From contig NZ_CP070950.1 of assembly GCF_017084525.1 (NCBI RefSeq), positions 2,046,001 through 2,110,000 on the forward strand: a stretch of DNA of 64,000 bases, written 5' to 3'. Positions 1 to 64,000 of this stretch are shown here, piece after piece. This DNA is from Conexibacter sp. SYSU D00693 (GTDB lineage: Bacteria > Actinomycetota > Thermoleophilia > Solirubrobacterales > Solirubrobacteraceae). The first letter of the stretch is position 1. Each line of letters starts with the position of its first letter. Position numbers and translations under genes: made by a program. A model generated the notes under the pieces. The model had not been told where the DNA came from and ran no database searches. It saw only the letters and a program-made list of their open reading frames with translations.

Positions 1-515
1 TCGACGTAGCCCGAGCTCTTGAGGAACTTCGTGAAGTCCGAGGCGTTGGGGAACGACTGCTGCTTGGTCTGGTCCCACTGCTTCTTGACCTCGGCGTCGG
101 TGACCTTGACGTCGCGGTCGGCGGCCTCGCCGAGGATCCACTGGGCCGACAGCAGGAACTGCATGACCTGGTCGCGCAGGCTCTCGTACTCCTGCTTGCA
201 CTGGGTCTTGTACTGCGCCGGCGTCGGCTTGGGCTGGCCCTTGGCGGGCTTGGTCGCCGTCTTGGTCTTGTTGGCGACGCACTTGTCGAAGTTCGGCGGG
301 TCCGGCACGACCGGCTTGGCGGCGGTGGTGCCCGCGGCGCCCGAGGTCGAGATCGCGGCGATGTTCATCCAGTGGTCGAACGTCGCCTTCTTGATGCTCT
401 CGTCGCCGACCCGGGCGACAGAGTTGCCGGGGACGCTGTCGCCGCAGGCGGCCAGGCCTGCCGACACAGCGAGGGCGGCGGCAGCCGCCGCCGTCTTGCG
501 CAGCTTCGTCGTCAT
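1..515 (-). CDS. SurA/PpiC-type foldase lipoprotein, C-terminus outside window
   Basis: Predicted surface lipoprotein of the SurA N-terminal/parvulin class that assists folding of exported proteins. The N-terminus has a basic start, an Ala-rich hydrophobic stretch and a lipobox LAAC with the lipidated Cys at residue 24. It is followed by a SurA-like opening (VARVGDESIKKATFDHWM) and a long helical segment with Lys/Pro-rich linkers (residues about 60-110). The ATG is preceded by the mfd gene's end side with no overlap; the gene runs off the left edge after 171 codons, so the PPIase domain itself cannot be seen. Its place downstream of mfd on the same strand (45 nt gap) suggests co-transcription. 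Family assignment is moderate; lipoprotein nature is firm. Confidence 0.75.
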   Translation of the reverse strand, partial: MTTKLRKTAAAAAALAVSAGLAACGDSVPGNSVARVGDESIKKATFDHWMNIAAISTSGAAGTTAAKPVVPDPPNFDKCVANKTKTATKPAKGQPKPTPAQYKTQCKQEYESLRDQVMQFLLSAQWILGEAADRDVKVTDAEVKKQWDQTKQQSFPNASDFTKFLKSSGYV

Positions 516-560
516 GTGCCGCGGACGGTACCAACGGCCTCTAAGACTGGCGTCAGAGGG

Positions 561-3968
<3,408 letters not shown>

Positions 3969-4033
3969 CTGGGGGCGACCCTCCAGTCTAGGAACCGCCC
4001 GTCGCGCACCCGTGCCCGGCCCCGACCACTGCA

Positions 4034-4072
4034 GGTGTCCGACACCCGCAGGGGGTGCAGGTGTCAGACACC
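4034..4072. repeat. Pair of odd-length palindromes
   Basis: Two 13-bp inverted repeats lie 13 bp apart in the gap upstream of mfd: GGTGTCCGACACC (4034-4046) and GGTGTCAGACACC (4060-4072). Each has 6-bp arms around one unpaired base and is preceded by GCA. Similar elements occur at 4378, 31062, 47229 and 61581, always between genes. They look like REP-type interspersed elements or protein-binding sites; function unknown. Confidence 0.65.
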
Positions 4073-4080
4073 GCCGGTGC

Positions 4081-4353
4081 TCAGCCGCCGAGGAGCCGGC
4101 GCAGACGCGCCACGAGCCCGCCGGGACGCTCGGTGCCGGAGGCCGCCGGTCCGGCCCCGCCCGACGTCGCCCCTCCCCCGCCGGCCGCGGCGCCCTGGGT
4201 CCGGGCGGTCGAGGCCTCCGACGGGCCCGGGGCGCTCGACGCCTCCCCGCCGGGCGCCCCGGCGCCGGACGCCGGGGCGACGTGGCCCTCCTGGGGCTGC
4301 AGGGGCGCGTCGGCGACCTCGGAGGGACGGCGGCTGGACGGCTCGGGCTCCAT
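4081..4353 (-). CDS. Hypothetical low-complexity protein, doubtful
   Basis: Open frame of about 90 codons from ATG 4353 between pth and mfd, co-directional with both. The product is rich in Ala, Gly, Pro and Ser with no fold, and ends in a short basic amphipathic stretch (GLVARLRRLLGG). No Shine-Dalgarno sequence is seen. A longer reading would start at 4401. The frame is bracketed on both sides by the GGTGTC/GACACC palindromes, so it may be non-coding DNA with a chance open frame in GC-rich sequence. No family recognised. Confidence 0.35.
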   Translation of the reverse strand: MEPEPSSRRPSEVADAPLQPQEGHVAPASGAGAPGGEASSAPGPSEASTARTQGAAAGGGGATSGGAGPAASGTERPGGLVARLRRLLGG

Positions 4354-4377
4354 GCGTCCGGGGTGCCCCGAACTGGA

Positions 4378-4415
4378 GGTGCCAGACACCCGCCGCGCCA
4401 CCGGTGTCAGACGCT
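4378..4415. repeat. Palindrome GGTGCCAGACACC plus degenerate copy
   Basis: A near-perfect 13-bp inverted repeat (4378-4390) followed 12 bp later by GGTGTCAGACGCT (4403-4415), a damaged version of the same unit. It lies just after the stop codon of pth, mirroring the pair at 4034-4072 on the far side of the doubtful open frame. Confidence 0.55.
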
Positions 4416-4418
4416 CGC

Positions 4419-5009
4419 CTAGCGCGAGGGGGCGAGGACCTCCCGGCCCTCGACAATGCGCTCGACGGTGTCGGCGGCGCGGGCGACGAGCTCGCGGACC
4501 TCGTCGTCGGACTGCTTCCAGCGGCCGAGGACGTGGGCGGAGACGATCTCGGGGTCCGTCGTGTCGGGCCGGCCGATGCCGATCCGCACGCGGCCGAAGT
4601 CCGGCGAGCCGAACTCCGCCTTGAGGGACTTCAGGCCGTTGTGGCCCGCGAGGCCGCCGCCCAGGCGCACGCGCAGGTCGCCGAACCCCAGGTCGAGCTC
4701 GTCGTGGACGACGACCACGTGGTCGAGCTCGACCTTCAGCGCGCCGCGCGCCGGGCCGGCGCTCTTGCCCGACTCGTTCATGTACGTCTGCGGGCGCAGC
4801 ACCGCGACACGGGGACCGCCCGGCATCGTCCGGCCCTCGTGCAGCAGCCCGCGGAAGGTCTTGCGCGCCTTGCCGAGGTCCCAGCGCTCGGCCAGGGCCT
4901 CGGCGACCAGGAAGCCGACGTTGTGGGGCGTGCGCGCGTAGCGCTCGCCCGGGTTGCCCAGGCCGACGACCAGCCAGTCGGCCGGCGGCGTGCCGCGGAA
5001 GAGGCTCAC
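4419..5009 (-). CDS. pth: Peptidyl-tRNA hydrolase
   Basis: Cleaves the ester bond of peptidyl-tRNAs released from stalled ribosomes, recycling tRNA. At 196 residues it is the usual size. The family signature VVGLGNPGERYARTPHNVGF is present: Asn19 and His29 match the substrate-binding Asn and catalytic His of E. coli Pth, and DELDL supplies the Asp that polarises the His. The start is GTG at 5009. It lies 27 nt after rplY and upstream of mfd, which is the conserved neighbourhood; co-transcription is likely. Confidence 0.97.
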   Translation of the reverse strand: MSLFRGTPPADWLVVGLGNPGERYARTPHNVGFLVAEALAERWDLGKARKTFRGLLHEGRTMPGGPRVAVLRPQTYMNESGKSAGPARGALKVELDHVVVVHDELDLGFGDLRVRLGGGLAGHNGLKSLKAEFGSPDFGRVRIGIGRPDTTDPEIVSAHVLGRWKQSDDEVRELVARAADTVERIVEGREVLAPSR

Positions 5010-5036
5010 GGCGGTGCGGCGCCCGCCAGGCGGCGG

Positions 5037-5738
5037 CTACTCGCCGCCGGTGTCGCCCGCGTCGGCCGGCACGTCGCCGGCGTCCGCGTCCTCGGCGGAG
5101 CCCTCGGCCTCGCCGGCGCCCTCGCCGACGACCTCGGTCTCCGTCTCGACCTCGTCGCCCGGCTCCTCGACCGCGGTCGGGGCGGTGATCGAGGCGATGA
5201 TCGTCGCCTCCGGGTCGTCGAGCAGCGTCACGCCCTGCGGGGCGGTGATCTCGCCGAGCGTCAGCGTGGCGGCGACCTCCATGCCCGACACGTCGACCTG
5301 GAGGACGTCCGGGATGTCCGCCGGCAGCGCCTCGACGTTGAGCTCGCGCGTCTCGTGGGTGAGCACGCCGCCCTCCTTGACGCCCGGGGCGTCCTCGGAG
5401 CCGGTGAGCTCGACCGTCACGACGGCCTGGATCGTCTGGTTGAGGTCGACCCGCAGGAGGTCGATGTGCAGCACGTCGCCGCGCACCGGGTGGCGCTGGG
5501 CGTCCTTGAGGACGGCGGACTCGCTGCCGGAGTCGTCGAGCTGCAGGTCGAGGACGGCGCCGGACGCCGCGAGGGCGTGGCGCAGCTCGCGCGCGTCGAC
5601 GTCGAAGGAGACCGGGTCCTGCCCACGGCCGTAGAGCACGCCGGGGACCCGGCCGGCACGGCGCAGGCGGCGGATCTCCCGCGAGTGCGCGGGCTGGCGG
5701 GTGGCAACGGCGAGCTTGGTGGACTGCGTCTTGGCCAT
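5037..5738 (-). CDS. rplY: 50S ribosomal protein L25, long Ctc form
   Basis: Binds 5S rRNA in the large subunit. The 233 residues comprise an L25 N-terminal domain (RRAGRVPGVLYGRG), a TL5-type C-terminal beta domain (around 95-185), and an acidic Asp/Glu/Ala/Gly tail of roughly 45 residues. This is the long general-stress-protein-Ctc architecture common in Actinobacteria. The ATG at 5738 opens MAKTQSTKL; the frame stays open upstream through the gene behind it, so this start is chosen by homology and a TACCAT box 12 nt before it. It precedes pth. Confidence 0.95.
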   Translation of the reverse strand: MAKTQSTKLAVATRQPAHSREIRRLRRAGRVPGVLYGRGQDPVSFDVDARELRHALAASGAVLDLQLDDSGSESAVLKDAQRHPVRGDVLHIDLLRVDLNQTIQAVVTVELTGSEDAPGVKEGGVLTHETRELNVEALPADIPDVLQVDVSGMEVAATLTLGEITAPQGVTLLDDPEATIIASITAPTAVEEPGDEVETETEVVGEGAGEAEGSAEDADAGDVPADAGDTGGE

Positions 5739-5776
5739 GAGCGGCGGTCGATGGTAGCGGGACGTCGCCGCGCGCG

Positions 5777-7675
5777 TCAGCGCGCGGCGACCTGCGTCGT
5801 CGCCTTGAACAGCCGCTGGAGGTCGAAGAACGCCGGCTTCTTGCTGCCGTCGAAGCGCACGACGCCCTTCTGGTGGATTGGCGGCTCGGGCCGCGGGTTG
5901 CCGCCCTCCCAGCCCGGACGCACCCGGAACTCCTGCAGACCCCACCAGACCGCGCCGCTCAGCCACGGCTTCGAGGCGTAGACGCCGAGGTGGTAGTTCA
6001 CGAAGTCCTGCTGGTGCAGGTAGGTGCCCTTCTCCTCCACCGGACCGTCGCGGTTGGCCTCCGCGCCGAACTCCGTGATGACGATCGCCTTGTCGCCGTA
6101 GCAGGCGCGGACGCTGTCGAGGTAGTCGCTGAGCAGCTCGCGGTCGGCGATCTGGCCGTTCGGGCCGGGGTACCAGCCGAAGTACTCGTTGATGCCGATG
6201 ACGTCCAGCGGCTTGTACTCGGGCTGGCAGCCGGCGGCCGGGTAGCCGGCCACGGCGTAGCCCACGGGGCGCGACGGGTCGATCGCCTTCGCCCGGCGGA
6301 CCGCCTCGGCGATGTAGGAGCCCTGCACCGGACCGGGCCGCGCGCTGAGCTCGTTGCCGATCGACCAGGTGATGATCGACGGGTGGTTCTGGTTGGTCAG
6401 GACCGCGGACTCGAGCTCGCGGGCGGCGAGCCGGCGGACGAGCGCCTGCTTGAGGTACTGCGTCTTGACCGCGTAGACCGGCACCTCGACCCAGGCGAGC
6501 ATCCCGAGCTCGTCGAGGCGCTCGTAGTAGTGCGGGTGCAGCGGGTAGTGGCTGCGCAGCAGCGTCGCGCCGGCCTCCTGGGCCCAGGCGATCTGCTGGT
6601 CGCGCGTCGCGTTGTCGATCGCGAAGCCGCGGTCCTTGGAGTCCTCGTGGAGGCCGAAGCCGCGGTAGTTGAGGCGCTTGCCGTTGAGGAACAGCTCGCC
6701 GTTGGCGACCTTGATCGAGCGGATGCCCGTGCGGTTGCGGAAGCGCTGGAGCGTGCGACCGCCGCTGGTCGCGGTGAGCGTCGTGTCGTAGAGCGACGGC
6801 TTGCCGACGTCCCACACCCGCGGGTTGCGCACGCCGACCCGGCGCTGGAGCGTCGCGAACTTCTTCGGGCCGACCGTGACGGTGCCGACGTTGATCGTCC
6901 GGCTGCCGAGCTTGCCGCGCACGGTCACGCGGCGAGCGCGCTCGCCGTAGTTGCGCAGCGTCGCGCGGTAGGTCAGCGACGCGTCGCAGGTGCCGCACGG
7001 CAGGTCGGGACGGACGACCGCGGTGGAGAAGTCGATGCCGTCGATGCGGCGCAGGTAGACCTCGCGCAGCAGGCCGCCGTAGTTCCACCAGCCGCCCGTG
7101 GGCGCGCCGGTGACCGACAGGCCCGACGGCGGGAAGTCCGTGCTGAAGCGGCGCGAGTCGACGCGGACGACGAGCCGGTTCGTCGCCCCGCCGCGCTTGA
7201 GGACGCTCGGCGGGAGGCGGATCTCGAACGGCAGGTACGCGCCGCGGTTCTGGCCGATGAGCTTGCCGTTGAGGTAGATGCGCGAGCGGTAGTTCACCGA
7301 CTCGAAGCGCATGACCCAGCTGAAGCGCCGGTTGCCCGACGGGAGCTTGAAGTCCTTGCGGTACCAGCCGACGGTCCCCATGAACGAGGTCTCGCTCTCG
7401 TCCGTGGCGTTCCAGGCGTGGGGGACCGAGATCGGCGTCCAGCCGTCGGTGGAGGTCTGCGACTGGAAGCCCTGGCGCTGGCCGTCGAACTTCGGGTCCA
7501 TGCGCAGGAGCCACTGGCCGCCCACGAGGTACCGGCCGGTGGGGCCGTTCTCGTAGCGGGCGTCGGTCGACAGGCCCGAGCTCTGCGCGGCGGCGGTGGA
7601 CGGGACGAGGGCGAGGGCTGCGAGGGCGGCGAGCGCGGGCAGCAGAGGACGGCGGCGGGGCATGCGGCGGGTCAC
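5777..7675 (-). CDS. Secreted glycoside hydrolase family 2 (beta-galactosidase/beta-glucuronidase-like)
   Basis: Exported retaining beta-glycosidase. After a Sec signal (RRRPLLPALAALAALAL ending near AAAQ, residue 30) come the GH2 jelly-roll sugar-binding domain (VPHAWNATDE...GWYRKDF), the immunoglobulin-like domain (about 225-310) and the TIM barrel. Expected catalytic residues are present: the acid/base Glu in SWSIGNELS (about 440) and the nucleophile Glu in VITEFGAEA (about 533). Substrate cannot be read from sequence; glucuronides or galactosides are typical. GTG 7675 or ATG 7663 could start it; both leave an intact signal peptide. It sits between rplY and prs, genes normally adjacent, and is likely an insertion. 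Confidence 0.9.
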   Translation of the reverse strand: MTRRMPRRRPLLPALAALAALALVPSTAAAQSSGLSTDARYENGPTGRYLVGGQWLLRMDPKFDGQRQGFQSQTSTDGWTPISVPHAWNATDESETSFMGTVGWYRKDFKLPSGNRRFSWVMRFESVNYRSRIYLNGKLIGQNRGAYLPFEIRLPPSVLKRGGATNRLVVRVDSRRFSTDFPPSGLSVTGAPTGGWWNYGGLLREVYLRRIDGIDFSTAVVRPDLPCGTCDASLTYRATLRNYGERARRVTVRGKLGSRTINVGTVTVGPKKFATLQRRVGVRNPRVWDVGKPSLYDTTLTATSGGRTLQRFRNRTGIRSIKVANGELFLNGKRLNYRGFGLHEDSKDRGFAIDNATRDQQIAWAQEAGATLLRSHYPLHPHYYERLDELGMLAWVEVPVYAVKTQYLKQALVRRLAARELESAVLTNQNHPSIITWSIGNELSARPGPVQGSYIAEAVRRAKAIDPSRPVGYAVAGYPAAGCQPEYKPLDVIGINEYFGWYPGPNGQIADRELLSDYLDSVRACYGDKAIVITEFGAEANRDGPVEEKGTYLHQQDFVNYHLGVYASKPWLSGAVWWGLQEFRVRPGWEGGNPRPEPPIHQKGVVRFDGSKKPAFFDLQRLFKATTQVAAR

Positions 7676-7720
7676 AACACCAGGGGACGGGGAGCGATGC
7701 GGTGGACCGGGAGCTGGTGG

Positions 7721-8158
7721 TCAGCACGGGTCCTCGTTGTCGCGCAGGGGAGCGCTGAGGCGCAGCAGGCTAGTCGACCGCCCGGCCAGAGCGCTCCCCT
7801 CGCGGCGGACCTCGAAGCACTGGACGACCGGCGCCCCCTCCGGGCCGCGGACCCAGACCACCCGGGAGGTCCCGGTGGCGGAGCCCAGCGCGTAGGAGGT
7901 CGCCGAGTCCTGGCGGACGAGCTTGACGTCGCCGGGGCCGGCGAGCCGCGGCACCGCGCGCCGCAGGTTGGCGGCGCAGGTCGCGTCGCAGGCGGTGAGG
8001 CGGTCCAGGACGCCGTCGACGTCCCCGCGCGCCTGGGCCTCGAGGACGGTGACGATCGCGTCGCGCTCCTGGCCCTCGACGGACAGGAAGCGCGCGAGGC
8101 CGGCGGAGAGCAGGAGGAAGAGCGCGACGAAGGCCAGGACGAGCGGGCGCCGCAGCAC
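7721..8158 (-). CDS. Small secreted or membrane-anchored hypothetical protein
   Basis: A 145-residue protein with one N-terminal hydrophobic segment (LVLAFVALFLLLSAGLA) followed by a small extracytoplasmic domain that opens with an alpha-helix rich in Ala (RDAIVTVLEAQARGDVDGVLDRL) and continues as beta strands. This recalls the NTF2-like DUF4878-type fold, but the match is by feel only. Cys pairs (CDATC, CFEV, terminal C) suggest disulfides. GTG start. It lies 45 nt upstream of the GH2 gene on the same strand. Confidence 0.65.
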   Translation of the reverse strand: MLRRPLVLAFVALFLLLSAGLARFLSVEGQERDAIVTVLEAQARGDVDGVLDRLTACDATCAANLRRAVPRLAGPGDVKLVRQDSATSYALGSATGTSRVVWVRGPEGAPVVQCFEVRREGSALAGRSTSLLRLSAPLRDNEDPC

Positions 8159-8228
8159 GGCGCCGACCCTATCCGGCCCTCCGGCGCGCGACGTCGTCGC
8201 CGCCCGCGGCGGCGCGTGCGTGAGCCGT

Positions 8229-8960
8229 TCAGGCGGTCTCGACGAAGTCGTCGCCGCCGTTGAGCTCCATGAACCGGCGGACCGACTGCTCCTGGCGGCC
8301 CAGCCGCTCGGCGGTGCGCCGGGCGTGGTCGGCGGCGCGCTCGACGAAGTCCTCGAGGCAGCGCTCCGGGTCGTCAGGCAGCGGGTAGACGTGCGCGACG
8401 TCCTGCTGGGCGCAGGCGATGCCCATCGGCGGGCGGCCCTCGGCCAGCGAGCGCGCGCCGCACACCGCCGCGACGACGATCCGGCGCTCGGGGGCCACGA
8501 GCGCGAGCGGCATGAGGCGGTGGGCCGGCAGCGGGACGTCCAGCTCCGTCGAGCGCCGCAGCTCCACCTCGCCCTCCGCCAGCTCGGCGAGCGGGTCCTG
8601 CCAGACGGCGAGGACGGTGTCGGCGGCCACGAGCGCGTCGCGCAGCGCCCGGGCCTGGGCGACGTAGGCCTCCTCGGCCTCGTCCCGGCTCCCGGCCTCG
8701 CCGAGGTCGAGGTCGCACGGCACGCGCAGGAGGTCGCCGGCGCCCAGCGCCTCGCCCTCGCCGTGCTTGCCGTTGGCGACGTAGGTCTGGATCGTCCCCA
8801 GGTCCATCCGGCCGTGGAAGACGACGGTGAGCGCGTCGGCCAGCGCGAGGCCGTCGACCTTCAGCGCCATCGAGAGCGCCGACGTGGGGTCGAGGAGCGC
8901 GCTGCGCAGGAGCTCCTCGGCGGTCTCGCCGCCGTGCTCAGGCTCGCGGTGCTCGTCCAT
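8229..8960 (-). CDS. Hypothetical protein of 243 residues
   Basis: No family recognised. The product is soluble and acidic with two parts: an N-terminal alpha/beta segment up to about residue 90, then a longer domain with several hydrophobic strands (LMPLALVAPERRIVVAAVCGARSL) and a C-terminal helix-rich stretch. The ATG at 8960 is chosen because AGGAGG lies 7 nt upstream; the frame is open further back without a better start. It is divergent from the DUF4235 gene at 9069, with 108 nt between starts. Codon pattern is typical of the region. Confidence 0.7.
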   Translation of the reverse strand: MDEHREPEHGGETAEELLRSALLDPTSALSMALKVDGLALADALTVVFHGRMDLGTIQTYVANGKHGEGEALGAGDLLRVPCDLDLGEAGSRDEAEEAYVAQARALRDALVAADTVLAVWQDPLAELAEGEVELRRSTELDVPLPAHRLMPLALVAPERRIVVAAVCGARSLAEGRPPMGIACAQQDVAHVYPLPDDPERCLEDFVERAADHARRTAERLGRQEQSVRRFMELNGGDDFVETA

Positions 8961-9068
8961 CTCGGATCCTCCTCTGTGCTGCGGGTCCTTCCCCGCGTCA
9001 TGCTGACGCAGTCGGGTACCCATCTTCATCGACACTTCGGCGGAAGACCAGGAGCAACCGGTCCACAC

Positions 9069-9365
9069 ATGAAGCTCATCTACAAGCCGTTCGGCATCGT
9101 CCTCGGGATCCTCTCCGGGTTCCTCGCCAAGAAGGTCTTCGAGGCCGTCTGGGGCATCTTCGACAAGGAGGAGCCGCCCAAGCCGACCACGAAGCAGACC
9201 TCGTGGCCCAAGGTCGTCGGCGCGGCCGTCGTCCAGGGCGCGACGTTCAAGGCCACGCGCGCCGTCGTGGACCGCGCGGGCGCGAAGTCCTTCGAGCACG
9301 TCACCGGCTTCTGGCCCGGCGACCAGAGGACCGAGAAGTCCCAGGCCGCCGAGGTGGTCCGCTAG
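9069..9365 (+). CDS. DUF4235 small membrane protein
   Basis: A 98-residue protein with an N-terminal membrane segment (FGIVLGILSGFLAKKVFEAVWGIF) containing a GxxxG-like helix, a Lys/Pro-rich linker, and a second helical region (GAAVVQGATFKATRAVVDRAG). This layout is that of the actinobacterial DUF4235 family of unknown role. It is the only plus-strand gene in the first 25 kb and is convergent with the gene at 9376 (stop codons 10 nt apart). Confidence 0.75.
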   Translation: MKLIYKPFGIVLGILSGFLAKKVFEAVWGIFDKEEPPKPTTKQTSWPKVVGAAVVQGATFKATRAVVDRAGAKSFEHVTGFWPGDQRTEKSQAAEVVR

Positions 9366-9375
9366 CGCTCGACGC

Positions 9376-9693
9376 TCAGGCCCCGGCGCGGCGGATGACG
9401 AAGCCGCGCTGGGCCAGCGTCTCGAGGGCGTCCTCGAAGGCGCCGTAGTCCTGGGCGGTGAGGTGGTCGATCGGCCGGCCCGCCGGCCCGGGCGTCCGCA
9501 TCCAGCGCTGCAGCGCGCCGGGGTGCACCCGCTCGCCGGCCTCCTCGGTCAGCGCCAGGAGGATCGGCAGCTGGGGCTTGTCGTCCAGCGCGCCCGAGAG
9601 GATCGACAGCGGGTCGGCGCCCAGCGCCGCGCACAGCTCGTCCTCGGTGAGCCCGAGGCGCTCCATCAGGACCGCGGCCGCGGTGGCCGTCAT
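9376..9693 (-). CDS. Small protein resembling MbcA/ParS/Xre antitoxins
   Basis: A 105-residue protein. Residues 10-50 form a helix-turn-helix-like opening (LGLTEDELCAALG) and the C-terminal half contains LQRWMRTPGPAGRPIDHL followed by a helix. This resembles the 'W-x-x-tP...G..P' core of the DUF2384/MbcA antitoxin domain. No RES-domain toxin (the usual partner) is adjacent, so it may be an orphan regulator. ATG 9693 is preferred; an upstream ATG at 9765 would add 24 Arg/Ser/Gly-rich residues. The assignment is tentative. Confidence 0.6.
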   Translation of the reverse strand: MTATAAAVLMERLGLTEDELCAALGADPLSILSGALDDKPQLPILLALTEEAGERVHPGALQRWMRTPGPAGRPIDHLTAQDYGAFEDALETLAQRGFVIRRAGA

Positions 9694-9832
9694 CTCCGAG
9701 CCGCCCCGGCCTGATCGCGGATGCGGCGCGGATCGTCGTTCCTGCGAAGGAAGAGGAAGAGGCACAGTGCGGACGCACGGGCCGCCTCTTCCGATGACGC
9801 CCGCAGGGGCGGCGAGGCGCCCCGCATCCGCA

Positions 9833-10828
9833 TCAGAAGAGCTGGTTCTCGCCTCCGAAGACCTCGGAGACCGAGTCGTCGGTGAAGATCCGGCGGATCG
9901 AGTCGGTCAGCAGCTCGGCGCAGCTGAGCTGCTTGATGACGTCCGGGGCCCCGGGGCGCAGCGGCAGCGTGTCCGTGACGACGATCTGCTCGAAGTTCGC
10001 GGCGGCCAGGTTCTCGTACGCCTTGCCGGAGAAGATCGGGTGCGTCGCCGCGGCGAAGATGCGCGCGGCGCCCTCCTCGCGGACGGTCTCGGCGGCAGCG
10101 CGCAGCGTCCCGGCCGTGTCGATCATGTCGTCGACCAGGACGGCGGTCTTGCCCTTCACGTCGCCGATGACGTAGCCGATCTCGGCGACCTGCTGGGCGG
10201 GGCGCTCCTTGTCGAGGATGGCGAGCTCGGCGCCGATCTTCGAGGCGAACTTCTTGTTGAGCTTCACGCGGCCGGCGTCCGGCGCGACGACGACGAGGTC
10301 GTGCAGCTGGAGGTCCTGGAAGTACTGCGTGAGCATCATCAGCGCCGTCATGTGGTCCATGGGCACGTTGAAGAAGCCCTGGATCTGGCCGGCGTGGAGG
10401 TCCATCGACAGGACGCGGTCGGCCCCGACGGCCTCGAGGCAGCGAGCGACGACGCGCGCGCTGATCGGCTCGCGCGGCGCGGACTTCTTGTCCTGGCGCG
10501 AGTAGGCCAGCCACGGGCAGACGGCGATGACGCGGTGGGCGGAGGCGCCGACGGCGGCGTCGATCATCGCCAGGAGCTCGAAGAACGCGTCGTTCGTCGT
10601 GATCCCCGTCTCCTCGTTGCCGCAGATCGGCTGGATGATGAAGACGTCGGCGCCGCGGATCGACTCCCCGTAGCGGCAGTACACCTCGCCGTTGGAGAAC
10701 GTCTTGAGCGTGCAGGGCCCCAGCTCGACGCCGAGCTTGCCGGCGATGCGGGCCGAGAGCTCCGGGTTGGCCCGGCCCGAGAAGAGCATGAGCTTCTTCG
10801 CAGAGTCGATCGGGAGGGCGGTGGTCAT
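9833..10828 (-). CDS. prs: Ribose-phosphate pyrophosphokinase
   Basis: Makes PRPP from ribose 5-phosphate and ATP for nucleotide, His and Trp synthesis. The class I layout is present: N-terminal LMLFSGRANPELSARIA, the flexible loop SRQDKKSAPREPISA, DLHAGQIQGFF and the PRPP-binding loop VLVDDMIDTAGTL (about 228-240). ATG 10828 is chosen because CAGGAG sits 9 nt upstream, giving 331 residues. A GTG at 10930 would overlap the glmU stop and add 34 unconserved residues. It follows glmU, as in many Actinobacteria. Confidence 0.96.
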   Translation of the reverse strand: MTTALPIDSAKKLMLFSGRANPELSARIAGKLGVELGPCTLKTFSNGEVYCRYGESIRGADVFIIQPICGNEETGITTNDAFFELLAMIDAAVGASAHRVIAVCPWLAYSRQDKKSAPREPISARVVARCLEAVGADRVLSMDLHAGQIQGFFNVPMDHMTALMMLTQYFQDLQLHDLVVVAPDAGRVKLNKKFASKIGAELAILDKERPAQQVAEIGYVIGDVKGKTAVLVDDMIDTAGTLRAAAETVREEGAARIFAAATHPIFSGKAYENLAAANFEQIVVTDTLPLRPGAPDVIKQLSCAELLTDSIRRIFTDDSVSEVFGGENQLF

Positions 10829-10922
10829 CGACGGCTGCTCCTGGACGCTCACGGCGCGGGCGAGTCTAGCCGCCGGTCCGGCGGGCGCCCCGTTCGTCGT
10901 GGACGCAGGTGCGATGGCGACG

Positions 10923-12290
10923 TCAGTCACGGTCGGCGTACCCCTGGATGTTCTTCTGGCGGGCGCGGGCGACGGCCAGCGCGCCCGGCTCCACGTCGTC
11001 GGTGATGACGGATCCGGCGGCCGTGAAGGCGCGGTCGCCGAGGGTCACCGGCGCGACGAGCGTCGTGTCCACCGCGGTCTTCACCTCGGCGCCGATCGTC
11101 GTCCGGCTCTTCGTCCTGGTCCTGCCGTCGTAGTTGGCGGTGATGGTCGCCGCGCCGAGGTTCGTGCCCGGCCCGACGTCCGCGTCGCCGATGTAGGACA
11201 GGTGCGGGACCTTCGTGCCCGCCCCGATGTCGGAGTTCTTGAGCTCGACGAAGGTCCCGGCCTTCGCGCCCTCGCGCAGCACGGTGCCGGGGCGCAGGTA
11301 GGCGAAGGGCCCGACGCTCGCCCCCTCGCCGACCTCGGCCTGGTCGAGGACGCTGTGCAGGACGCGGGCCCCGTCGCCGATCGCGCTGGCCGTGGCGGTC
11401 GTGTGCGGGCCGACGGTGGCGCGGGCGCCGACGCTGGTGCCGGCGCGCAGGGTGGTCCCCGGCTCGATCGTGGCGTCCTGGCCGATCGTGACGTCGGCGT
11501 CCACGACGACGGAGCCCGGGTCGGTGACCGTCACGCCCGCGCGCATGTGGCCCTCGAGGATGCGGCGCTGGGCGATCGCGCGCACGGCGGCGAGCTCGAC
11601 CCGGTCGTTCACGCCGAGCATCGCCTCGGGGCCGAGGTCGTGCGCGGCGACGGGCTTGCCGGCCGCCCGGAGGTGGGCGACGCAGTCGGTCAGGTAGAGC
11701 TCGCCCTGGGCGTTGTCGGGCTTGAGGAGGCGCAGCGCCTCCCCGAGCGCCGCGGCCTCGAAGACGTAGACGCCGGCGTTGACCTCGCGGATCGCCAGCT
11801 GCTCGGGCGTCGCGTCGCCCTCGGCCTTGGCCTCGACGATCTGCTCGACCGACCCGTCGGCCCCGCGCACCACCCGCCCGTACTGGCCCGGCTCGTCGAG
11901 CACCGCGGAGCCGACGGTCGCCGCCGCCCCGGCGGCCTCGTGCGCGGTGAGCAACCCGCGCAGCGCCGTCCCGTCGACCAGCGGCACGTCGCCGTTGACC
12001 ACGAGCACCGTGCCCGTGTCGGGCAGCGCCTCGCGCGCCGCGACCACCGCCCCGCCGGTCCCGTTGGCCTCCTGCTGGACCACCCGCACGGCGTCCTGCG
12101 GCAGCGCCTCGGCGATGTCGATGTCGGGCGACACCACCACGACCACGCGCCCCGCCCCGGCGTCCTGCACCGCGCCCGCGGGCCACGCCACCAGCGCCCT
12201 GCCGCAGAGGTCGTGCAGCATCTTCGGGGTCGCGGACCTCATGCGGGTCCCGCGACCGGCGGCCAGGACCACGGCGGTCAGCTCGCTCAC
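10923..12290 (-). CDS. glmU: Bifunctional UDP-GlcNAc pyrophosphorylase / GlcN-1-P acetyltransferase
   Basis: Catalyses the last two steps to UDP-N-acetylglucosamine, precursor of peptidoglycan. The N-terminal nucleotidyltransferase shows LAAGRGTRM (9-17) and VNGDVPLV; from about residue 255 a left-handed beta-helix of hexapeptide repeats runs to PHLSYIGDADVGPGTNLGAATITANYDG, the acetyltransferase active site. At 455 residues it is full length. The start is GTG at 12290 with a TAGCAT box 7 nt upstream and no Shine-Dalgarno sequence, consistent with a leaderless message. It precedes prs. Confidence 0.96.
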   Translation of the reverse strand: MSELTAVVLAAGRGTRMRSATPKMLHDLCGRALVAWPAGAVQDAGAGRVVVVVSPDIDIAEALPQDAVRVVQQEANGTGGAVVAAREALPDTGTVLVVNGDVPLVDGTALRGLLTAHEAAGAAATVGSAVLDEPGQYGRVVRGADGSVEQIVEAKAEGDATPEQLAIREVNAGVYVFEAAALGEALRLLKPDNAQGELYLTDCVAHLRAAGKPVAAHDLGPEAMLGVNDRVELAAVRAIAQRRILEGHMRAGVTVTDPGSVVVDADVTIGQDATIEPGTTLRAGTSVGARATVGPHTTATASAIGDGARVLHSVLDQAEVGEGASVGPFAYLRPGTVLREGAKAGTFVELKNSDIGAGTKVPHLSYIGDADVGPGTNLGAATITANYDGRTRTKSRTTIGAEVKTAVDTTLVAPVTLGDRAFTAAGSVITDDVEPGALAVARARQKNIQGYADRD

Positions 12291-12300
12291 GCCGCCGATG

Positions 12301-13134
12301 CTACGCGGCCTCCCGTTCGACAGGCCGTCCGGCGGACGGCATCTCGGACCCCCCGTCGCCCGAGGCGGGCACCGGCCCGCGCGGACGCCGCGGCGGCTCG
12401 ACGCCGGCGGTGCGCAGCCACTTGCGGATGGCGTTGTCGCTCACGCCGTAGCGGCGACCGACGGCGGAGAACCCGAGCTCGTCGACCTCGCGCAGGAGCT
12501 GGTCGGTGGGTGGGCGCTCGACCTTCCGCGCACCAGGACGCGGCTTCTCCGCGCGGTCGTACCGCATGCCACACGCCCGCGAGCAATACCGCTGAGCCCG
12601 ACGGTTGGGCCGGAAGGTCGAGCCGCAGCGCAAGCACTCTCGCTCGGGCACCATCGCGCTCGAGTTGCGCCCGCAATGCGTGTCGAGGGTCGCGGCGCAG
12701 TTCGGACAGACGATCTGGAGGTTCTCGAGGCGGTTGTCGTTGGACACGCCGTTGATGTGGTCGAGGATCAGCGACATCCGCCGTCCTCGCCAGTGCTCGC
12801 CCTGCCCGCAGAGCTCGCACCGCGGCTCCTTGAGACCTTCGGCGTAGAGCCGGCGCTTCAACGTGCCGCGCGCGACGAGCGACCCAGCGACCAGGAGCTC
12901 CTCAAGCGGACGAGGCGTCGCCCGACTTCGGCGAAGGCCTTCGAGCGCCGCTCCTCGTGGGTCGAGGTGGTCCGTCGGGATGCCCCAGAGCTCGACGTAC
13001 TTGCGCAGGACCGGAATCGATCCTCCGCTCTGGCAGACGCCCAGTCGGCGCAGTGCCTCGGTCAGCGAGCGCGAGGCGGCGATGGCCTCGCGGGCCTGCG
13101 CTTCGGTGTATGACAGCGGCCTCGGCACGAACAC
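12301..13134 (-). CDS. HNH endonuclease with terminal helix-turn-helix segments
   Basis: About 277 residues. The central core is CELCGQG...LILDHINGVSNDNRLENLQ...CPNC, an HNH nuclease (DH and N...H pattern, zinc ribbon CxxC pairs), followed by a second Cys cluster CLRCGSTF...RYCSRAC that looks like a zinc finger. Both ends carry helix-turn-helix-like stretches (ALRRLGVCQSGGSIPVLRKY and GFSAVGRRYGVSDNAIRKWL). Such stand-alone genes are widespread in Actinobacteria and phages; the target is unknown. GTG 13134 is chosen over TTG 13173, which would begin 19 nt after the tRNA-Gln gene. It lies directly downstream of that tRNA. Confidence 0.8.
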   Translation of the reverse strand: MFVPRPLSYTEAQAREAIAASRSLTEALRRLGVCQSGGSIPVLRKYVELWGIPTDHLDPRGAALEGLRRSRATPRPLEELLVAGSLVARGTLKRRLYAEGLKEPRCELCGQGEHWRGRRMSLILDHINGVSNDNRLENLQIVCPNCAATLDTHCGRNSSAMVPERECLRCGSTFRPNRRAQRYCSRACGMRYDRAEKPRPGARKVERPPTDQLLREVDELGFSAVGRRYGVSDNAIRKWLRTAGVEPPRRPRGPVPASGDGGSEMPSAGRPVEREAA

Positions 13135-13191
13135 ATGTTCGCATCTGGATCGGACGCATTCGACCCGGCGCAATTCGAACCGGCACTGCGA

Positions 13192-13263
13192 CTGGGGGGC
13201 TCGGATTCGAACCGAGGTTTCAAGGCGTCAAAGGCCTGCGACTTGCCGCTAGTCCACCCCCCA
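13192..13263 (-). tRNA. tRNA-Gln (anticodon TTG)
   Basis: A 72-nt cloverleaf on the minus strand: acceptor TGGGGGG/CCCCCCA, D-stem GACT/AGTC, anticodon loop CTTTGAC (T33, anticodon TTG, A37), T-arm CTCGG-TTCGAAT-CCGAG, discriminator G73. U1-A72 and G73 are glutaminyl-tRNA identity features. The base of the anticodon stem has one C-T mismatch (27-43). CCA is not encoded. It decodes CAA, a rare codon in this GC-rich genome. Confidence 0.93.
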
Positions 13264-13303
13264 AACGAGGGCGAAGCTAGCAGCGGTCGCCTCCGCCGGC
13301 GGC

Positions 13304-14284
13304 TCAGCCCGCGAGCGCCACGACGAGCCGCTCGACCGGCACCGCGCCGATGCGGCGACCGGCGTCGTCGACGGCGACGACGGGGGCGAAGCGGGCGGGG
13401 GCCTGGCGGGTCATGGCGAACCGGGCGGCCTCGCCGAGGGGCGTCGAGGCGGGGAGCTCGAGGGTGCCGTCGGGGAGGTCGACGAGGGAGGTGCCGGCGG
13501 CCAGCTCGCCGAGGGTGACGACGGCGCGGCGGTCGGCGATGGCGAGGCCGCGCAGGCCGGCGGCGATCGCGTGGTCGAGCTCGCCCGGGACGGCGGACGG
13601 GACGCCGAGCGCGAAGCCCTGGGCGAGCGGTACGCCGAGGCGGCCGAGGGCCTCGAGGTCCTCGTCGGCCTCGACGCCCTTGGCGACGACGGTCGCGCCG
13701 AGGCGCGCCGCGATCGGGAGGGCGTCGCCGGCGACGCGGTGGTGGACCTTGACGTAGCGCGGGGAGAGGGCGGCGAGGAGCTCGGCGTCCAGGGCGTCGG
13801 CGTCGTCGGCGGCGACCTGGGCGCCCGCGGCGCGCAGGGCGGCGAGGGCCTCGCCGACGCTCGTCGGGTCGACGTCCGGACCCTGGGCGGTGACCTCGAC
13901 GACGAGCGCGTCGAGGCGGCCGTGGCGGCTGAGGACCGCGCGGACGTCGTCGGAGCGCAGGGCGCTCGCGCTGAGGTTCACGGCGACGGACCGGCCCCGG
14001 CCGAGGAGCGGGCGCTGGGTCAGCGCCGCCTCGAGGACCTGGGCCTCTAGGGCGCCCGCGCAGCCGAGGTTCGCCGCGGCCGCGAACCAGGCGGCCGGCG
14101 GCTGGTCGCCCGTCGGCCGGGCGAGCGCCTCGTAGGCGCGCACGACGCCGGCGCGCAGGTCGACGATCGGCTGGAAGTGCACGCGCAGGCGCTCGGGGGC
14201 GGCCAGCACCTCGGCGAGGAGGTGGGGCCAGGCGGGCACGACGGAGGAGGCGGAGGGCTGGACGGGCATCGCTGGTCCAGCCAT
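13304..14284 (-). CDS. Degenerate EAL-domain protein with C-terminal CBS-like segment
   Basis: EAL domains hydrolyse cyclic di-GMP. This 326-residue protein keeps the EAL entry motif (Glu52 in FQPIVDLRAGVVRAYEALAR) and the NLS motif, but the DDFG metal loop reads DDAD and the essential Glu of the AEGVET motif is replaced by Lys (AKGVE, about 200). It is therefore probably a c-di-GMP or partner-binding domain rather than an active phosphodiesterase. Residues about 245-326 look like a single CBS repeat (PVVAVDDAGRRIGAVPVERL). ATG 14284 is chosen; 14269 is an alternative. It is last in the minus-strand series. Confidence 0.8.
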   Translation of the reverse strand: MAGPAMPVQPSASSVVPAWPHLLAEVLAAPERLRVHFQPIVDLRAGVVRAYEALARPTGDQPPAAWFAAAANLGCAGALEAQVLEAALTQRPLLGRGRSVAVNLSASALRSDDVRAVLSRHGRLDALVVEVTAQGPDVDPTSVGEALAALRAAGAQVAADDADALDAELLAALSPRYVKVHHRVAGDALPIAARLGATVVAKGVEADEDLEALGRLGVPLAQGFALGVPSAVPGELDHAIAAGLRGLAIADRRAVVTLGELAAGTSLVDLPDGTLELPASTPLGEAARFAMTRQAPARFAPVVAVDDAGRRIGAVPVERLVVALAG

Positions 14285-14382
14285 CGGCCGCTGCCCACCC
14301 AGACCTGAGCAACCCGCGTCGCCGGACGGCACCGACCGTCCATCCGCGGAGGCGGGGCCCTCCCCGTCCGGGTAGGCCGCGG

Positions 14383-14925
14383 TCACAGCGTGGCCGGCAG
14401 CAGGTCGCGCAGCTCGCGCGGCGCGACCGGGTCGGCGCGCAGCGCGCGGGCGTCGGCGACCGTCGCGAGCCGTCGCTCCGGCCGCAGCATCCCGAACGGC
14501 CCCCGCGGGTCCCCGGCCACGCGCGCCAGCCGGTCGAACGGCGCGCCGACCTCCGCGAGCCACGCCGGCTCGGCGCGGGCCAGCACGAGCAGGAACGGCT
14601 GGCCGTCGCCCGCCGGCGCGAAGGCCAGCTCGACGCCGTCCTCGAGGTCCTGCCGCGCCGCGCGGACGTGGTGCGGACCGAGTCCGGGGACGTCGGGCGC
14701 CGCGAGGAGGACCGGGCCGTCGTGGCCCTCGAGCAGCGCCCCGAGCGCCCGGGCCCCCGCGGCCTCGCCCGCGCGCTCCCCCGCCACCTCGCGCGCCCAC
14801 GCGCACGCCCGCTCGCGCAGGACCGCCCGCAGCCGGTCGTGCAGCTCGGGACCGAGCCGGTCGCGCAGCTCCGGGTCGGGCGGCGCGGCGAGGGCGTCGA
14901 CGACGACCGCGGCGAACGGGCCCAC
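14383..14925 (-). CDS. Putative glycosyltransferase-A/DUF2064-like protein
   Basis: A 180-residue protein. The segment GPVLLAAPDVPGLGPHHV followed by DLEDGVELAFAPAGDGQPFLLVL matches the arrangement of the TIGR04282/DUF2064 nucleotidyl- or glycosyltransferase-like family (D-x-P-x-L then pathway-end D-G). The canonical start of that fold (K-x-P-x-x-G-x-x-K-T-R) is absent, so the N-terminus is reduced or divergent. GTG 14925 begins 5 nt after the stop of the phosphorylase gene, implying translational coupling. Activity is not predictable. Confidence 0.6.
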   Translation of the reverse strand: MGPFAAVVVDALAAPPDPELRDRLGPELHDRLRAVLRERACAWAREVAGERAGEAAGARALGALLEGHDGPVLLAAPDVPGLGPHHVRAARQDLEDGVELAFAPAGDGQPFLLVLARAEPAWLAEVGAPFDRLARVAGDPRGPFGMLRPERRLATVADARALRADPVAPRELRDLLPATL

Positions 14926-14930
14926 CGGGG

Positions 14931-15725
14931 TCAGTCCCAGCGGAAGTGCGTGCCGACCGGCTCGGGCGGCCCGGCCGCCGCCACGCGCGGGACCGCCTCC
15001 CCCAGCACGGCCGCGAACGCCGACGGGCTGCGCTCGATGAGCGAGACGAGCGTCTCCACGGGCGTCGCCTCGTCCTGCACGCCGTTGGCGTAGTCGGTCG
15101 CGTAGCCCAGCAGCGCGTAGGGCAGCTCGGCCTCGCCGCACAGCACGGTCTCGGGCCCCGCGGTCTGGGAGACCGCGCTCACCCCGCACGCCGCGAGCCC
15201 GCGGATCTCGGCCTTCGTGTTGAACCGCGGCCCGTCGACGTGGCCGTAGCAGCCGCCGTCGCGGACCTCCTGGCCCGCCGCCCGCGCCGCCTCGAGCAGC
15301 GCGCCGCGCAGGGCCGGGCTGAACGGGTCCTCGAAGATCCAGTGGCCGCGTCCCGGCGCGCCCGGCTCGGTGTGCAGCGTGCAGATGGACCCGTCGGCGA
15401 GCCGGTTGACCGTGAAGTGCAGGTCGTCGAAGACGACGAGCGAGCCGAGCGCGATCGTCGGGTCCACCGCCCCGCAGACCGTCACCGCGAGCACCGCGTC
15501 GCACCCGCGCTCGACCAGCGCGCTGACGTTCGCCTGGTGGGTGACCTGGTGCGAGACGAGCTCGTGGCCGGTGCGGTGGCGCGCGAGGTGGACGACCTCC
15601 GCGCCCGCGAAGCGCCCCTCGGTCACCGGCACCGTCCCGAACCGGGTCTCGACCTCGGCCGGGGCGGCGTCCTCGAAGCCCGGCAGGGCGTAGGTGCCCG
15701 AGCCCGTGATGATCCCGATGCGCAC
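14931..15725 (-). CDS. MTAP/PNP-family nucleoside phosphorylase
   Basis: Phosphorolysis of purine nucleosides, most likely 5'-methylthioadenosine or methylthioinosine. At 264 residues it fits the trimeric PNP/MTAP family: N-terminal IGIITGSGTY (phosphate-binding Ser), the His-rich VHLARHRTGHELVSHQVTHQANV, and the signature GPRFNTKAEI...AVSQT. ATG 15725 lies 10 nt after the PucR regulator's stop. Methylthioadenosine salvage or purine recycling is the likely role; the exact substrate (MTA, MTI, inosine or guanosine) cannot be decided. Confidence 0.85.
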   Translation of the reverse strand: MRIGIITGSGTYALPGFEDAAPAEVETRFGTVPVTEGRFAGAEVVHLARHRTGHELVSHQVTHQANVSALVERGCDAVLAVTVCGAVDPTIALGSLVVFDDLHFTVNRLADGSICTLHTEPGAPGRGHWIFEDPFSPALRGALLEAARAAGQEVRDGGCYGHVDGPRFNTKAEIRGLAACGVSAVSQTAGPETVLCGEAELPYALLGYATDYANGVQDEATPVETLVSLIERSPSAFAAVLGEAVPRVAAAGPPEPVGTHFRWD

Positions 15726-15735
15726 AGCGCGCAGC

Positions 15736-16980
15736 CTACGACCGGCGCGGCACGCGGCCGCCGCCCGCGCCGCGCTCGCTCGCCGGGCCCCCGCGCGCCG
15801 CGATGCCCAGCACGCGCATGGCCTTGAGGCCCAGCGAGAGCTTCTCGCGCCCGTCCGTCGAGCCGACGTCGAGCCCGGTGAGCTCCCGCACGCGCTCGAG
15901 CCGGTAGCGGATGGTGTGGCGGTGGGTGAAGAGCCGCTGGGCGGTGCCCGCGACGTTGCCGTCGGCGTCGAGGAACGCCTCGACCGTCAGGACGAGGTCG
16001 GTCTCGTACTGCTCGTCGTAGGCGACGAGCGCCTCGACGGTCTCGGCGTAGAAGCGCTGCAGCTCGGCCGGGTCCTCGGCCATCGCGCTGAGCAGCAGGC
16101 GGTAGGCGCCGGTCTCGTCGAAGGCGAGGACCGCCGCGGTCTCGACGGCGCCGTCCTCCCCGCCGGACGCGGCGCCCGGGCCGGTCTCGCCCTCCGCCAC
16201 GTTGGCCGCCAGCAGCGCCTCGTTGCCCGCCCGGGCGAGGTCGAGCACGTCGCCGGCCGGACGGCTGTGGCCGAGGGCGAAGGTGTGCGCCGGCAGGCCG
16301 GCCTCCATCTCGCGCAGGACGGCCTCGCACGTCCGCCGTCCCGCCTCCTCCTCGGCGCCGGGCACGAGCAGGACGACCTCGGCGCCGAGCGTCTCCTCGC
16401 GGTCCGACAGCGCGGCGATCGCGCCCGGCGTCGCCGCCCGGGCGCCGCGCTCGGCGATGCGCAGGACGCGCTCGCGCCACCCGTCGGCCTCGGGCGCGTG
16501 GGCGTGGGCACGGGCGACGACGACCGTCGCGCCCGACGCCAGGTCCACCCCGAGGTCCGCGCCTCGCGCCAGCAGCTCCTCGCGCTCGCCCGGGTCGCGC
16601 GACAGCACGGTCGAGATGAACCGCGAGACCGCCTCCTCGCTGGCGCGCTCGGGCGCGCGCAGGCGCTCGACCTCCGAGGCGATGAGCGTCGTGACGAGCC
16701 GCAGGACCCCCGGCCCGACGTCGCCGCGCACGCGCAGGCGCAGCGTCCCGACCGGCTCGTCGGCGACGCGCAGCTCGAGCGCCTCGGTCCCGTCGCCGTC
16801 GGCCAGCAGCGCCCGCTCCTCGCCCTGCGAGCGCGCGGCGACGGCCAGCACGGCGCCCGAGCGGTCGCTCAGGACGATGCTCGCGTCCAGCGCCCGGGCG
16901 GCCGCCCGGACGACCTCCGGAAGGCCCGCCCCGCGCTCGACCGCCTCGGTGATCTCCTCGAGGGCGGACAGGTCGATCAA
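15736..16980 (-). CDS. PucR-family transcriptional regulator
   Basis: A 414-residue DNA-binding regulator: an N-terminal GAF-like sensory part (about 1-120), a central GGDEF-like CdaR domain (about 130-300), and the typical PucR C-terminal helix-turn-helix (TVEAFLDADGNVAGTAQRLF, then THRHTIRYRLERVRELTGLD). PucR proteins often control purine catabolism or amino-acid genes. Its position just upstream of a nucleoside phosphorylase (10 nt) is suggestive. It starts 3 nt after the previous gene's stop. Confidence 0.88.
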   Translation of the reverse strand: MIDLSALEEITEAVERGAGLPEVVRAAARALDASIVLSDRSGAVLAVAARSQGEERALLADGDGTEALELRVADEPVGTLRLRVRGDVGPGVLRLVTTLIASEVERLRAPERASEEAVSRFISTVLSRDPGEREELLARGADLGVDLASGATVVVARAHAHAPEADGWRERVLRIAERGARAATPGAIAALSDREETLGAEVVLLVPGAEEEAGRRTCEAVLREMEAGLPAHTFALGHSRPAGDVLDLARAGNEALLAANVAEGETGPGAASGGEDGAVETAAVLAFDETGAYRLLLSAMAEDPAELQRFYAETVEALVAYDEQYETDLVLTVEAFLDADGNVAGTAQRLFTHRHTIRYRLERVRELTGLDVGSTDGREKLSLGLKAMRVLGIAARGGPASERGAGGGRVPRRS

Positions 16981-16983
16981 GGG

Positions 16984-17202
16984 CTACACGCGGTCCCAGA
17001 ACCAGACGACGCCGGCACCCGCGGCCGCCCCGATGATGAGGAAGGCGGCGAGGACGTACAGCGACAGGAACGCCGCGGCCACGCGCTCCCACGGGCGCGA
17101 GTAGGACGTCCACGCGGGCACGAGGATGAGGCCGACGTACGCGGCCAGTGCGAAGACGCCCGAGCAGGCGGCGACGAGGACGGTGATCGACTCGTTGCTC
17201 AT
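16984..17202 (-). CDS. Small two-helix membrane protein
   Basis: A 72-residue protein with two predicted membrane helices (ITVLVAACSGVFALAAYVGL and VAAAFLSLYVLAAFLIIGAA) separated by a short polar loop (SYSRPWER). No family recognised. The ATG overlaps the stop codon of the DedA-PAP2 gene (ATGA), so it is translationally coupled and presumably expressed with it. Confidence 0.7.
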   Translation of the reverse strand: MSNESITVLVAACSGVFALAAYVGLILVPAWTSYSRPWERVAAAFLSLYVLAAFLIIGAAAGAGVVWFWDRV

Positions 17203-18758
17203 GCGCGGTCGGACGGCATCGTGCCAGACGCGCCGCCCCGCCGGTGGTAGCTGCCGATCACCGCGACGAGCCCGGCCAGCGCGAAGCAGGCCGCCCCGGT
17301 GCCCAGCCCGCCGACCACGTCGGAGACGAAGTGGGCCCGCAGGTAGATGCGCGTGAGCGCCACGGCGACGGCCACGACGACCGCGCCGACGACGAGCGCG
17401 GTGGCCCGGGCGAAGCCCGGGACGACCCGGGTCAGGGCGACCGTCACGGCGATCCACGCCACCCCGTAGGCGGCGTGGCCGGAGGGGAACGACGCGAAGC
17501 TCGTCTCGACCAGCGAGCCGATGGGCCGCGGCCGGTCCTTGGCCGCCTTGACGAGGTGCACGACGGCGAACGTCAGCGTCATCCCGCCCACCAGCGCGAG
17601 CGCCGCGGCGACCTCGCGGCGCATCGCCAGCCAGATCGCGGCGCCGAGGACCACGCCGGCCGTCGCCGCGAGCGACCCCAGGTCGGTGACGACCTTCGCG
17701 ACGTCGTCGCCGCTCGCGGTGCGGATGTCGTTGGCCCACTCGAGCGCCCGCAGGTCGCCCAGCGTGTAGGCGTCGGTCGCGAGCGTGGCCAGCGGCGAGA
17801 CCAGCGCGAAGGTCCCCGCGGCGAGCACGGCGATGAGCGTCGTGACCTCCAGCCCGAGGTCGCCCGGCGTGATGCGCGCCCAGACGAAGCGCCGCGGCCG
17901 GCGGCTGCCGCGCCACAGCGGCAGCAGGACCCGCAGCAGCGGGCCGAAGACCCGGTGGTGCTGGTGCTCGTGGACCCAGACCCGCAGCGCCTCGCGGTGC
18001 TCGGGGTCGCGCAGCCAGCGCGCGAGCCAGACCGCGGCGACCACGACGACGATCGTCGTGCCGAGGGCGAAGGCGCCCTTCTCGGCGTACTCGAGGACGG
18101 TGTCGAAGCTCTGCCAGAACAGGAAGCCGAGGACGAGGAACGTCGCCGACCACAGGCCTGCGCCGAGCACGTCGTAGGGCACGAAGCGCTTGAGCGGCAT
18201 GCCCGACGAGCCGGCGAGGAACGGCGAGACCGCGCGGACCAGGCCGACGAAGCGCCCGAGCAGGACGGCCTTGCCGCCGTGGCGGTCGTAGAAGCCCTCG
18301 ACCTGGTGCAGGCGCTCCTCGGTGATCTGGACCTTCGGCCCGTGCTTGACGAGGAACGCGCGGCCCAGGCGCCGCCCGAGCCAGAACGAGACGAGGTCGC
18401 CGAGGATCGCCGCGACCCAGACCAGGCCGATGAGCGTGGCGAGCGAGATGCGCCCCTGCCCGGCCACCACGCCGCCCAGGACCATCGCCGTCTCTCCGGG
18501 TGCCAGCAGGCCGACGAACGCGCCGGTCTCGAGGAAGGCGAGCGCCGGGACCAGCAGGTACGTCCAGCGCCCGAGGGTCTCCCCCAGGTCCTCCGCGACC
18601 TGCTCGGCGTTGGGCAGCTCGACCAGGCCGCTGCCGTAGAGCAGCAGGCCGAGGACGACGACGACCCCGCCGGCCAGGAGCGTCGGCTCGAGCTTGCGCC
18701 GGCGCCACACGACGAAGGCGGCGAGCGCCACCGCTGCGGCGATCGGCCCGGGCTTCAC
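17199..18758 (-). CDS. DedA-PAP2 fusion membrane protein
   Basis: A 519-residue polytopic membrane protein joining two domains. Residues about 45-245 are DedA/SNARE-associated (LAPGETAMVLGG, FLAGSSGMPLKRF), a family including undecaprenyl-phosphate flippases. Residues about 310-510 are a PAP2 phosphatase with all three motifs: KAAKDRPRP, PSGH and RIYLRAHFVSDVVGG. The combination suggests dephosphorylation of undecaprenyl pyrophosphate or a phospholipid coupled to lipid movement; that is inference. GTG 18758 overlaps the ispE stop by 4 bp (GTGA). Confidence 0.9.
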   Translation of the reverse strand: MKPGPIAAAVALAAFVVWRRRKLEPTLLAGGVVVVLGLLLYGSGLVELPNAEQVAEDLGETLGRWTYLLVPALAFLETGAFVGLLAPGETAMVLGGVVAGQGRISLATLIGLVWVAAILGDLVSFWLGRRLGRAFLVKHGPKVQITEERLHQVEGFYDRHGGKAVLLGRFVGLVRAVSPFLAGSSGMPLKRFVPYDVLGAGLWSATFLVLGFLFWQSFDTVLEYAEKGAFALGTTIVVVVAAVWLARWLRDPEHREALRVWVHEHQHHRVFGPLLRVLLPLWRGSRRPRRFVWARITPGDLGLEVTTLIAVLAAGTFALVSPLATLATDAYTLGDLRALEWANDIRTASGDDVAKVVTDLGSLAATAGVVLGAAIWLAMRREVAAALALVGGMTLTFAVVHLVKAAKDRPRPIGSLVETSFASFPSGHAAYGVAWIAVTVALTRVVPGFARATALVVGAVVVAVAVALTRIYLRAHFVSDVVGGLGTGAACFALAGLVAVIGSYHRRGGASGTMPSDRA

Positions 18759-19618
18759 GCGGCCAGCACCTCCCCGGCGTCGGGCCCCACCGGCTTGGCG
18801 ACGAGCGCGCCGTCGAAGCGCGCGGCCGCCGCACGGGCCGCGGCGCCGTCGCGGAAGAGGCCGAGCGTCGTCGGACCCGAGCCGCTGACCAGCGCGACGT
18901 CGGCGCCGGCGGCGCGGATCGCGTCCAGACGGTCCTGCAGGTCGGGGCGCAGCGAGAGCGCGGCGGGCTCGAGCTCGTTGACGCAGAGCTCGTCGGGCAG
19001 GTCGGGCAACGCGGCCTCGACGGCCGCCAGGGCGTGGGCGAGCGCGTCGGCGTCGCGCGGCAGGCCGAGCCGGTCGGCCTCGCGGAAGACGTCGGCCGTC
19101 GACAGGCCCTGCGGGTCGGGGACCACGAGGACGCTGTAGGGCGCGACGCCGGGGACGCGCCGCAGGACCTCGCCGATGCCGGTCGCGAGCACCCGGCCCG
19201 GGCGGACCTGGGCGGGGACGTCGGCGCCCAGGAGCGCGGCGACCTCGTGCAGGAGGTCGCGGGGGATGCCGCCGGCCGCGCGGGCGGCAAGGCGCAGCGC
19301 GGCGCCCGCGTCGGCCGAGCCGCCGGCCATCCCCGCCGCGACGGGGATGCGCTTGTCGACGGTGACCTTCATCGGCGGGCCGGTCCACCCCGCGTGCTCG
19401 CGCAGGGCGAGCAGCGCCTTGAGCGCGAGGTCGTCCCGCTCGGCCACACCGGGCGTGGCCGCCGCGTCGCGCTCGCCGTCGGCGGGCTCGAGCGTCACGC
19501 GGTCGGCCAGCGACACGGACTGCATGACGGAGACGAGCTCGTGGCGGCCGTCCTCGCGCAGCGGCCCGAGGAAGAGGCAGACGTTGACCTTGGCGGGCGC
19601 CATCGTGCGCAGCCGCAT
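18755..19618 (-). CDS. ispE: 4-diphosphocytidyl-2-C-methyl-D-erythritol kinase
   Basis: GHMP kinase of the non-mevalonate isoprenoid pathway. At 287 residues it is full length: substrate motif PAKVNVCLFLG at the N-terminus, ATP loop PVAAGMAGGSADAGAAL (about 93-110), and C-terminal VSGSGPTTLGLF. The ATG at 19618 shares one base with the rsmA stop. The rsmA-ispE pair is a conserved bacterial arrangement. Confidence 0.96.
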   Translation of the reverse strand: MRLRTMAPAKVNVCLFLGPLREDGRHELVSVMQSVSLADRVTLEPADGERDAAATPGVAERDDLALKALLALREHAGWTGPPMKVTVDKRIPVAAGMAGGSADAGAALRLAARAAGGIPRDLLHEVAALLGADVPAQVRPGRVLATGIGEVLRRVPGVAPYSVLVVPDPQGLSTADVFREADRLGLPRDADALAHALAAVEAALPDLPDELCVNELEPAALSLRPDLQDRLDAIRAAGADVALVSGSGPTTLGLFRDGAAARAAAARFDGALVAKPVGPDAGEVLAA

Positions 19619-20451
19619 CAGCCGCCGGCCTCCGTGGTGAGCGCGGCGTGCAGCGCCCGGAAGTCGTCGGGCGAGAGGCGCTCGGCGCGGACGTCGTCGG
19701 GCAGGCCCGCGGCGGCGAGCGCCGCACGCACGGCGTCGCGGTCGCCCGCCCCCGCCAGCGCGACCGAGCGCGCGAGCGCCTTGCGGCGGTGGGCGAAGGC
19801 GCCGGAGACCAGGCGGCGCAGCGCGGGGTCGGCGGGCGGGCCGGTGCGGCGCAGGGCGACGAGCACGCTGTCGACGTTGGGCACCGGGTGGAAGACGGTG
19901 CGCGAGACGGCGCGGTGGACCTTGACCTCGCAGCTCAGCTGGGCCAGGACGCTCGGCGCGCCGTAGGCGGGCGTCGCGGGCGCGGCGGCGAGGCGCTCGC
20001 CGACCTCCTTCTGCACCATCGCGACCCAGCGGGTGACCCGCGGGAGCTCCTCGACGGTGCGCAGGATCGCGCTCGCCGCGATGCCGTAGGGCAGGTTGGC
20101 GACGACCGCCGTCGGCTCGGGGTCGAGGCCGGCGAGGTCGAGCTTCATCGCGTCGGCGAGGTGCAGCGTCGTGTTGGGGTGCGCGTCGAGCGCGTCGCGC
20201 AGCGCGGGCTCGAGGCTGCGGTCGAGCTCGACGACGTGGACGTGCGCGCAGCGCGGGGCGAGGTGCTCGCTGAGCACGCCCAGGCCGCCGCCGATCTCGA
20301 GCGCGACGTCGTCGGGGTGCAGGTCCGCGGCGCGCTCGATGACCCCGAGGATGTTCGAGTCGACGAGGAAGTTCTGCCCGAGGTCGCGCTTGGGCCGGAC
20401 CCCGAAGGCCTTCATCCGCCGCAGCGACGGCTGGGTGGGGAGCTCGGTCAC
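19618..20451 (-). CDS. rsmA: 16S rRNA (adenine1518-N6/adenine1519-N6)-dimethyltransferase
   Basis: KsgA; dimethylates two adjacent adenines near the 3' end of 16S rRNA. About 277 residues with RPKRDLGQNFLVD, the SAM motif ALEIGGGLGVLSEHL, and catalytic NLPYGIA. GTG 20451 overlaps the tatD stop (GTGA) and is used because it couples the two genes; an internal ATG at residue 14 (MKAFGVRPKRD) is an alternative. It is part of the metG-tatD-rsmA-ispE cluster. Confidence 0.96.
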   Translation of the reverse strand: MTELPTQPSLRRMKAFGVRPKRDLGQNFLVDSNILGVIERAADLHPDDVALEIGGGLGVLSEHLAPRCAHVHVVELDRSLEPALRDALDAHPNTTLHLADAMKLDLAGLDPEPTAVVANLPYGIAASAILRTVEELPRVTRWVAMVQKEVGERLAAAPATPAYGAPSVLAQLSCEVKVHRAVSRTVFHPVPNVDSVLVALRRTGPPADPALRRLVSGAFAHRRKALARSVALAGAGDRDAVRAALAAAGLPDDVRAERLSPDDFRALHAALTTEAGG

Positions 20452-21197
20452 CACCCGAAGAGGCGCGCGGCGTTCGCGTCGACGACGGCCTCGAGCTGCT
20501 CGTAGGACTGGCCGCGGCGCTCGGCGACGAAGCGCGCGGTGTGCGTCACGTGCGCCGGGCGGTTGCGCTCCTTGCGCACGGCCTGCGGGGTGAGGTACGG
20601 CGCGTCGGTCTCGACGAGGAGGCGGTCGTCGGGCACGCGCTCGGCCGCCGCGGCGAGCTCGGTGTTCCTGGGGTACGTGACGTTGCCCGCGAAGGAGATC
20701 CACCAGCCCTCGGCGAGGCACTCGTCGAGGCGCTCGGGCATCGAGAAGCAGTGCAGGACCACCTCCAGGCCCTGGGCCCGGTCGCGCAGCGTGGCGATCG
20801 TGTCGTCCTCCGCCGCGCGCGTGTGGATCACGAGCGGCTTGCCCGTCGCCCGGGCGACGTCGACCTGCGCGTGGAAGGCGCGCTCCTGGTCGGCGCGGGG
20901 GGCGCCCTCGCGGAAGAAGTCCAGCCCCGTCTCGCCGATCGCGGCGCACAGGTGGTGGCCGGCGAGCGCCTCGACGTCGGCGAGCTCCGCGTCGTCGAAG
21001 CCGGCCGCGGCGTTGGGGTGCGTGCCGACGGCGGCGCGGACCTGCGGGAAGGCCTCGGCGGCGGCGAGGGCCGCGCGACGGCTGCCGGGGTCCATCCCGA
21101 CCGTCAGCATCCGCGTGACGCCGAGGCGGGCGGCCTCCTCGACCAGCTCGCGGTCGTCCTCCTTGCAGGAGGCGAGGTGCGTGTGGCTGTCGATCAC
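20448..21197 (-). CDS. tatD: TatD-family metal-dependent DNase
   Basis: A 249-residue TIM-barrel metallohydrolase. Metal ligands are visible: IDSHTHL at the N-terminus, GETGLDFF, VIHTRAAEDD, LHCFSM and VETDAPYLTP. TatD proteins act as 3'-5' exonucleases in DNA quality control. GTG 21197 overlaps the metG stop by 4 bp, which fixes the start; the frame remains open upstream inside metG but without homology. Confidence 0.94.
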   Translation of the reverse strand: MIDSHTHLASCKEDDRELVEEAARLGVTRMLTVGMDPGSRRAALAAAEAFPQVRAAVGTHPNAAAGFDDAELADVEALAGHHLCAAIGETGLDFFREGAPRADQERAFHAQVDVARATGKPLVIHTRAAEDDTIATLRDRAQGLEVVLHCFSMPERLDECLAEGWWISFAGNVTYPRNTELAAAAERVPDDRLLVETDAPYLTPQAVRKERNRPAHVTHTARFVAERRGQSYEQLEAVVDANAARLFGW

Positions 21198-22726
21198 GAC
21201 GCGGCGGCGGCCGGCGGCACGCTGTCGCGCTCCTTCGGGAACAGCGGCTCGAGCTTGTGGGCGGGGCCGAGGGCGACGGCGCCGGGGCGCGCGTCCTGCA
21301 GGGCGGTCGAGGGCGCGCCGAGCGCGTCGAGGACCTTGACGGTCGTCTCGGGCAGCCACGGGTGCAGCAGCACGCAGACGATCCGCAGGCCGTCGGCCAG
21401 GGAGGCGAGCACGCGGTCGAGGTCGTCCGCCCTGCTGTCGTCCTTGGCCAGCGTCCAGGGCGCCGACTCCTCGACGTAGCGGTTCAGGCGCCGCACGCGC
21501 TGCCAGATCGCGTCGAGCGCCTGGCTGAGCTCCGCCTGGTCGACGTGGCCGGCGACGGTCGCGTCCAGGCCGGTGAAGTCGGCGGCCAGCGCACCGTCCA
21601 GCGCCGTCGCGGGGACCTCGCCGTCGCGGTAGCGGACGAGCATCGCCGTCGTGCGGCTCGCGAGGTTGCCCAGCTCGTCGGCGAGCTCGGCGGTGTACCG
21701 GCGCCCGACGGCCTCCATCGACGTGGCGCCGTCGCCCCCGAACGTCACGTCGCGCAGGAGGTAGAAGCGCAGCGCCTCGACGCCGTAGCGGTCGACGACC
21801 TCGAGCGGGTCGAGGACGTTGCCCAGCGACTTGGACATCTTGCGCCCGTCGGCCCCGAGCAGGAAGCCGTGGACGAAGACGTGCTCAGGCACCGGCAGCC
21901 CCGCGGCCATGAGGATCGCGGGCCAGAAGACCGTGTGGAACTTCAGGATGTCCTTGCCGATGACGTGGTAGGTCGCGGGCCAGAACTCGTCGACCAGGTC
22001 CTCGCCGGGCCGGGCGTAGGTGAGGGCCGTGTAGTAGTTGAGCAGCGCGTCGAACCACACGTAGAAGACGTGGTCGGTGTCCCACGGGACGGTCACGCCC
22101 CACGTGAGCTTCGCGCGGGAGAGCGAGACGTCGTTGAGCCCGCTCTTGATGAACGACAGCGCCTCGTTGCGCCGCTCGCGCGGCTGCACGAAGTCCGGCC
22201 GCTCCTCGTAGAGCTGCTCGAGGCGCTCCTGGAACTGCGAGAGCGCGAAGAACCAGTTCTCCTCGGACTCGCGGACGAGCTCGATCTCGTGGATCGGGCA
22301 GCGGTTGCCCTCGGCGATCTCGTTCTCCGCCTTGAAGTCCGCGCACCGCGGGCAGTACCAGCCCTCGTACAGCCCCTTGTGCACGAACCCGTTGTCGTGC
22401 ACCCGCTGCAGGACCTCCTGGACCTTCGCCCCGTGCTCGGCGTCGGAGGTGCGGATGAAGAAGTCGTTGGAGACGCCGAGCACCGGCATCAGGTCGCGGA
22501 AGCGCTGCGCGTTGCGGTCGGCCAGCTCGCGCGGCTCCAGCCCCTGCGCCTTCGCGGCGTCCGCGACCGGCTCGCCGTGCTCGTCGGTGCCCGTCAGGAA
22601 GAACGTCGCCTCACCGCGCTGGCGGTGGTGGCGGGCCATCACGTCGGCCGCGATCGTCGAGTACGCGTGGCCCAGGTGGGGCGCCGCGTTGACGTAGTAG
22701 ATCGGGGTCGTGACGTAGAAGCCCAT
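21194..22726 (-). CDS. metG: Methionyl-tRNA synthetase
   Basis: Class I aminoacyl-tRNA synthetase, 510 residues, without the C-terminal tRNA-binding extension. The HIGH-type motif is HLGH (17-20), one zinc knuckle CPRC...C is near residue 125, and KMSKS lies around 295-299. ATG 22726 opens MGFYVTTPIYYVN, the family's normal N-terminus. It begins 14 nt after the M23-like gene's stop. Confidence 0.97.
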   Translation of the reverse strand: MGFYVTTPIYYVNAAPHLGHAYSTIAADVMARHHRQRGEATFFLTGTDEHGEPVADAAKAQGLEPRELADRNAQRFRDLMPVLGVSNDFFIRTSDAEHGAKVQEVLQRVHDNGFVHKGLYEGWYCPRCADFKAENEIAEGNRCPIHEIELVRESEENWFFALSQFQERLEQLYEERPDFVQPRERRNEALSFIKSGLNDVSLSRAKLTWGVTVPWDTDHVFYVWFDALLNYYTALTYARPGEDLVDEFWPATYHVIGKDILKFHTVFWPAILMAAGLPVPEHVFVHGFLLGADGRKMSKSLGNVLDPLEVVDRYGVEALRFYLLRDVTFGGDGATSMEAVGRRYTAELADELGNLASRTTAMLVRYRDGEVPATALDGALAADFTGLDATVAGHVDQAELSQALDAIWQRVRRLNRYVEESAPWTLAKDDSRADDLDRVLASLADGLRIVCVLLHPWLPETTVKVLDALGAPSTALQDARPGAVALGPAHKLEPLFPKERDSVPPAAAAS

Positions 22727-22740
22727 GCGCTGCCTGAACG

Positions 22741-23451
22741 CTACCGCCGGACCACCGCCTCCCCGGACCCGGCGCCGGCGGCCGCACGGGTGCGGGCACG
22801 GGAGCCGCGACGGGCCCGGGTGGCGAGCGCGCCGAGCCCCAGCCCCGCGGCGACGAGCGCCAGGGCCGCGAAGGCGGCCGGCGGCGCCGGGGCGGAGGCG
22901 GGCCGCGGCCGCGCCGGGGGCGGCGCGAGCACCCGCGCAGAACCCGGGCGGGGCGGGCGCGACGCGCGACGCGGTGCCGGCCCGAGCACCGGTGGCGGCG
23001 CGAGCGCCCCTCCCGCGCCGAGCAGCACGAGCGGATCGCGGTAGCCGAAGCGGTCGCCCTCGACGCGCGCGCCGAGCCGCAGCACCCCGCGGGGCCCCAG
23101 CGTGCCCAGCCGCGCGCCCGCGACGACGACCGCGCCACGACGGACCACGACGTGGCCGAGCCCGAGGTGCGTCGCCCGCAGCCGCCCGCAGCGCACGGTC
23201 ACCCCGCGGCCGCGCGGCGTCGGGCCGGCGAAGCGCACGACGCCGCTGCACGCCGCCCGCACCACCGAGCCCGGCGCGGCACGAAGGTCGATGCCCCGGC
23301 GCCGGCCGGCGGCGAACGGCGCCTCCCGGGCGTAGGCGAAGGCGCCCACGACCACGCCGTCGACCGGCCGGCGCCAGCGCTCCGCCCGCGCCGTCGCCGG
23401 CCCCACCAGCAGGAGCACGACGAGGGCGAGGAGCGAGGCGACACGGGGCAC
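22741..23451 (-). CDS. M23-like (LytM) domain protein, probably inactive, membrane anchored
   Basis: A 236-residue exported protein: signal peptide (VASLLALVVLLLVGPATARA), a LytM-like beta domain (about 25-130), a Pro/Ala/Arg-rich linker, a C-terminal membrane helix (AAFAALALVAAGLGLGALA) and a basic tail. M23 enzymes need an HxxxD motif and a final HxH. Here the first His is replaced by Arg (RRGIDL) and only one His remains in ATHLGLG. A non-catalytic binding or activator role, as in EnvC/NlpD, is likely. GTG start. Confidence 0.72.
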   Translation of the reverse strand: MPRVASLLALVVLLLVGPATARAERWRRPVDGVVVGAFAYAREAPFAAGRRRGIDLRAAPGSVVRAACSGVVRFAGPTPRGRGVTVRCGRLRATHLGLGHVVVRRGAVVVAGARLGTLGPRGVLRLGARVEGDRFGYRDPLVLLGAGGALAPPPVLGPAPRRASRPPRPGSARVLAPPPARPRPASAPAPPAAFAALALVAAGLGLGALATRARRGSRARTRAAAGAGSGEAVVRR

Positions 23452-23533
23452 GCCCGCGATCGTCGGGGCGCGCCCGCCCCGAGTGACCCGCCCGCGCACC
23501 TTCCGCGACGCCCCCGCCGCGAAGCCGCGCGGT

Positions 23534-24346
23534 TCAGCGCTCGTCCTGCAGCGCCCGGTACAGCGCGTTGGCGCTGACGCCGGTGAGGTCGGCGACCACG
23601 CCCGCCGCCGGCCGCGCCCGCGCACCCGCCTCGACGAGGCGCTTGACCGCGTCGAGCGCCGCCGCCTCGTCGCCCGCCCCCTCCGCCGCGGCCCCGACGA
23701 CCACCACGACCTCGCCCTTGACGGTCGCGCCGGCGTAGCGCGCCGCGAGCTCGGCGGCCGTGCCCCGGACGACCTCCTCGTGGACCTTGGTCAGCTCGCG
23801 GCAGACCGCGACCGGCCGCGCCCCGTCCACCTCGGCCAGGACCGCGAGCGACGCGCCGATCCGGTTGGGCGACTCGAACGCCACCAGCGTCTCCTGCGCG
23901 CCGCCGACGAGCTCGGCCAGGGCGCTGCGCTTGCGCGGCAGGAAGCCCGCGAAGCGCCAGCGCTCGGCCGGCAGCCCGCTCACGACCAGCGCGGCGAGGG
24001 CGGCGCTGGGCCCCGGCAGGACCTCCACCCCGATCCCCGCGGCGATGCACTGCTGGACGAGGATCGCTCCGGGATCGCTGACCAACGGCGTCCCCGCGTC
24101 GCTGACGAGCGCCACGACCGCACCGTCGCGCATGCGGCCCACGAGCTCGGCCGCGCGCTCGCGCTCGTTGTGCTCGTGGTAGCTCACGGTCCGCGCCCCC
24201 ACGCCGTAGCGGTCGAGCAGGACCTTCGTGCGCCGCGTGTCCTCGCACGCCACCACGTCGGCCTCGCGCAGCGCCGCCAGCACGCGCAGCGTCACGTCCT
24301 CGAGGTTGCCGATCGGCGTCGGGCAGACCACCAGCCGCCCGCTCAC
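23534..24346 (-). CDS. rsmI: 16S rRNA (cytidine1402-2'-O)-methyltransferase
   Basis: Tetrapyrrole-methylase-fold enzyme, 270 residues: N-terminal VVCPTPIGNLEDVTLR, VACEDTRRTKVLL, VSDAGTPLVSDPG and LPGPSAALAALVVSGL are all family hallmarks. The C-terminus carries a small winged extension ending ALYRALQDER. GTG 24346 overlaps the ROK kinase stop by 4 bp (GTGA). An 82-nt gap with no evident gene follows before the M23-like gene. Confidence 0.95.
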   Translation of the reverse strand: MSGRLVVCPTPIGNLEDVTLRVLAALREADVVACEDTRRTKVLLDRYGVGARTVSYHEHNERERAAELVGRMRDGAVVALVSDAGTPLVSDPGAILVQQCIAAGIGVEVLPGPSAALAALVVSGLPAERWRFAGFLPRKRSALAELVGGAQETLVAFESPNRIGASLAVLAEVDGARPVAVCRELTKVHEEVVRGTAAELAARYAGATVKGEVVVVVGAAAEGAGDEAAALDAVKRLVEAGARARPAAGVVADLTGVSANALYRALQDER

Positions 24347-25299
24347 CGCGCGGCCTCCATGGCCAGCAGCGCCGCGCCGAGCATCCCGGCGTCGGCGCCG
24401 AAGCGCGCCTGGACGATCCGCACGACGTCGCGCGACGGCCGCAGCGCGCGCCGGGCGACCTCCTGGCGCGCGGGCTCGAGCAGCAGCTCGCCCGCGGCGA
24501 TCACCCCACCGCCCACGACGACGACCTCCGGGTTGAAGACGTTGACGAACGACGCGATCCCGACGCCGAGGCGCCGGCCGATGAGGGCGACGACGTCGCG
24601 CGCGGCCTGGTCGCCGTCGTGCGCGAGCTCGGTGCACAGCGCGCCGGTGACCTCCGTGCCCGCCGCCAGCGCGCGGCCGAGCCCCGAGTCCGGCGCCGCG
24701 CGCGCCACCCGCAGGGCCTCGCGCCCGAGCGCGGACCCGGAGGCCATGACCTCGAGGCACCCGTTGTTCGGGCACGAGCCCTGGCAGGGCGGGCCGTCGA
24801 GGTCGACGACCACGTGACCGAGCTCGGCCGCCGCGCCGACCGCGCCGCGCACGATCCGCCCGTCGACGACGAGCCCGCCGCCGATGCCCGTCCCGATCGT
24901 CAGCAGGACCGCGTGGCGTGCGCCCATCGCCGCGCCCGCGTGGTGCTCGGCGAGCATCGCGCACGTCGCGTCGTTGTCGACGACGACCGGCACGCCGAGG
25001 CGCTCGGCGAGCAGGTCGCGGATCGGCGCGTCGCGCAGCGGCAGGTGCGTCGTGTGGACCGCGACACCCCGCGCGAGGTCCATGAGCGAGGGGATGCCGA
25101 AGCCGACGGCGCGGACCTCCTCGCCCGCCGCCTGCTGGACCTCGCGCACCTCCGCGACGACGAGGTCGACGAGGGCGGCGGTGTCGCGGACGCGCGGCAG
25201 GCGGTGGGCGCGATGGTGCACGCGCAGGTCCGCGTCCACGGCACCGGCAAGCAGCTTCGTGCCACCGAGGTCGACGCCGATCACGCAGCCGCCGGCCAC
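24343..25299 (-). CDS. ROK-family sugar kinase (glucokinase-like)
   Basis: A 318-residue ATP-dependent sugar kinase. IGVDLGGTKLLAG (phosphate-1), DNDATC with the catalytic Asp, TIGTGIGGGLVV, and the zinc motif GHVVVDLDGPPCQGSCPNNGCLE of the ROK family are present. GTG 25299 is chosen because a TATGGT box lies exactly 8 nt upstream, fitting a leaderless mRNA. It is divergent from the LCP gene, with only 22 nt between starts. Substrate is likely glucose, not proven. Confidence 0.88.
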   Translation of the reverse strand: MAGGCVIGVDLGGTKLLAGAVDADLRVHHRAHRLPRVRDTAALVDLVVAEVREVQQAAGEEVRAVGFGIPSLMDLARGVAVHTTHLPLRDAPIRDLLAERLGVPVVVDNDATCAMLAEHHAGAAMGARHAVLLTIGTGIGGGLVVDGRIVRGAVGAAAELGHVVVDLDGPPCQGSCPNNGCLEVMASGSALGREALRVARAAPDSGLGRALAAGTEVTGALCTELAHDGDQAARDVVALIGRRLGVGIASFVNVFNPEVVVVGGGVIAAGELLLEPARQEVARRALRPSRDVVRIVQARFGADAGMLGAALLAMEAAR

Positions 25300-25307
25300 G
25301 ACGCGCC

Positions 25308-25313
25308 ACCATA
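25308..25313 (-). promoter_or_regulatory. Likely -10 box of leaderless ROK kinase message
   Basis: TATGGT on the minus strand, 8 nt before GTG 25299. No Shine-Dalgarno sequence exists in the 22-nt divergent gap, so transcription from the GTG itself is the simplest reading. Confidence 0.5.
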
Positions 25314-25321
25314 CCCCGTCG

Positions 25322-26434
25322 ATGGCAGGCCACCCCGACCCGCCGCAGACCCCCGACGCCCCGCCCCCGCAGTACACGAAGTACCGGGCGCGCCCCCGGC
25401 TCTTCGGCCGCCGCTCGCGCGACGGCCGCTCGCCCCTGGACGAGCTGCGCCAGGGCCAGCCCCAGCCCGACGGCCGCCGCGTCCACGGGCGCCGTCGCGA
25501 CCGGCGGCTCTCCGTCGGGCGCGTCGTCGCCTGGTTGGCAGCCGCCGCCGTCGCCTGGGTCGTCCTCGCGGCGATCGCGTTCCTGGTGAGCGCGACGATC
25601 CACCAGGAGGGCGGCGCCGACGCGGCGCTCGGCGGCGCGGGCTTCCCGCTCACCTCGCCGAACACCGTGCTCGTCATCGGCTCCGACCAGCGCTCGCGGT
25701 CGACCGCCGAGCCCGGCGCGTCCACGAGCGGCCCGAGCCGCAGCGACACCCTCCTGCTCCTGCGCACCGGCGGCGGCGCCAGCGCGCGCCTGTCCATCCC
25801 GCGCGACACCGTCGTCGACATCCCGGGCCACGGCCGCGGCAAGATCAACGCGGCCTACGCGCTGGGCGGGACCGAGCTCACCGTCCGCACCGTCGAGGGC
25901 TTCCTCGGCACGGAGGTCCACCACGTCGTCGAGGTCGACTTCGAGAACTTCCCGAAGCTCATCGACGCGATGGGCGGCATCGACTACACCGGCGGCTGCG
26001 TCGTCTCGCGCATCAACGGCGGGTTCAAGAACGGCGGCTACACGCTGCGTCTGAAGAAGGGCAAGAACCACCTGGACGGCCGCGCCGCCCTCGCGCTCGC
26101 CCGCACCCGCAAGAACGAGTGCAACCCGCGCGAGTCCGACCTCTCCCGGGCGCGCCGCCAGCAGAAGCTCTTCAGCGCGATGCGCTCGCGGATCTTCAGC
26201 CCCGGCGCGTTCATCCGGCTGCCGTTCATCGGCTGGGCGGCGCCCAAGGCGGTCAAGTCCGACATGAGCGGCCCGACGCTCCTGGGCCTCTTCGGCGGGA
26301 CCGTGATGGGCGGCTCGCCGCCGACGCGCGTGCTCAGGCCGACCGGTGCCGAGACGCTCCCCGACGGCGGCGCGGGGCTGGACGTCTCCCAGGAGGAGGT
26401 CCGCTCGGAGGTCCGGCGCTTCCTCGACGGCTAG
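25322..26434 (+). CDS. LytR-CpsA-Psr (LCP) family protein
   Basis: LCP proteins transfer undecaprenyl-linked glycopolymers to peptidoglycan. A 370-residue type II membrane protein: a Pro/Arg-rich cytoplasmic region (1-66), one membrane helix (about 68-90), then the LCP domain with RSDTLLLLR, SIPRDTVVDIPGHGRGKINAAYALGG, and GGIDYTGG. The catalytic and lipid-binding Arg/Asp residues of these motifs are in place. It has no Shine-Dalgarno sequence. Its stop codon overlaps that of the convergent FmdB gene (shared CTAG). Confidence 0.92.
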   Translation: MAGHPDPPQTPDAPPPQYTKYRARPRLFGRRSRDGRSPLDELRQGQPQPDGRRVHGRRRDRRLSVGRVVAWLAAAAVAWVVLAAIAFLVSATIHQEGGADAALGGAGFPLTSPNTVLVIGSDQRSRSTAEPGASTSGPSRSDTLLLLRTGGGASARLSIPRDTVVDIPGHGRGKINAAYALGGTELTVRTVEGFLGTEVHHVVEVDFENFPKLIDAMGGIDYTGGCVVSRINGGFKNGGYTLRLKKGKNHLDGRAALALARTRKNECNPRESDLSRARRQQKLFSAMRSRIFSPGAFIRLPFIGWAAPKAVKSDMSGPTLLGLFGGTVMGGSPPTRVLRPTGAETLPDGGAGLDVSQEEVRSEVRRFLDG

Positions 26435-26739
26435 GGCGTCCTGGGCGGCGGGGCGGGCTTCTCCGCCGCCTTGGCCTTGGCCCGCTCGGCCCGCTGCGCG
26501 CGCAGCTTGTCGTCGTGGTCGTTGGCGCCCTGCTCAGCCGCCCGGTCCAGGAAGCGGCGCTGGCGCTCGGACCCGACGTCGGTCGCGTAGAACCCCTTGC
26601 CCTTGAAGTGCACGGCCGGCGCGGCCCACACCCGCGTCAGCGCGGCGCCGCACTGCGGGCACGGCCCGGGGGCACCGCCGGCGGCGTGCAGGACCTCGAC
26701 CTCGTGGCCCGCCTCGCAGCGGTACGGGTAGACCGGCAC
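26431..26739 (-). CDS. FmdB-family zinc-ribbon protein
   Basis: 102 residues. A zinc ribbon YRCEAGHEVEVLH...PCPQCG (one Cys plus a CxxC pair with His), then the family motif VHFKGKGFYATD, then a Lys/Ala/Glu-rich helical tail ending in prolines. FmdB-type 'putative regulatory proteins' are small and poorly characterised. GTG start, 21 nt behind a paralogue (26761-27099), so the two are likely one unit controlled by the CIRCE element. Confidence 0.85.
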   Translation of the reverse strand: MPVYPYRCEAGHEVEVLHAAGGAPGPCPQCGAALTRVWAAPAVHFKGKGFYATDVGSERQRRFLDRAAEQGANDHDDKLRAQRAERAKAKAAEKPAPPPRTP

Positions 26740-26760
26740 GGCGCGGCTGCGACGGGCCGG

Positions 26761-27099
26761 CTAGGCGGCCTTCGCGTCCCCGCCCGACGAGGACGAGGAG
26801 GACGACGACCCGCTGTCGCCGCCCGAGGAGGACGAGGACGAGCTGTCGGACGAGCCCGACGAGGAGGAGGACCCGGAGTCCGAGGAGGACGAGGCCGACG
26901 CCTCCTTCTCCTTCTGGCGCTTGCGGGTCCCGTAGTCGGTGTTGTGGAAGCCCTTGCCCTTGAAGTGGATCGCGGGCGCGTGGAGCACCTTCTGCACCGG
27001 CTCGCCCGTCTCGGGGTCCTCGGTGAGCGGCGGATCGGTGAAGCGCTGCATGACCTCGAAGGTCGACCCGTCCTGGCGGCGGTACTCGTAGATCGGCAT
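26761..27099 (-). CDS. Cysteine-less FmdB paralogue with Ser-rich acidic tail
   Basis: About 112 residues. It begins MPIYEYRRQDGSTFEVMQRF and keeps the FmdB end motif IHFKGKGFHNTDYG, so it is clearly related to its neighbour. All zinc-binding cysteines are gone: the CxxC position is replaced by a TDPPLTEDPETGEPVQKVL loop. The last 45 residues are almost only Ser, Asp and Gly. ATG 27099 is preferred over 27114. The promoter (TTGAGA, 18 bp, TATGAT) overlaps a CIRCE operator, implying HrcA-controlled heat-shock expression of this gene and the one behind it. Confidence 0.82.
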   Translation of the reverse strand: MPIYEYRRQDGSTFEVMQRFTDPPLTEDPETGEPVQKVLHAPAIHFKGKGFHNTDYGTRKRQKEKEASASSSSDSGSSSSSGSSDSSSSSSSGGDSGSSSSSSSSGGDAKAA

Positions 27100-27109
27100 T
27101 CCGCCCGCG

Positions 27110-27139
27110 ATCATAGCTCGCGGCCGCTGGCACTCTCAA
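27110..27139 (-). promoter_or_regulatory. Promoter of FmdB gene pair
   Basis: Minus-strand -35 TTGAGA (27139-27134) and -10 TATGAT (27115-27110), 18-bp spacer, 10 nt from ATG 27099. It is the best sigma70-like match in the window and overlaps the CIRCE left half-site. Confidence 0.7.
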
Positions 27140-27153
27140 GCGCAGAGTGCCAA
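27127..27153. promoter_or_regulatory. CIRCE element (HrcA operator)
   Basis: CTGGCACTC, 9 nt, GAGTGCCAA. The consensus CIRCE is TTAGCACTC-N9-GAGTGCTAA; the halves match 7/9 and 8/9 with the exact 9-nt spacer. It overlaps the -35 of the minus-strand FmdB promoter and lies 40 nt upstream of the plus-strand glyS start, just before where that gene's -35 would fall. HrcA binding should repress the FmdB pair and might affect glyS. Confidence 0.88.
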
Positions 27154-27192
27154 TCCGGGCGACGCGACCGACGCCTCTAGCATCCGCCCGCG

Positions 27193-28554
27193 ATGAGCGA
27201 CGACGTCGTGACCATGGACAAGGTCGTGGCGCTGTGCAAGCGCCGCGGCTTCATCTTCCCGAGCTCCGAGATCTACGGCGGGCTGGGCTCGACCTACGAC
27301 TACGGGCACTACGGCGTGCTGCTCAAGACGAACGTCAAGGGCGAGTGGTGGCGCGCGATGCTCCAGGAGCGCGAGGACGTCGTCGCGCTGGACTCGGCGA
27401 TCCTCCAGCACCCGCGCGTCTGGGAGGCCAGCGGCCACCTCGCGGGCTTCACCGACCCGCTCGTCGACTGCCGCGCGTGCAAGCGCCGCTTCCGCGCCGA
27501 CCACCTCGACCCGGACGAGCTCTGCCCCGCCAAGGCGAACCTCCCGAAGACCGAGGACCGCACGCACGACCTCACCGACGTGCGCGCGTTCAACCTGATG
27601 TTCAAGACGCACGTCGGGCCGGTGGAGGAGACGGCGTCGGTCGCCTACCTGCGGCCCGAGACGGCGCAGGGCATCTTCATCAACTTCAAGAACGTCCTGC
27701 AGTTCGCGCGCAAGAAGCCGCCGTTCGGCATCGCGCAGGTCGGCAAGTCGTTCCGCAACGAGATCACCCCCGGCAACTTCATCTTCCGCACGCGCGAGTT
27801 CGAGCAGATGGAGATGGAGTTCTTCGTCCCGCCGGACGAGGCGCCGCGCTGGTACGACGAGTGGAAGCGCCTGCGCCACGAGTGGTACATCCGCCTGGGC
27901 ATCCGCCCCGACCACCTGCGCATGCGCGAGCACGAGCAGGACGAGCTCTCGCACTACTCGAGCGGCACCGCCGACGTGGAGTACCTCTTCCCGATCGGCT
28001 GGTCCGAGCTCGAGGGCATCGCCAACCGCGGGGACTTCGACCTCACCCAGCACGCCGAGTTCTCCGGCGAGAAGCTCGAGTACTTCGACCCGAACACCAA
28101 GGAGCGCTACGTCCCGCACGTGATCGAGCCCGCCGCGGGCGCCGACCGCGCGACCCTCGCGTTCCTCGTCGACGCCTACGACGAGGAGGAGGTGGAGGGC
28201 GAGACGCGCACCGTCCTCAAGCTCCACCCGCGCCTGGCGCCGGTGAAGGTCGCGGTGCTGCCGCTCGTGCGCAAGGACGGCCAGCCCGAGCTGGCCCGCG
28301 AGGTCCACGCCACGCTGCGCTCGCAGCTGCAGACCGAGTACGACGAGGGCGGCTCGATCGGCAAGCGCTACCGCCGCCAGGACGAGATCGGCACACCCTG
28401 GTGTGTGACGATCGACCACGACACGCTGCAGGACCGCACCGTCACGGTGCGCGACCGGGACTCGCTCCAGCAGGAGCGTGTGGCGATCGACGACCTGCCC
28501 GCGAACCTCGCCGCCCGCATGGCGGCGGAGTGGCGCTCGCCGAAGCTCGGGTAG
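27193..28554 (+). CDS. glyS: Glycyl-tRNA synthetase, single-chain dimeric type
   Basis: Class II aminoacyl-tRNA synthetase, 453 residues, of the alpha2 (eukaryote/archaea/actinobacteria) kind. Visible are GGLGSTYDYGHYG, the zinc-like CRACKRRF...LCPAK insert, motif 2 RPETAQGIFINFKN...GKSFRNEITPGNFIFRTREFEQ split across about 155-205, and a C-terminal anticodon-binding domain (RRQDEIGTPWCVTID). ATG 27193 has TAGCAT 9 nt upstream and no Shine-Dalgarno sequence. The CIRCE element lies in its 5' region. Confidence 0.96.
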   Translation: MSDDVVTMDKVVALCKRRGFIFPSSEIYGGLGSTYDYGHYGVLLKTNVKGEWWRAMLQEREDVVALDSAILQHPRVWEASGHLAGFTDPLVDCRACKRRFRADHLDPDELCPAKANLPKTEDRTHDLTDVRAFNLMFKTHVGPVEETASVAYLRPETAQGIFINFKNVLQFARKKPPFGIAQVGKSFRNEITPGNFIFRTREFEQMEMEFFVPPDEAPRWYDEWKRLRHEWYIRLGIRPDHLRMREHEQDELSHYSSGTADVEYLFPIGWSELEGIANRGDFDLTQHAEFSGEKLEYFDPNTKERYVPHVIEPAAGADRATLAFLVDAYDEEEVEGETRTVLKLHPRLAPVKVAVLPLVRKDGQPELAREVHATLRSQLQTEYDEGGSIGKRYRRQDEIGTPWCVTIDHDTLQDRTVTVRDRDSLQQERVAIDDLPANLAARMAAEWRSPKLG

Positions 28555-28558
28555 GACC

Positions 28559-28578
28559 CTCGGGGCATGGGCCCCGAG
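28559..28578 (+). promoter_or_regulatory. Hairpin enclosing the phospholipase start codon
   Basis: CTCGGGGC, loop ATGG, GCCCCGAG: a perfect 8-bp GC stem whose loop holds the ATG (28567) of the next gene, 5 nt after the glyS stop. It could attenuate translation, or act as a glyS terminator without a U-tract. Confidence 0.5.
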
Positions 28579-30018
28579 CTCCTTGGACGGCTGGACGCGC
28601 GCATCGGCGACGCGGTCGAGGCGGCGGTGCGCCTCAAGCACCGCCGCCGGCTTGCGCGCCTGGGCTGGGCGCACGCGCTCGACCCGCCCGACGACGGCCC
28701 GTTCTGCCTCGGCGACCCGGCGCCCCGCGACGGCTGCGCGGTCGACGTGCTCATCGACGGCGCCCAGGCGCTGCCCGCCATCGCGCAGGCGATCCGCGGA
28801 GCGCGCCGCTCCGTGCACCTGACCGGGTGGCACGTCGCGCCGGGCTTCGAGCTCGAGCGCGGCGAGCCCGCGTGCAGCGTCGGCCAGCTGCTGGCCGAGG
28901 CCGCCGAGCGCGTCGACGTGCGGATGCTCGTGTGGGCCGGGGCGCCCGTCCCGGCGTTCCACCCGACGCGCAAGGAGGTCGAGGCCACGGTCCACGACCT
29001 CGTGCGGGGCACCCGCATCCGCTGCGAGCGCGACCCCCGCGAGCACCCGTTCCACTGCCACCACGAGAAGACGGTCGTCGTCGACGGCGAGGTCGCGTTC
29101 GTCGGCGGGATCGACCTCACCGACCAGGCGGGCGACCGGTTCGACTCGCCCGGGCACCCGGCGCGCCGGCGCCTCGGGTGGCACGACGCGGCCGTCCGGC
29201 TGCGCGGGCCCGCGGTGGCCGACGTCGACGCGCACTTCTGCCTGCGCTGGGGCGAGGTGACCGGCGAGCGCCTGGAGCCCTGCGCCCCGCCGCCGCCCGC
29301 CGGGAGCTCCACCGTCCAGGTGGTCCGCACCGTCGCCGAGGACATGTACGACGGCGTGCCGCGAGGCGACTTCCGCATCCTCGAGGCCTACGTCCGCGCG
29401 CTGCGCTCCGCGCGGCGGCTCGTCTACCTCGAGAACCAGTTCCTCTGGTCGCCCGAGCTCGTCGCGGTGCTCGCCGAGAAGCTGCGCCGGCCGCCCAGCG
29501 ACGAGTTCCGCGTGGTCGTCGTGCTGCCCGCGAAGGCCAACAACGGCCAGGACGACACCCGTGGCCAGCTCGGCGTCCTGGTCGACGCCGACGACGGGGC
29601 CGGGCGCTTCCTGGCCGCGACGGTCCGCGGGCGCTCGGGCGGGCGCACCGATCCGCTCTACGTCCACGCGAAGGTCTGCGTCGTCGACGACGAGCGCCTC
29701 CTGCTGGGGTCGGCGAACCTCAACGCGCACTCGCTGCTCAACGACACCGAGATGGACGTCGTCTGCGACGACCCCGCGGTGGCCCGCGACACCCGTGTGC
29801 GCCTGTGGGCCGAGCACCTCGAGCTCGACGTGGACGAGGTCGCGGCCGCCGACCCCACAGCGCTGGTGGACGAGCGCTGGCAGCCGGTCGCCGCGGCCGA
29901 GCTGCGTCGCCAGGAGGCCGGCGAGCCCGCCCGGCACCGCCTCGTCGCCCTCCCCGGCGTCTCGCGCCGCTCGGCCCGCCTCCTGGGTCCCCTCCAGGGC
30001 CTCGTCGACGACGGCTGA
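28567..30018 (+). CDS. Phospholipase D / cardiolipin synthase-like protein
   Basis: PLD superfamily enzyme, 483 residues, with two HKD motifs: HHEKTVVVDGEVAFVGG (about 165) and VHAKVCVVDDERLLLGSANLN (about 365). There are no membrane segments, so it is cytoplasmic or peripherally bound; similar actinobacterial proteins act as phosphatidyltransferases or phosphodiesterases. The C-terminus (last 40 residues) is Arg-rich. The ATG lies in a hairpin loop 12 nt after glyS. Confidence 0.88.
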   Translation: MGPELLGRLDARIGDAVEAAVRLKHRRRLARLGWAHALDPPDDGPFCLGDPAPRDGCAVDVLIDGAQALPAIAQAIRGARRSVHLTGWHVAPGFELERGEPACSVGQLLAEAAERVDVRMLVWAGAPVPAFHPTRKEVEATVHDLVRGTRIRCERDPREHPFHCHHEKTVVVDGEVAFVGGIDLTDQAGDRFDSPGHPARRRLGWHDAAVRLRGPAVADVDAHFCLRWGEVTGERLEPCAPPPPAGSSTVQVVRTVAEDMYDGVPRGDFRILEAYVRALRSARRLVYLENQFLWSPELVAVLAEKLRRPPSDEFRVVVVLPAKANNGQDDTRGQLGVLVDADDGAGRFLAATVRGRSGGRTDPLYVHAKVCVVDDERLLLGSANLNAHSLLNDTEMDVVCDDPAVARDTRVRLWAEHLELDVDEVAAADPTALVDERWQPVAAAELRRQEAGEPARHRLVALPGVSRRSARLLGPLQGLVDDG

Positions 30019-30095
30019 CCCCGGCAGGAGCGGACGGGCGTCCAGCTGGGGTCGCGACGCTCAGGTGTCCGGCGTGACGGTCGATCACCAGGGCC

Positions 30096-31055
30096 GTGCG
30101 CCGTCTGCCCCCGGTCCTGTTCGCCCTCCTCGCGCTGCTCGCGCTCGTCCCCGCGGCGAACGCCGCCCGTGCCGGCAGCGGCGGCGTCGACCGGCTGCTC
30201 GGCAGCCCGGGCATCGACAAGCTCCTCGGCCTCGGCGGCAACGACCACCTCTTCGGCGCCGGCGGCGACGACCGCCTCAACGGCGGCAACGGCAACGACA
30301 CCGTCCTCGGCGGCGCCGGTGAGGACGACCTCGACGGCGGTGACGGCGACGACGACGTCCGCGGGGGCGACGGCGCCGACCAGATCCACGAGGACGGCTT
30401 CGGGGACGACGTCCTCGCGGGCGACGCGGGCGACGACTCGATCAAGGGCGGCCACGGCGTCGACGAGATCCTCGGCGGCGCCGGCGACGACGAGATCTGG
30501 GGCGGCCCCGGCCCCGACGCCGTCGACTGCGGCCCCGGCGACGACGTGGTCCACGTGAACCTCCGCTCCGAGCTCGAGCAGCTCATCGACTGCGAGGACG
30601 TGCGCGAGGAGGAGGACGTCGCCTACGTCACGTGCGAGATGGGCGGCACCGAGTGGGGCGAGGTCGTGCACGGCACCGAGGGCGATGACCGCTGCCACGG
30701 CAACGGCGGCGACGACGTCGTCGAGGGCGCCGGCGGATCGGACTGGCTCGCGGGCGACGACGGCGCCGACAAGGTCTTCGGGCGCTTCGGCGACGACCAC
30801 CTCCTCGGCGGCGCGGGCAACGACGAGCTCCAGGGCGGCCGCGGTCGCGACGTGCTCGACGGCGGCGCCGGCAACGACGAGGTCACCGGCGGCTACGGCT
30901 TCGACCGGCTCAAGGGCGGTGCGGGCAACGACCGCCTGACCCCGGGCTGGGGCGAGCGCGGCGAGCTCGTCGACTGCGGCCCCGGCCGCGACGTCGCCAT
31001 CATCGGCCCGGGCGACCGCACCAAGAACTGCGAGACGGTCCGCCGCGGCGGCTGA
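30096..31055 (+). CDS. Secreted RTX-type calcium-binding repeat protein
   Basis: 319 residues. A signal peptide (LPPVLFALLALLALVPAANA) is followed by glycine/aspartate nonapeptides of the GGxGxDxLx type in two blocks (about 30-140 and 205-300), the beta-roll of hemolysin-type calcium-binding proteins. Between them is a non-repeat segment with Cys residues (LIDCEDV, YVTCEMG). There is no catalytic domain and no type I secretion partner in the window. GTG start after a 77-nt gap. The repeats are Ca-binding by analogy. Confidence 0.85.
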   Translation: MRRLPPVLFALLALLALVPAANAARAGSGGVDRLLGSPGIDKLLGLGGNDHLFGAGGDDRLNGGNGNDTVLGGAGEDDLDGGDGDDDVRGGDGADQIHEDGFGDDVLAGDAGDDSIKGGHGVDEILGGAGDDEIWGGPGPDAVDCGPGDDVVHVNLRSELEQLIDCEDVREEEDVAYVTCEMGGTEWGEVVHGTEGDDRCHGNGGDDVVEGAGGSDWLAGDDGADKVFGRFGDDHLLGGAGNDELQGGRGRDVLDGGAGNDEVTGGYGFDRLKGGAGNDRLTPGWGERGELVDCGPGRDVAIIGPGDRTKNCETVRRGG

Positions 31056-31061
31056 CCGGGA

Positions 31062-31084
31062 TGGCGGGTGCCTGGCACCCGCCA
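31062..31084. repeat. Palindrome with GGTGCCTGGCACC core
   Basis: Perfect inverted repeat with 11-bp arms (TGGCGGGTGCC / GGCACCCGCCA) around a single T at 31073, in the 45-nt gap after the RTX gene. It belongs to the odd-length palindrome family. It could serve as a transcript 3' hairpin, though no T-tract follows. Confidence 0.65.
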
Positions 31085-31100
31085 CCCCTACGATCGCGGC

Positions 31101-31580
31101 GTGACTGCGGCGGTCGAGGTGGCGCTCCACGTGCGCCGGCGCGACGGCCGGCGCGGGCGTGACGTCCTCGCCGGGCTCCTCGCGCCCGGCGACCACGGCA
31201 GCGCGTCGCACACCGGCGACCTCCTGGTCCTGGCCGTGTGCGCGCAGGCGCCCGTCGGCGTCGACGTCGAGCGCGTGGTCCCGCGCCGTCGCGGCCTGGC
31301 CTCCCGGCTGCATCCACGCGAGCAGGTCGCCCTCGCGGCGACGCCCGACGACGAGTGGGACGCGGCGTTCACCGGGCTGTGGACCGCCAAGGAGGCGGTC
31401 CTCAAGGCGCGCGGCACCGGCCTGGAAGGGGGCCTGGAGACCTTCGCCGTGGTCGACGACGAGGTCCGGCACGCCACCGACGGGCCGTGGGCGCTCGCCC
31501 GCTTCTCCCCCGCCGCCGGCGTCGCGGGCTGCGTCGCCGTCCGTGCCGCCGGGCCGGTCGCGATCATCCACCGTCCGTGA
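31101..31580 (+). CDS. 4'-phosphopantetheinyl transferase superfamily protein
   Basis: Transfers the phosphopantetheine arm of CoA to carrier proteins. 159 residues, compact (shorter than typical Sfp). The magnesium motif VGVDVERV and the WTAKEAVLKARGTGL motif (W-x-x-KEA) are intact. GTG 31101 is chosen as the first start after the palindrome. No polyketide or peptide synthase is nearby, so its carrier target lies elsewhere. It overlaps the next gene by GTGA. Confidence 0.85.
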   Translation: MTAAVEVALHVRRRDGRRGRDVLAGLLAPGDHGSASHTGDLLVLAVCAQAPVGVDVERVVPRRRGLASRLHPREQVALAATPDDEWDAAFTGLWTAKEAVLKARGTGLEGGLETFAVVDDEVRHATDGPWALARFSPAAGVAGCVAVRAAGPVAIIHRP

Positions 31581-32167
31581 CCAGCGGCGTCGTGATCGGG
31601 CAGGACGGCAGGCCGCGCTGTCCTTGGGGCGCGAGCACGCCCGACTACGCGGCCTACCACGACGACGAGTGGGGCCGCCCCGTCCGCGACGACGTGGGCC
31701 TCTTCGAGCGCCTGACCCTCGAGGCGTTCCAGTCCGGCCTCTCGTGGCTGACGATCCTGCGCAAGCGCGAGGGGTTCCGCGCGGCGTTCGCGGGCTTCGA
31801 CGTGGAGCGCGTCGCCGCCTTCGACGAGGACGACCGCGCCCGGCTGCTCGAGGACGCGGCGATCGTCCGCAACCGCGCGAAGGTCGACGCCACGCTGGCC
31901 AACGCCAGGGCGCTGGCCGCCTTCCGCGCCCGGGAGGGCGACGGCGCGTTCGCCGAGCTCGTCTGGTCCTTCGCGCCGCCGCCGCGCCCGCGCCCGCGGA
32001 CGCTGGCCGACGTCCCCCCGCACACGCCCGAGTCCAAGGCCCTGGCCAAGGGCCTGAAGGCCGAGGGGCTGGTCTTCGTCGGCCCCACCACGGCGTACGC
32101 GCTCATGCAGGCCTGCGGGCTCGTCGACGACCACCTCGCCGGCTGCCACGTGGCGCCGCGCCGCTAG
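31577..32167 (+). CDS. tag: DNA-3-methyladenine glycosylase I
   Basis: Removes 3-methyladenine from alkylated DNA in base-excision repair. 196 residues with the family zinc site (CPWG near the N-terminus with His, and H/C near the C-terminus: CGLVDDHLAGC), DDEWGRP, and SWLTILRKREGFRAAF. GTG 31577 overlaps the phosphopantetheinyl transferase stop (GTGA), so the two are translationally coupled without an obvious functional link. Confidence 0.94.
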   Translation: MTSGVVIGQDGRPRCPWGASTPDYAAYHDDEWGRPVRDDVGLFERLTLEAFQSGLSWLTILRKREGFRAAFAGFDVERVAAFDEDDRARLLEDAAIVRNRAKVDATLANARALAAFRAREGDGAFAELVWSFAPPPRPRPRTLADVPPHTPESKALAKGLKAEGLVFVGPTTAYALMQACGLVDDHLAGCHVAPRR

Positions 32168-32214
32168 ACGCACGCCCTCAAGGAGTCCGGACGGATGGTC
32201 GATGTCGGCCATGG

Positions 32215-33585
32215 ATGTCCCGCCGCCGGCACACGCCAGCTGGGCTGCTCCTGGCCAACCTCGCCCTCGCCCTCGCCTACCTCGCGACGGCGCGCCTCGG
32301 CATGGGCCTCGCGCTGGTCGCCGACAACGTCACGCCGGTGTGGCCCCCCGCGGCCATCGCGCTCGTCGCGCTCGTCCTCGGCCGCGGCCGCCTCGTGCCG
32401 GGGATCCTCGCCGGTGCGCTCGCCGCGCACCTCTCCACCGGCCTGCCCGTCGTCACCGCCGTCGCCATGAGCCTCGGCAACCTCGGCGCGGGCCTGCTCG
32501 CCGCCGCGCTCCTGCGCCGCGCCGACTTCCGCCCGCGCCTGGACCGCGTGCGCGACGTGGTCGCGCTGGGCATGCTCGCGGCCGTCATCAGCACCGCGGT
32601 CGCCGCCACCGCGGGCGTCGGCGCGATGTGGGCCGCGCACCTCGTCCACACCGACGGCCTGTGGGCCGCATCGCACACGTGGTGGGCGGGCGACATGGTC
32701 GCCGAGCTCGTCCTCGCCCCGCTGCTCTTCCTCCTGCTCGTCCCCGGCGGCGTCCCGCCGCTGCGCGGCCGCGAGGTCGTGCACATGGCCGCGGTCTTCG
32801 CCGCCGGCACCGCGGCGGCGGCGATCGCCATCAGCGGCGACCTCGCCTACCTCGTCTTCCCCGTCCTGGCCTGGGGCGCCGTGCGCTTCCGCCAGTTCGG
32901 CGCCGCCGCCTCCGGCCTGCTCGTCGCGATCGTCGCCGTCCTGCTCACCGCCAACGGCATCGGCGACTTCGCCGACGACTGGCTCCAGCAGGACGTCACC
33001 CGCTCGCAGATGTTCATGGGCGTGGCGGCCGTCTCCGCGCTGCTCCTCGCCGCCATGAAGGACGAGCTGCTCACGAGCCAGACGCACGCGCTGACCGACG
33101 CCCTCACCGGCCTGGCCAACCGCCGCGGCTGGGAGCTCGAGCTCGCCCACCAGGAGGAGGCGGGCCGCCGCGGCCGTCGCTCCTTCAGCATCGTCCTGCT
33201 CGACCTCGACGGCTTCAAGGCCTACAACGACGCCCACGGCCACCAGGCCGGCGACCGCCTCCTGCGCGAGGTCGCCGGTGCCTGGGCCGACCGCCTGCGC
33301 GCGACCGACGTGCTCGCCCGCTTCGGCGGCGACGAGTTCGGCGTCGTGCTCGCCGGCTGCGACCTGGGCGCGGCGGAGGGGCTGAGCGCGCAGCTGCGCG
33401 CCGCCACCCCCGACGGCTGCGGCGTCTCGACCGGCTGCGCGTGGTGGGACGGCCAGGAGAGCGTCCACGCCGTCGTGGCGCGCGCCGACCGCGCGCTCTA
33501 CGCGGCCAAGGCCGACCGCGGCCGGCTCGCCGTGCCCGCCGCCCAGGCCCGGCGCGAGAGCGCGGCGCTCGCCGCCGCGGCCTGA
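32215..33585 (+). CDS. MASE1-GGDEF diguanylate cyclase
   Basis: Membrane-bound synthase of cyclic di-GMP. 456 residues: eight or so hydrophobic helices in an N-terminal MASE1 sensory domain (about 10-270), a short coiled linker (THALTDALTGLANRRGWEL), and a GGDEF domain with intact active site RFGGDEF (about 368-374). The inhibitory I-site RATD lies five residues before it. ATG 32215 is chosen by reading frame; AAGGAG lies about 30 nt upstream, too far to be its ribosome site. Confidence 0.9.
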   Translation: MSRRRHTPAGLLLANLALALAYLATARLGMGLALVADNVTPVWPPAAIALVALVLGRGRLVPGILAGALAAHLSTGLPVVTAVAMSLGNLGAGLLAAALLRRADFRPRLDRVRDVVALGMLAAVISTAVAATAGVGAMWAAHLVHTDGLWAASHTWWAGDMVAELVLAPLLFLLLVPGGVPPLRGREVVHMAAVFAAGTAAAAIAISGDLAYLVFPVLAWGAVRFRQFGAAASGLLVAIVAVLLTANGIGDFADDWLQQDVTRSQMFMGVAAVSALLLAAMKDELLTSQTHALTDALTGLANRRGWELELAHQEEAGRRGRRSFSIVLLDLDGFKAYNDAHGHQAGDRLLREVAGAWADRLRATDVLARFGGDEFGVVLAGCDLGAAEGLSAQLRAATPDGCGVSTGCAWWDGQESVHAVVARADRALYAAKADRGRLAVPAAQARRESAALAAAA

Positions 33586-33586
33586 G

Positions 33587-34201
33587 TCAGCGGCGGTCGT
33601 CGACGAGCCCGGCGACGATGCGTCGCGCGGCGTCGACCGTGGGCCGCCACGAGCGGCCCGGCTCGCTGAGCATCCGCATCGCCAGGCCGTCGGCCATCGC
33701 GAAGAGGATGTCGGCCACCGCCTCGGGGTCCTCGCGCAGCCGCAGGACGCCCTCCTCGTGCTTCGCGCGCAGGACCGCCGCGACGTGGTCGGTCATCCGC
33801 CGCAGCAGCGCGGCGAACTCCGTCGCGACCTCCTCGTTGCGCCGCGACAGCGTGAAGAACTCGAAGACGACGACGACCGCGTCGGGCTGCTCGCGCAGGA
33901 GCGTGACCAGCGCGCGGTCGAGCAGCGCGAGGACGTCGTCGGCGGTCGCGGCGCCCGAGAGCTGCTCCTCGAGCGCGGCGAGGCGCTCGTCGGTGTCGCG
34001 GCGCACGACCTCGGCGAGCAGCCGCTCCTTCGTGCCGAAGTAGTAGTGCAGCAGCCCGCGCGAGACGCCCGCCTCGCGGGCGACGGTGTCGAACGTCGCG
34101 CCGGCGACGCCGCGCCGCGCCACCGAGTCGCGCATCGCCGCGACGATGCGCTGCGCCTTGTCGCCGGCCAGGGACCGGGTCGCCGACGTCGCTGCCTCCA
34201 C
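33587..34201 (-). CDS. TetR-family transcriptional regulator
   Basis: 204 residues. The N-terminal helix-turn-helix is canonical (GATFDTVAREAGVSRGLLHYYFGTKERLL); the ligand domain has a conserved Phe/Leu helix pattern. GTG 34201 is supported by a TAGGGT box 7 nt upstream, indicating a leaderless message; further upstream ATG choices add non-family residues. A CTGGCCAG palindrome with flanking TGGC repeats (34215-34230) over the promoter is a likely auto-operator. Target genes are unknown: it is convergent with the GGDEF gene. Confidence 0.85.
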   Translation of the reverse strand: MEAATSATRSLAGDKAQRIVAAMRDSVARRGVAGATFDTVAREAGVSRGLLHYYFGTKERLLAEVVRRDTDERLAALEEQLSGAATADDVLALLDRALVTLLREQPDAVVVVFEFFTLSRRNEEVATEFAALLRRMTDHVAAVLRAKHEEGVLRLREDPEAVADILFAMADGLAMRMLSEPGRSWRPTVDAARRIVAGLVDDRR

Positions 34202-34260
34202 GGCGAGAACCCTACCTGGCCAGCCAGCCAGTCTCGTCCGGGCGCCCTCCCCCGGCAACG

Positions 34261-34288
34261 CCGAGGGGCGCCTCGCGGCGCCCCTCGG
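34261..34288. terminator. Hairpin terminator
   Basis: Perfect 12-bp stem (CCGAGGGGCGCC / GGCGCCCCTCGG) with a TCGC loop, 27 nt after the stop of the minus-strand gene at 34316. No strong T-tract, as is common in GC-rich Actinobacteria. Confidence 0.75.
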
Positions 34289-34315
34289 AAGCTGCTGGTG
34301 TCGGTGCGGCGGCCG

Positions 34316-34801
34316 CTAGGAGGCCGACGTCGCCGTGCTCGGCGTGCTCGCCGTGCCGGCGCCCGACGAGTTCGTGCCGGAGGTGGTCGACGTGTAGTCG
34401 AACTCCTCCTCGGCGCCGAAGAGCGCGTCGAGCAGCTTGTTGCGCAGGCCCTCGGACAGCGCCACCGCGGCGACCGCGCCGACGGCGCCCAGGACGATCA
34501 GGCGACCGAGGCCGCCCTTCTTCTTCTTGGGCTTCTGCACCGTCGCCGTCGCGCCACGCAGCGCGCTGGCGGCCTGGCGGATGTCCTCGTGGAACTTGGG
34601 GTCCTCGAACAGCGCCGTGGCGCCCTTGCCGTTGATCCGGTCGTAGGCGTCTCGCGCTGCCTCGAACGCGGCGCGCACGTTGTCGCGCAGCTCGTCCTGG
34701 TCGAGGTCCTGCGCCAGGTCCCTGACGTTCTTGACGTTCTTCGCGCCCTTGACCGCCACGCCGGTGGCGGCGGCCTTGGCGGCCTTGCTCTTCTTGGCCA
34801 T
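34316..34801 (-). CDS. Hypothetical protein with one membrane helix
   Basis: 161 residues: a Lys/Ala-rich N-terminus, a helical region (NVRAAFEAARDAYDRINGKG), a run of lysines before one membrane helix (LGRLIVLGAVGAVAAVALSEG, about 98-118), and a Ser/Thr/Gly-rich C-terminus. AGGGAG lies 2-3 nt before ATG 34801, close but plausible. Topology suggests the helical part is cytoplasmic and the Ser/Thr tail is outside. No family recognised. Confidence 0.7.
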   Translation of the reverse strand: MAKKSKAAKAAATGVAVKGAKNVKNVRDLAQDLDQDELRDNVRAAFEAARDAYDRINGKGATALFEDPKFHEDIRQAASALRGATATVQKPKKKKGGLGRLIVLGAVGAVAAVALSEGLRNKLLDALFGAEEEFDYTSTTSGTNSSGAGTASTPSTATSAS

Positions 34802-34865
34802 CGCTCCCTCTCGTCGGGTTGCTCTGCTCACGACCATACCCGGGAGTCGAAGCTCCACAACAGGG

Positions 34866-35729
34866 TCAGACGATCGTCGCCGGGATCGGCGTCCCGGCCA
34901 CCGGCGCGCGGCCGCGCAGCACGGTCCCACCGCCCTCCCCGCCCGCGGTCGTGACGAGCACGTCGCGCCCGTCCTCGCCGCCGAACGCGATGCTCGACAC
35001 GAACGGCGCGAGCCCCTCGAGCGACTCGGTGATCGCGCCGCTGTCGGGGTCGAGGCGCACGACGCTCCCGCCCTGGCCCGTCGCGACCCAGACGCCGCCC
35101 TCGGCATCGACGGCCAGCCCGTCCGCCGACAGGCCCTCGGGCGCCTGCACCCACGTCCGCGCCGCCTCGGCCAGCGCGCCGTCGCGGTCGACGTCGACGA
35201 CGAGGACGCGGCGGTGGGCGTAGTCGGCGAGGTAGCAGCGCCGCCCGTCCGGGGAGAGCCCGAGCCCGTTGGGCCAGTCGACGCCCTCGTCGACGGCGAC
35301 CGCCACCCAGCCCGGCGCGACGACCAGCACGCGACCCGGCACCGGCGGCTCGCCCGCCATCGGGCGGAAGCGCAGGGCCCCCGCCAGCAGCCAGCCGTGG
35401 ACGTCGACGGTCAGGTCGTTGAAGCCCGTGATGCCGGTGTCGTCGCCCGGCGTGGAGACGTCGGTCGTGGTGCCGTCGTCGTGGAGGTGGACGAGGTCCC
35501 TGCCCGAGACGACGACGCCGCCGCGCGCGTGCGCGACCAGGCCGCCGACGCCGCGCCGGCCCGGCAGGACCTCGTCGATCGCGTCGGCGCCCGGCGCGAT
35601 CCGGAAGACGCCGCCGCCCGTGACGTCGCTGAACCACACCGTGCCGTCGGGCGTCACGCGCGGTGCCTCGCACAGGCCGAAGCCGCCGGCCGCGACCGGC
35701 TCGAGCCCGAGCGCGCCGCCGGCGCTCAC
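34866..35729 (-). CDS. SMP-30/gluconolactonase-family protein
   Basis: A 287-residue six-bladed beta-propeller of the regucalcin/gluconolactonase family. Metal ligand positions are present: Glu in LCEAPRV (near residue 20), Asn in GFNDLTVD, Asn in DWPNGLGLSPDG and Asp in SADGLAVD. It should hydrolyse a sugar lactone or related ester. GTG 35729 overlaps the lon stop by 4 bp (GTGA), an unusual partnership for a protease gene. Confidence 0.87.
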   Translation of the reverse strand: MSAGGALGLEPVAAGGFGLCEAPRVTPDGTVWFSDVTGGGVFRIAPGADAIDEVLPGRRGVGGLVAHARGGVVVSGRDLVHLHDDGTTTDVSTPGDDTGITGFNDLTVDVHGWLLAGALRFRPMAGEPPVPGRVLVVAPGWVAVAVDEGVDWPNGLGLSPDGRRCYLADYAHRRVLVVDVDRDGALAEAARTWVQAPEGLSADGLAVDAEGGVWVATGQGGSVVRLDPDSGAITESLEGLAPFVSSIAFGGEDGRDVLVTTAGGEGGGTVLRGRAPVAGTPIPATIV

Positions 35730-38128
35730 GGGCGCTCGAGGGCGACGTCCAGGACCTCGGCGATGTCCGAGACGAAGACGAAGTCCAGGCGCTCGCGCAG
35801 GTGCTCGGGGATGTCCTCGACGTCGGGCGCGTTGTCGGCCGGCGCGATGACCGTGCCGATCCCCGCCCGCTGGGCCGCGAGCGCCTTCTCCTTCAGCCCG
35901 CCGATCGGCAGCACCTGGCCCGTCAGCGTGATCTCGCCGGTCATGGCGACGTCGGAGCGCACGCAGCGGCCGGTGACGAGCGAGGAGATCGCCGTGGCCA
36001 TGGTGATGCCGGCGCTCGGGCCGTCCTTCGGCGTGGCGCCCGCGGGGACGTGGACGTGCAGGTCGTGCTCGCGGAACCACGCGTCGCCGAGCCCCGGCGC
36101 CACCGTCTCGTGGTGGCCCTTGACCCAGGTCAGCGCGGCCTGCGCGCTCTCCTTCATGACGTCGCCGAGCTGGCCGGTCAGGGTCAGCCCGGAGGGCGGG
36201 CCGGAGGTGGGGAACGCGCTGGCCTCGATGAAGAGCACGTCGCCGCCGACCGGCGTCCACGCCAGGCCCGTCGCCACGCCGGGCGTCTGCGTGCGCCGCC
36301 GGGAGTCGGGCTGGAAGCGCGGCCGGCCGAGCAGCTCGCGGACCTTGGCGGCCGAGACGTTCGTGCGCGCGACGCGCCCGTCGCCGTTGCGCTCGGCGAC
36401 CTGGCGGGCGACCTTGCGGCAGACGGTCCCGATCTCGCGCTCGAGCCCGCGCACGCCGGCCTCGCGCGTGTAGTCGCTGATGATCCGCCGCAGCGCCGCG
36501 TCGGGGATCGTGATCCACGACTTCTTCAGGCCGTTGCGCTCGACCTGGCGGGGCACGAGGTAGCGCTTGGCGATCTGGAGCTTCTCGTCCTCGGTGTAGC
36601 CGGCGAGCTGGATGACCTCCATGCGGTCGCGCAGCGGGCCCGGCACGCGGTCCAGGTCGTTGGCCGTGCAGACGAACATGACCTTCGACAGGTCGAACGG
36701 CACGTCGAGGTAGTGGTCGCGGAACGCGACGTTCTGCTCGGGGTCGAGCACCTCGAGCATCGCGCTGGACGGGTCGCCGCGGAAGTCGGCGCCCATCTTG
36801 TCGATCTCGTCGATCATGAACAGCGGGTTGTTCGAGCCCGCGTCGCGCAGCGCGCGCACGATCGTGCCGGGCATCGCCCCGATGTACGTCCGGCGGTGCC
36901 CGCGGATCTCCGCCTCGTCGCGCACGCCACCGACGCTGATGCGCTCGAACCTGCGCCCCAGGGCCGTGGCGATGGAGCGGCCGACCGAGGTCTTGCCCAC
37001 CCCGGGCGGGCCGACGAAGCACAGGATCGAGCCCCGTGCGTCCGGCTTGAGCTTGCGCACCGCGAGGAACTCGATGATGCGGTCCTTGACCTGCTCGATG
37101 TCGTAGTGCTCCTCGTCGAGCACCTCGCGGGCCTTGGCCAGGTCGAGGTCGTCCTCGGTGCTCGTGTCCCACGGCAGCGACGCGATCCACTCCAGGTAGG
37201 AGCGGATGACGCCGTGCTCGGCCGCCTGCGTCGGCAGCTGCTCGAGCCGGCGCAGCTCGCGGTCGGCCTGCGTGCGGACCTCCTCGGGCAGCGCGATCTG
37301 CTCGAGGCGCTCGCGCAGCTCCTCGGCCTCGGCCCGGCCCTCGTCGAACTCGCCCAGCTCGTCCTGGATGGCCTTGAGCTGCTGGCGCAGCACGAACTCG
37401 CGCTGGTTGCGGTCGATCTCCGACTGCACCTGGGACTGGATCTGCGAGCCGATCGAGATGACCTCGAGCTCGCGCGCGAGGACCTCGGCGAGGCGGCGCA
37501 GGCGCCGGCCGACGTCGACCTCCTCGAGCAGCTCCTGCTTCTCCTCGGTCTTCAGCCGCAGCGCCCCCGCGATGAGGTGCGTGAGGGTGCCGGGGTCGTC
37601 GAGGTTGGCGACGGCGAGCTGGAGCTCCTCGGGCAGGTAGGGGACCTCCTCGACGATGCGCGTGAAGGTCTCCTGGACGTTGCGCATCAGCGCGGTCAGC
37701 TCGGGCGACTCCTGCACCACGTCGGGCAGCTCGGTGACGCGCGCGACGAGGTAGGGGGTCTCCTGCACCCACTCCTCGATGCGCACGCGCTGGGCGCCCT
37801 GGACGAGCACGCGCAGGGTGCCGTCGGGGACCTTGAGCATGCGCGCGATGCCGCCGACGACGCCGACCTGGTGGAGGTCCTCGGGGCCCGGCGTGTCGAG
37901 CTCCGGGTTGCGCGAGGCGACCATGCAGAGCATCCGGTCGCCGGCCAGCACCTCGTTGATGAGGGCGACCGAGCGCTCCTGGCCCACCGCCAGCGGCGTG
38001 ATCGTGTCCGGCAGGGGGACGACCTCGCGCAGCGGCAGGACCGGCAGCGTGGCCGGGACCGCGCGTCCCGCGCCGACCTCGACGTCCTGCGCGTCGCCCT
38101 CCGTGGCGATCTGGATCGGGCCGCTCAC
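35726..38128 (-). CDS. lon: Lon protease
   Basis: ATP-dependent serine protease, 800 residues, bacterial LonA form. N-terminal LON domain (LPVLPLREVVPLPDTITPL), coiled middle domain, AAA+ module with Walker A GPPGVGKTSVG (about 372) and MIDEIDKMG, and a proteolytic domain with catalytic Ser in KDGPSAGIT (about 704). GTG 38128 overlaps the hsp20 stop (GTGA). The hsp20-lon pairing indicates a proteostasis operon. Confidence 0.97.
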   Translation of the reverse strand: MSGPIQIATEGDAQDVEVGAGRAVPATLPVLPLREVVPLPDTITPLAVGQERSVALINEVLAGDRMLCMVASRNPELDTPGPEDLHQVGVVGGIARMLKVPDGTLRVLVQGAQRVRIEEWVQETPYLVARVTELPDVVQESPELTALMRNVQETFTRIVEEVPYLPEELQLAVANLDDPGTLTHLIAGALRLKTEEKQELLEEVDVGRRLRRLAEVLARELEVISIGSQIQSQVQSEIDRNQREFVLRQQLKAIQDELGEFDEGRAEAEELRERLEQIALPEEVRTQADRELRRLEQLPTQAAEHGVIRSYLEWIASLPWDTSTEDDLDLAKAREVLDEEHYDIEQVKDRIIEFLAVRKLKPDARGSILCFVGPPGVGKTSVGRSIATALGRRFERISVGGVRDEAEIRGHRRTYIGAMPGTIVRALRDAGSNNPLFMIDEIDKMGADFRGDPSSAMLEVLDPEQNVAFRDHYLDVPFDLSKVMFVCTANDLDRVPGPLRDRMEVIQLAGYTEDEKLQIAKRYLVPRQVERNGLKKSWITIPDAALRRIISDYTREAGVRGLEREIGTVCRKVARQVAERNGDGRVARTNVSAAKVRELLGRPRFQPDSRRRTQTPGVATGLAWTPVGGDVLFIEASAFPTSGPPSGLTLTGQLGDVMKESAQAALTWVKGHHETVAPGLGDAWFREHDLHVHVPAGATPKDGPSAGITMATAISSLVTGRCVRSDVAMTGEITLTGQVLPIGGLKEKALAAQRAGIGTVIAPADNAPDVEDIPEHLRERLDFVFVSDIAEVLDVALERP

Positions 38129-38595
38129 CGGCCGCGGTCCTGCTCGTCGGGGACTTCGATCGGCACGCGCCGCGCGCGCGGCTCGGGCGGGAGGATGGGC
38201 AGCTCGACGCGCAGCATCCCGTCGCGGTAGGTCGCGCGGGCCTGGTCGGCGGCGACGTCGGCGCCGAGCGGGATCGAGCGGCGGAACGGGCCGAAGTCGA
38301 TCTCCAGCTGCTGGTAGACGCGGCCCTCGGACTCCGACGGTCGGCGGTGGCCGCTGAGCACGAGCTCGCGACCCTCGATCTCGAGCGAGATCTCCGCCGG
38401 GTCGATGCCGGCGAGCTCCGCCTGGACGATCGCGCGCGGCGGATCGCCTTCGTAGAAGACGTCGACCGCGGGCGAGAAGCCGCCGCGGCGGTTGCGCGCG
38501 GCGAGGCCCGCGCCGCCGAACACCTCGCCGAACAGCTCGTCCATCTCGCGCCGCATGCGCTCGAAGTTCACGAAGATGTCGCGCTCCGGAGGCAC
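38125..38595 (-). CDS. Hsp20/alpha-crystallin small heat shock protein
   Basis: ATP-independent holdase, 156 residues. A helical N-terminus (FERMRREMDELFGEVFGG) precedes an alpha-crystallin domain (PAVDVFYEGDPPRAIVQAEL through GMLRVELPIL), with the C-terminal I-x-I-like tail VPIEVP. It is coupled to lon. No HAIR or CIRCE sequence is visible in the 42 nt upstream. Confidence 0.93.
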   Translation of the reverse strand: MPPERDIFVNFERMRREMDELFGEVFGGAGLAARNRRGGFSPAVDVFYEGDPPRAIVQAELAGIDPAEISLEIEGRELVLSGHRRPSESEGRVYQQLEIDFGPFRRSIPLGADVAADQARATYRDGMLRVELPILPPEPRARRVPIEVPDEQDRGR

Positions 38596-38616
38596 CGGCC
38601 GCAGCCTACCCAGCGC

Positions 38617-38633
38617 GCGGGGGCCTCCCCCGC
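38617..38633. terminator. Hairpin after the MBL hydrolase gene
   Basis: GCGGGGG-CCT-CCCCCGC, 7-bp stem with 3-nt loop, 5 nt beyond the minus-strand stop at 38638. It likely ends the alcohol dehydrogenase-MBL transcript before hsp20. Confidence 0.55.
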
Positions 38634-38637
38634 CCGG

Positions 38638-39426
38638 TCAGAGCTCGAAGACCGCGTCCTCGCGGGCGACCTCGAGCGGCCCGTCGAACGCCTCGCGGGC
38701 CTCGGCGAGCGCCCACTCGGGGTCCAGCTCGTCGGAGATGTGGGTGAGCACGAGGCGTCTCGCCCCGGCGCGGGTGGCGTGCTCGGCCGCCTCGCGCGGG
38801 GTCATGTGCCCGCGCTCGCCCTCGCGCTCGGGGCGCGGCAGGGTCGCCTCGACGATCAGCAGGTCGGTTCCGCGCGCGAAGTCGACGAGGTCGTCGGTGG
38901 GCGCCGTGTCGGCCCCGTAGGTGATGCGCCGGTCGCCGCAGCGGACCTCGATGGCGTAGGTCTGCACGTAGTGCTCCACGCCGTGGAAGCGCACCCTCAG
39001 CGACCCGATCTCGAGCGCGTCGCTCGGCGCGTACTCGCGCAGGTCGAAGGCGCCCTCGACGAGGTCCTCGTTGCCCCACGCGCCGACGACGCGGCGGAAG
39101 ACGTCGCGCGCGCCGGGCGGCGCGTGCAGCAGCGGGCGGGCCGGGCTGTCGGTCCCCGGCCAGGTGTGCACCGGCACCGGCTGCTGGCGCGGCGCGTAGG
39201 TCAGCGCGTAGCTGTAGGGGACGAGGTCGAGGAAGTGGTCGGCGTGCAGGTGGCTGAGCACGACCGCGTCGACGTCGACGTAGTCCACGTGGCGGCGCAG
39301 CTTGCCGAAGACGCCGTTGCCGCAGTCCACGAGCAGCGTCGTGTCGCCGTCCTGCACGAGGTAGCCGCTGCACGCACCGCCGGCGTCCTGCCAGGACGGG
39401 GACTTGCCGAGGACCGTCAGCCGCAT
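38638..39426 (-). CDS. Metallo-beta-lactamase-fold hydrolase
   Basis: 262 residues of the MBL/RNase Z-like superfamily. The metal motif SHLHADHF gives His59, His61, Asp63 and His64, followed by later ligands in GVEHY, GADTAP and LTHISDE. The ATG overlaps the alcohol dehydrogenase stop (one base shared), so they are coupled. In Actinobacteria an MBL hydrolase commonly partners with thiol-dependent formaldehyde dehydrogenase; here this is inference. Confidence 0.88.
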   Translation of the reverse strand: MRLTVLGKSPSWQDAGGACSGYLVQDGDTTLLVDCGNGVFGKLRRHVDYVDVDAVVLSHLHADHFLDLVPYSYALTYAPRQQPVPVHTWPGTDSPARPLLHAPPGARDVFRRVVGAWGNEDLVEGAFDLREYAPSDALEIGSLRVRFHGVEHYVQTYAIEVRCGDRRITYGADTAPTDDLVDFARGTDLLIVEATLPRPEREGERGHMTPREAAEHATRAGARRLVLTHISDELDPEWALAEAREAFDGPLEVAREDAVFEL

Positions 39427-40532
39427 CAGAAGCTCGTGATCACGGTGCGCACGCCCTCGTGGCGGTCCATGGCGGCGAAGGCGTCGTTGACGTCGTCCAG
39501 CGCGATGCGCCGGGTGACGAAGGCCTCGAGGTCCAGGTCGCCCCGGAGGTAGGCGTCGACGAGCTCGGGGACGCGGTCCCGGCCCTTGGCGCCACCGAAG
39601 GACGCGCCGGCGATCCGCCGGCCGGTGATGAGCAGGCGCGGGACGACGTCGAGCGTCTCGCCCTTGCCCGCGACGCCGGCGACCGTGCACAGGCCCCAGC
39701 CCATCCGCGCGGCCTCGACGGCCTGGCGCATGACCTTCACGGAGCCGGTCGCCTCGAAGGTGTAGTCCGCGCCGAAGCCGCCGGTCATCTCGAGCACCTG
39801 GCCGACGGCGTCCTCGCCGCCGATGAGGGTGTCGGTGGCCCCGTGGCGGCGAGCCTCCTCGAGGCGCCCCTCGTCGAGGTCGATGCAGACGATGCGCTCG
39901 GCACCGGCCATGCGACAGCCCGCGACGGCGCCCAGGCCGACGAGCCCCGCGCCGAAGACGACGCACGTCGAGCCGGCCTCGACCTTGGCGACGTAGAGCG
40001 CGGCGCCGACGCCGGTCGTGGCACCGCAGGCCAGGGTGCAGACGACGTCGAGCGGCGCGGCGGGGTCGACCTTCGCGAGCGCGACCTCCGGCATCACCGT
40101 CGCCTCCGCGAAGGTGCTCGTCCCCATGAAGTGGCGCACGCGCTCCTCGCCGCGGTGCAGCCGCGTCGTGCCGTCGGGCAGGAAGCCGAGGTTCTGCTGC
40201 TCGCGGATGGCGAGGCAGAGGTTGGTCTTGTCGCTGACGCAGTGGATGCACTCGCGGCACTGCGGCGAGAAGAGCGTGACGACGTGGTCGCCGGGCGCGA
40301 GCGAGGTGACGCCCTCGCCGACCTGCTCCACGACGCCGGCGCCCTCGTGGCCGAGCACCGTCGGCGCGTAGCCCGAGGGGTCCGCGCCGCTGGCCGTGTA
40401 CATGTCGGTGTGGCACACCCCGCAGGCCGCGAGGCGCACGAGGACCTCGCCGGGACCGGGCCCGTCGAGGTCGACCTCCTGCACCACCAGCGGCTGCGCG
40501 AACTCCTCCAGGACCGCCGCGCGGATCTTCAC
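39426..40532 (-). CDS. Zinc-dependent alcohol dehydrogenase, class III-like
   Basis: NAD-dependent medium-chain dehydrogenase, 368 residues. The catalytic zinc Cys40 is in ACGVCHTDMY, His in GHEGAGVVEQVG, and the structural zinc four-Cys loop is PQCRECIHCVSDKTNLC. The Rossmann motif is VFGAGLVGLGAVAGC. The extended loop and GFLPDGTTRL...MGTSTFAE segment place it near class III (S-hydroxymethyl-thiol dehydrogenase). GTG 40532 is chosen because GGGAGG lies about 9 nt upstream; GTG 40541 lacks spacing. Confidence 0.9.
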   Translation of the reverse strand: MKIRAAVLEEFAQPLVVQEVDLDGPGPGEVLVRLAACGVCHTDMYTASGADPSGYAPTVLGHEGAGVVEQVGEGVTSLAPGDHVVTLFSPQCRECIHCVSDKTNLCLAIREQQNLGFLPDGTTRLHRGEERVRHFMGTSTFAEATVMPEVALAKVDPAAPLDVVCTLACGATTGVGAALYVAKVEAGSTCVVFGAGLVGLGAVAGCRMAGAERIVCIDLDEGRLEEARRHGATDTLIGGEDAVGQVLEMTGGFGADYTFEATGSVKVMRQAVEAARMGWGLCTVAGVAGKGETLDVVPRLLITGRRIAGASFGGAKGRDRVPELVDAYLRGDLDLEAFVTRRIALDDVNDAFAAMDRHEGVRTVITSF

Positions 40533-40565
40533 CCCCGGCACCCTCCCGCGCCGTGGGCGCTCAGG

Positions 40566-40844
40566 TCAAGCGCCCGCGTGCAGCGCCGCCTGCTCCTCGG
40601 CGCTGGGGAACGCCCAGGCCGCGCGGGTGCGCCGCTCCTGGCGGAAGTGGAAGCGCAGCTGGCTGGGCGGGCGCAGCCCCTCCGGCGAGTCCGGGCGGTA
40701 GGTCGCGCAGGGCTCGGCGAGCTCCAGCGCGCAGAGGAGGTTGCAGCGGAAGTAGCAGTCCTCGCAGCTGACCTTGCGGCCCCCGGCACGCCCCTTGGCG
40801 GACTTCGGCTTGGCGGGGGCGCGCTGCGGCAGGACCTCGTTCAC
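40566..40844 (-). CDS. Small cysteine-cluster protein
   Basis: About 92 residues with a dense Cys motif CEDCYFRCNLLCALELAEPC (CxxCxxxCxxxC plus one Cys) after a basic Lys/Arg/Pro N-terminus. This could bind zinc or an iron-sulfur cluster. The C-terminus is basic (LRFHFRQERRTRAAW). GTG 40844 is assumed; no family recognised. It lies 33 nt upstream of the alcohol dehydrogenase on the same strand and may share its transcript. Confidence 0.65.
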   Translation of the reverse strand: MNEVLPQRAPAKPKSAKGRAGGRKVSCEDCYFRCNLLCALELAEPCATYRPDSPEGLRPPSQLRFHFRQERRTRAAWAFPSAEEQAALHAGA

Positions 40845-40945
40845 GGGATGGACCCAACCACACGCGCGAGGCGCGCGCAGGCGCGTTCTCGCAAATCCCG
40901 CACGTTTCCTCTTTGCCTGCAAGGAGCGGGTTTCTGGCGCCGTTT

Positions 40946-40961
40946 CCCCGCATTTGCGGGG
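40946..40961. terminator. Hairpin after FMN oxidase gene
   Basis: CCCCGCA-TT-TGCGGGG, 6-7 bp stem immediately beyond the minus-strand stop at 40962, in an unusually A/T-containing patch (40885-40955). Likely a terminator; it could also be a regulatory site for the gene at 40844. Confidence 0.5.
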
Positions 40962-42044
40962 TCACCAGGCGCGCAGCTTGACGTGGGGCGCCCCGACGTG
41001 CTCTGGACGCTGGGCACCGAGCAGCGCGAGCGTCCGGGCGAGGTCGTCGACCAGCGCGTGCAGGACCTCCGCGACGCCGTCCTCGCCGCCGGCGGCCAGC
41101 CCCCACAGGTACGGCCGCCCGATGAGCACGGCGTCGGCGCCGAGGGCCAGCGCCCGGGCGACGTCAGCCCCGCTGCGCACGCCGCCGTCGACCAGGACGG
41201 GCGCGGCGCCGCCGACGGCCTCGACGACCTCGGGCAGCGCGACGGCCGTCGGCACGACGCCGTCGAGCTGGCGCGCGCCGTGGTTGGAGACGACGACGCC
41301 GGCGGCGCCGTGGGCCAGCGCGGCCTCGGCGTCCTGCGCGGTCAGGACGCCCTTGACCAGGACGGGCAGCTGCGCCGTCTCGGCGACCCAGCGCAGGTCG
41401 CTCCAGCGCAGCGCGGCCCACCCGCCGATGGGCGGCTTGCGGTCGGCGCCGAGGCGCTCACCCGCGCCGGCGCGTGGCGCGTCGTCGTCGCCCTCGTGCG
41501 TCGTGACCCGCACGCCCGGCGGAAGCTCGAGCGCGCCGTGGCGCAGCTCACGCTCGCGCCGTCCCGGGACGGGCAGGTCGATGGTGAGCAGGACGTGGGT
41601 GAAGCCGTGCTCGCGCACGCGCTCGAGCACGCGGCGCACGCGGTCGCGCTCGGGCTGGAGGTAGAGCTGGAACCAGCGGGGGGCGTGCGGGGCGGCGGCG
41701 GCGACCTCCGCGAGGTCGGCGGTCGCCCGGGTCGACAGGCAGGAGACCAGGCCGGCACGCGCCGCCGCACGGGCGACGGCGACCTCGCCGTCGGGGTGCA
41801 GCAGCCGCTGGGCCGCCGCGGGCGCGAGGACGATCGGCGCGGCCATCCGCGCGCCGCAGACCGACGTGCGCAGGTCGGGGTCGGTGACGCCGGTGAGCTG
41901 GCGCGGGCGCAGCCACAGCCGGCCCCACGCCGCCTCGTTCTCGAACAGCGTGACCTCGTCGCCGGCCCCGCCCGCGAAGTAGTCGTACGTCGCCTCGGGC
42001 AGCAGGTCGCGCGCCTGGGCCTCGAGCCGTCGCAGGAGCTCCAC
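40962..42044 (-). CDS. FMN-dependent alpha-hydroxy-acid dehydrogenase/oxidase
   Basis: Lactate dehydrogenase/glycolate oxidase-type TIM-barrel flavoenzyme, 360 residues. YDYFAGGAGDEVTLFEN (N-terminal), PIVLAPAAAQRLLHPDGE, the Lys of LVKGVL, the active-site VVSNHGARQLDG (catalytic His, Arg) and FMN-phosphate-binding DGGVRSGADVARALALGADAV are present. GTG 42044 is chosen: GGAGAAGG sits 8 nt upstream. The substrate could be lactate, glycolate or mandelate. Divergent from the SDR gene. Confidence 0.9.
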   Translation of the reverse strand: MELLRRLEAQARDLLPEATYDYFAGGAGDEVTLFENEAAWGRLWLRPRQLTGVTDPDLRTSVCGARMAAPIVLAPAAAQRLLHPDGEVAVARAAARAGLVSCLSTRATADLAEVAAAAPHAPRWFQLYLQPERDRVRRVLERVREHGFTHVLLTIDLPVPGRRERELRHGALELPPGVRVTTHEGDDDAPRAGAGERLGADRKPPIGGWAALRWSDLRWVAETAQLPVLVKGVLTAQDAEAALAHGAAGVVVSNHGARQLDGVVPTAVALPEVVEAVGGAAPVLVDGGVRSGADVARALALGADAVLIGRPYLWGLAAGGEDGVAEVLHALVDDLARTLALLGAQRPEHVGAPHVKLRAW

Positions 42045-42064
42045 GGCCCGTACCTTCTCCGATG

Positions 42065-42994
42065 ATGCGAGCACTCGTCACGGGCGCCTCGGGCGGCGTC
42101 GGGGCCGTCGTCGTGCCCGAGCTCCTGCGCCTGGGCGTCGACGTCCGCGCGTTCGGCCGCAGCGAGGCCCGCATCCGGGCCGCCGGCGTGCCGTCGTCGG
42201 TGGCCGTGGTCGAGGGCGACGCGACGGACGGCCGCGGGCTCGACGAGGCGCTGGACGGCTGCGAGGTCGCGTACTTCCTCATCCACTCGATGGAGGGCGG
42301 GGCGACGGACTTCAGCGACGTCGAGCGGCGCACCGCCGAGACGTTCGCGACCGCCGCCCAGCGCGCGGGCGTGCGGCGCGTCGTCTACCTCGGCGGCCCG
42401 GTGCCGCCCGGCAAGCCGCTGTCGCGCCACCTGCGCAGCCGGCTGGCCGTGGAGGAGGTCCTCCTGGACGCCGTGGACGAGGCGGTGGCGTTCCGCGCGT
42501 CGATCGTCGTCGGGCCGCGGTCGCGCTCCTTCCGCTTCCTCGTGCGGCTCGTCGAGCGCGCGCCCGTGCTGCCGCTGCCGCGCTGGCGCGACGGCCGGAC
42601 GCGGCCGATCGACGAGCGCGACGTGGTCGCCTACCTCGGCGCGGCCGCGACGAGCGCGCGGGTGCACGGCCCGCTGAGCATCGACGTCGCCGGGCCCGAC
42701 GAGCTCTCCTACGGCGAGCTGGTCCAGACGATCCGCGACGAGCTCATGGTCGACAGGCCGGCGGTGCGCCTGCCGGTGTCGCTGACCGCGGTCGCCGCGC
42801 CGGTGGCGGCGGCGATCGCCGGCGAGGACGTGGCGCTCATCGGACCGCTGATGGAGTCGCTGGACAGCGACACGCTGCCGCGCGACGAGCGGGTACGCGA
42901 GCTGTTCCCGGAGGTCCGCCTGCACCGCTTCGTCGCCGCGGTGCAGCGCGCCCTGCGCGCCTGGGAGCGTGTCGAGCGCCTCGCGGCACGGTAG
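42065..42994 (+). CDS. NAD(P)-binding NmrA/SDR-like protein
   Basis: A 309-residue atypical short-chain dehydrogenase. N-terminal Rossmann motif VTGASGGVGA; VEGDATDGRGLDEAL; VVYLGGP; no Tyr-x-x-x-Lys active site is evident, so it may be a redox sensor or isomerase as in NmrA-like proteins. ATG 42065 has a TACCTT box 8 nt upstream (leaderless type); ATG 42062 is an alternative. Confidence 0.82.
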   Translation: MRALVTGASGGVGAVVVPELLRLGVDVRAFGRSEARIRAAGVPSSVAVVEGDATDGRGLDEALDGCEVAYFLIHSMEGGATDFSDVERRTAETFATAAQRAGVRRVVYLGGPVPPGKPLSRHLRSRLAVEEVLLDAVDEAVAFRASIVVGPRSRSFRFLVRLVERAPVLPLPRWRDGRTRPIDERDVVAYLGAAATSARVHGPLSIDVAGPDELSYGELVQTIRDELMVDRPAVRLPVSLTAVAAPVAAAIAGEDVALIGPLMESLDSDTLPRDERVRELFPEVRLHRFVAAVQRALRAWERVERLAAR

Positions 42995-43007
42995 GACTAC
43001 GCCCCAC

Positions 43008-43436
43008 ATGGCCGAGGTCCGCACCAGCATCGACATCGACGCACCCGTCGAGGACGTCTACGCCTTCGTGATGGACGCCGAGCGCCTGGGTGAGTGGGTG
43101 ACCATCCACCGCGGCCTGCTCGAGCACTCCGACGGGCACATGAAGCAGAGGCTCTGCCTGCGCGGTGCGACGTTCAAGGTGGACTGGGAGCTCGACACCG
43201 CCAAGCGCCCCTCCCACGTGGTGTGGAAGGGCAGGGGCCCGGCCCGCTCGAAGGCCGAGACGGAGTACCGGCTGGCCGACAACGGCAAGGGCGGCACGCG
43301 CTTCGACTACCGCAACGAGTTCCGTGCGCCGCTCGGCCCTCTTGGCGCGGTGGCGTCCTCGGCGCTGGTGGGCGGACTTCCTGAACGTGAGGCGAATGCC
43401 TCACTTCAGAAGCTCAAGGCCATCCTCGAAGGATGA
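43008..43436 (+). CDS. SRPBCC/polyketide cyclase-like lipid-binding protein
   Basis: 142-residue START-like helix-grip protein: SIDIDAPVEDVYAFVMDAERLGEW at the N-terminus and GGTRFDYRNEFRAPLG later. Such proteins bind hydrophobic ligands or act as cyclases. ATG 43008 follows the SDR gene by 13 nt, so probably one unit. The ligand is unknown. Confidence 0.85.
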   Translation: MAEVRTSIDIDAPVEDVYAFVMDAERLGEWVTIHRGLLEHSDGHMKQRLCLRGATFKVDWELDTAKRPSHVVWKGRGPARSKAETEYRLADNGKGGTRFDYRNEFRAPLGPLGAVASSALVGGLPEREANASLQKLKAILEG

Positions 43437-43479
43437 AACCTGGCATGCACGGTTTTCCGTAAGTGGAAGACTGTCGGGC

Positions 43480-43884
43480 ATGTCGGACTTCCTGGAGGAC
43501 AAGAAGCGCGAGATCCGCGAGCGCCTGGAGGAGCTGCGCGAGGCGGTGCAGGAGGCCGAGCGCCTCGAGTCCGCCCTCGCCGCCCTGGAGGGCGTCAGCA
43601 ACGGCGGTGGCTCGCGCGGCGGGTCCTCGCGCAGCCCGCGCTCGCGCGGCGGCGGCGGTGGCGGCGGCGGCGGCACGGGCAAGCGCGGCCGGCCCAAGGG
43701 CTCGGGCCCCCGCGCCAAGCAGGCGCTCGAGACCGTGCGCAAGAAGCCGGGCATCACGATCCCGGAGCTCGCCGAGGCGCTCGAGATGCAGCAGAACTAC
43801 CTCTACCGCGTGATGCCCGACCTGCAGAAGCAGGGGCTCGTGCGCAAGGAGGGCCGCGGCTGGCACCCGATGGAGGCCGCGTAG
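43480..43884 (+). CDS. Coiled coil plus winged-helix DNA-binding protein with AT-hook-like linker
   Basis: 134 residues in three parts: an N-terminal coiled coil (EDKKREIRERLEELREAVQE), a Ser/Gly/Arg-rich linker ending in the AT-hook-like KRGRPKGSG (about 68-76), and a C-terminal winged helix (PGITIPELAEALEMQQNYLYRVMPDLQKQ). Probable dimeric DNA-binding protein, possibly nucleoid-associated. No Shine-Dalgarno sequence. Confidence 0.8.
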   Translation: MSDFLEDKKREIRERLEELREAVQEAERLESALAALEGVSNGGGSRGGSSRSPRSRGGGGGGGGGTGKRGRPKGSGPRAKQALETVRKKPGITIPELAEALEMQQNYLYRVMPDLQKQGLVRKEGRGWHPMEAA

Positions 43885-43975
43885 GGCGTCCGACCGCGAC
43901 CCTGTCACCTCCGGCGTGCAGGACCGGGGATCGCAGGGTCACGGACGAACGGCCGCCGACCACCCCTGAGAACGA

Positions 43976-44003
43976 CGACGGGCGCCCCGCAGGGCGCCCG
44001 TCG
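43976..44003. terminator. Bidirectional hairpin terminator
   Basis: Perfect 12-bp stem (CGACGGGCGCCC / GGGCGCCCGTCG) with CGCA loop between the convergent winged-helix gene (ends 43884) and mdh (ends 44027). It closely resembles the hairpin at 34261. Confidence 0.75.
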
Positions 44004-44026
44004 CGCAACCGGGATGAGGCCAGGCG

Positions 44027-47296
<3,270 letters not shown>

Positions 47297-47308
47297 CTCC
47301 TTGGCGCG

Positions 47309-47932
47309 ATGGCCTACCGGCCCACCGAGCGCACCGAGGCGCGGCGCCTGGCCGCGCGGGGCAGGATCGTCCGTGCGGCGCTCGAGCTCGTCGCCGCGGG
47401 CGGCTACCGCGAGGCGTCGGTGGCCGCGGTGGCCAAGCGCGCCGGCGTGGCGACCGGCACGGTCTACCGCCACTTCCCCGGCAAGGCCGAGCTGGTGGCC
47501 GAGGTCTTCCGCGTAGCCTCGCAGCACGAGGTCGACGCCGTCGCCGCGGCCGCCGCCGTCGACGCCCCCGCCCCGCAGCGCATCGCCGCCGCGGTCGAGA
47601 CCTTCGCGCGCCGCGCGCTCGCCGGCCGACGCCTGGCCTGGGCGCTCATCGCCGAGCCCGTCGACCCGGCGGTCGAGGCCGAGCGCCTCGTCTTCCGCCG
47701 CGCCTACGCCGAGGCGTTCGCCGCCGCCGTGCGCGACGGCGTCGCCGCCGGCGACCTGCCCGAGCAGGACCCCGACTTCACCGCCACCGCCCTCGTGGGC
47801 GCGATCGGCGAGGCCCTCGTCGGGCCGACCTCCCCCACGTCCCCGCGCCGCGACGAGGACCGCCTCGTCGCCGCGCTCGTCCAGTTCGCCCTCCGATCCG
47901 CAGGAGCAGGAGCCGTCCATGTCCGTCGCTGA
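47309..47932 (+). CDS. TetR-family regulator of aidB
   Basis: 207 residues. Helix-turn-helix [30 protein letters not shown] is canonical; the ligand-binding half is Ala-rich with no recognised motif. It overlaps the aidB start by 14 nt, so the pair is an operon, and a 14-bp inverted repeat sits on its promoter. A role in sensing acyl-CoA or alkylation stress is inference. Confidence 0.9.
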
Positions 47933-49580
47933 GCGCCCGTCCGCCGCCACCCACGAGGTCACCAACCAGCCGCCGCCGCTGGCGCCGCTGAACCTCTTCA
48001 CCTCCGACCGCGTCCTGCAGGAGGCGGCCGAGCGCGAGGGCGCGGGCTGGGCCCGCCAGGCGCTCGTCGAGGCGGGCGAGAGCTGGGGCGGCGAGCCGCT
48101 GCTCGAGTGGGGCCCGCAGGCCAACGAGAACCCGCCGAGGCTCAAGGTCGTCGACCGCTACGGCCACCGCCTCGACGAGGTCGAGTTCCATCCCTCCTGG
48201 CACGAGCTCATGCGGCTGTCCAGCGAGGGCGGGCTCAACAGCCTCCCGTGGACGGAGACCGAGCGCCCGGCACACGTCGTCCGCGCGGCCGGCGCGATCA
48301 TGACCGGGCAGGTCGAGGCCGGCCACGGCTGCCCGATGACGATGACCTTCGCGGTCGTGCCGGCGCTCCGCGCGCAGTCCGAGATCGCCGCCGAGTGGGA
48401 GCCGCTGCTGACCGCGCCGGCCTACGACGGCCGGCTCATCCCCGCGTCGGAGAAGGGCTCGGCGAAGGCGGGCATGGCGATGACCGAGAAGCAGGGCGGC
48501 TCGGACGTGCGCGCCAACACGACGGTCGCCGAGCCGGTGGACGGGGGCGGCGCCGGCGGCGAGTACCTCCTGCGCGGCCACAAGTGGTTCTGCAGCGCGC
48601 CGATGTGCGACATGTTCCTCGTCCTGGCCCAGACGGAAGACCATCCCACCCGCCCCTCGTGCTTCCACGTGCCGCGGATCCTCCCCGACGGCTCGCGCAA
48701 CGTCTTCCGCATCCAGCGGCTGAAGGAGAAGCTCGGCGACCGCTCCAACGCGTCGTCGGAGGTCGAGTTCGACGGCACGTGGGGCCGGATGGTCGGCGAG
48801 CCGGGCCGCGGCGTCCCGACGATCATCGAGATGGTCGGCCACACCCGGCTGGACTGCATCATCGGCTCGGCCGCCGGCATGCGCTGGGCCGTCGCCAACG
48901 CGACGTGGCACACGGCGCACCGCGCAGCCTTCGGCAAGCTCCTCGCCGAGCAGCCGCTCATGCGCAACGTGCTCGCGGACATCGCCATCGAGTCCGAGGC
49001 CGCGACCGCGCTGGCGCTGCGCCTCGCCCGCGCCTACGACGAGGACGACGTCGCCCTGCGGCGCCTCGGGACCGCGGTGGGCAAGTACTGGGTGTGCAAG
49101 CGCCTCCCGGGCCTCGCGGCCGAGGCGATGGAGTGCCTGGGCGGCAACGGCTTCGTCGAGGAGTCCGGCATGCCGCGCCTCTTCCGCCAGTCGCCGCTGA
49201 ACTCCATCTGGGAGGGCTCGGGCAACGTCAACGCGCTCGACGTCCTGCGCGCGCTGGCCAAGCAGCCCGAGGTCCTCGCGGCGTACTTCGACGAGCTCGA
49301 GCTGGCGGGCGGCGCCGACGCGCGCCTGGACGCGTTCATCGCCGGCGTGCGCGACGAGTTCGCCGACCTCGACGGCGTGGAGGTCCGCGCGCGGCGGATC
49401 GTCGAGAAGCTCGCCCTCGCGTGGCAGGGCTCGCTCCTGGTCCGCGGCGCGCCGGCCGAGGTCGCCGACGCGTTCTGCGCCTCGCGCCTGGCGGGGGACG
49501 CCGGCCTGGCCTACGGGACGTTGCCGCGCGGGCTGGACCTCGCCGCGATCGTGGAGCGCGCGACGCCAGTGGCGGCGTAG
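47919..49580 (+). CDS. aidB: AidB-like acyl-CoA dehydrogenase
   Basis: A 553-residue flavoprotein closely resembling E. coli AidB, an alkylation-response protein. Matches run through the whole length: N-terminal LNLFTSDRVLQEAAEREGAG, CPMTMTFAVVPAL, MTEKQGGSDVRANTT, RLKEKLGDRSNASSEVEF, NSIWEGSGNVNALDVLRALAKQ. AidB has a C-terminal DNA-binding domain, retained here in length. Its function (DNA protection or acyl-CoA metabolism) is unsettled. Confidence 0.92.
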   Translation: MSVAERPSAATHEVTNQPPPLAPLNLFTSDRVLQEAAEREGAGWARQALVEAGESWGGEPLLEWGPQANENPPRLKVVDRYGHRLDEVEFHPSWHELMRLSSEGGLNSLPWTETERPAHVVRAAGAIMTGQVEAGHGCPMTMTFAVVPALRAQSEIAAEWEPLLTAPAYDGRLIPASEKGSAKAGMAMTEKQGGSDVRANTTVAEPVDGGGAGGEYLLRGHKWFCSAPMCDMFLVLAQTEDHPTRPSCFHVPRILPDGSRNVFRIQRLKEKLGDRSNASSEVEFDGTWGRMVGEPGRGVPTIIEMVGHTRLDCIIGSAAGMRWAVANATWHTAHRAAFGKLLAEQPLMRNVLADIAIESEAATALALRLARAYDEDDVALRRLGTAVGKYWVCKRLPGLAAEAMECLGGNGFVEESGMPRLFRQSPLNSIWEGSGNVNALDVLRALAKQPEVLAAYFDELELAGGADARLDAFIAGVRDEFADLDGVEVRARRIVEKLALAWQGSLLVRGAPAEVADAFCASRLAGDAGLAYGTLPRGLDLAAIVERATPVAA

Positions 49581-49588
49581 GGCGGCGC

Positions 49589-50191
49589 TCAGACCCCGGA
49601 CGACAGCGGCACCGCCGCCCGCAGCCGCTCCTCGTAGGCGACCTGCGAGATCTCCTGCGCCCCGAGGCGCAGCAGGTGCGGCGTGGAGAGCTGGACGTCG
49701 CAGACGACGCAGCCGCCGCTCGCCAGCGTCTCGAGGGTGCGCAGCAGCGCGACGTTCCCGGCGTGCGGGCGCAGGTGGAACATCGACTCGAGCATCGCCG
49801 CGCCGTCGAGGGTGACCGCGAGCACGCCGGCGAGCAGCTCGCGGCCGTCGGCGTCCCAGAGCTCGAACGAGTGCGCGTGACCCGCGGCGTGCAGGGCGCC
49901 GTAGAGCGCGCCCATGCGCGGGGTCAGCCAGACCCCGTCGCCGTCGCGGCGCGGGCGGGCGCAGCCCTGCAGCACGCGGTCGAAGGCGAGGTCGAGACGC
50001 AGCTGCCAGCCCTCCCGCTCGCCGACGGCCACCGAGCGGCGGACCTTGCGGCGGGTGTGGGCGAGCGCGTCGGGGTCGAGCTCGAAGACCGTGCGCGGGT
50101 CGGCGGTCCACCAGGGCAGCTCCGTGCGGCCCTCCTCGTCCATGGGGAAGAGGCCGAGCGCGTAGAGCCCGAGGATCCGTCCGACGTCCAC
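49589..50191 (-). CDS. aat: Leucyl/phenylalanyl-tRNA-protein transferase
   Basis: Adds Leu or Phe to proteins starting with Lys or Arg (N-end rule). 200 residues with the family's landmarks: GLFPM, PWWTADPRTVF, HAAGHAHSFELWD, MLESMFHLRPHAGNVAL, and VVCDVQLSTPHLLRLGAQEIS. GTG start. It is convergent with aidB (8 nt between ends) and divergent from the M50 gene. A degradation partner such as ClpS is not in the window. Confidence 0.92.
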   Translation of the reverse strand: MDVGRILGLYALGLFPMDEEGRTELPWWTADPRTVFELDPDALAHTRRKVRRSVAVGEREGWQLRLDLAFDRVLQGCARPRRDGDGVWLTPRMGALYGALHAAGHAHSFELWDADGRELLAGVLAVTLDGAAMLESMFHLRPHAGNVALLRTLETLASGGCVVCDVQLSTPHLLRLGAQEISQVAYEERLRAAVPLSSGV

Positions 50192-50225
50192 CTGCCCATC
50201 ATCTTCGCCCGGAGGCGCCCGCGGG

Positions 50226-51389
50226 ATGCGTCACCATGTCCGACGCGTGTTCGGCGGCGGCGGCTCGATCCAGCTCTTCCGGGTCCTCGGGATCCGCGTG
50301 GGTGCCAGCCCGAGCTGGTTCGTCGTCCTCTTCCTGCTGATCTACCTGCTGTCGGACTACTTCGACGACTACTGGGTGGCCGTCGGGGCGGCGTTCTGCT
50401 TCTTCGCCTCGCTGCTGCTCCACGAGCTCGGCCACGCGCTGGTCGCCCGCCGCGAGGGGATCGGCATCAGCGGCATCGACCTGTGGTTCTTCGGCGGCCT
50501 CGCGCGCATGACGCGCGAGCCCGACACCCCGGGCGAGGAGTTCCGCGTCGCCGTGGCCGGCCCGCTCGCGACCGCGCTGGTCATCGGCCTCTGCGTCCTC
50601 ATCGGCACCCTGCTGTCCCAGACGGGCGACGTGCTCGACGCCGCGCTCCTCGAGAGCCCGGACGTCGGCGCCGGCGTGCAGCTGGTGGGCTGGCTCGCCC
50701 TCGTCAACGCCTTCCTGCTGGCGTTCAACCTCGTGCCCGCCTTCCCGCTCGACGGCGGGCGCATCGCCCGCGCCGCGGTGTGGCGCGCGACGGGCGACCG
50801 CAACCGCGCCACGCGCGCCAGCGCCCGGCTGGGCCAGGGCTTCGGCTACCTGCTCATCGGCGTCGGCATCGCGCTCATCGCCGCGGGCGACCCGGCCAAC
50901 GGCATCTACATGGCCGTCCTGGGCCTGTTCCTCGGCCAGGCCGCGCGCGGGGCGATCCTCTCCAGCGCGTTCTCCGAGCGCCTCGAGGGCATCACCGCCG
51001 CCGACGTCATGGACGACGACCCCGTCGCCGTGCCGGGCGACGCCGACGCGCGCCGCACCCACGACGAGTTCTTCCTGCGCTACGGCTGGCCGTCGTTCCC
51101 CGTGACCGACGCCGCCGGGCGCTACCTCGGGCTGCTGCGCGCCGAGCGCGTCGACGAGGCGCTCGCGGGCGGCCTCGAGCGCTCCGCCGCCGCGGACCTC
51201 GCCGACGCCGACCACGACCTGCGCGTCGCCGCCGCGACGCCCCTCCAGGCGCTGCTGGCCCACGAGCCGCTGGCCCGCCTCGGGACGCTGTCGGTGGTCG
51301 ACGCGCAGGAGCGGCTGGTCGGCACGCTGACCGTCCAGCAGGTCCGCCGCGCGCTGGCCGCCAGCGCGTCCGAGCCCTTGCGCGGATAG
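50226..51389 (+). CDS. M50 site-2 protease family with CBS domains
   Basis: A 387-residue intramembrane zinc metalloprotease. HELGH (about 66-70) and the distal NLVPAFPLDGG motif are intact, within at least six hydrophobic segments. From about residue 260 two CBS-like repeats follow (ITAADVMDDDPVAV..., VAAATPLQALLAHEPL...), which usually bind adenylates and regulate activity. ATG 50226 with GGAGG 10 nt upstream. Substrate unknown. Confidence 0.92.
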   Translation: MRHHVRRVFGGGGSIQLFRVLGIRVGASPSWFVVLFLLIYLLSDYFDDYWVAVGAAFCFFASLLLHELGHALVARREGIGISGIDLWFFGGLARMTREPDTPGEEFRVAVAGPLATALVIGLCVLIGTLLSQTGDVLDAALLESPDVGAGVQLVGWLALVNAFLLAFNLVPAFPLDGGRIARAAVWRATGDRNRATRASARLGQGFGYLLIGVGIALIAAGDPANGIYMAVLGLFLGQAARGAILSSAFSERLEGITAADVMDDDPVAVPGDADARRTHDEFFLRYGWPSFPVTDAAGRYLGLLRAERVDEALAGGLERSAAADLADADHDLRVAAATPLQALLAHEPLARLGTLSVVDAQERLVGTLTVQQVRRALAASASEPLRG

Positions 51390-51486
51390 CAGCCCCGACG
51401 AGGCGCGTGGGCGTGCGCCGGGCAGGGGTCGGGCTGCGGGGTCCCGCGTATAAGCTGCGAGACCCCCTCGAAGCTCTCGGAGGAGC

Positions 51487-53184
51487 ATGCCCCAGCACGA
51501 CGTCCTGATCCTCGGTGCCGGCCTGGCCGGCCAGCGCGCCGCCCTCGCGGCGGCCGACGCGGGCGCCACCGTGGCGATCATGTCCAAGGTCCACCCGGTG
51601 CGCTCCCACAGCGTGGCTGCGGCCGGTGGCATCAACGCGGCCATCAACGTCGCCGACGACTGGCGCTCGCACGCCTACGACACGGTGAAGGGGTCCGACT
51701 TCCTCGGCGACCAGGACGCCATCGAGGTCATGTGCTCCGAGGCGCCCAACGAGGTCATGCACCTCGAGCACATCGGGGTGACCTTCCACCGCAACGAGAC
51801 CGGCGAGCTCGACCTGCGCGCCTTCGGCGGCGCCTCGATGAAGCGCACCGCCTACGTCGCGGACATCACCGGCCAGGCGATCCTCCACGTCCTCTACGAG
51901 CAGCTCATGAAGTACCACGAGCGCGTGGACCGCTACGAGGAGTGGTTCACCACGTCGCTGCTCCAGGACGAGCAGGGCACCTGCACCGGCTGCATCGCCC
52001 GCAACATCCGCACGGGCGCGCTCGAGGCCTTCACCGCCAAGAACGTCATCCTCGCCACCGGCGGCGCCGGCCAGTGCTGGAAGCCGACGACCAACGCCCT
52101 GATCTGCACGGGCGACGGCATCTCGATGGCCTACCGCATCGATGCGCCGCTCATGGACATGGAGATGGTCCAGTACCACCCGACCACGCTGGTCGAGAAC
52201 GGCTTCCTCATCACCGAGGGCGCCCGCGGCGAGGGCGCGCACCTGCTCAACAGCGAGGGCGAGCGCTTCATGGAGAAGTACGCGCCCAACAAGATGGAGC
52301 TCGCCTCGCGCGACGTCGTCTCGCGAGCCGAGCAGACCGAGATCAACGAGGGCCGCGGCGTCGGCGAGGACGGGTCGGGCATCTACCTCGACATCACCGT
52401 CGTCCCGAAGAAGCGCACGCTCGAGGCGCTGCGCGAGATCGTCAACATCGGCAAGGACTTCGCCGGTGTGGACATCACGAAGGAGCCCATCCTCATCCGC
52501 CCGGGCCAGCACTACATCATGGGCGGCGTCAAGACCGACGTGGACGGCGCCACGCCGATCCCGGGCCTCTACGCCGCCGGCGAGGTCGCCTGCGTCTCGG
52601 TCCACGGCGGCAACCGCCTGGGCGCGAACTCGCTGCTGGACACGCTGATCTTCGGCCGCCGCTCGGGCGAGCACGCCGCGGAGCGCGCGAAGAACATGCG
52701 CATGCCCGAGCCGGCCACGCCGGCCCGCCTGCGCCAGGACGCCGACATGATCGACGCGATCCTCAGCCGCCCCAAGACGGGCCGCCGGGTCTCGGAGATC
52801 AAGGAGGAGCTCGGCACCGAGATGAACAAGAACGTCGCGGTGTTCCGCGACGAGGCCGGCCTCCAGCACGCCCACGAGACGGTCCGCCGCCTCAAGGAGG
52901 AGGCCAAGACGGCCTACGTCGACGACCGCGGCACCGTCTTCAACCAGGACGTCCTGGGCGCCATCGAGCTGGGCTTCATGCTCGACTGCGCCGAGGCGAC
53001 CGTCGTCGCCGCGATCGAGCGCAAGGAGTCGCGCGGCGCGCAGTTCCGCACCGACTTCCCCGAGCGCGACGACGAGACCTGGCTCAAGCACATCGACATC
53101 TCCCGCAACGGGGAGGACGTCCCGAGCGTGACCTACTCGCCCGTGACGATCACCGACTGGCAGCCCGAGGAGCGCAAGTACTAG
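51487..53184 (+). CDS. sdhA: Succinate dehydrogenase flavoprotein subunit
   Basis: 565 residues. FAD-binding [20 protein letters not shown]; the His in [15 protein letters not shown] is the covalent FAD site; LILATGGAG-like [22 protein letters not shown]; and [13 protein letters not shown] with the substrate-binding residues. GGAGGAGC precedes the ATG directly. A TATAAG box at 51449 is a candidate promoter. First gene of the sdh operon. Confidence 0.96.
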
Positions 53185-54371
53185 TGGCCGACACCCGCAA
53201 GCCCGCGCAGGACTTCACGCTGCGCATCCGGCGCTACGACCCGGAGTCGGGCGAGGCGCCCACCTGGGACCAGCACACGATCAAGCTCGAGCCGCACCGG
53301 TCGGTCCTCGAGGGCATCCTGCAGGCCAAGGCGAAGTTCGACGGCTCGATCGGCATCCGCTGCTCGTGTCGCGCGGCGATCTGCGGCTCCTGCGGCGTGC
53401 GCATCAACGGCCAGCCCGGCCTCGCCTGCCACACCCACCTCGACAAGGCGCTCGCGACCGCCAAGGACGGGGTCATCGAGGTCGAGCCGATGGGCAACAT
53501 GCCCATCATCAAGGACCTCATCGTGGACATGGACGCCGTCCACTGGAAGAAGGTCCAGCGCGTCACGCCGTGGCTGCTCGCCGACGACGAGAACATGCCC
53601 GAGCGCGAGCACGTCGTCCCGCGCGAGTCGATGATCGACGTCACGCAGTCGATGGCCTGCATCCAGTGCGGCGCCTGCGTCTCGGACTGCCTCTCGATGG
53701 AGGTCGACCCGCTCTTCGTCGGCCCGGCCGCCCTCGCGAAGGCCTACCGCTTCGTCGGCGACCCGCGCGACACGCAGCACTTCGAGCGCCTGAAGGACCT
53801 CTCCGAGGACCCGCACGGCATCTTCGACTGCACGCACTGCTTCAAGTGCATCGAGGCCTGCCCCAAGGGCGTGGCGCCGATGAACCAGATCATGCGCCTG
53901 CGCCGCCGCGCGAGCGCCGACCACGGCATCGAGGACCGCAACAACGGCGTGCGCCACGAGCACGCCTTCACGACGCTCGTGCGCCAGGGCGGCCTCCTCC
54001 ACGAGGCCGAGCTGCTGCCGCGCTCCTACGGCGGCGACTCGTGGTTCGGCAAGTTCCACCCGAACGCCGGCCAGGAGCTCATCGACTCGCTGCCGGTCAT
54101 CACCAAGGCGCTGCTGCGCCGCAAGGTCACCCCGGGGGCGGCGCTCAAGCCGCACCGCATCCCCAAGGAGGACCTGAAGTCGATCCAGCGGATCTCGGAC
54201 GTCATCGAGGCGCGCGACGAGCGGATCGAGCTCAACCTGTACATCACCGGCTACGACGAGGAGACGGAGGGCGCCAAGGAGCCCAACGTCGCCGCGGTCG
54301 CCGGAGGCGGCGAGGACGGGGCGATGCCCTCGGCCCCGGGTGCCGACCCCGCAGGAAGGACGAAGGAATGA
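53184..54371 (+). CDS. sdhB: Succinate dehydrogenase iron-sulfur subunit, long form
   Basis: 395 residues, about 140 longer than classical SdhB. The N-terminal [2Fe-2S] site is [13 protein letters not shown]...C; two clusters follow in [11 protein letters not shown] and [14 protein letters not shown]. The extension after residue 260 is helix-rich. GTG 53184 shares a base with the sdhA stop. It reduces electrons from SdhA and hands them to the cysteine-rich third subunit. Confidence 0.95.
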
Positions 54372-55288
54372 AGGTCGCCTACTGGCCCGGCTGCGTCAGC
54401 CGTGGCTTCACCCCCGAGCTGCACGGGTCGGTCGCCAAGGTCGCCCCGCTGCTGGACATCGACCTCGTCGAGCTCGACCGCGCCTGCTGCACCGGCGCGG
54501 GCGTGATCGCCGAGCACAACCAGGAGCTCGCCGACACCTACAACGGCCGCACGTTCGCGCTGGCCCAGCAGGTGGAGGGCGCGGACCTGATGATGAACAT
54601 CTGCTCGACCTGCCAGGGCGCGCAGAGCGAGTCGCAGGAGCGCCTGGACGCCAACGCGGAGTACCGCGCGCACGTCAACGCGACGATCCAGGAGACCGAC
54701 GGGATCTCCTACGAGAAGGGGATCGTCAACAAGAACTTCCTGTGGCTGCTCGTCGAGGAGATCGGCCTCGACGCGCTCGCCAGCAAGGTCAAGAAGCCGC
54801 TGACCGACCTCCGGGTCGGCCCGTTCTACGGCTGCTACATCGTCCGCCCGACCGCCCGCCTGGGCATCGACGACGAGAACCCGCGCGACACGTACCTGTC
54901 GAAGGTCATCGAGGCGCTCGGCGGCACCGTGGTCGAGTACGCCGGCAGCCACAAGTGCTGCGGCTTCCCGATCATCACGATGAACAAGACGGCCTCCCTC
55001 AAGCAGGCCGGCCGCCACCTCGGCGACGCGATCGACGCCGACGCCGACTGCGTCGTGACGCCGTGCCCGCTGTGCCACCTCAACCTGGACCTCCAGCAGC
55101 CGCTGGCCGCCCGCGCCGCGGGCCGCGAGCTGGGCATGCCGGTCCTCCACCTGCCCCAGCTCGTCGGCCTGGCCCTCGGCCTGAGCCCCAAGGAGCTGGG
55201 CATGCAGCGCCACGTGGTCAAGCCGACGTCCGTCGTCGACTGGTCCACGTCCGTCGTCGCCGGTGTCGGCGGCGACCGCGGCTGGTAG
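54368..55288 (+). CDS. Cysteine-rich (CCG domain) third subunit of succinate dehydrogenase, type E
   Basis: 306 residues, related to heterodisulfide reductase HdrB. Two CCG repeats are complete: Cys9, Cys40-Cys41, Cys79 and Cys82; then Cys156, Cys197-Cys198, Cys233 and Cys236. No membrane helix is present. In type E succinate:quinone reductases (archaea, Campylobacterota, some Actinobacteria) this subunit replaces SdhC/D, attaching by an amphipathic segment. ATG overlaps the sdhB stop (ATGA). Confidence 0.9.
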
Positions 55289-55315
55289 TCGCGAGCTCCC
55301 TCCTGCCGACGTGAC

Positions 55316-55340
55316 GCGGGGCGGCCGATGGCCGCCCCGC
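55316..55340. terminator. Hairpin terminator after sdh operon
   Basis: GCGGGGCGGCC-GAT-GGCCGCCCCGC, perfect 11-bp stem, 28 nt after the last sdh stop. Confidence 0.7.
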
Positions 55341-55369
55341 TCATGCTCCCCCTGCTCAAGATGTGACGA

Positions 55370-55401
55370 GGGGCGCGTCGCCCTGCCCGCCGACGCGCCC
55401 C
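55370..55401. terminator. Second hairpin, tandem with the first
   Basis: GGGGCGCGTCG, 10-nt loop, CGACGCGCCCC: perfect 11-bp stem 30 nt beyond the first hairpin. The rest of the 55289-55644 gap holds no gene; it contains the direct repeats annotated next. Confidence 0.6.
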
Positions 55402-55564
55402 CCGTTGATCCCCTGTCCAGGTGGGTGTCCCCTGGCGGCCGACCCCATCGGCCGCCTCACCCGCCTGGTTCGCGTACCCCATGCGCCCCAGGGAAGTTCT
55501 GTGCTGCGAGGAGGATGATGCCGCGCGGGTAGGGCGCCGTCGTCCTCCCGGGCGGGTGATCTTC

Positions 55565-55607
55565 GGGTGAGGAAGAGGGTGAGTCGCGGGTGAGACAGGC
55601 CTCACCC
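55565..55607 (+). promoter_or_regulatory. Phased GGGTGAG repeats upstream of response regulator
   Basis: Three GGGTGAG copies begin at 55565, 55577 and 55588, that is 12 and 11 bp apart (one helical turn), followed by the inverted copy CTCACCC (55601-55607). A TAGGGT box at 55627 lies downstream, 12 nt before the ATG. This layout suggests a cooperative activator or repressor site. Confidence 0.6.
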
Positions 55608-55644
55608 TCCGGCCCGGATCTGCCGATAGGGTCGCCAGAGGCCG

Positions 55645-56259
55645 ATGCGATCGAGGACCGCCATCACCGTCGCCGCCGCCGGGTTCGAGGACCTCGTGCG
55701 CCTGGGCCTGCAGGCGCTGGTCGAGGCCGACGAGCACCTGGAGCTGCTGGCCGCCGACCTCCCGCTGGACCGGCTGGCCCTGTTCCTCGAAGACCTGCGC
55801 CCGACCGTCCTGCTGCTCAACGTGGAGGCGCTCGACTCGGCGGCCGACGTGCACCGGCTCCACGGCGCGATGCCCGACGTGCGCCTGGTGCTCCTGGCCG
55901 ACCGGCCCACACCGGCCGAGTCCAACCAGCTGCTGGCGCTCGGCGCCTCGGCCTGCCTGGGCAAGGCGGTGCAGGCCCGCGACATCCGCAACGCGATCCA
56001 CCTGGCGTCGCGGGGGCTGCAGGTCGTCCCCCAGGGGGCGAGCAACGGCGGCGCGCCGGCGACGCAGGCCGGCCCGGAGCTGCTGACGCCCCGCGAGGCC
56101 GACGTGCTCCAGCTCCTGCGCCAGGGCCGCTCGAACGCGGAGATCGCCCAGGCGCTGACGGTGAGCGTCGAGACGGTCCGCACCCACCGGCGCAACATCT
56201 ACCGCAAGCTCGGTGTGCGGACCCGCCGCGAGCTCGCGGCGCTCGGCCAGCACCGCTAG
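55645..56259 (+). CDS. NarL/LuxR-type response regulator lacking phospho-acceptor Asp
   Basis: 204 residues. The receiver-like N-terminal domain (1-118) retains the fold pattern (PTVLLLNVEAL) but the phospho-acceptor Asp is Asn59, and the acidic pair near residue 10 reads VAAAG, so it cannot be phosphorylated normally. The LuxR helix-turn-helix is complete (LTPREADVLQLLRQGRSNAEIAQ...). No histidine kinase is adjacent; it is likely phosphorylation-independent. Confidence 0.88.
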   Translation: MRSRTAITVAAAGFEDLVRLGLQALVEADEHLELLAADLPLDRLALFLEDLRPTVLLLNVEALDSAADVHRLHGAMPDVRLVLLADRPTPAESNQLLALGASACLGKAVQARDIRNAIHLASRGLQVVPQGASNGGAPATQAGPELLTPREADVLQLLRQGRSNAEIAQALTVSVETVRTHRRNIYRKLGVRTRRELAALGQHR

Positions 56260-56393
56260 CGGCTGAGGACGCGCCCGGCGCGGCGCGGGCCGCGGGTCGT
56301 CCGCGGCGCGGGGCCCGGCGAGGCGGCGGCGCGGCGCTCGGCGTCGGCCAGCCGCTGGTCGACGTGGGTGGCGGTGAGGAGGTGCTCGATCAT
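56256..56393 (-). CDS. Possible 45-residue small protein
   Basis: MIEHLLTATHVDQRLADAER then an Arg/Pro/Ala-rich basic tail. GGGAGG lies 9 nt upstream of ATG 56393, one of the better ribosome sites in this part. The stop overlaps that of the response regulator (convergent). Start is divergent from the ArsR-like gene. No family; may be real or chance. Confidence 0.4.
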   Translation of the reverse strand: MIEHLLTATHVDQRLADAERRAAASPGPAPRTTRGPRRAGRVLSR

Positions 56394-56429
56394 GGGACGC
56401 AGCCTCCCGGGGTTGCGCTCGGCCGACGA

Positions 56430-56453
56430 ACGATTCACCCTGGCGTGAATCGT
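56430..56453. promoter_or_regulatory. Inverted-repeat operator, likely ArsR-type
   Basis: ACGATTCAC-N6-GTGAATCGT, perfect 9-bp arms, in the divergent gap ahead of the ArsR-like gene. It ends within the first codons of the extended reading of that gene. Confidence 0.7.
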
Positions 56454-56508
56454 CCGGTACGTCTTCACCGTCGAGGACCTCGCGCGCCTGCGGCTGGCGA
56501 TCTCGCCG

Positions 56509-57423
56509 ATGCAGGAGCTGCTGGCCGCGCTGCGGGCGCTCCAGGCGCCCGGAACCGCGGCGCTGCACCTGCCGTGGATCCGCCAGGCCCGCTCGCGCCT
56601 CGCCGGCCTCGACGTCCGCCCGCTGCTGGCCCTCGTGCCGGTCACCGGCTACGTGCCGGACTTCCTCGGGCCGCCGCCGGCGTCGCCCGAGACGACCGTC
56701 GGGGACGACCTCGCCGTCATCCGCGCCACCGACCCTGACCGCGTGCGCGTGGAGCTCGGCCACGCGGTCCCCCAGCTCGGCCCACCCGCGGCGCGGCTGG
56801 TGCGGGCGCTGCAGCGCGAGCCTGCCCGGACGCTCACCAGGCTGGCCGACCTCCTCGAGGAGGCCTGGGACCGGCTCGTCGAGCCCGACTGGCCACGGGT
56901 GCGCGCCCTCCTGCTCGCCGACGTCCAGCACCGTGCCCGCACGCTGGCCGACCGCGGCGCCGAGGCGATGCTCGACGACGTCCACCGCGACGTGCGCTGG
57001 CGCGAGGGGGCGGTCGAGCTGCGCGTCGCCTACGAGCGCGAGATCGAGCTGGGCGGCCGCGGGCTGCTGCTCGTCCCCTCCGCCTTCCTGGCCAAGATCG
57101 CGGTGGTGACCGACGAGCCCTGGCAGCCGACCGTCGTCTTCCCCGCCCGCGGCGTCGCGCTGCTGTGGGAGGACCCGCCGGCGGCGCCCGAGGGGCTGGC
57201 CCGCGTCCTGGGCGCCACCCGCGCGAGGCTCCTGGTGCGCCTGGAGGCGCCGGCGTCCACGACGGAGCTGGCGACCCAGCTGGGCCTCGCCCCGGGCGGC
57301 GTGTCGGCCCACCTCACCGCCCTGGCCGCGGCGGGACTGCTCAGCGCCCGGCGGGAGGGCCGCTCGGTCCTCTACCTGCGCACACCAGCTGCCGACGCGC
57401 TGCTGGCGGCCGCGGGCGGCTAG
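56509..57423 (+). CDS. ArsR-like winged-helix regulator (DUF5937 type)
   Basis: 304 residues from the first standard start, ATG 56509. A long N-terminal domain is followed by a C-terminal winged helix (STTELATQLGLAPGGVSAHLTALAAAGLLSARREGRSVLYLRT), as in actinobacterial ArsR relatives. The in-frame DNA before ATG encodes VRYVFTVEDLARLRLAIS, a conserved family beginning, but an in-frame TGA at 56446 is followed only by ATC (56449) and GTC with no ATG/GTG/TTG. So the real start may be non-canonical or the true N-terminus is lost. Confidence 0.85.
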   Translation: MQELLAALRALQAPGTAALHLPWIRQARSRLAGLDVRPLLALVPVTGYVPDFLGPPPASPETTVGDDLAVIRATDPDRVRVELGHAVPQLGPPAARLVRALQREPARTLTRLADLLEEAWDRLVEPDWPRVRALLLADVQHRARTLADRGAEAMLDDVHRDVRWREGAVELRVAYEREIELGGRGLLLVPSAFLAKIAVVTDEPWQPTVVFPARGVALLWEDPPAAPEGLARVLGATRARLLVRLEAPASTTELATQLGLAPGGVSAHLTALAAAGLLSARREGRSVLYLRTPAADALLAAAGG

Positions 57424-57941
57424 CGCGCGATGGCGCGCTGGATGCCGAAGACCTGCACGTAGTAGCGACCCCACCGGCCGCCGGCCGCCACGCCGGTGCC
57501 GATGTGGGTGAAGCGGCGGTCGAGCAGGTTGCGCCGGTGCGGGGCGCTCGCGAGCCAGGTGGCGCAGGCGTCGGCGCCGGTCGGCCAGCCCCAGGCGAGG
57601 TTCTCCCCCACCCCCTGGTAGCGGTGGGTGTAGCGGCTGACGCGCTCGGCCGGGCCGCGGCCCTGGGGGTCGCGGTGGCCGGTGTAGCCCCGCTTCGCCA
57701 TGCCCTTGGCCTGCAGGCGCGCGGCGCGGGAGAGCGACGGGTCGGCCTTCAGCGCCGGGAGGCCGCGGCGGCCCCGCTCGACGTTGGCACAGCGCCGGAT
57801 GGCGACCTCGTCGACCGCCGTGGCGGTGCTCGCCGACGACGCGGCGACGGTGCGGGTGAGCTGCGCAGCGCTCGGCCCGGGTGTCAGCGCGAGGACACCC
57901 GTCACCAGGGCAGCCGGGATCGTCGGGTCCAGCAGCGCCAT
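57420..57941 (-). CDS. Secreted CAP/SCP-like domain protein
   Basis: 173 residues: a hydrophobic N-terminal signal, then a CAP domain with NVERGRRGLPALKADPSLSR, GYTGHRDP, GENLAWGW and APHRRNLLDRRFTHIGTG, the typical order for bacterial SCP extracellular proteins. Function unknown, possibly a cell wall or lipid-binding role. It is convergent with the ArsR-like gene, sharing three bases at the stops. Confidence 0.9.
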   Translation of the reverse strand: MALLDPTIPAALVTGVLALTPGPSAAQLTRTVAASSASTATAVDEVAIRRCANVERGRRGLPALKADPSLSRAARLQAKGMAKRGYTGHRDPQGRGPAERVSRYTHRYQGVGENLAWGWPTGADACATWLASAPHRRNLLDRRFTHIGTGVAAGGRWGRYYVQVFGIQRAIAR

Positions 57942-57959
57942 CAGGTCGGGATCCTGCCG

Positions 57960-59006
57960 TCAGGCGGCGGCGCGTGCGCCACCTACGACACCGCGCTGCA
58001 CCAGCAGCTCGGCGATCTGCACGGTGTTGAGGGCCGCGCCCTTGAGGAGGTTGTCGCCCACGACGAAGAGGTTCAGGGTCTTGGGATCGCTGAGGTCCTT
58101 GCGGACGCGGCCGACGGCGACCTCGTCGCGGCCAGCGTATTCCACCGGCGTGGGGACGTTGTGAACGACTTCACCGGGGAACGCCTCGAGGACGCGCAGC
58201 GCCTCGTCGAGGTCGACCTCCCGCCGGAACGTCGCGCGGCACTGCACCGAGTGGCCGACGAAGACGGGCACGCGCACGCACGTGGGCGACACGCGCAGCT
58301 CCGGCAGGTCGAGGATCTTGCGCGACTCGTTCATGAGCTTGAGCTCCTCGTCGGTGTAGCCACCGTCCTTCTCGGAGCCCAGCCACGGCACGACGTTGAA
58401 CGCCAGCGGCTTGGCGTGGACCTCGGCCGCGATGCCCTCGAGCGCCTTGCCCTTGCCGGCGACGAGGTCGTCGCGGCGCTGCATGAGCGGCTCGACCTGG
58501 TCGGCCAGCTCGTCCATGCCCTTCTGCCCCGCGCCGCCCGCGGCCTGGAAGCTCGTCGCCACCAGGTCGGTGAGGCCGAAGGCGTCGTGCAGCGCCTTCA
58601 GCGGGAGCATGATCTGCATCGTCGTGCAGTTCGGGTTGGCGACGATGCCCTTGCCGATCCGGTCCAGCGCGTCGGGGTTGACCTCGGCGACGACGAGCGG
58701 GACGTCGTCGTCCATCCGCCACGCGCTCGAGTTGTCGACGACGACCGCGCCGGCCTGCGCGAACTTCGGTGCCCACGCCTTGGAGGTCGAGCCGCCCGCG
58801 GAGAAGATCGCGATGTCGAAGCCCTCCTGGACGCCCTCCTCGAGGGCCTGGACGACCAGGCCGCCGTGGAGCTCGCGCCCGGCGCTGCGCGCCGAGGCGA
58901 TCGGGACGACCTCGAGGTCGGGGATGCCGCCCTCGCGCTCGTGGAGGAGGCGCAGCATCGCGGTGCCCACGGCGCCCGTGGCGCCCACGACGGCGACGCG
59001 GGTCAC
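57960..59006 (-). CDS. asd: Aspartate-semialdehyde dehydrogenase
   Basis: 348 residues; NADPH-dependent reduction of aspartyl phosphate toward Lys, Thr, Met and diaminopimelate. [18 protein letters not shown], catalytic Cys in [11 protein letters not shown] (about 130), and VFVGHSVQ with the catalytic His. GTG 59006 overlaps the lysC stop (GTGA). Standard lysC-asd operon. Confidence 0.96.
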
Positions 59007-60268
59007 GACGCGAACTCCCCGAAGGGCTGCTCGGGCCGGATCGTGTCGCTGCCCTGCAGCTCGAAGGCGCTGTGCAGGGCGCGCACCGCGTCCTCGACCT
59101 GGCCGCCCGGGACCACGCAGGAGATCCGGATCGGCGAGGTCGAGATCATCTCGATGTTGATCTCGTTGGCCCCGAGGGTGCTGAAGACCTTCGCGGCCAC
59201 GCCGGGGTGGGACTTCATGCCGGCGCCGACGATCGAGACCTTGCCCATCGACTCGTCGGTCTCCAGGCGCATGTCGAGCTCCGCGCACAGCGGCTCGAGC
59301 GCCTCGCGCGCCGTCGGGAGGTCGTCGCGCGGGATCGTGAACGACATCTCGGCCAGCGTGCCGGCGGAGCGTGGCTCGTTCTGGATGATCATGTCGATGT
59401 TGACGTTCGCGTCGGCCAGGGCGGTCGTGACGCGGCCGGCGAGGCCGGGCGAGTCCGGCACGCCGACGAGCGTCACGCGGGCCTCGCCGCGCGAGTGCGT
59501 CACCGCGGTGATGAGCGGGTGCTCCATGGTCTCCTCCTCGGACACGACGACCGTGCCCGGTGCGTCGTCGAAGCTCGAACGGCAGTGGATGCGCACGCCG
59601 TGGTTGCGCGCGTACTCGACGCTGCGCAGCTGCAGGACGCCGGCGCCGGACGCGGCCATCTCCAGCATCTCGTCGAACGAGACGACGGTGAGCTTGCGCG
59701 CGTCGGGGACGATGCGCGGATCGGCGCTGAAGACGCCCGGCACGTCGGTGTAGATCTCGCAGACGTCGGCGCCGACGGCGGCGGCCAGGGCGACGGCGGT
59801 GGTGTCCGACCCGCCGCGGCCGAGCGTCGTGACGTCCTTGGCGGTCGAGACGCCCTGGAAGCCGGCGACGAGGACGATGTCGCCCTCGTCGAGCGCGGCG
59901 TGGATGCGGTCGGCGCGCACCTCGAGGATGCGGGCCTTCGTGTGCGAGGTGTCGGTGACGATGCCGGCCTGCGAGCCGGTGAGCGAGATCGCCCGGTGGC
60001 CGAGGTCGTTGATCGCCATGGCGCACAGGGCGCAGGAGACGCGCTCGCCCGTCGAGAGGAGCATGTCCATCTCGCGGGGGTCGGGGTTCTCCGAGACCTC
60101 CTGGGCGTCGGCGATCAGGCGGTCGGTCTCCTTGCCGCGGGCGGAGAGGACGGCGACGACGCGCAGGCCCTCCTCGCGCTTGGCCACGATGCGGTGGGCG
60201 GCGCGCTTGAGCCGCTCGGCGTCGGCGACCGAGGTGCCTCCGAACTTCATGACCACCGTGCCCGGCAT
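59003..60268 (-). CDS. lysC: Aspartokinase
   Basis: 421 residues; phosphorylates aspartate. [16 protein letters not shown] at the N-terminus, [20 protein letters not shown] (about 150) and two C-terminal ACT domains ([39 protein letters not shown]) for feedback control by Lys/Thr. ATG 60268 has TACCCT 9 nt upstream and no Shine-Dalgarno sequence, a leaderless type. Divergent from the GH3-like gene. Confidence 0.96.
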
Positions 60269-60277
60269 GGACGCTGC

Positions 60278-60283
60278 AGGGTA
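60278..60283 (-). promoter_or_regulatory. Likely -10 box of leaderless lysC message
   Basis: TACCCT on the minus strand, 9 nt before ATG 60268, in the 57-nt divergent gap. No ribosome site is present. Confidence 0.45.
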
Positions 60284-60325
60284 TCGACGGACCCCGGCTG
60301 ACGCGGGTGCGCGAGGATCCGGCAC

Positions 60326-61567
60326 GTGCGGAGGCGGAGGCGGCTCGTCCTGGTGGTCCTGGCCCTGCTGGTCGTGGGCGCCGGAGCCGGGGCGTTCCTC
60401 GCGCTGCGCGACGACGAGGACCGGCCCGCCACCGAGGCGGGGTCGTCCTTCGGCGGCGGCGACGAGGAGGCCCCGCGGAGCACGGCGCTCCTGGACGCGC
60501 TCGCGCCGCTGCTGGCGTCCGACCAGGGCGAGCGGCGCGCCGCGCCCACCCCGCCGCCGGCCGGCGACGACGAGGACGAGCGCGTCCGGCTCCCGCTGCC
60601 GGCCGCGCGCGCGGCGGCACGGCTCTTCCTCGTGGGCTTCGCGGGCACGTCGCCCGACGCGCCGTTCTTCACCCGGTTGCGGGCGCGGGGCTGGGGCGGC
60701 GTGGTGCTCGAGCGCGGCAACGCGGTGCGCGGGCCGCAGGCCTTCGGCGCGCTGGCGCGCCGGGTGCGCGAGGTCGCGCGCGAGGCGGGCCAGGGCGCGC
60801 CGCTGGTGGCGGCGGTGCAGGACGGCACCGACGCGACCGCGCTGCGCAGCCTGCCGCCGCGGGCGCCGGTGGAGACGGCGGACGCCGGCGAGGCCGAGCG
60901 CGACGCGCGGGCGGCGGGCCGGCGGCTGCGCGGGCTGGGCGTCGCGCTGGACCTCGCGCCGCCGGCGAGCCTCGGCAGCGCCGGTGGCCCGTGGGAGGGC
61001 CTGGCCTTCGGCGACGAGCCGGGGGTGGTGGGCGACGCGGTCCGCGCGGCGGTCGACGGCTACCGCGCCGGCGGCGTCGCGGCGGTGGTCGGGCGCTTCC
61101 CCGGCGAGGGCGCGGCGTCCCAGGACCCGTCGGCGGGCGCGGCCACGGTCGGCCTGGCGCTCGAGGACCTGCGCGCCAACGACCTCGTCCCGTTCCGCCG
61201 CGTCGCGCGCCGGGCGGCGGCGATCCAGATGAGCCCCGCGCTGTACGCCGCCTGGGACGGCGTGACGCCGGCGACGCTCCTGCCCGAGGCGGTGCGGGAG
61301 CTGCGGGGGACGGGCTTCGACGGCGTCGTGGTGAGCGCCGACCTCGCCGTCACGACCCTCGCGACGGGCGGCTCGGTCGGCGACGCGGCGGTCCGCGCCC
61401 TGCAGGCGGGCTGCGACCTGCTGTGGGTCCCGGGTGACCGCCAGGCCCAGGAGGACGCCTACCGCGCCGTCCTCGCCGCGATCCGCCGCGGCGACGTCGA
61501 GACCGCGCACGTCGCCGACGCCCTGAAGCGCATCGCCGCGCTCAAGCGCCGGTTCCGCATCCGCTGA
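60326..61567 (+). CDS. Membrane-anchored GH3-like protein, probably catalytically dead
   Basis: 413 residues. An N-terminal signal anchor ([21 protein letters not shown]), an acidic/Pro linker to about 90, then a glycoside hydrolase 3 barrel similar to NagZ/beta-hexosaminidases ([25 protein letters not shown]). The diagnostic KHFPGHG...DSH of NagZ-like enzymes is changed to GRFPGEG, losing the His, and the nucleophile context reads VVSADLAV. It may bind glycans rather than cleave them. GTG start. Confidence 0.75.
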
Positions 61568-61580
61568 CGCGACGCGCCGG

Positions 61581-61637
61581 GTGGAAAGTGCCAGGCACCT
61601 TCCACGTGCGAGGTGGAAAGTGCCAGGCACTTTCCAC
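61581..61637. repeat. Twin 25-bp palindromes with GTGCCAGGCAC core
   Basis: First unit 61581-61605 (11 of 12 pairs), second unit 61613-61637 (12 of 12, perfect), both GTGGAAAGTGCC-A-GGCA..TTCCAC, separated by 7 bp. They fill most of the gap between the GH3-like gene and the ABC transporter. Same family as the other palindromes; could also be a tandem operator. Confidence 0.75.
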
Positions 61638-61677
61638 GTTGACGCGACCGCGACAGCGCGCCGGGCACCCTCCTCGG

Positions 61678-62400
61678 GTGCTGTCGAGCGAGCCGGTGCT
61701 GCGCGCGAGGGGCCTGCGCAAGAGCCACGGCTCCGGGCGGGCGCAGCGGACGGTGCTCGCCGGCGTCGACCTCGACGTGGTGCCGGGCGAGCTCGTGGCG
61801 ATCGTGGGGCGGTCGGGCGCCGGGAAGTCGACGCTCCTGCACGTCCTGGGCGGGCTCGACGACGCCGACGCGGGGACGGTCGAGGTCGCGGGGAGGGCGC
61901 TCACCGGCGTGCCGGAACGCCGGCGCGCCGAGGTCCGTCGCGACGTCCTGGGCTTCGTCTTCCAGTTCTTCCACCTCGTCCCGGAGCTCGACGGCGAGGC
62001 CAACGTCCTACTGCCGACGACGCTGCCGGGCGCGGCGCCGGGCGGCGCGGCGCGCGGGCAGGCGCTCATCGACCGCCTCGGCCTGCGCGAGGTCGCCGGC
62101 CTCCTGCCCCACCAGCTGTCGGGCGGCGAGCAGCAGCGCTTCGCGCTGGCCCGCGCGCTCGTCGCCGACCCGCCGGTCGTGCTCGCCGACGAGCCGATCG
62201 GCAACCTCGACGCCACGGCCGGCGCGCTCGTCCTGACGCTCCTGCGCGAGGTGGCCGACGAGGGCCGCGCCGTCGTCATGGTCACCCACCAGGCCGAGGC
62301 GACCGCGGTGGCCGACCGGGTCGTGCGCCTCGAGGAAGGACTGCTGGCCGAGGACGTGCGGGACGGCGCCGGGCTGGCCGACCACGCCGCCGGCCGGTGA
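61678..62400 (+). CDS. ABC transporter ATP-binding protein (LolD/MacB type)
   Basis: 240 residues: Walker [12 protein letters not shown]-loop [10 protein letters not shown], signature LSGGEQQRF, Walker B VVLADEP and switch His in MVTHQ. This is the LolD/FtsE/MacB subfamily that powers FtsX-type permeases, matching its coupled partner (GTGA overlap). GTG 61678 chosen; GTG 61693 is possible. The cargo is unknown. Confidence 0.92.
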
Positions 62401-64000
62401 GGCGGTCGCGCCGGCTGCTCACGGCCTTCGGCGTCCTGGGCGCCGCGCTCGTGCTCGGCGTCGCGCTGACCGTCGTCCAGGGCCTCGCGACCGGCTTCGA
62501 CCGCGCCGCCGACGAGGCCGACCTCGCCAGCGTCGTGGCGCGCTTCGACGAGCAGCCGCGTGAGCGTGTCGCCGCCCGCGTCGGCGCCCTGCCCAACCTC
62601 GCCGCCGCCTCCTACCGCTACGAGGAGACGCGGGTGCCGCTGCGCGCTCGCGGACGGCGGACGGGCGACGGCGTCGTCCAGCTCGTCGACGACGAGCCGC
62701 GCCGCGGCTACGCGATCGTCGCCGGACGCGACCTGCGGCGGTCCTCCGCGCCCGGCGCCGAGGAGGAGGTCGTCGTCGAGCGTGGCCTCGCCGACGAGTG
62801 GGGGCTGGAGGTCGGGGACCGTCTTCGCGTGGGTCGCGGCGGCGGTCGGCGGGTCGTGGGCATCGCGGTCGGGCCCGACAACGTCGCCTACCCCCTCGCC
62901 CCGACGGCCCGGGTCTACCTCTCGCTCGGCGCGTTCGAGCGGCGGGTGAGCGAGCGCTTCGGCCGCGCCGTGCGCTTCCCCGTCAACGAGGCGCTGCTGT
63001 GGACCGCCGACGAGGACCGCACCGACGTCCTGCTCTCCCAGGCCCGCCAGACCGCCGCGGGCGTGCGCGGCCTGCGCTTCGTCACCCGCGAAGGCGTGCA
63101 GGCGATCGTGTCGCAGAGCGCCGGCCTCGTCGTCGGCCTGCTCGTGGCGTTCGGCGTGGTCGCGGCGGGGCTCGCGGGCGTGCTGCTCGGTGCCGGCGCG
63201 CAGTCCGACGTCCAGCGCCGGCTGCCGTCGATCGGTGTGCGCCGGGCGGTCGGGCTGCGGCCCGCGGGCGTTGTGCGCGGCCACGCCCTGGAGGGCGCGC
63301 AGGCCGCGGCGCTGCCGGCGGCCGCGGGGCTCGCGCTCGGCGCCGTCGTCGCGGGCGGGCCCACCGCGTCGGTCCTGCACAGCCTCAACCAGCTCGAGGC
63401 GCCGGTGGCCGAGCGGCTGCCGCTGCTGGCGGCCGCGTGGCTCGCCGTCGTCGTCCTGGTGGCCGCGGCGTCCGCGCTGCCGGCATGGCGTGCGGCGCGC
63501 CGGCCCGTCGCCACGCTCCTGCGTGGCGGGGACGTCGCCACCCCGCGCGGCCCGGGCCGGGCCGGCCTGCGCGGCGGCCGCGGCGTCGTCGGCCTGGGCG
63601 CGCGGCTCGTCGCGGCACGGCGCGCGCGCTACGCGGTGGTCGTCGGGGTCCTCGGCGCCGCGGCGGCCGTCGCGCTCCTGCTCCTGGCGCTGGCCTCCCT
63701 GCTGACCGCCCTGCGCGACGACCCCGCCACGCTGGGCAAGCGCTACCAGCTGACCGCGAACCTGGACCCGAGCTTCGCCCCGGACGTCGAGCGCCTCGAC
63801 GGCGTCGCCGCCGCCGCGCCGCGCTTCCAGGTGGACGCGGTGGGCGCGGGGGCGCTCGGCTCGCCGCTGCGCCTCATCGCCTACCCGGGCGACCACACGC
63901 GCTTCGAGGCGCCGCCGCTGGCCGAGGGCCGGCGCGTGCGCGGCGACGGGGAGGCGGAGGTCGGCGCCGGGCTGGCCGACGTCCTCGGCCTGCGCGTCGG
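62397..64000 (+). CDS. FtsX-like ABC permease, C-terminus outside window
   Basis: At least 534 residues. One N-terminal membrane helix, a large extracytoplasmic domain (about 40-235, MacB-PCD-like), three more membrane helices (around 245, 305 and 345) with FtsX features, then a second N-terminal-like half starting near residue 410. This duplicated layout matches large FtsX/MacB-type permeases. GTG 62397 overlaps the ATPase stop by 4 bp. The frame remains open to the window edge. Confidence 0.88.
   Translation, partial: MRRSRRLLTAFGVLGAALVLGVALTVVQGLATGFDRAADEADLASVVARFDEQPRERVAARVGALPNLAAASYRYEETRVPLRARGRRTGDGVVQLVDDEPRRGYAIVAGRDLRRSSAPGAEEEVVVERGLADEWGLEVGDRLRVGRGGGRRVVGIAVGPDNVAYPLAPTARVYLSLGAFERRVSERFGRAVRFPVNEALLWTADEDRTDVLLSQARQTAAGVRGLRFVTREGVQAIVSQSAGLVVGLLVAFGVVAAGLAGVLLGAGAQSDVQRRLPSIGVRRAVGLRPAGVVRGHALEGAQAAALPAAAGLALGAVVAGGPTASVLHSLNQLEAPVAERLPLLAAAWLAVVVLVAAASALPAWRAARRPVATLLRGGDVATPRGPGRAGLRGGRGVVGLGARLVAARRARYAVVVGVLGAAAAVALLLLALASLLTALRDDPATLGKRYQLTANLDPSFAPDVERLDGVAAAAPRFQVDAVGAGALGSPLRLIAYPGDHTRFEAPPLAEGRRVRGDGEAEVGAGLADVLGLRV

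Follow-up and report, generated by a model that had tools for sequence, protein, structure and literature searches.

The intergenic region between a pair of FmdB-family genes and the divergent gene glyS in Conexibacter sp. SYSU D00693 carries an inverted repeat resembling CIRCE, the operator of the heat-shock repressor HrcA. It raises the question of whether the repeat is a working operator, which of the flanking genes it would control and what the products of these genes do. We examined this in the window, meaning the whole 64,000-nucleotide stretch of DNA analysed, in the host genome (4,429,419 bp, one contig) and in relatives from the same order, class and phylum. At a probability of roughly 0.8, we propose that 27127-27153 is a functional CIRCE, that the FmdB-family genes form a two-gene operon repressed by HrcA and induced by heat together with groES/groEL, and that their products are Ruc-type holdase chaperones.

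A predicted CIRCE operator within a minus-strand promoter

We identified two FmdB/Ruc-like genes on the minus strand, as the original prediction had proposed, and both were confirmed by Pfam PF09723 and NCBIfam TIGR02605. The first (26761..27099) encodes a cysteine-less protein of 112 aa, and the second (26431..26739, GTG start) a paralog of 102 aa. The gap between them is 21 nt, and they are the top two PF09723 matches of the host genome. A LytR-CpsA-Psr gene on the plus strand (24884-26434) is convergent with the second gene and overlaps its end by 4 bp; the same type of neighbour occurs at loci L040 and L044.

Upstream of the first gene, positions 27127-27153 read CTGGCACTCTCAAGCGCAGAGTGCCAA, with a perfect CIRCE core, TGGCACTC-N9-GAGTGCCA, at 27128-27152. 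We annotate this strandless element as a predicted HrcA-binding inverted repeat on the basis of its core and its conservation in relatives. It is a 9-9-9 inverted repeat with three mismatches to the classical consensus, TTAGCACTC-N9-GAGTGCTAA. When up to three mismatches to that consensus are allowed, the element is the sole match in the window (none in 100 shuffles) and the whole genome contains exactly three sites (none in the reversed control). The same three sites match the core pattern perfectly. The next best site has two mismatches, and at up to three mismatches the core pattern yields 29 genome matches versus 50 in the control, so the three perfect sites are well clear of the background.

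The remaining two sites lie 71 bp apart, both upstream of groES, a gene that we named by eye from its protein sequence, which begins MKLKPLGDRLIV. The genome also encodes hrcA (PF01628, E 1.6e-44), with a dnaJ-like gene immediately downstream of it; no CIRCE was found at hrcA itself with the classical consensus at up to three mismatches. The exact spacing originally claimed for the element is therefore borne out by a perfect core that is one of three genome-wide. That the repeat arose by chance might be argued from its three departures from the Bacillus-type consensus, but both groES sites depart from it in the same manner. The occurrence of just three perfect sites in 4.43 Mb, and the recurrence and conservation of the site at homologous genes (below), contradict chance further, and we consider the probability of a chance match to be negligible.

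The only promoter-like match in 26380-27300 (shuffle mean 0.0) is TTGAGA-18-TATGAT on the minus strand, from 27139 to 27110. The original prediction had CIRCE overlapping its -35 box, and we find the box (TTGAGA, 27134..27139, minus strand) to be wholly within the operator. The -10 box (TATGAT, 27110..27115, minus strand) ends 10 nt ahead of the ATG at 27099, before which no Shine-Dalgarno sequence was detected, suggesting that the mRNA of the pair is probably leaderless or nearly so. In the order, a -10-like hexamer, mostly 8-11 nt before the start codon, is present at 103 of 110 homologous loci (about five are expected from shuffles), and a Shine-Dalgarno-like motif at none of the 110.

Conservation of the operator at FmdB genes

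Of 121 genomes sampled in the order, 114 have a homolog of the FmdB gene, and 110 loci were read in detail, with CIRCE counted at no more than one core mismatch near the start codon. By this measure, a CIRCE lies no more than about 50 bp from the start codon of the homolog at 40 of the 110 loci. In the 295 kb covered by the loci read, we counted 42 CIRCE-like sites versus one in the reversed control. In 18 of the 40, including the window (class a), the core stops 27-48 bp short of the start codon, with invariant arms and variable spacers. In the other 22 (class b), just 1-2 bp separate the core from the start codon, and the -10 falls within the 9-nt spacer, most commonly in the layout GGCACTC-CTATACTGA-GAGTGCC-ATG. 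Genome G226 (locus L084) carries the genus label of the window genome, yet its glyS falls with family f3 on the glyS tree and its ruc promoter belongs to class b; this points either to transfer of the locus or to a loose genus label.

The association extends beyond the order. With a laxer pattern, which gave some control matches as well, 225 of 249 genomes surveyed in the class contain CIRCE-like sites. In a sample from across the phylum, a CIRCE at no more than one mismatch is present at 21 of 88 loci. A perfect core was found upstream of homologs in Streptomyces, Actinacidiphila, Yinghuangia, Micromonospora, Pseudonocardia, Gordonia and an Acidimicrobiales MAG, and a core with one mismatch in Nocardia. 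In Streptomyces the operator is directly beside the Shine-Dalgarno sequence. The operator thus occupies at least three promoter positions of the same gene (on the -35, on the -10 and in the leader), suggesting that HrcA control itself has been selected.

No clear CIRCE was found at the FmdB gene in 70 of the 110 loci despite the presence of hrcA in 116 of the 121 genomes, which indicates that HrcA control of this gene is optional. For the same reason we rejected a lack of hrcA as the cause of missing operators, and the absence of CIRCE from families f2 and f4 points to a change of regulon and not to loss of the repressor. On the glyS tree, CIRCE presence changes at least 17 times, a count that does not tell gain from loss. 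Overall, the operator is conserved with the gene in a large minority of relatives and has been gained or lost many times. CIRCE control of the FmdB pair, the core of the original prediction, is well supported at the level of sequence by hrcA, the groES sites and this conservation.

The divergent gene glyS

It was also suggested that the operator could affect glyS (27193..28554, plus strand), confirmed here as glycyl-tRNA synthetase. CIRCE lies 39 nt before the glyS ATG, and the divergent neighbour of the FmdB gene is glyS in most genomes of the order, as would be expected if glycyl-tRNA synthetase were a heat-shock gene here and the operator regulated it, alone or with its divergent neighbour. 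When the two genes are separated, it is the FmdB gene that retains CIRCE. This is seen in genera g14 and g16, where the FmdB gene has a CIRCE and none with zero or one mismatch was found at glyS (L275-L277). In genus g8, the operator is located 46-48 bp from the FmdB gene, and its distance to glyS, at those loci where the stretch read included glyS, is about 1.3 kb. The two genes are not neighbours in Streptomyces and others, and in the class b promoters CIRCE abuts the FmdB ATG. There is also no plus-strand promoter match. We thus rejected glyS as the target, a role that we regard as quite unlikely, although bound HrcA may have a steric effect on glyS in the host genome.

Right after glyS, a plus-strand gene (28567-30018) encodes a phospholipase D-like protein with PLDc motifs that resembles cardiolipin synthase and has a DrmC match below the cut-off. 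It is followed by a plus-strand ORF (30096-31055) rich in GGxGxDxLxGG-like repeats that resemble RTX-type calcium-binding repeats.

Ruc-like proteins with and without candidate zinc ligands

In M. tuberculosis, HrcA directly represses groES, groEL1, groEL2 and ruc (Rv0991c). The Ruc protein binds zinc by four cysteines and becomes a chaperone upon oxidation; its activity requires a disordered tail, and Cys-to-Ser variants, which do not bind zinc, are already active in the reduced state (PMC7448276). The FmdB pair had been presented as an unknown player in the heat-shock regulon, a description that does not hold, as an FmdB-type gene, ruc, is already a known HrcA target (PMC7448276).

The first protein of the pair shares with Ruc a homologous N-terminal domain of about 50 residues. 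It aligns with the Ruc-type protein of locus L213 from the phylum sample, which we assign to the mycobacterial type by sequence resemblance, at E 3e-12 and an hhalign probability of 98.3%, although the identity is only 38% over 56 residues. Typical family members carry CxxC...CxxC, whereas this protein reads YRRQDGSTFEV...TEDPETGEP, with other residues at the ligand positions. None of its 112 residues is a cysteine, and it is a Cys-less homologue, not Ruc in the redox sense. The 'zinc-ribbon' of the original prediction fits the pair in part: the loss of all zinc-binding cysteines from the first protein had been missed, so that this protein probably forms no metal-binding zinc ribbon, and the second keeps a Cys3-His set (C8, H12, C27 and C30). 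These four residues are invariant or nearly so, H12 being among the latter, in Cys-bearing relatives of the order and could bind zinc, in a set that differs from the published Cys4.

An AlphaFold model of the first protein, computed from 33 Cys-less sequences, has high confidence for residues 1-40 (pLDDT about 93, three strands), consistent with a ribbon-like N-terminal domain without cysteine ligands. The low-complexity Ser/Gly/Asp-rich tail is predicted to be disordered (pLDDT below 50 for residues 72-95 and 109-112), so the protein has the disordered hydrophilic C-terminal tail of Ruc. The second protein gave a similar model of lower confidence. A sequence search of solved structures found no relative.

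The name of the FmdB family derives from a formamidase regulatory gene. On the strength of that name the pair might be taken to encode transcriptional regulators through which HrcA drives a second regulatory tier, the more so as ribbon folds can bind nucleic acid or RNA polymerase and Foldseek returned RbpA and other ribbon proteins. Those matches are weak (best E 0.28), not significant, and support nothing by themselves. The one member for which we found published biochemistry is a chaperone (PMC7448276), and both co-regulation with GroE and a disordered hydrophilic tail fit a chaperone. We therefore judge the regulator hypothesis unlikely, and retain the reading of both products as Ruc-type chaperones.

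Distribution of Cys-less homologues

Within the order, Cys-less proteins are spread over many genera of family f1 and are encoded by each of the four f4 genomes read. On the glyS tree we count no fewer than five changes of the cysteine state, again without separating gain from loss, and a single Cys-less clade, a group that had been named by its trait, was rejected on that tree (p-AU 7e-62). The ruc gene may have moved separately from glyS. CIRCE accompanies 12 of 28 Cys-less genes versus 28 of 81 Cys-bearing ones (Fisher p 0.50); we thus discarded a link between cysteine loss and CIRCE, and the operator is not simply a compensation for the lost redox switch.

In another part of the phylum, all six sampled genomes of family f33 encode Cys-less proteins with a different motif (HPETG and similar), and one of the six has a CIRCE with one mismatch. 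At these loci (L220, L237, L250, L253, L260 and L262) the zinc ligands were apparently lost separately. Within a Cys-bearing genus, the FmdB protein of locus L105 (genome G272) is nearly Cys-less, with one cysteine and the motifs RREDGTTF/CPTTG; its close relatives are Cys3-His and differ little in glyS, which points to recombination or to a change that took place very recently.

Among the loci read, a Cys-less gene paired with a Cys-bearing one was seen only in the genome of the window. With all metal ligands gone and a Cys-bearing paralog downstream, the first gene might be a decaying copy beside the only gene that matters. It has nonetheless kept its promoter and an intact ORF, and the Cys-less form is the sole copy found in most of the genomes that have it, with 19 residues invariant over 33 Cys-less sequences. 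Five g8 genomes even carry two Cys-less copies each, in tandem. Decay is thus very unlikely, and we treat both genes as functional members of the proposed operon.

Proposed function and significance

We propose that HrcA bound to 27127-27153 would cover the -35 box and keep the operon of 26761-27099 and 26431-26739 off. Heat or a load of misfolded protein would inactivate HrcA, classically through titration of GroEL, and a probably leaderless mRNA would then allow both proteins to be made together with groES/groEL. Both products would act as Ruc-type holdases. The second, with its Cys3-His set, would possibly be redox-switched. The first should need no oxidation, as it has no cysteine and Ruc with its cysteines replaced by serine does not depend on oxidation for activity (PMC7448276), and would be a constitutive holdase governed by its supply, that is, by HrcA. 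In this scheme HrcA binding, heat induction, the leaderless start, chaperone activity and the constitutive activity of the Cys-less protein are all predicted from sequence.

More tentatively, and at somewhat less than even odds, we speculate that Actinomycetota have repeatedly turned a redox-switched Ruc into a zinc-free constitutive holdase by replacing both zinc knuckles with tight turns (RxDG and DPETG here, HPETG in another family), and that an HrcA operon with one Cys-less and one Cys-bearing member combines a heat channel with a redox channel.

These results point to HrcA control of Ruc-type genes in many lineages of Actinomycetota beyond the mycobacteria, and the differing promoter positions of the operator argue that the GroE-HrcA loop has the supply of Ruc among its important outputs. 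As a natural variant, the Cys-less clade offers a ready test of the published activation of Ruc by zinc loss, and of why a cell would abandon a redox switch. In relatives, the operator, the -10 and the start codon are contained in fewer than 30 bases, an unusually compact, repressible and probably leaderless promoter. HrcA control of an FmdB-type gene is already known; the Cys-less first protein and its clade, beside a co-transcribed Cys3-His paralog, and the CIRCE with a -10 in its spacer look new. In open-licence literature, judged by title and abstract, we found no description of the Cys-less form or of the class b operator.

Comparison with known systems

The closest known system is M. tuberculosis Rv0991c (Ruc; Becker et al. 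2020, PMC7448276), with which the host locus shares the homologous N-terminal domain, the disordered hydrophilic tail and an HrcA operator (here predicted) in the promoter, in common with groES/groEL. Ruc has four cysteines versus none in the first protein here, and unlike ruc, the host gene is paired with a Cys3-His paralog and has a probably leaderless promoter with CIRCE on the -35. M. tuberculosis ruc has an additional SigH site that overlaps its HrcA site. Hsp33 works like Ruc, being inactive when zinc-bound and an active holdase when oxidised (PMC7448276), but it is unrelated in sequence, and the Cys-less form described here cannot use a switch of the Hsp33 type. As in the classical CIRCE/HrcA operons (groESL, dnaK and hrcA), the operator is an inverted repeat with a 9-nt spacer, and host groES has two copies. 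Unlike in those operons, the FmdB target is neither a chaperonin nor a dnaK-operon gene, and in relatives the spacer itself holds the -10, with the start codon directly after the operator.
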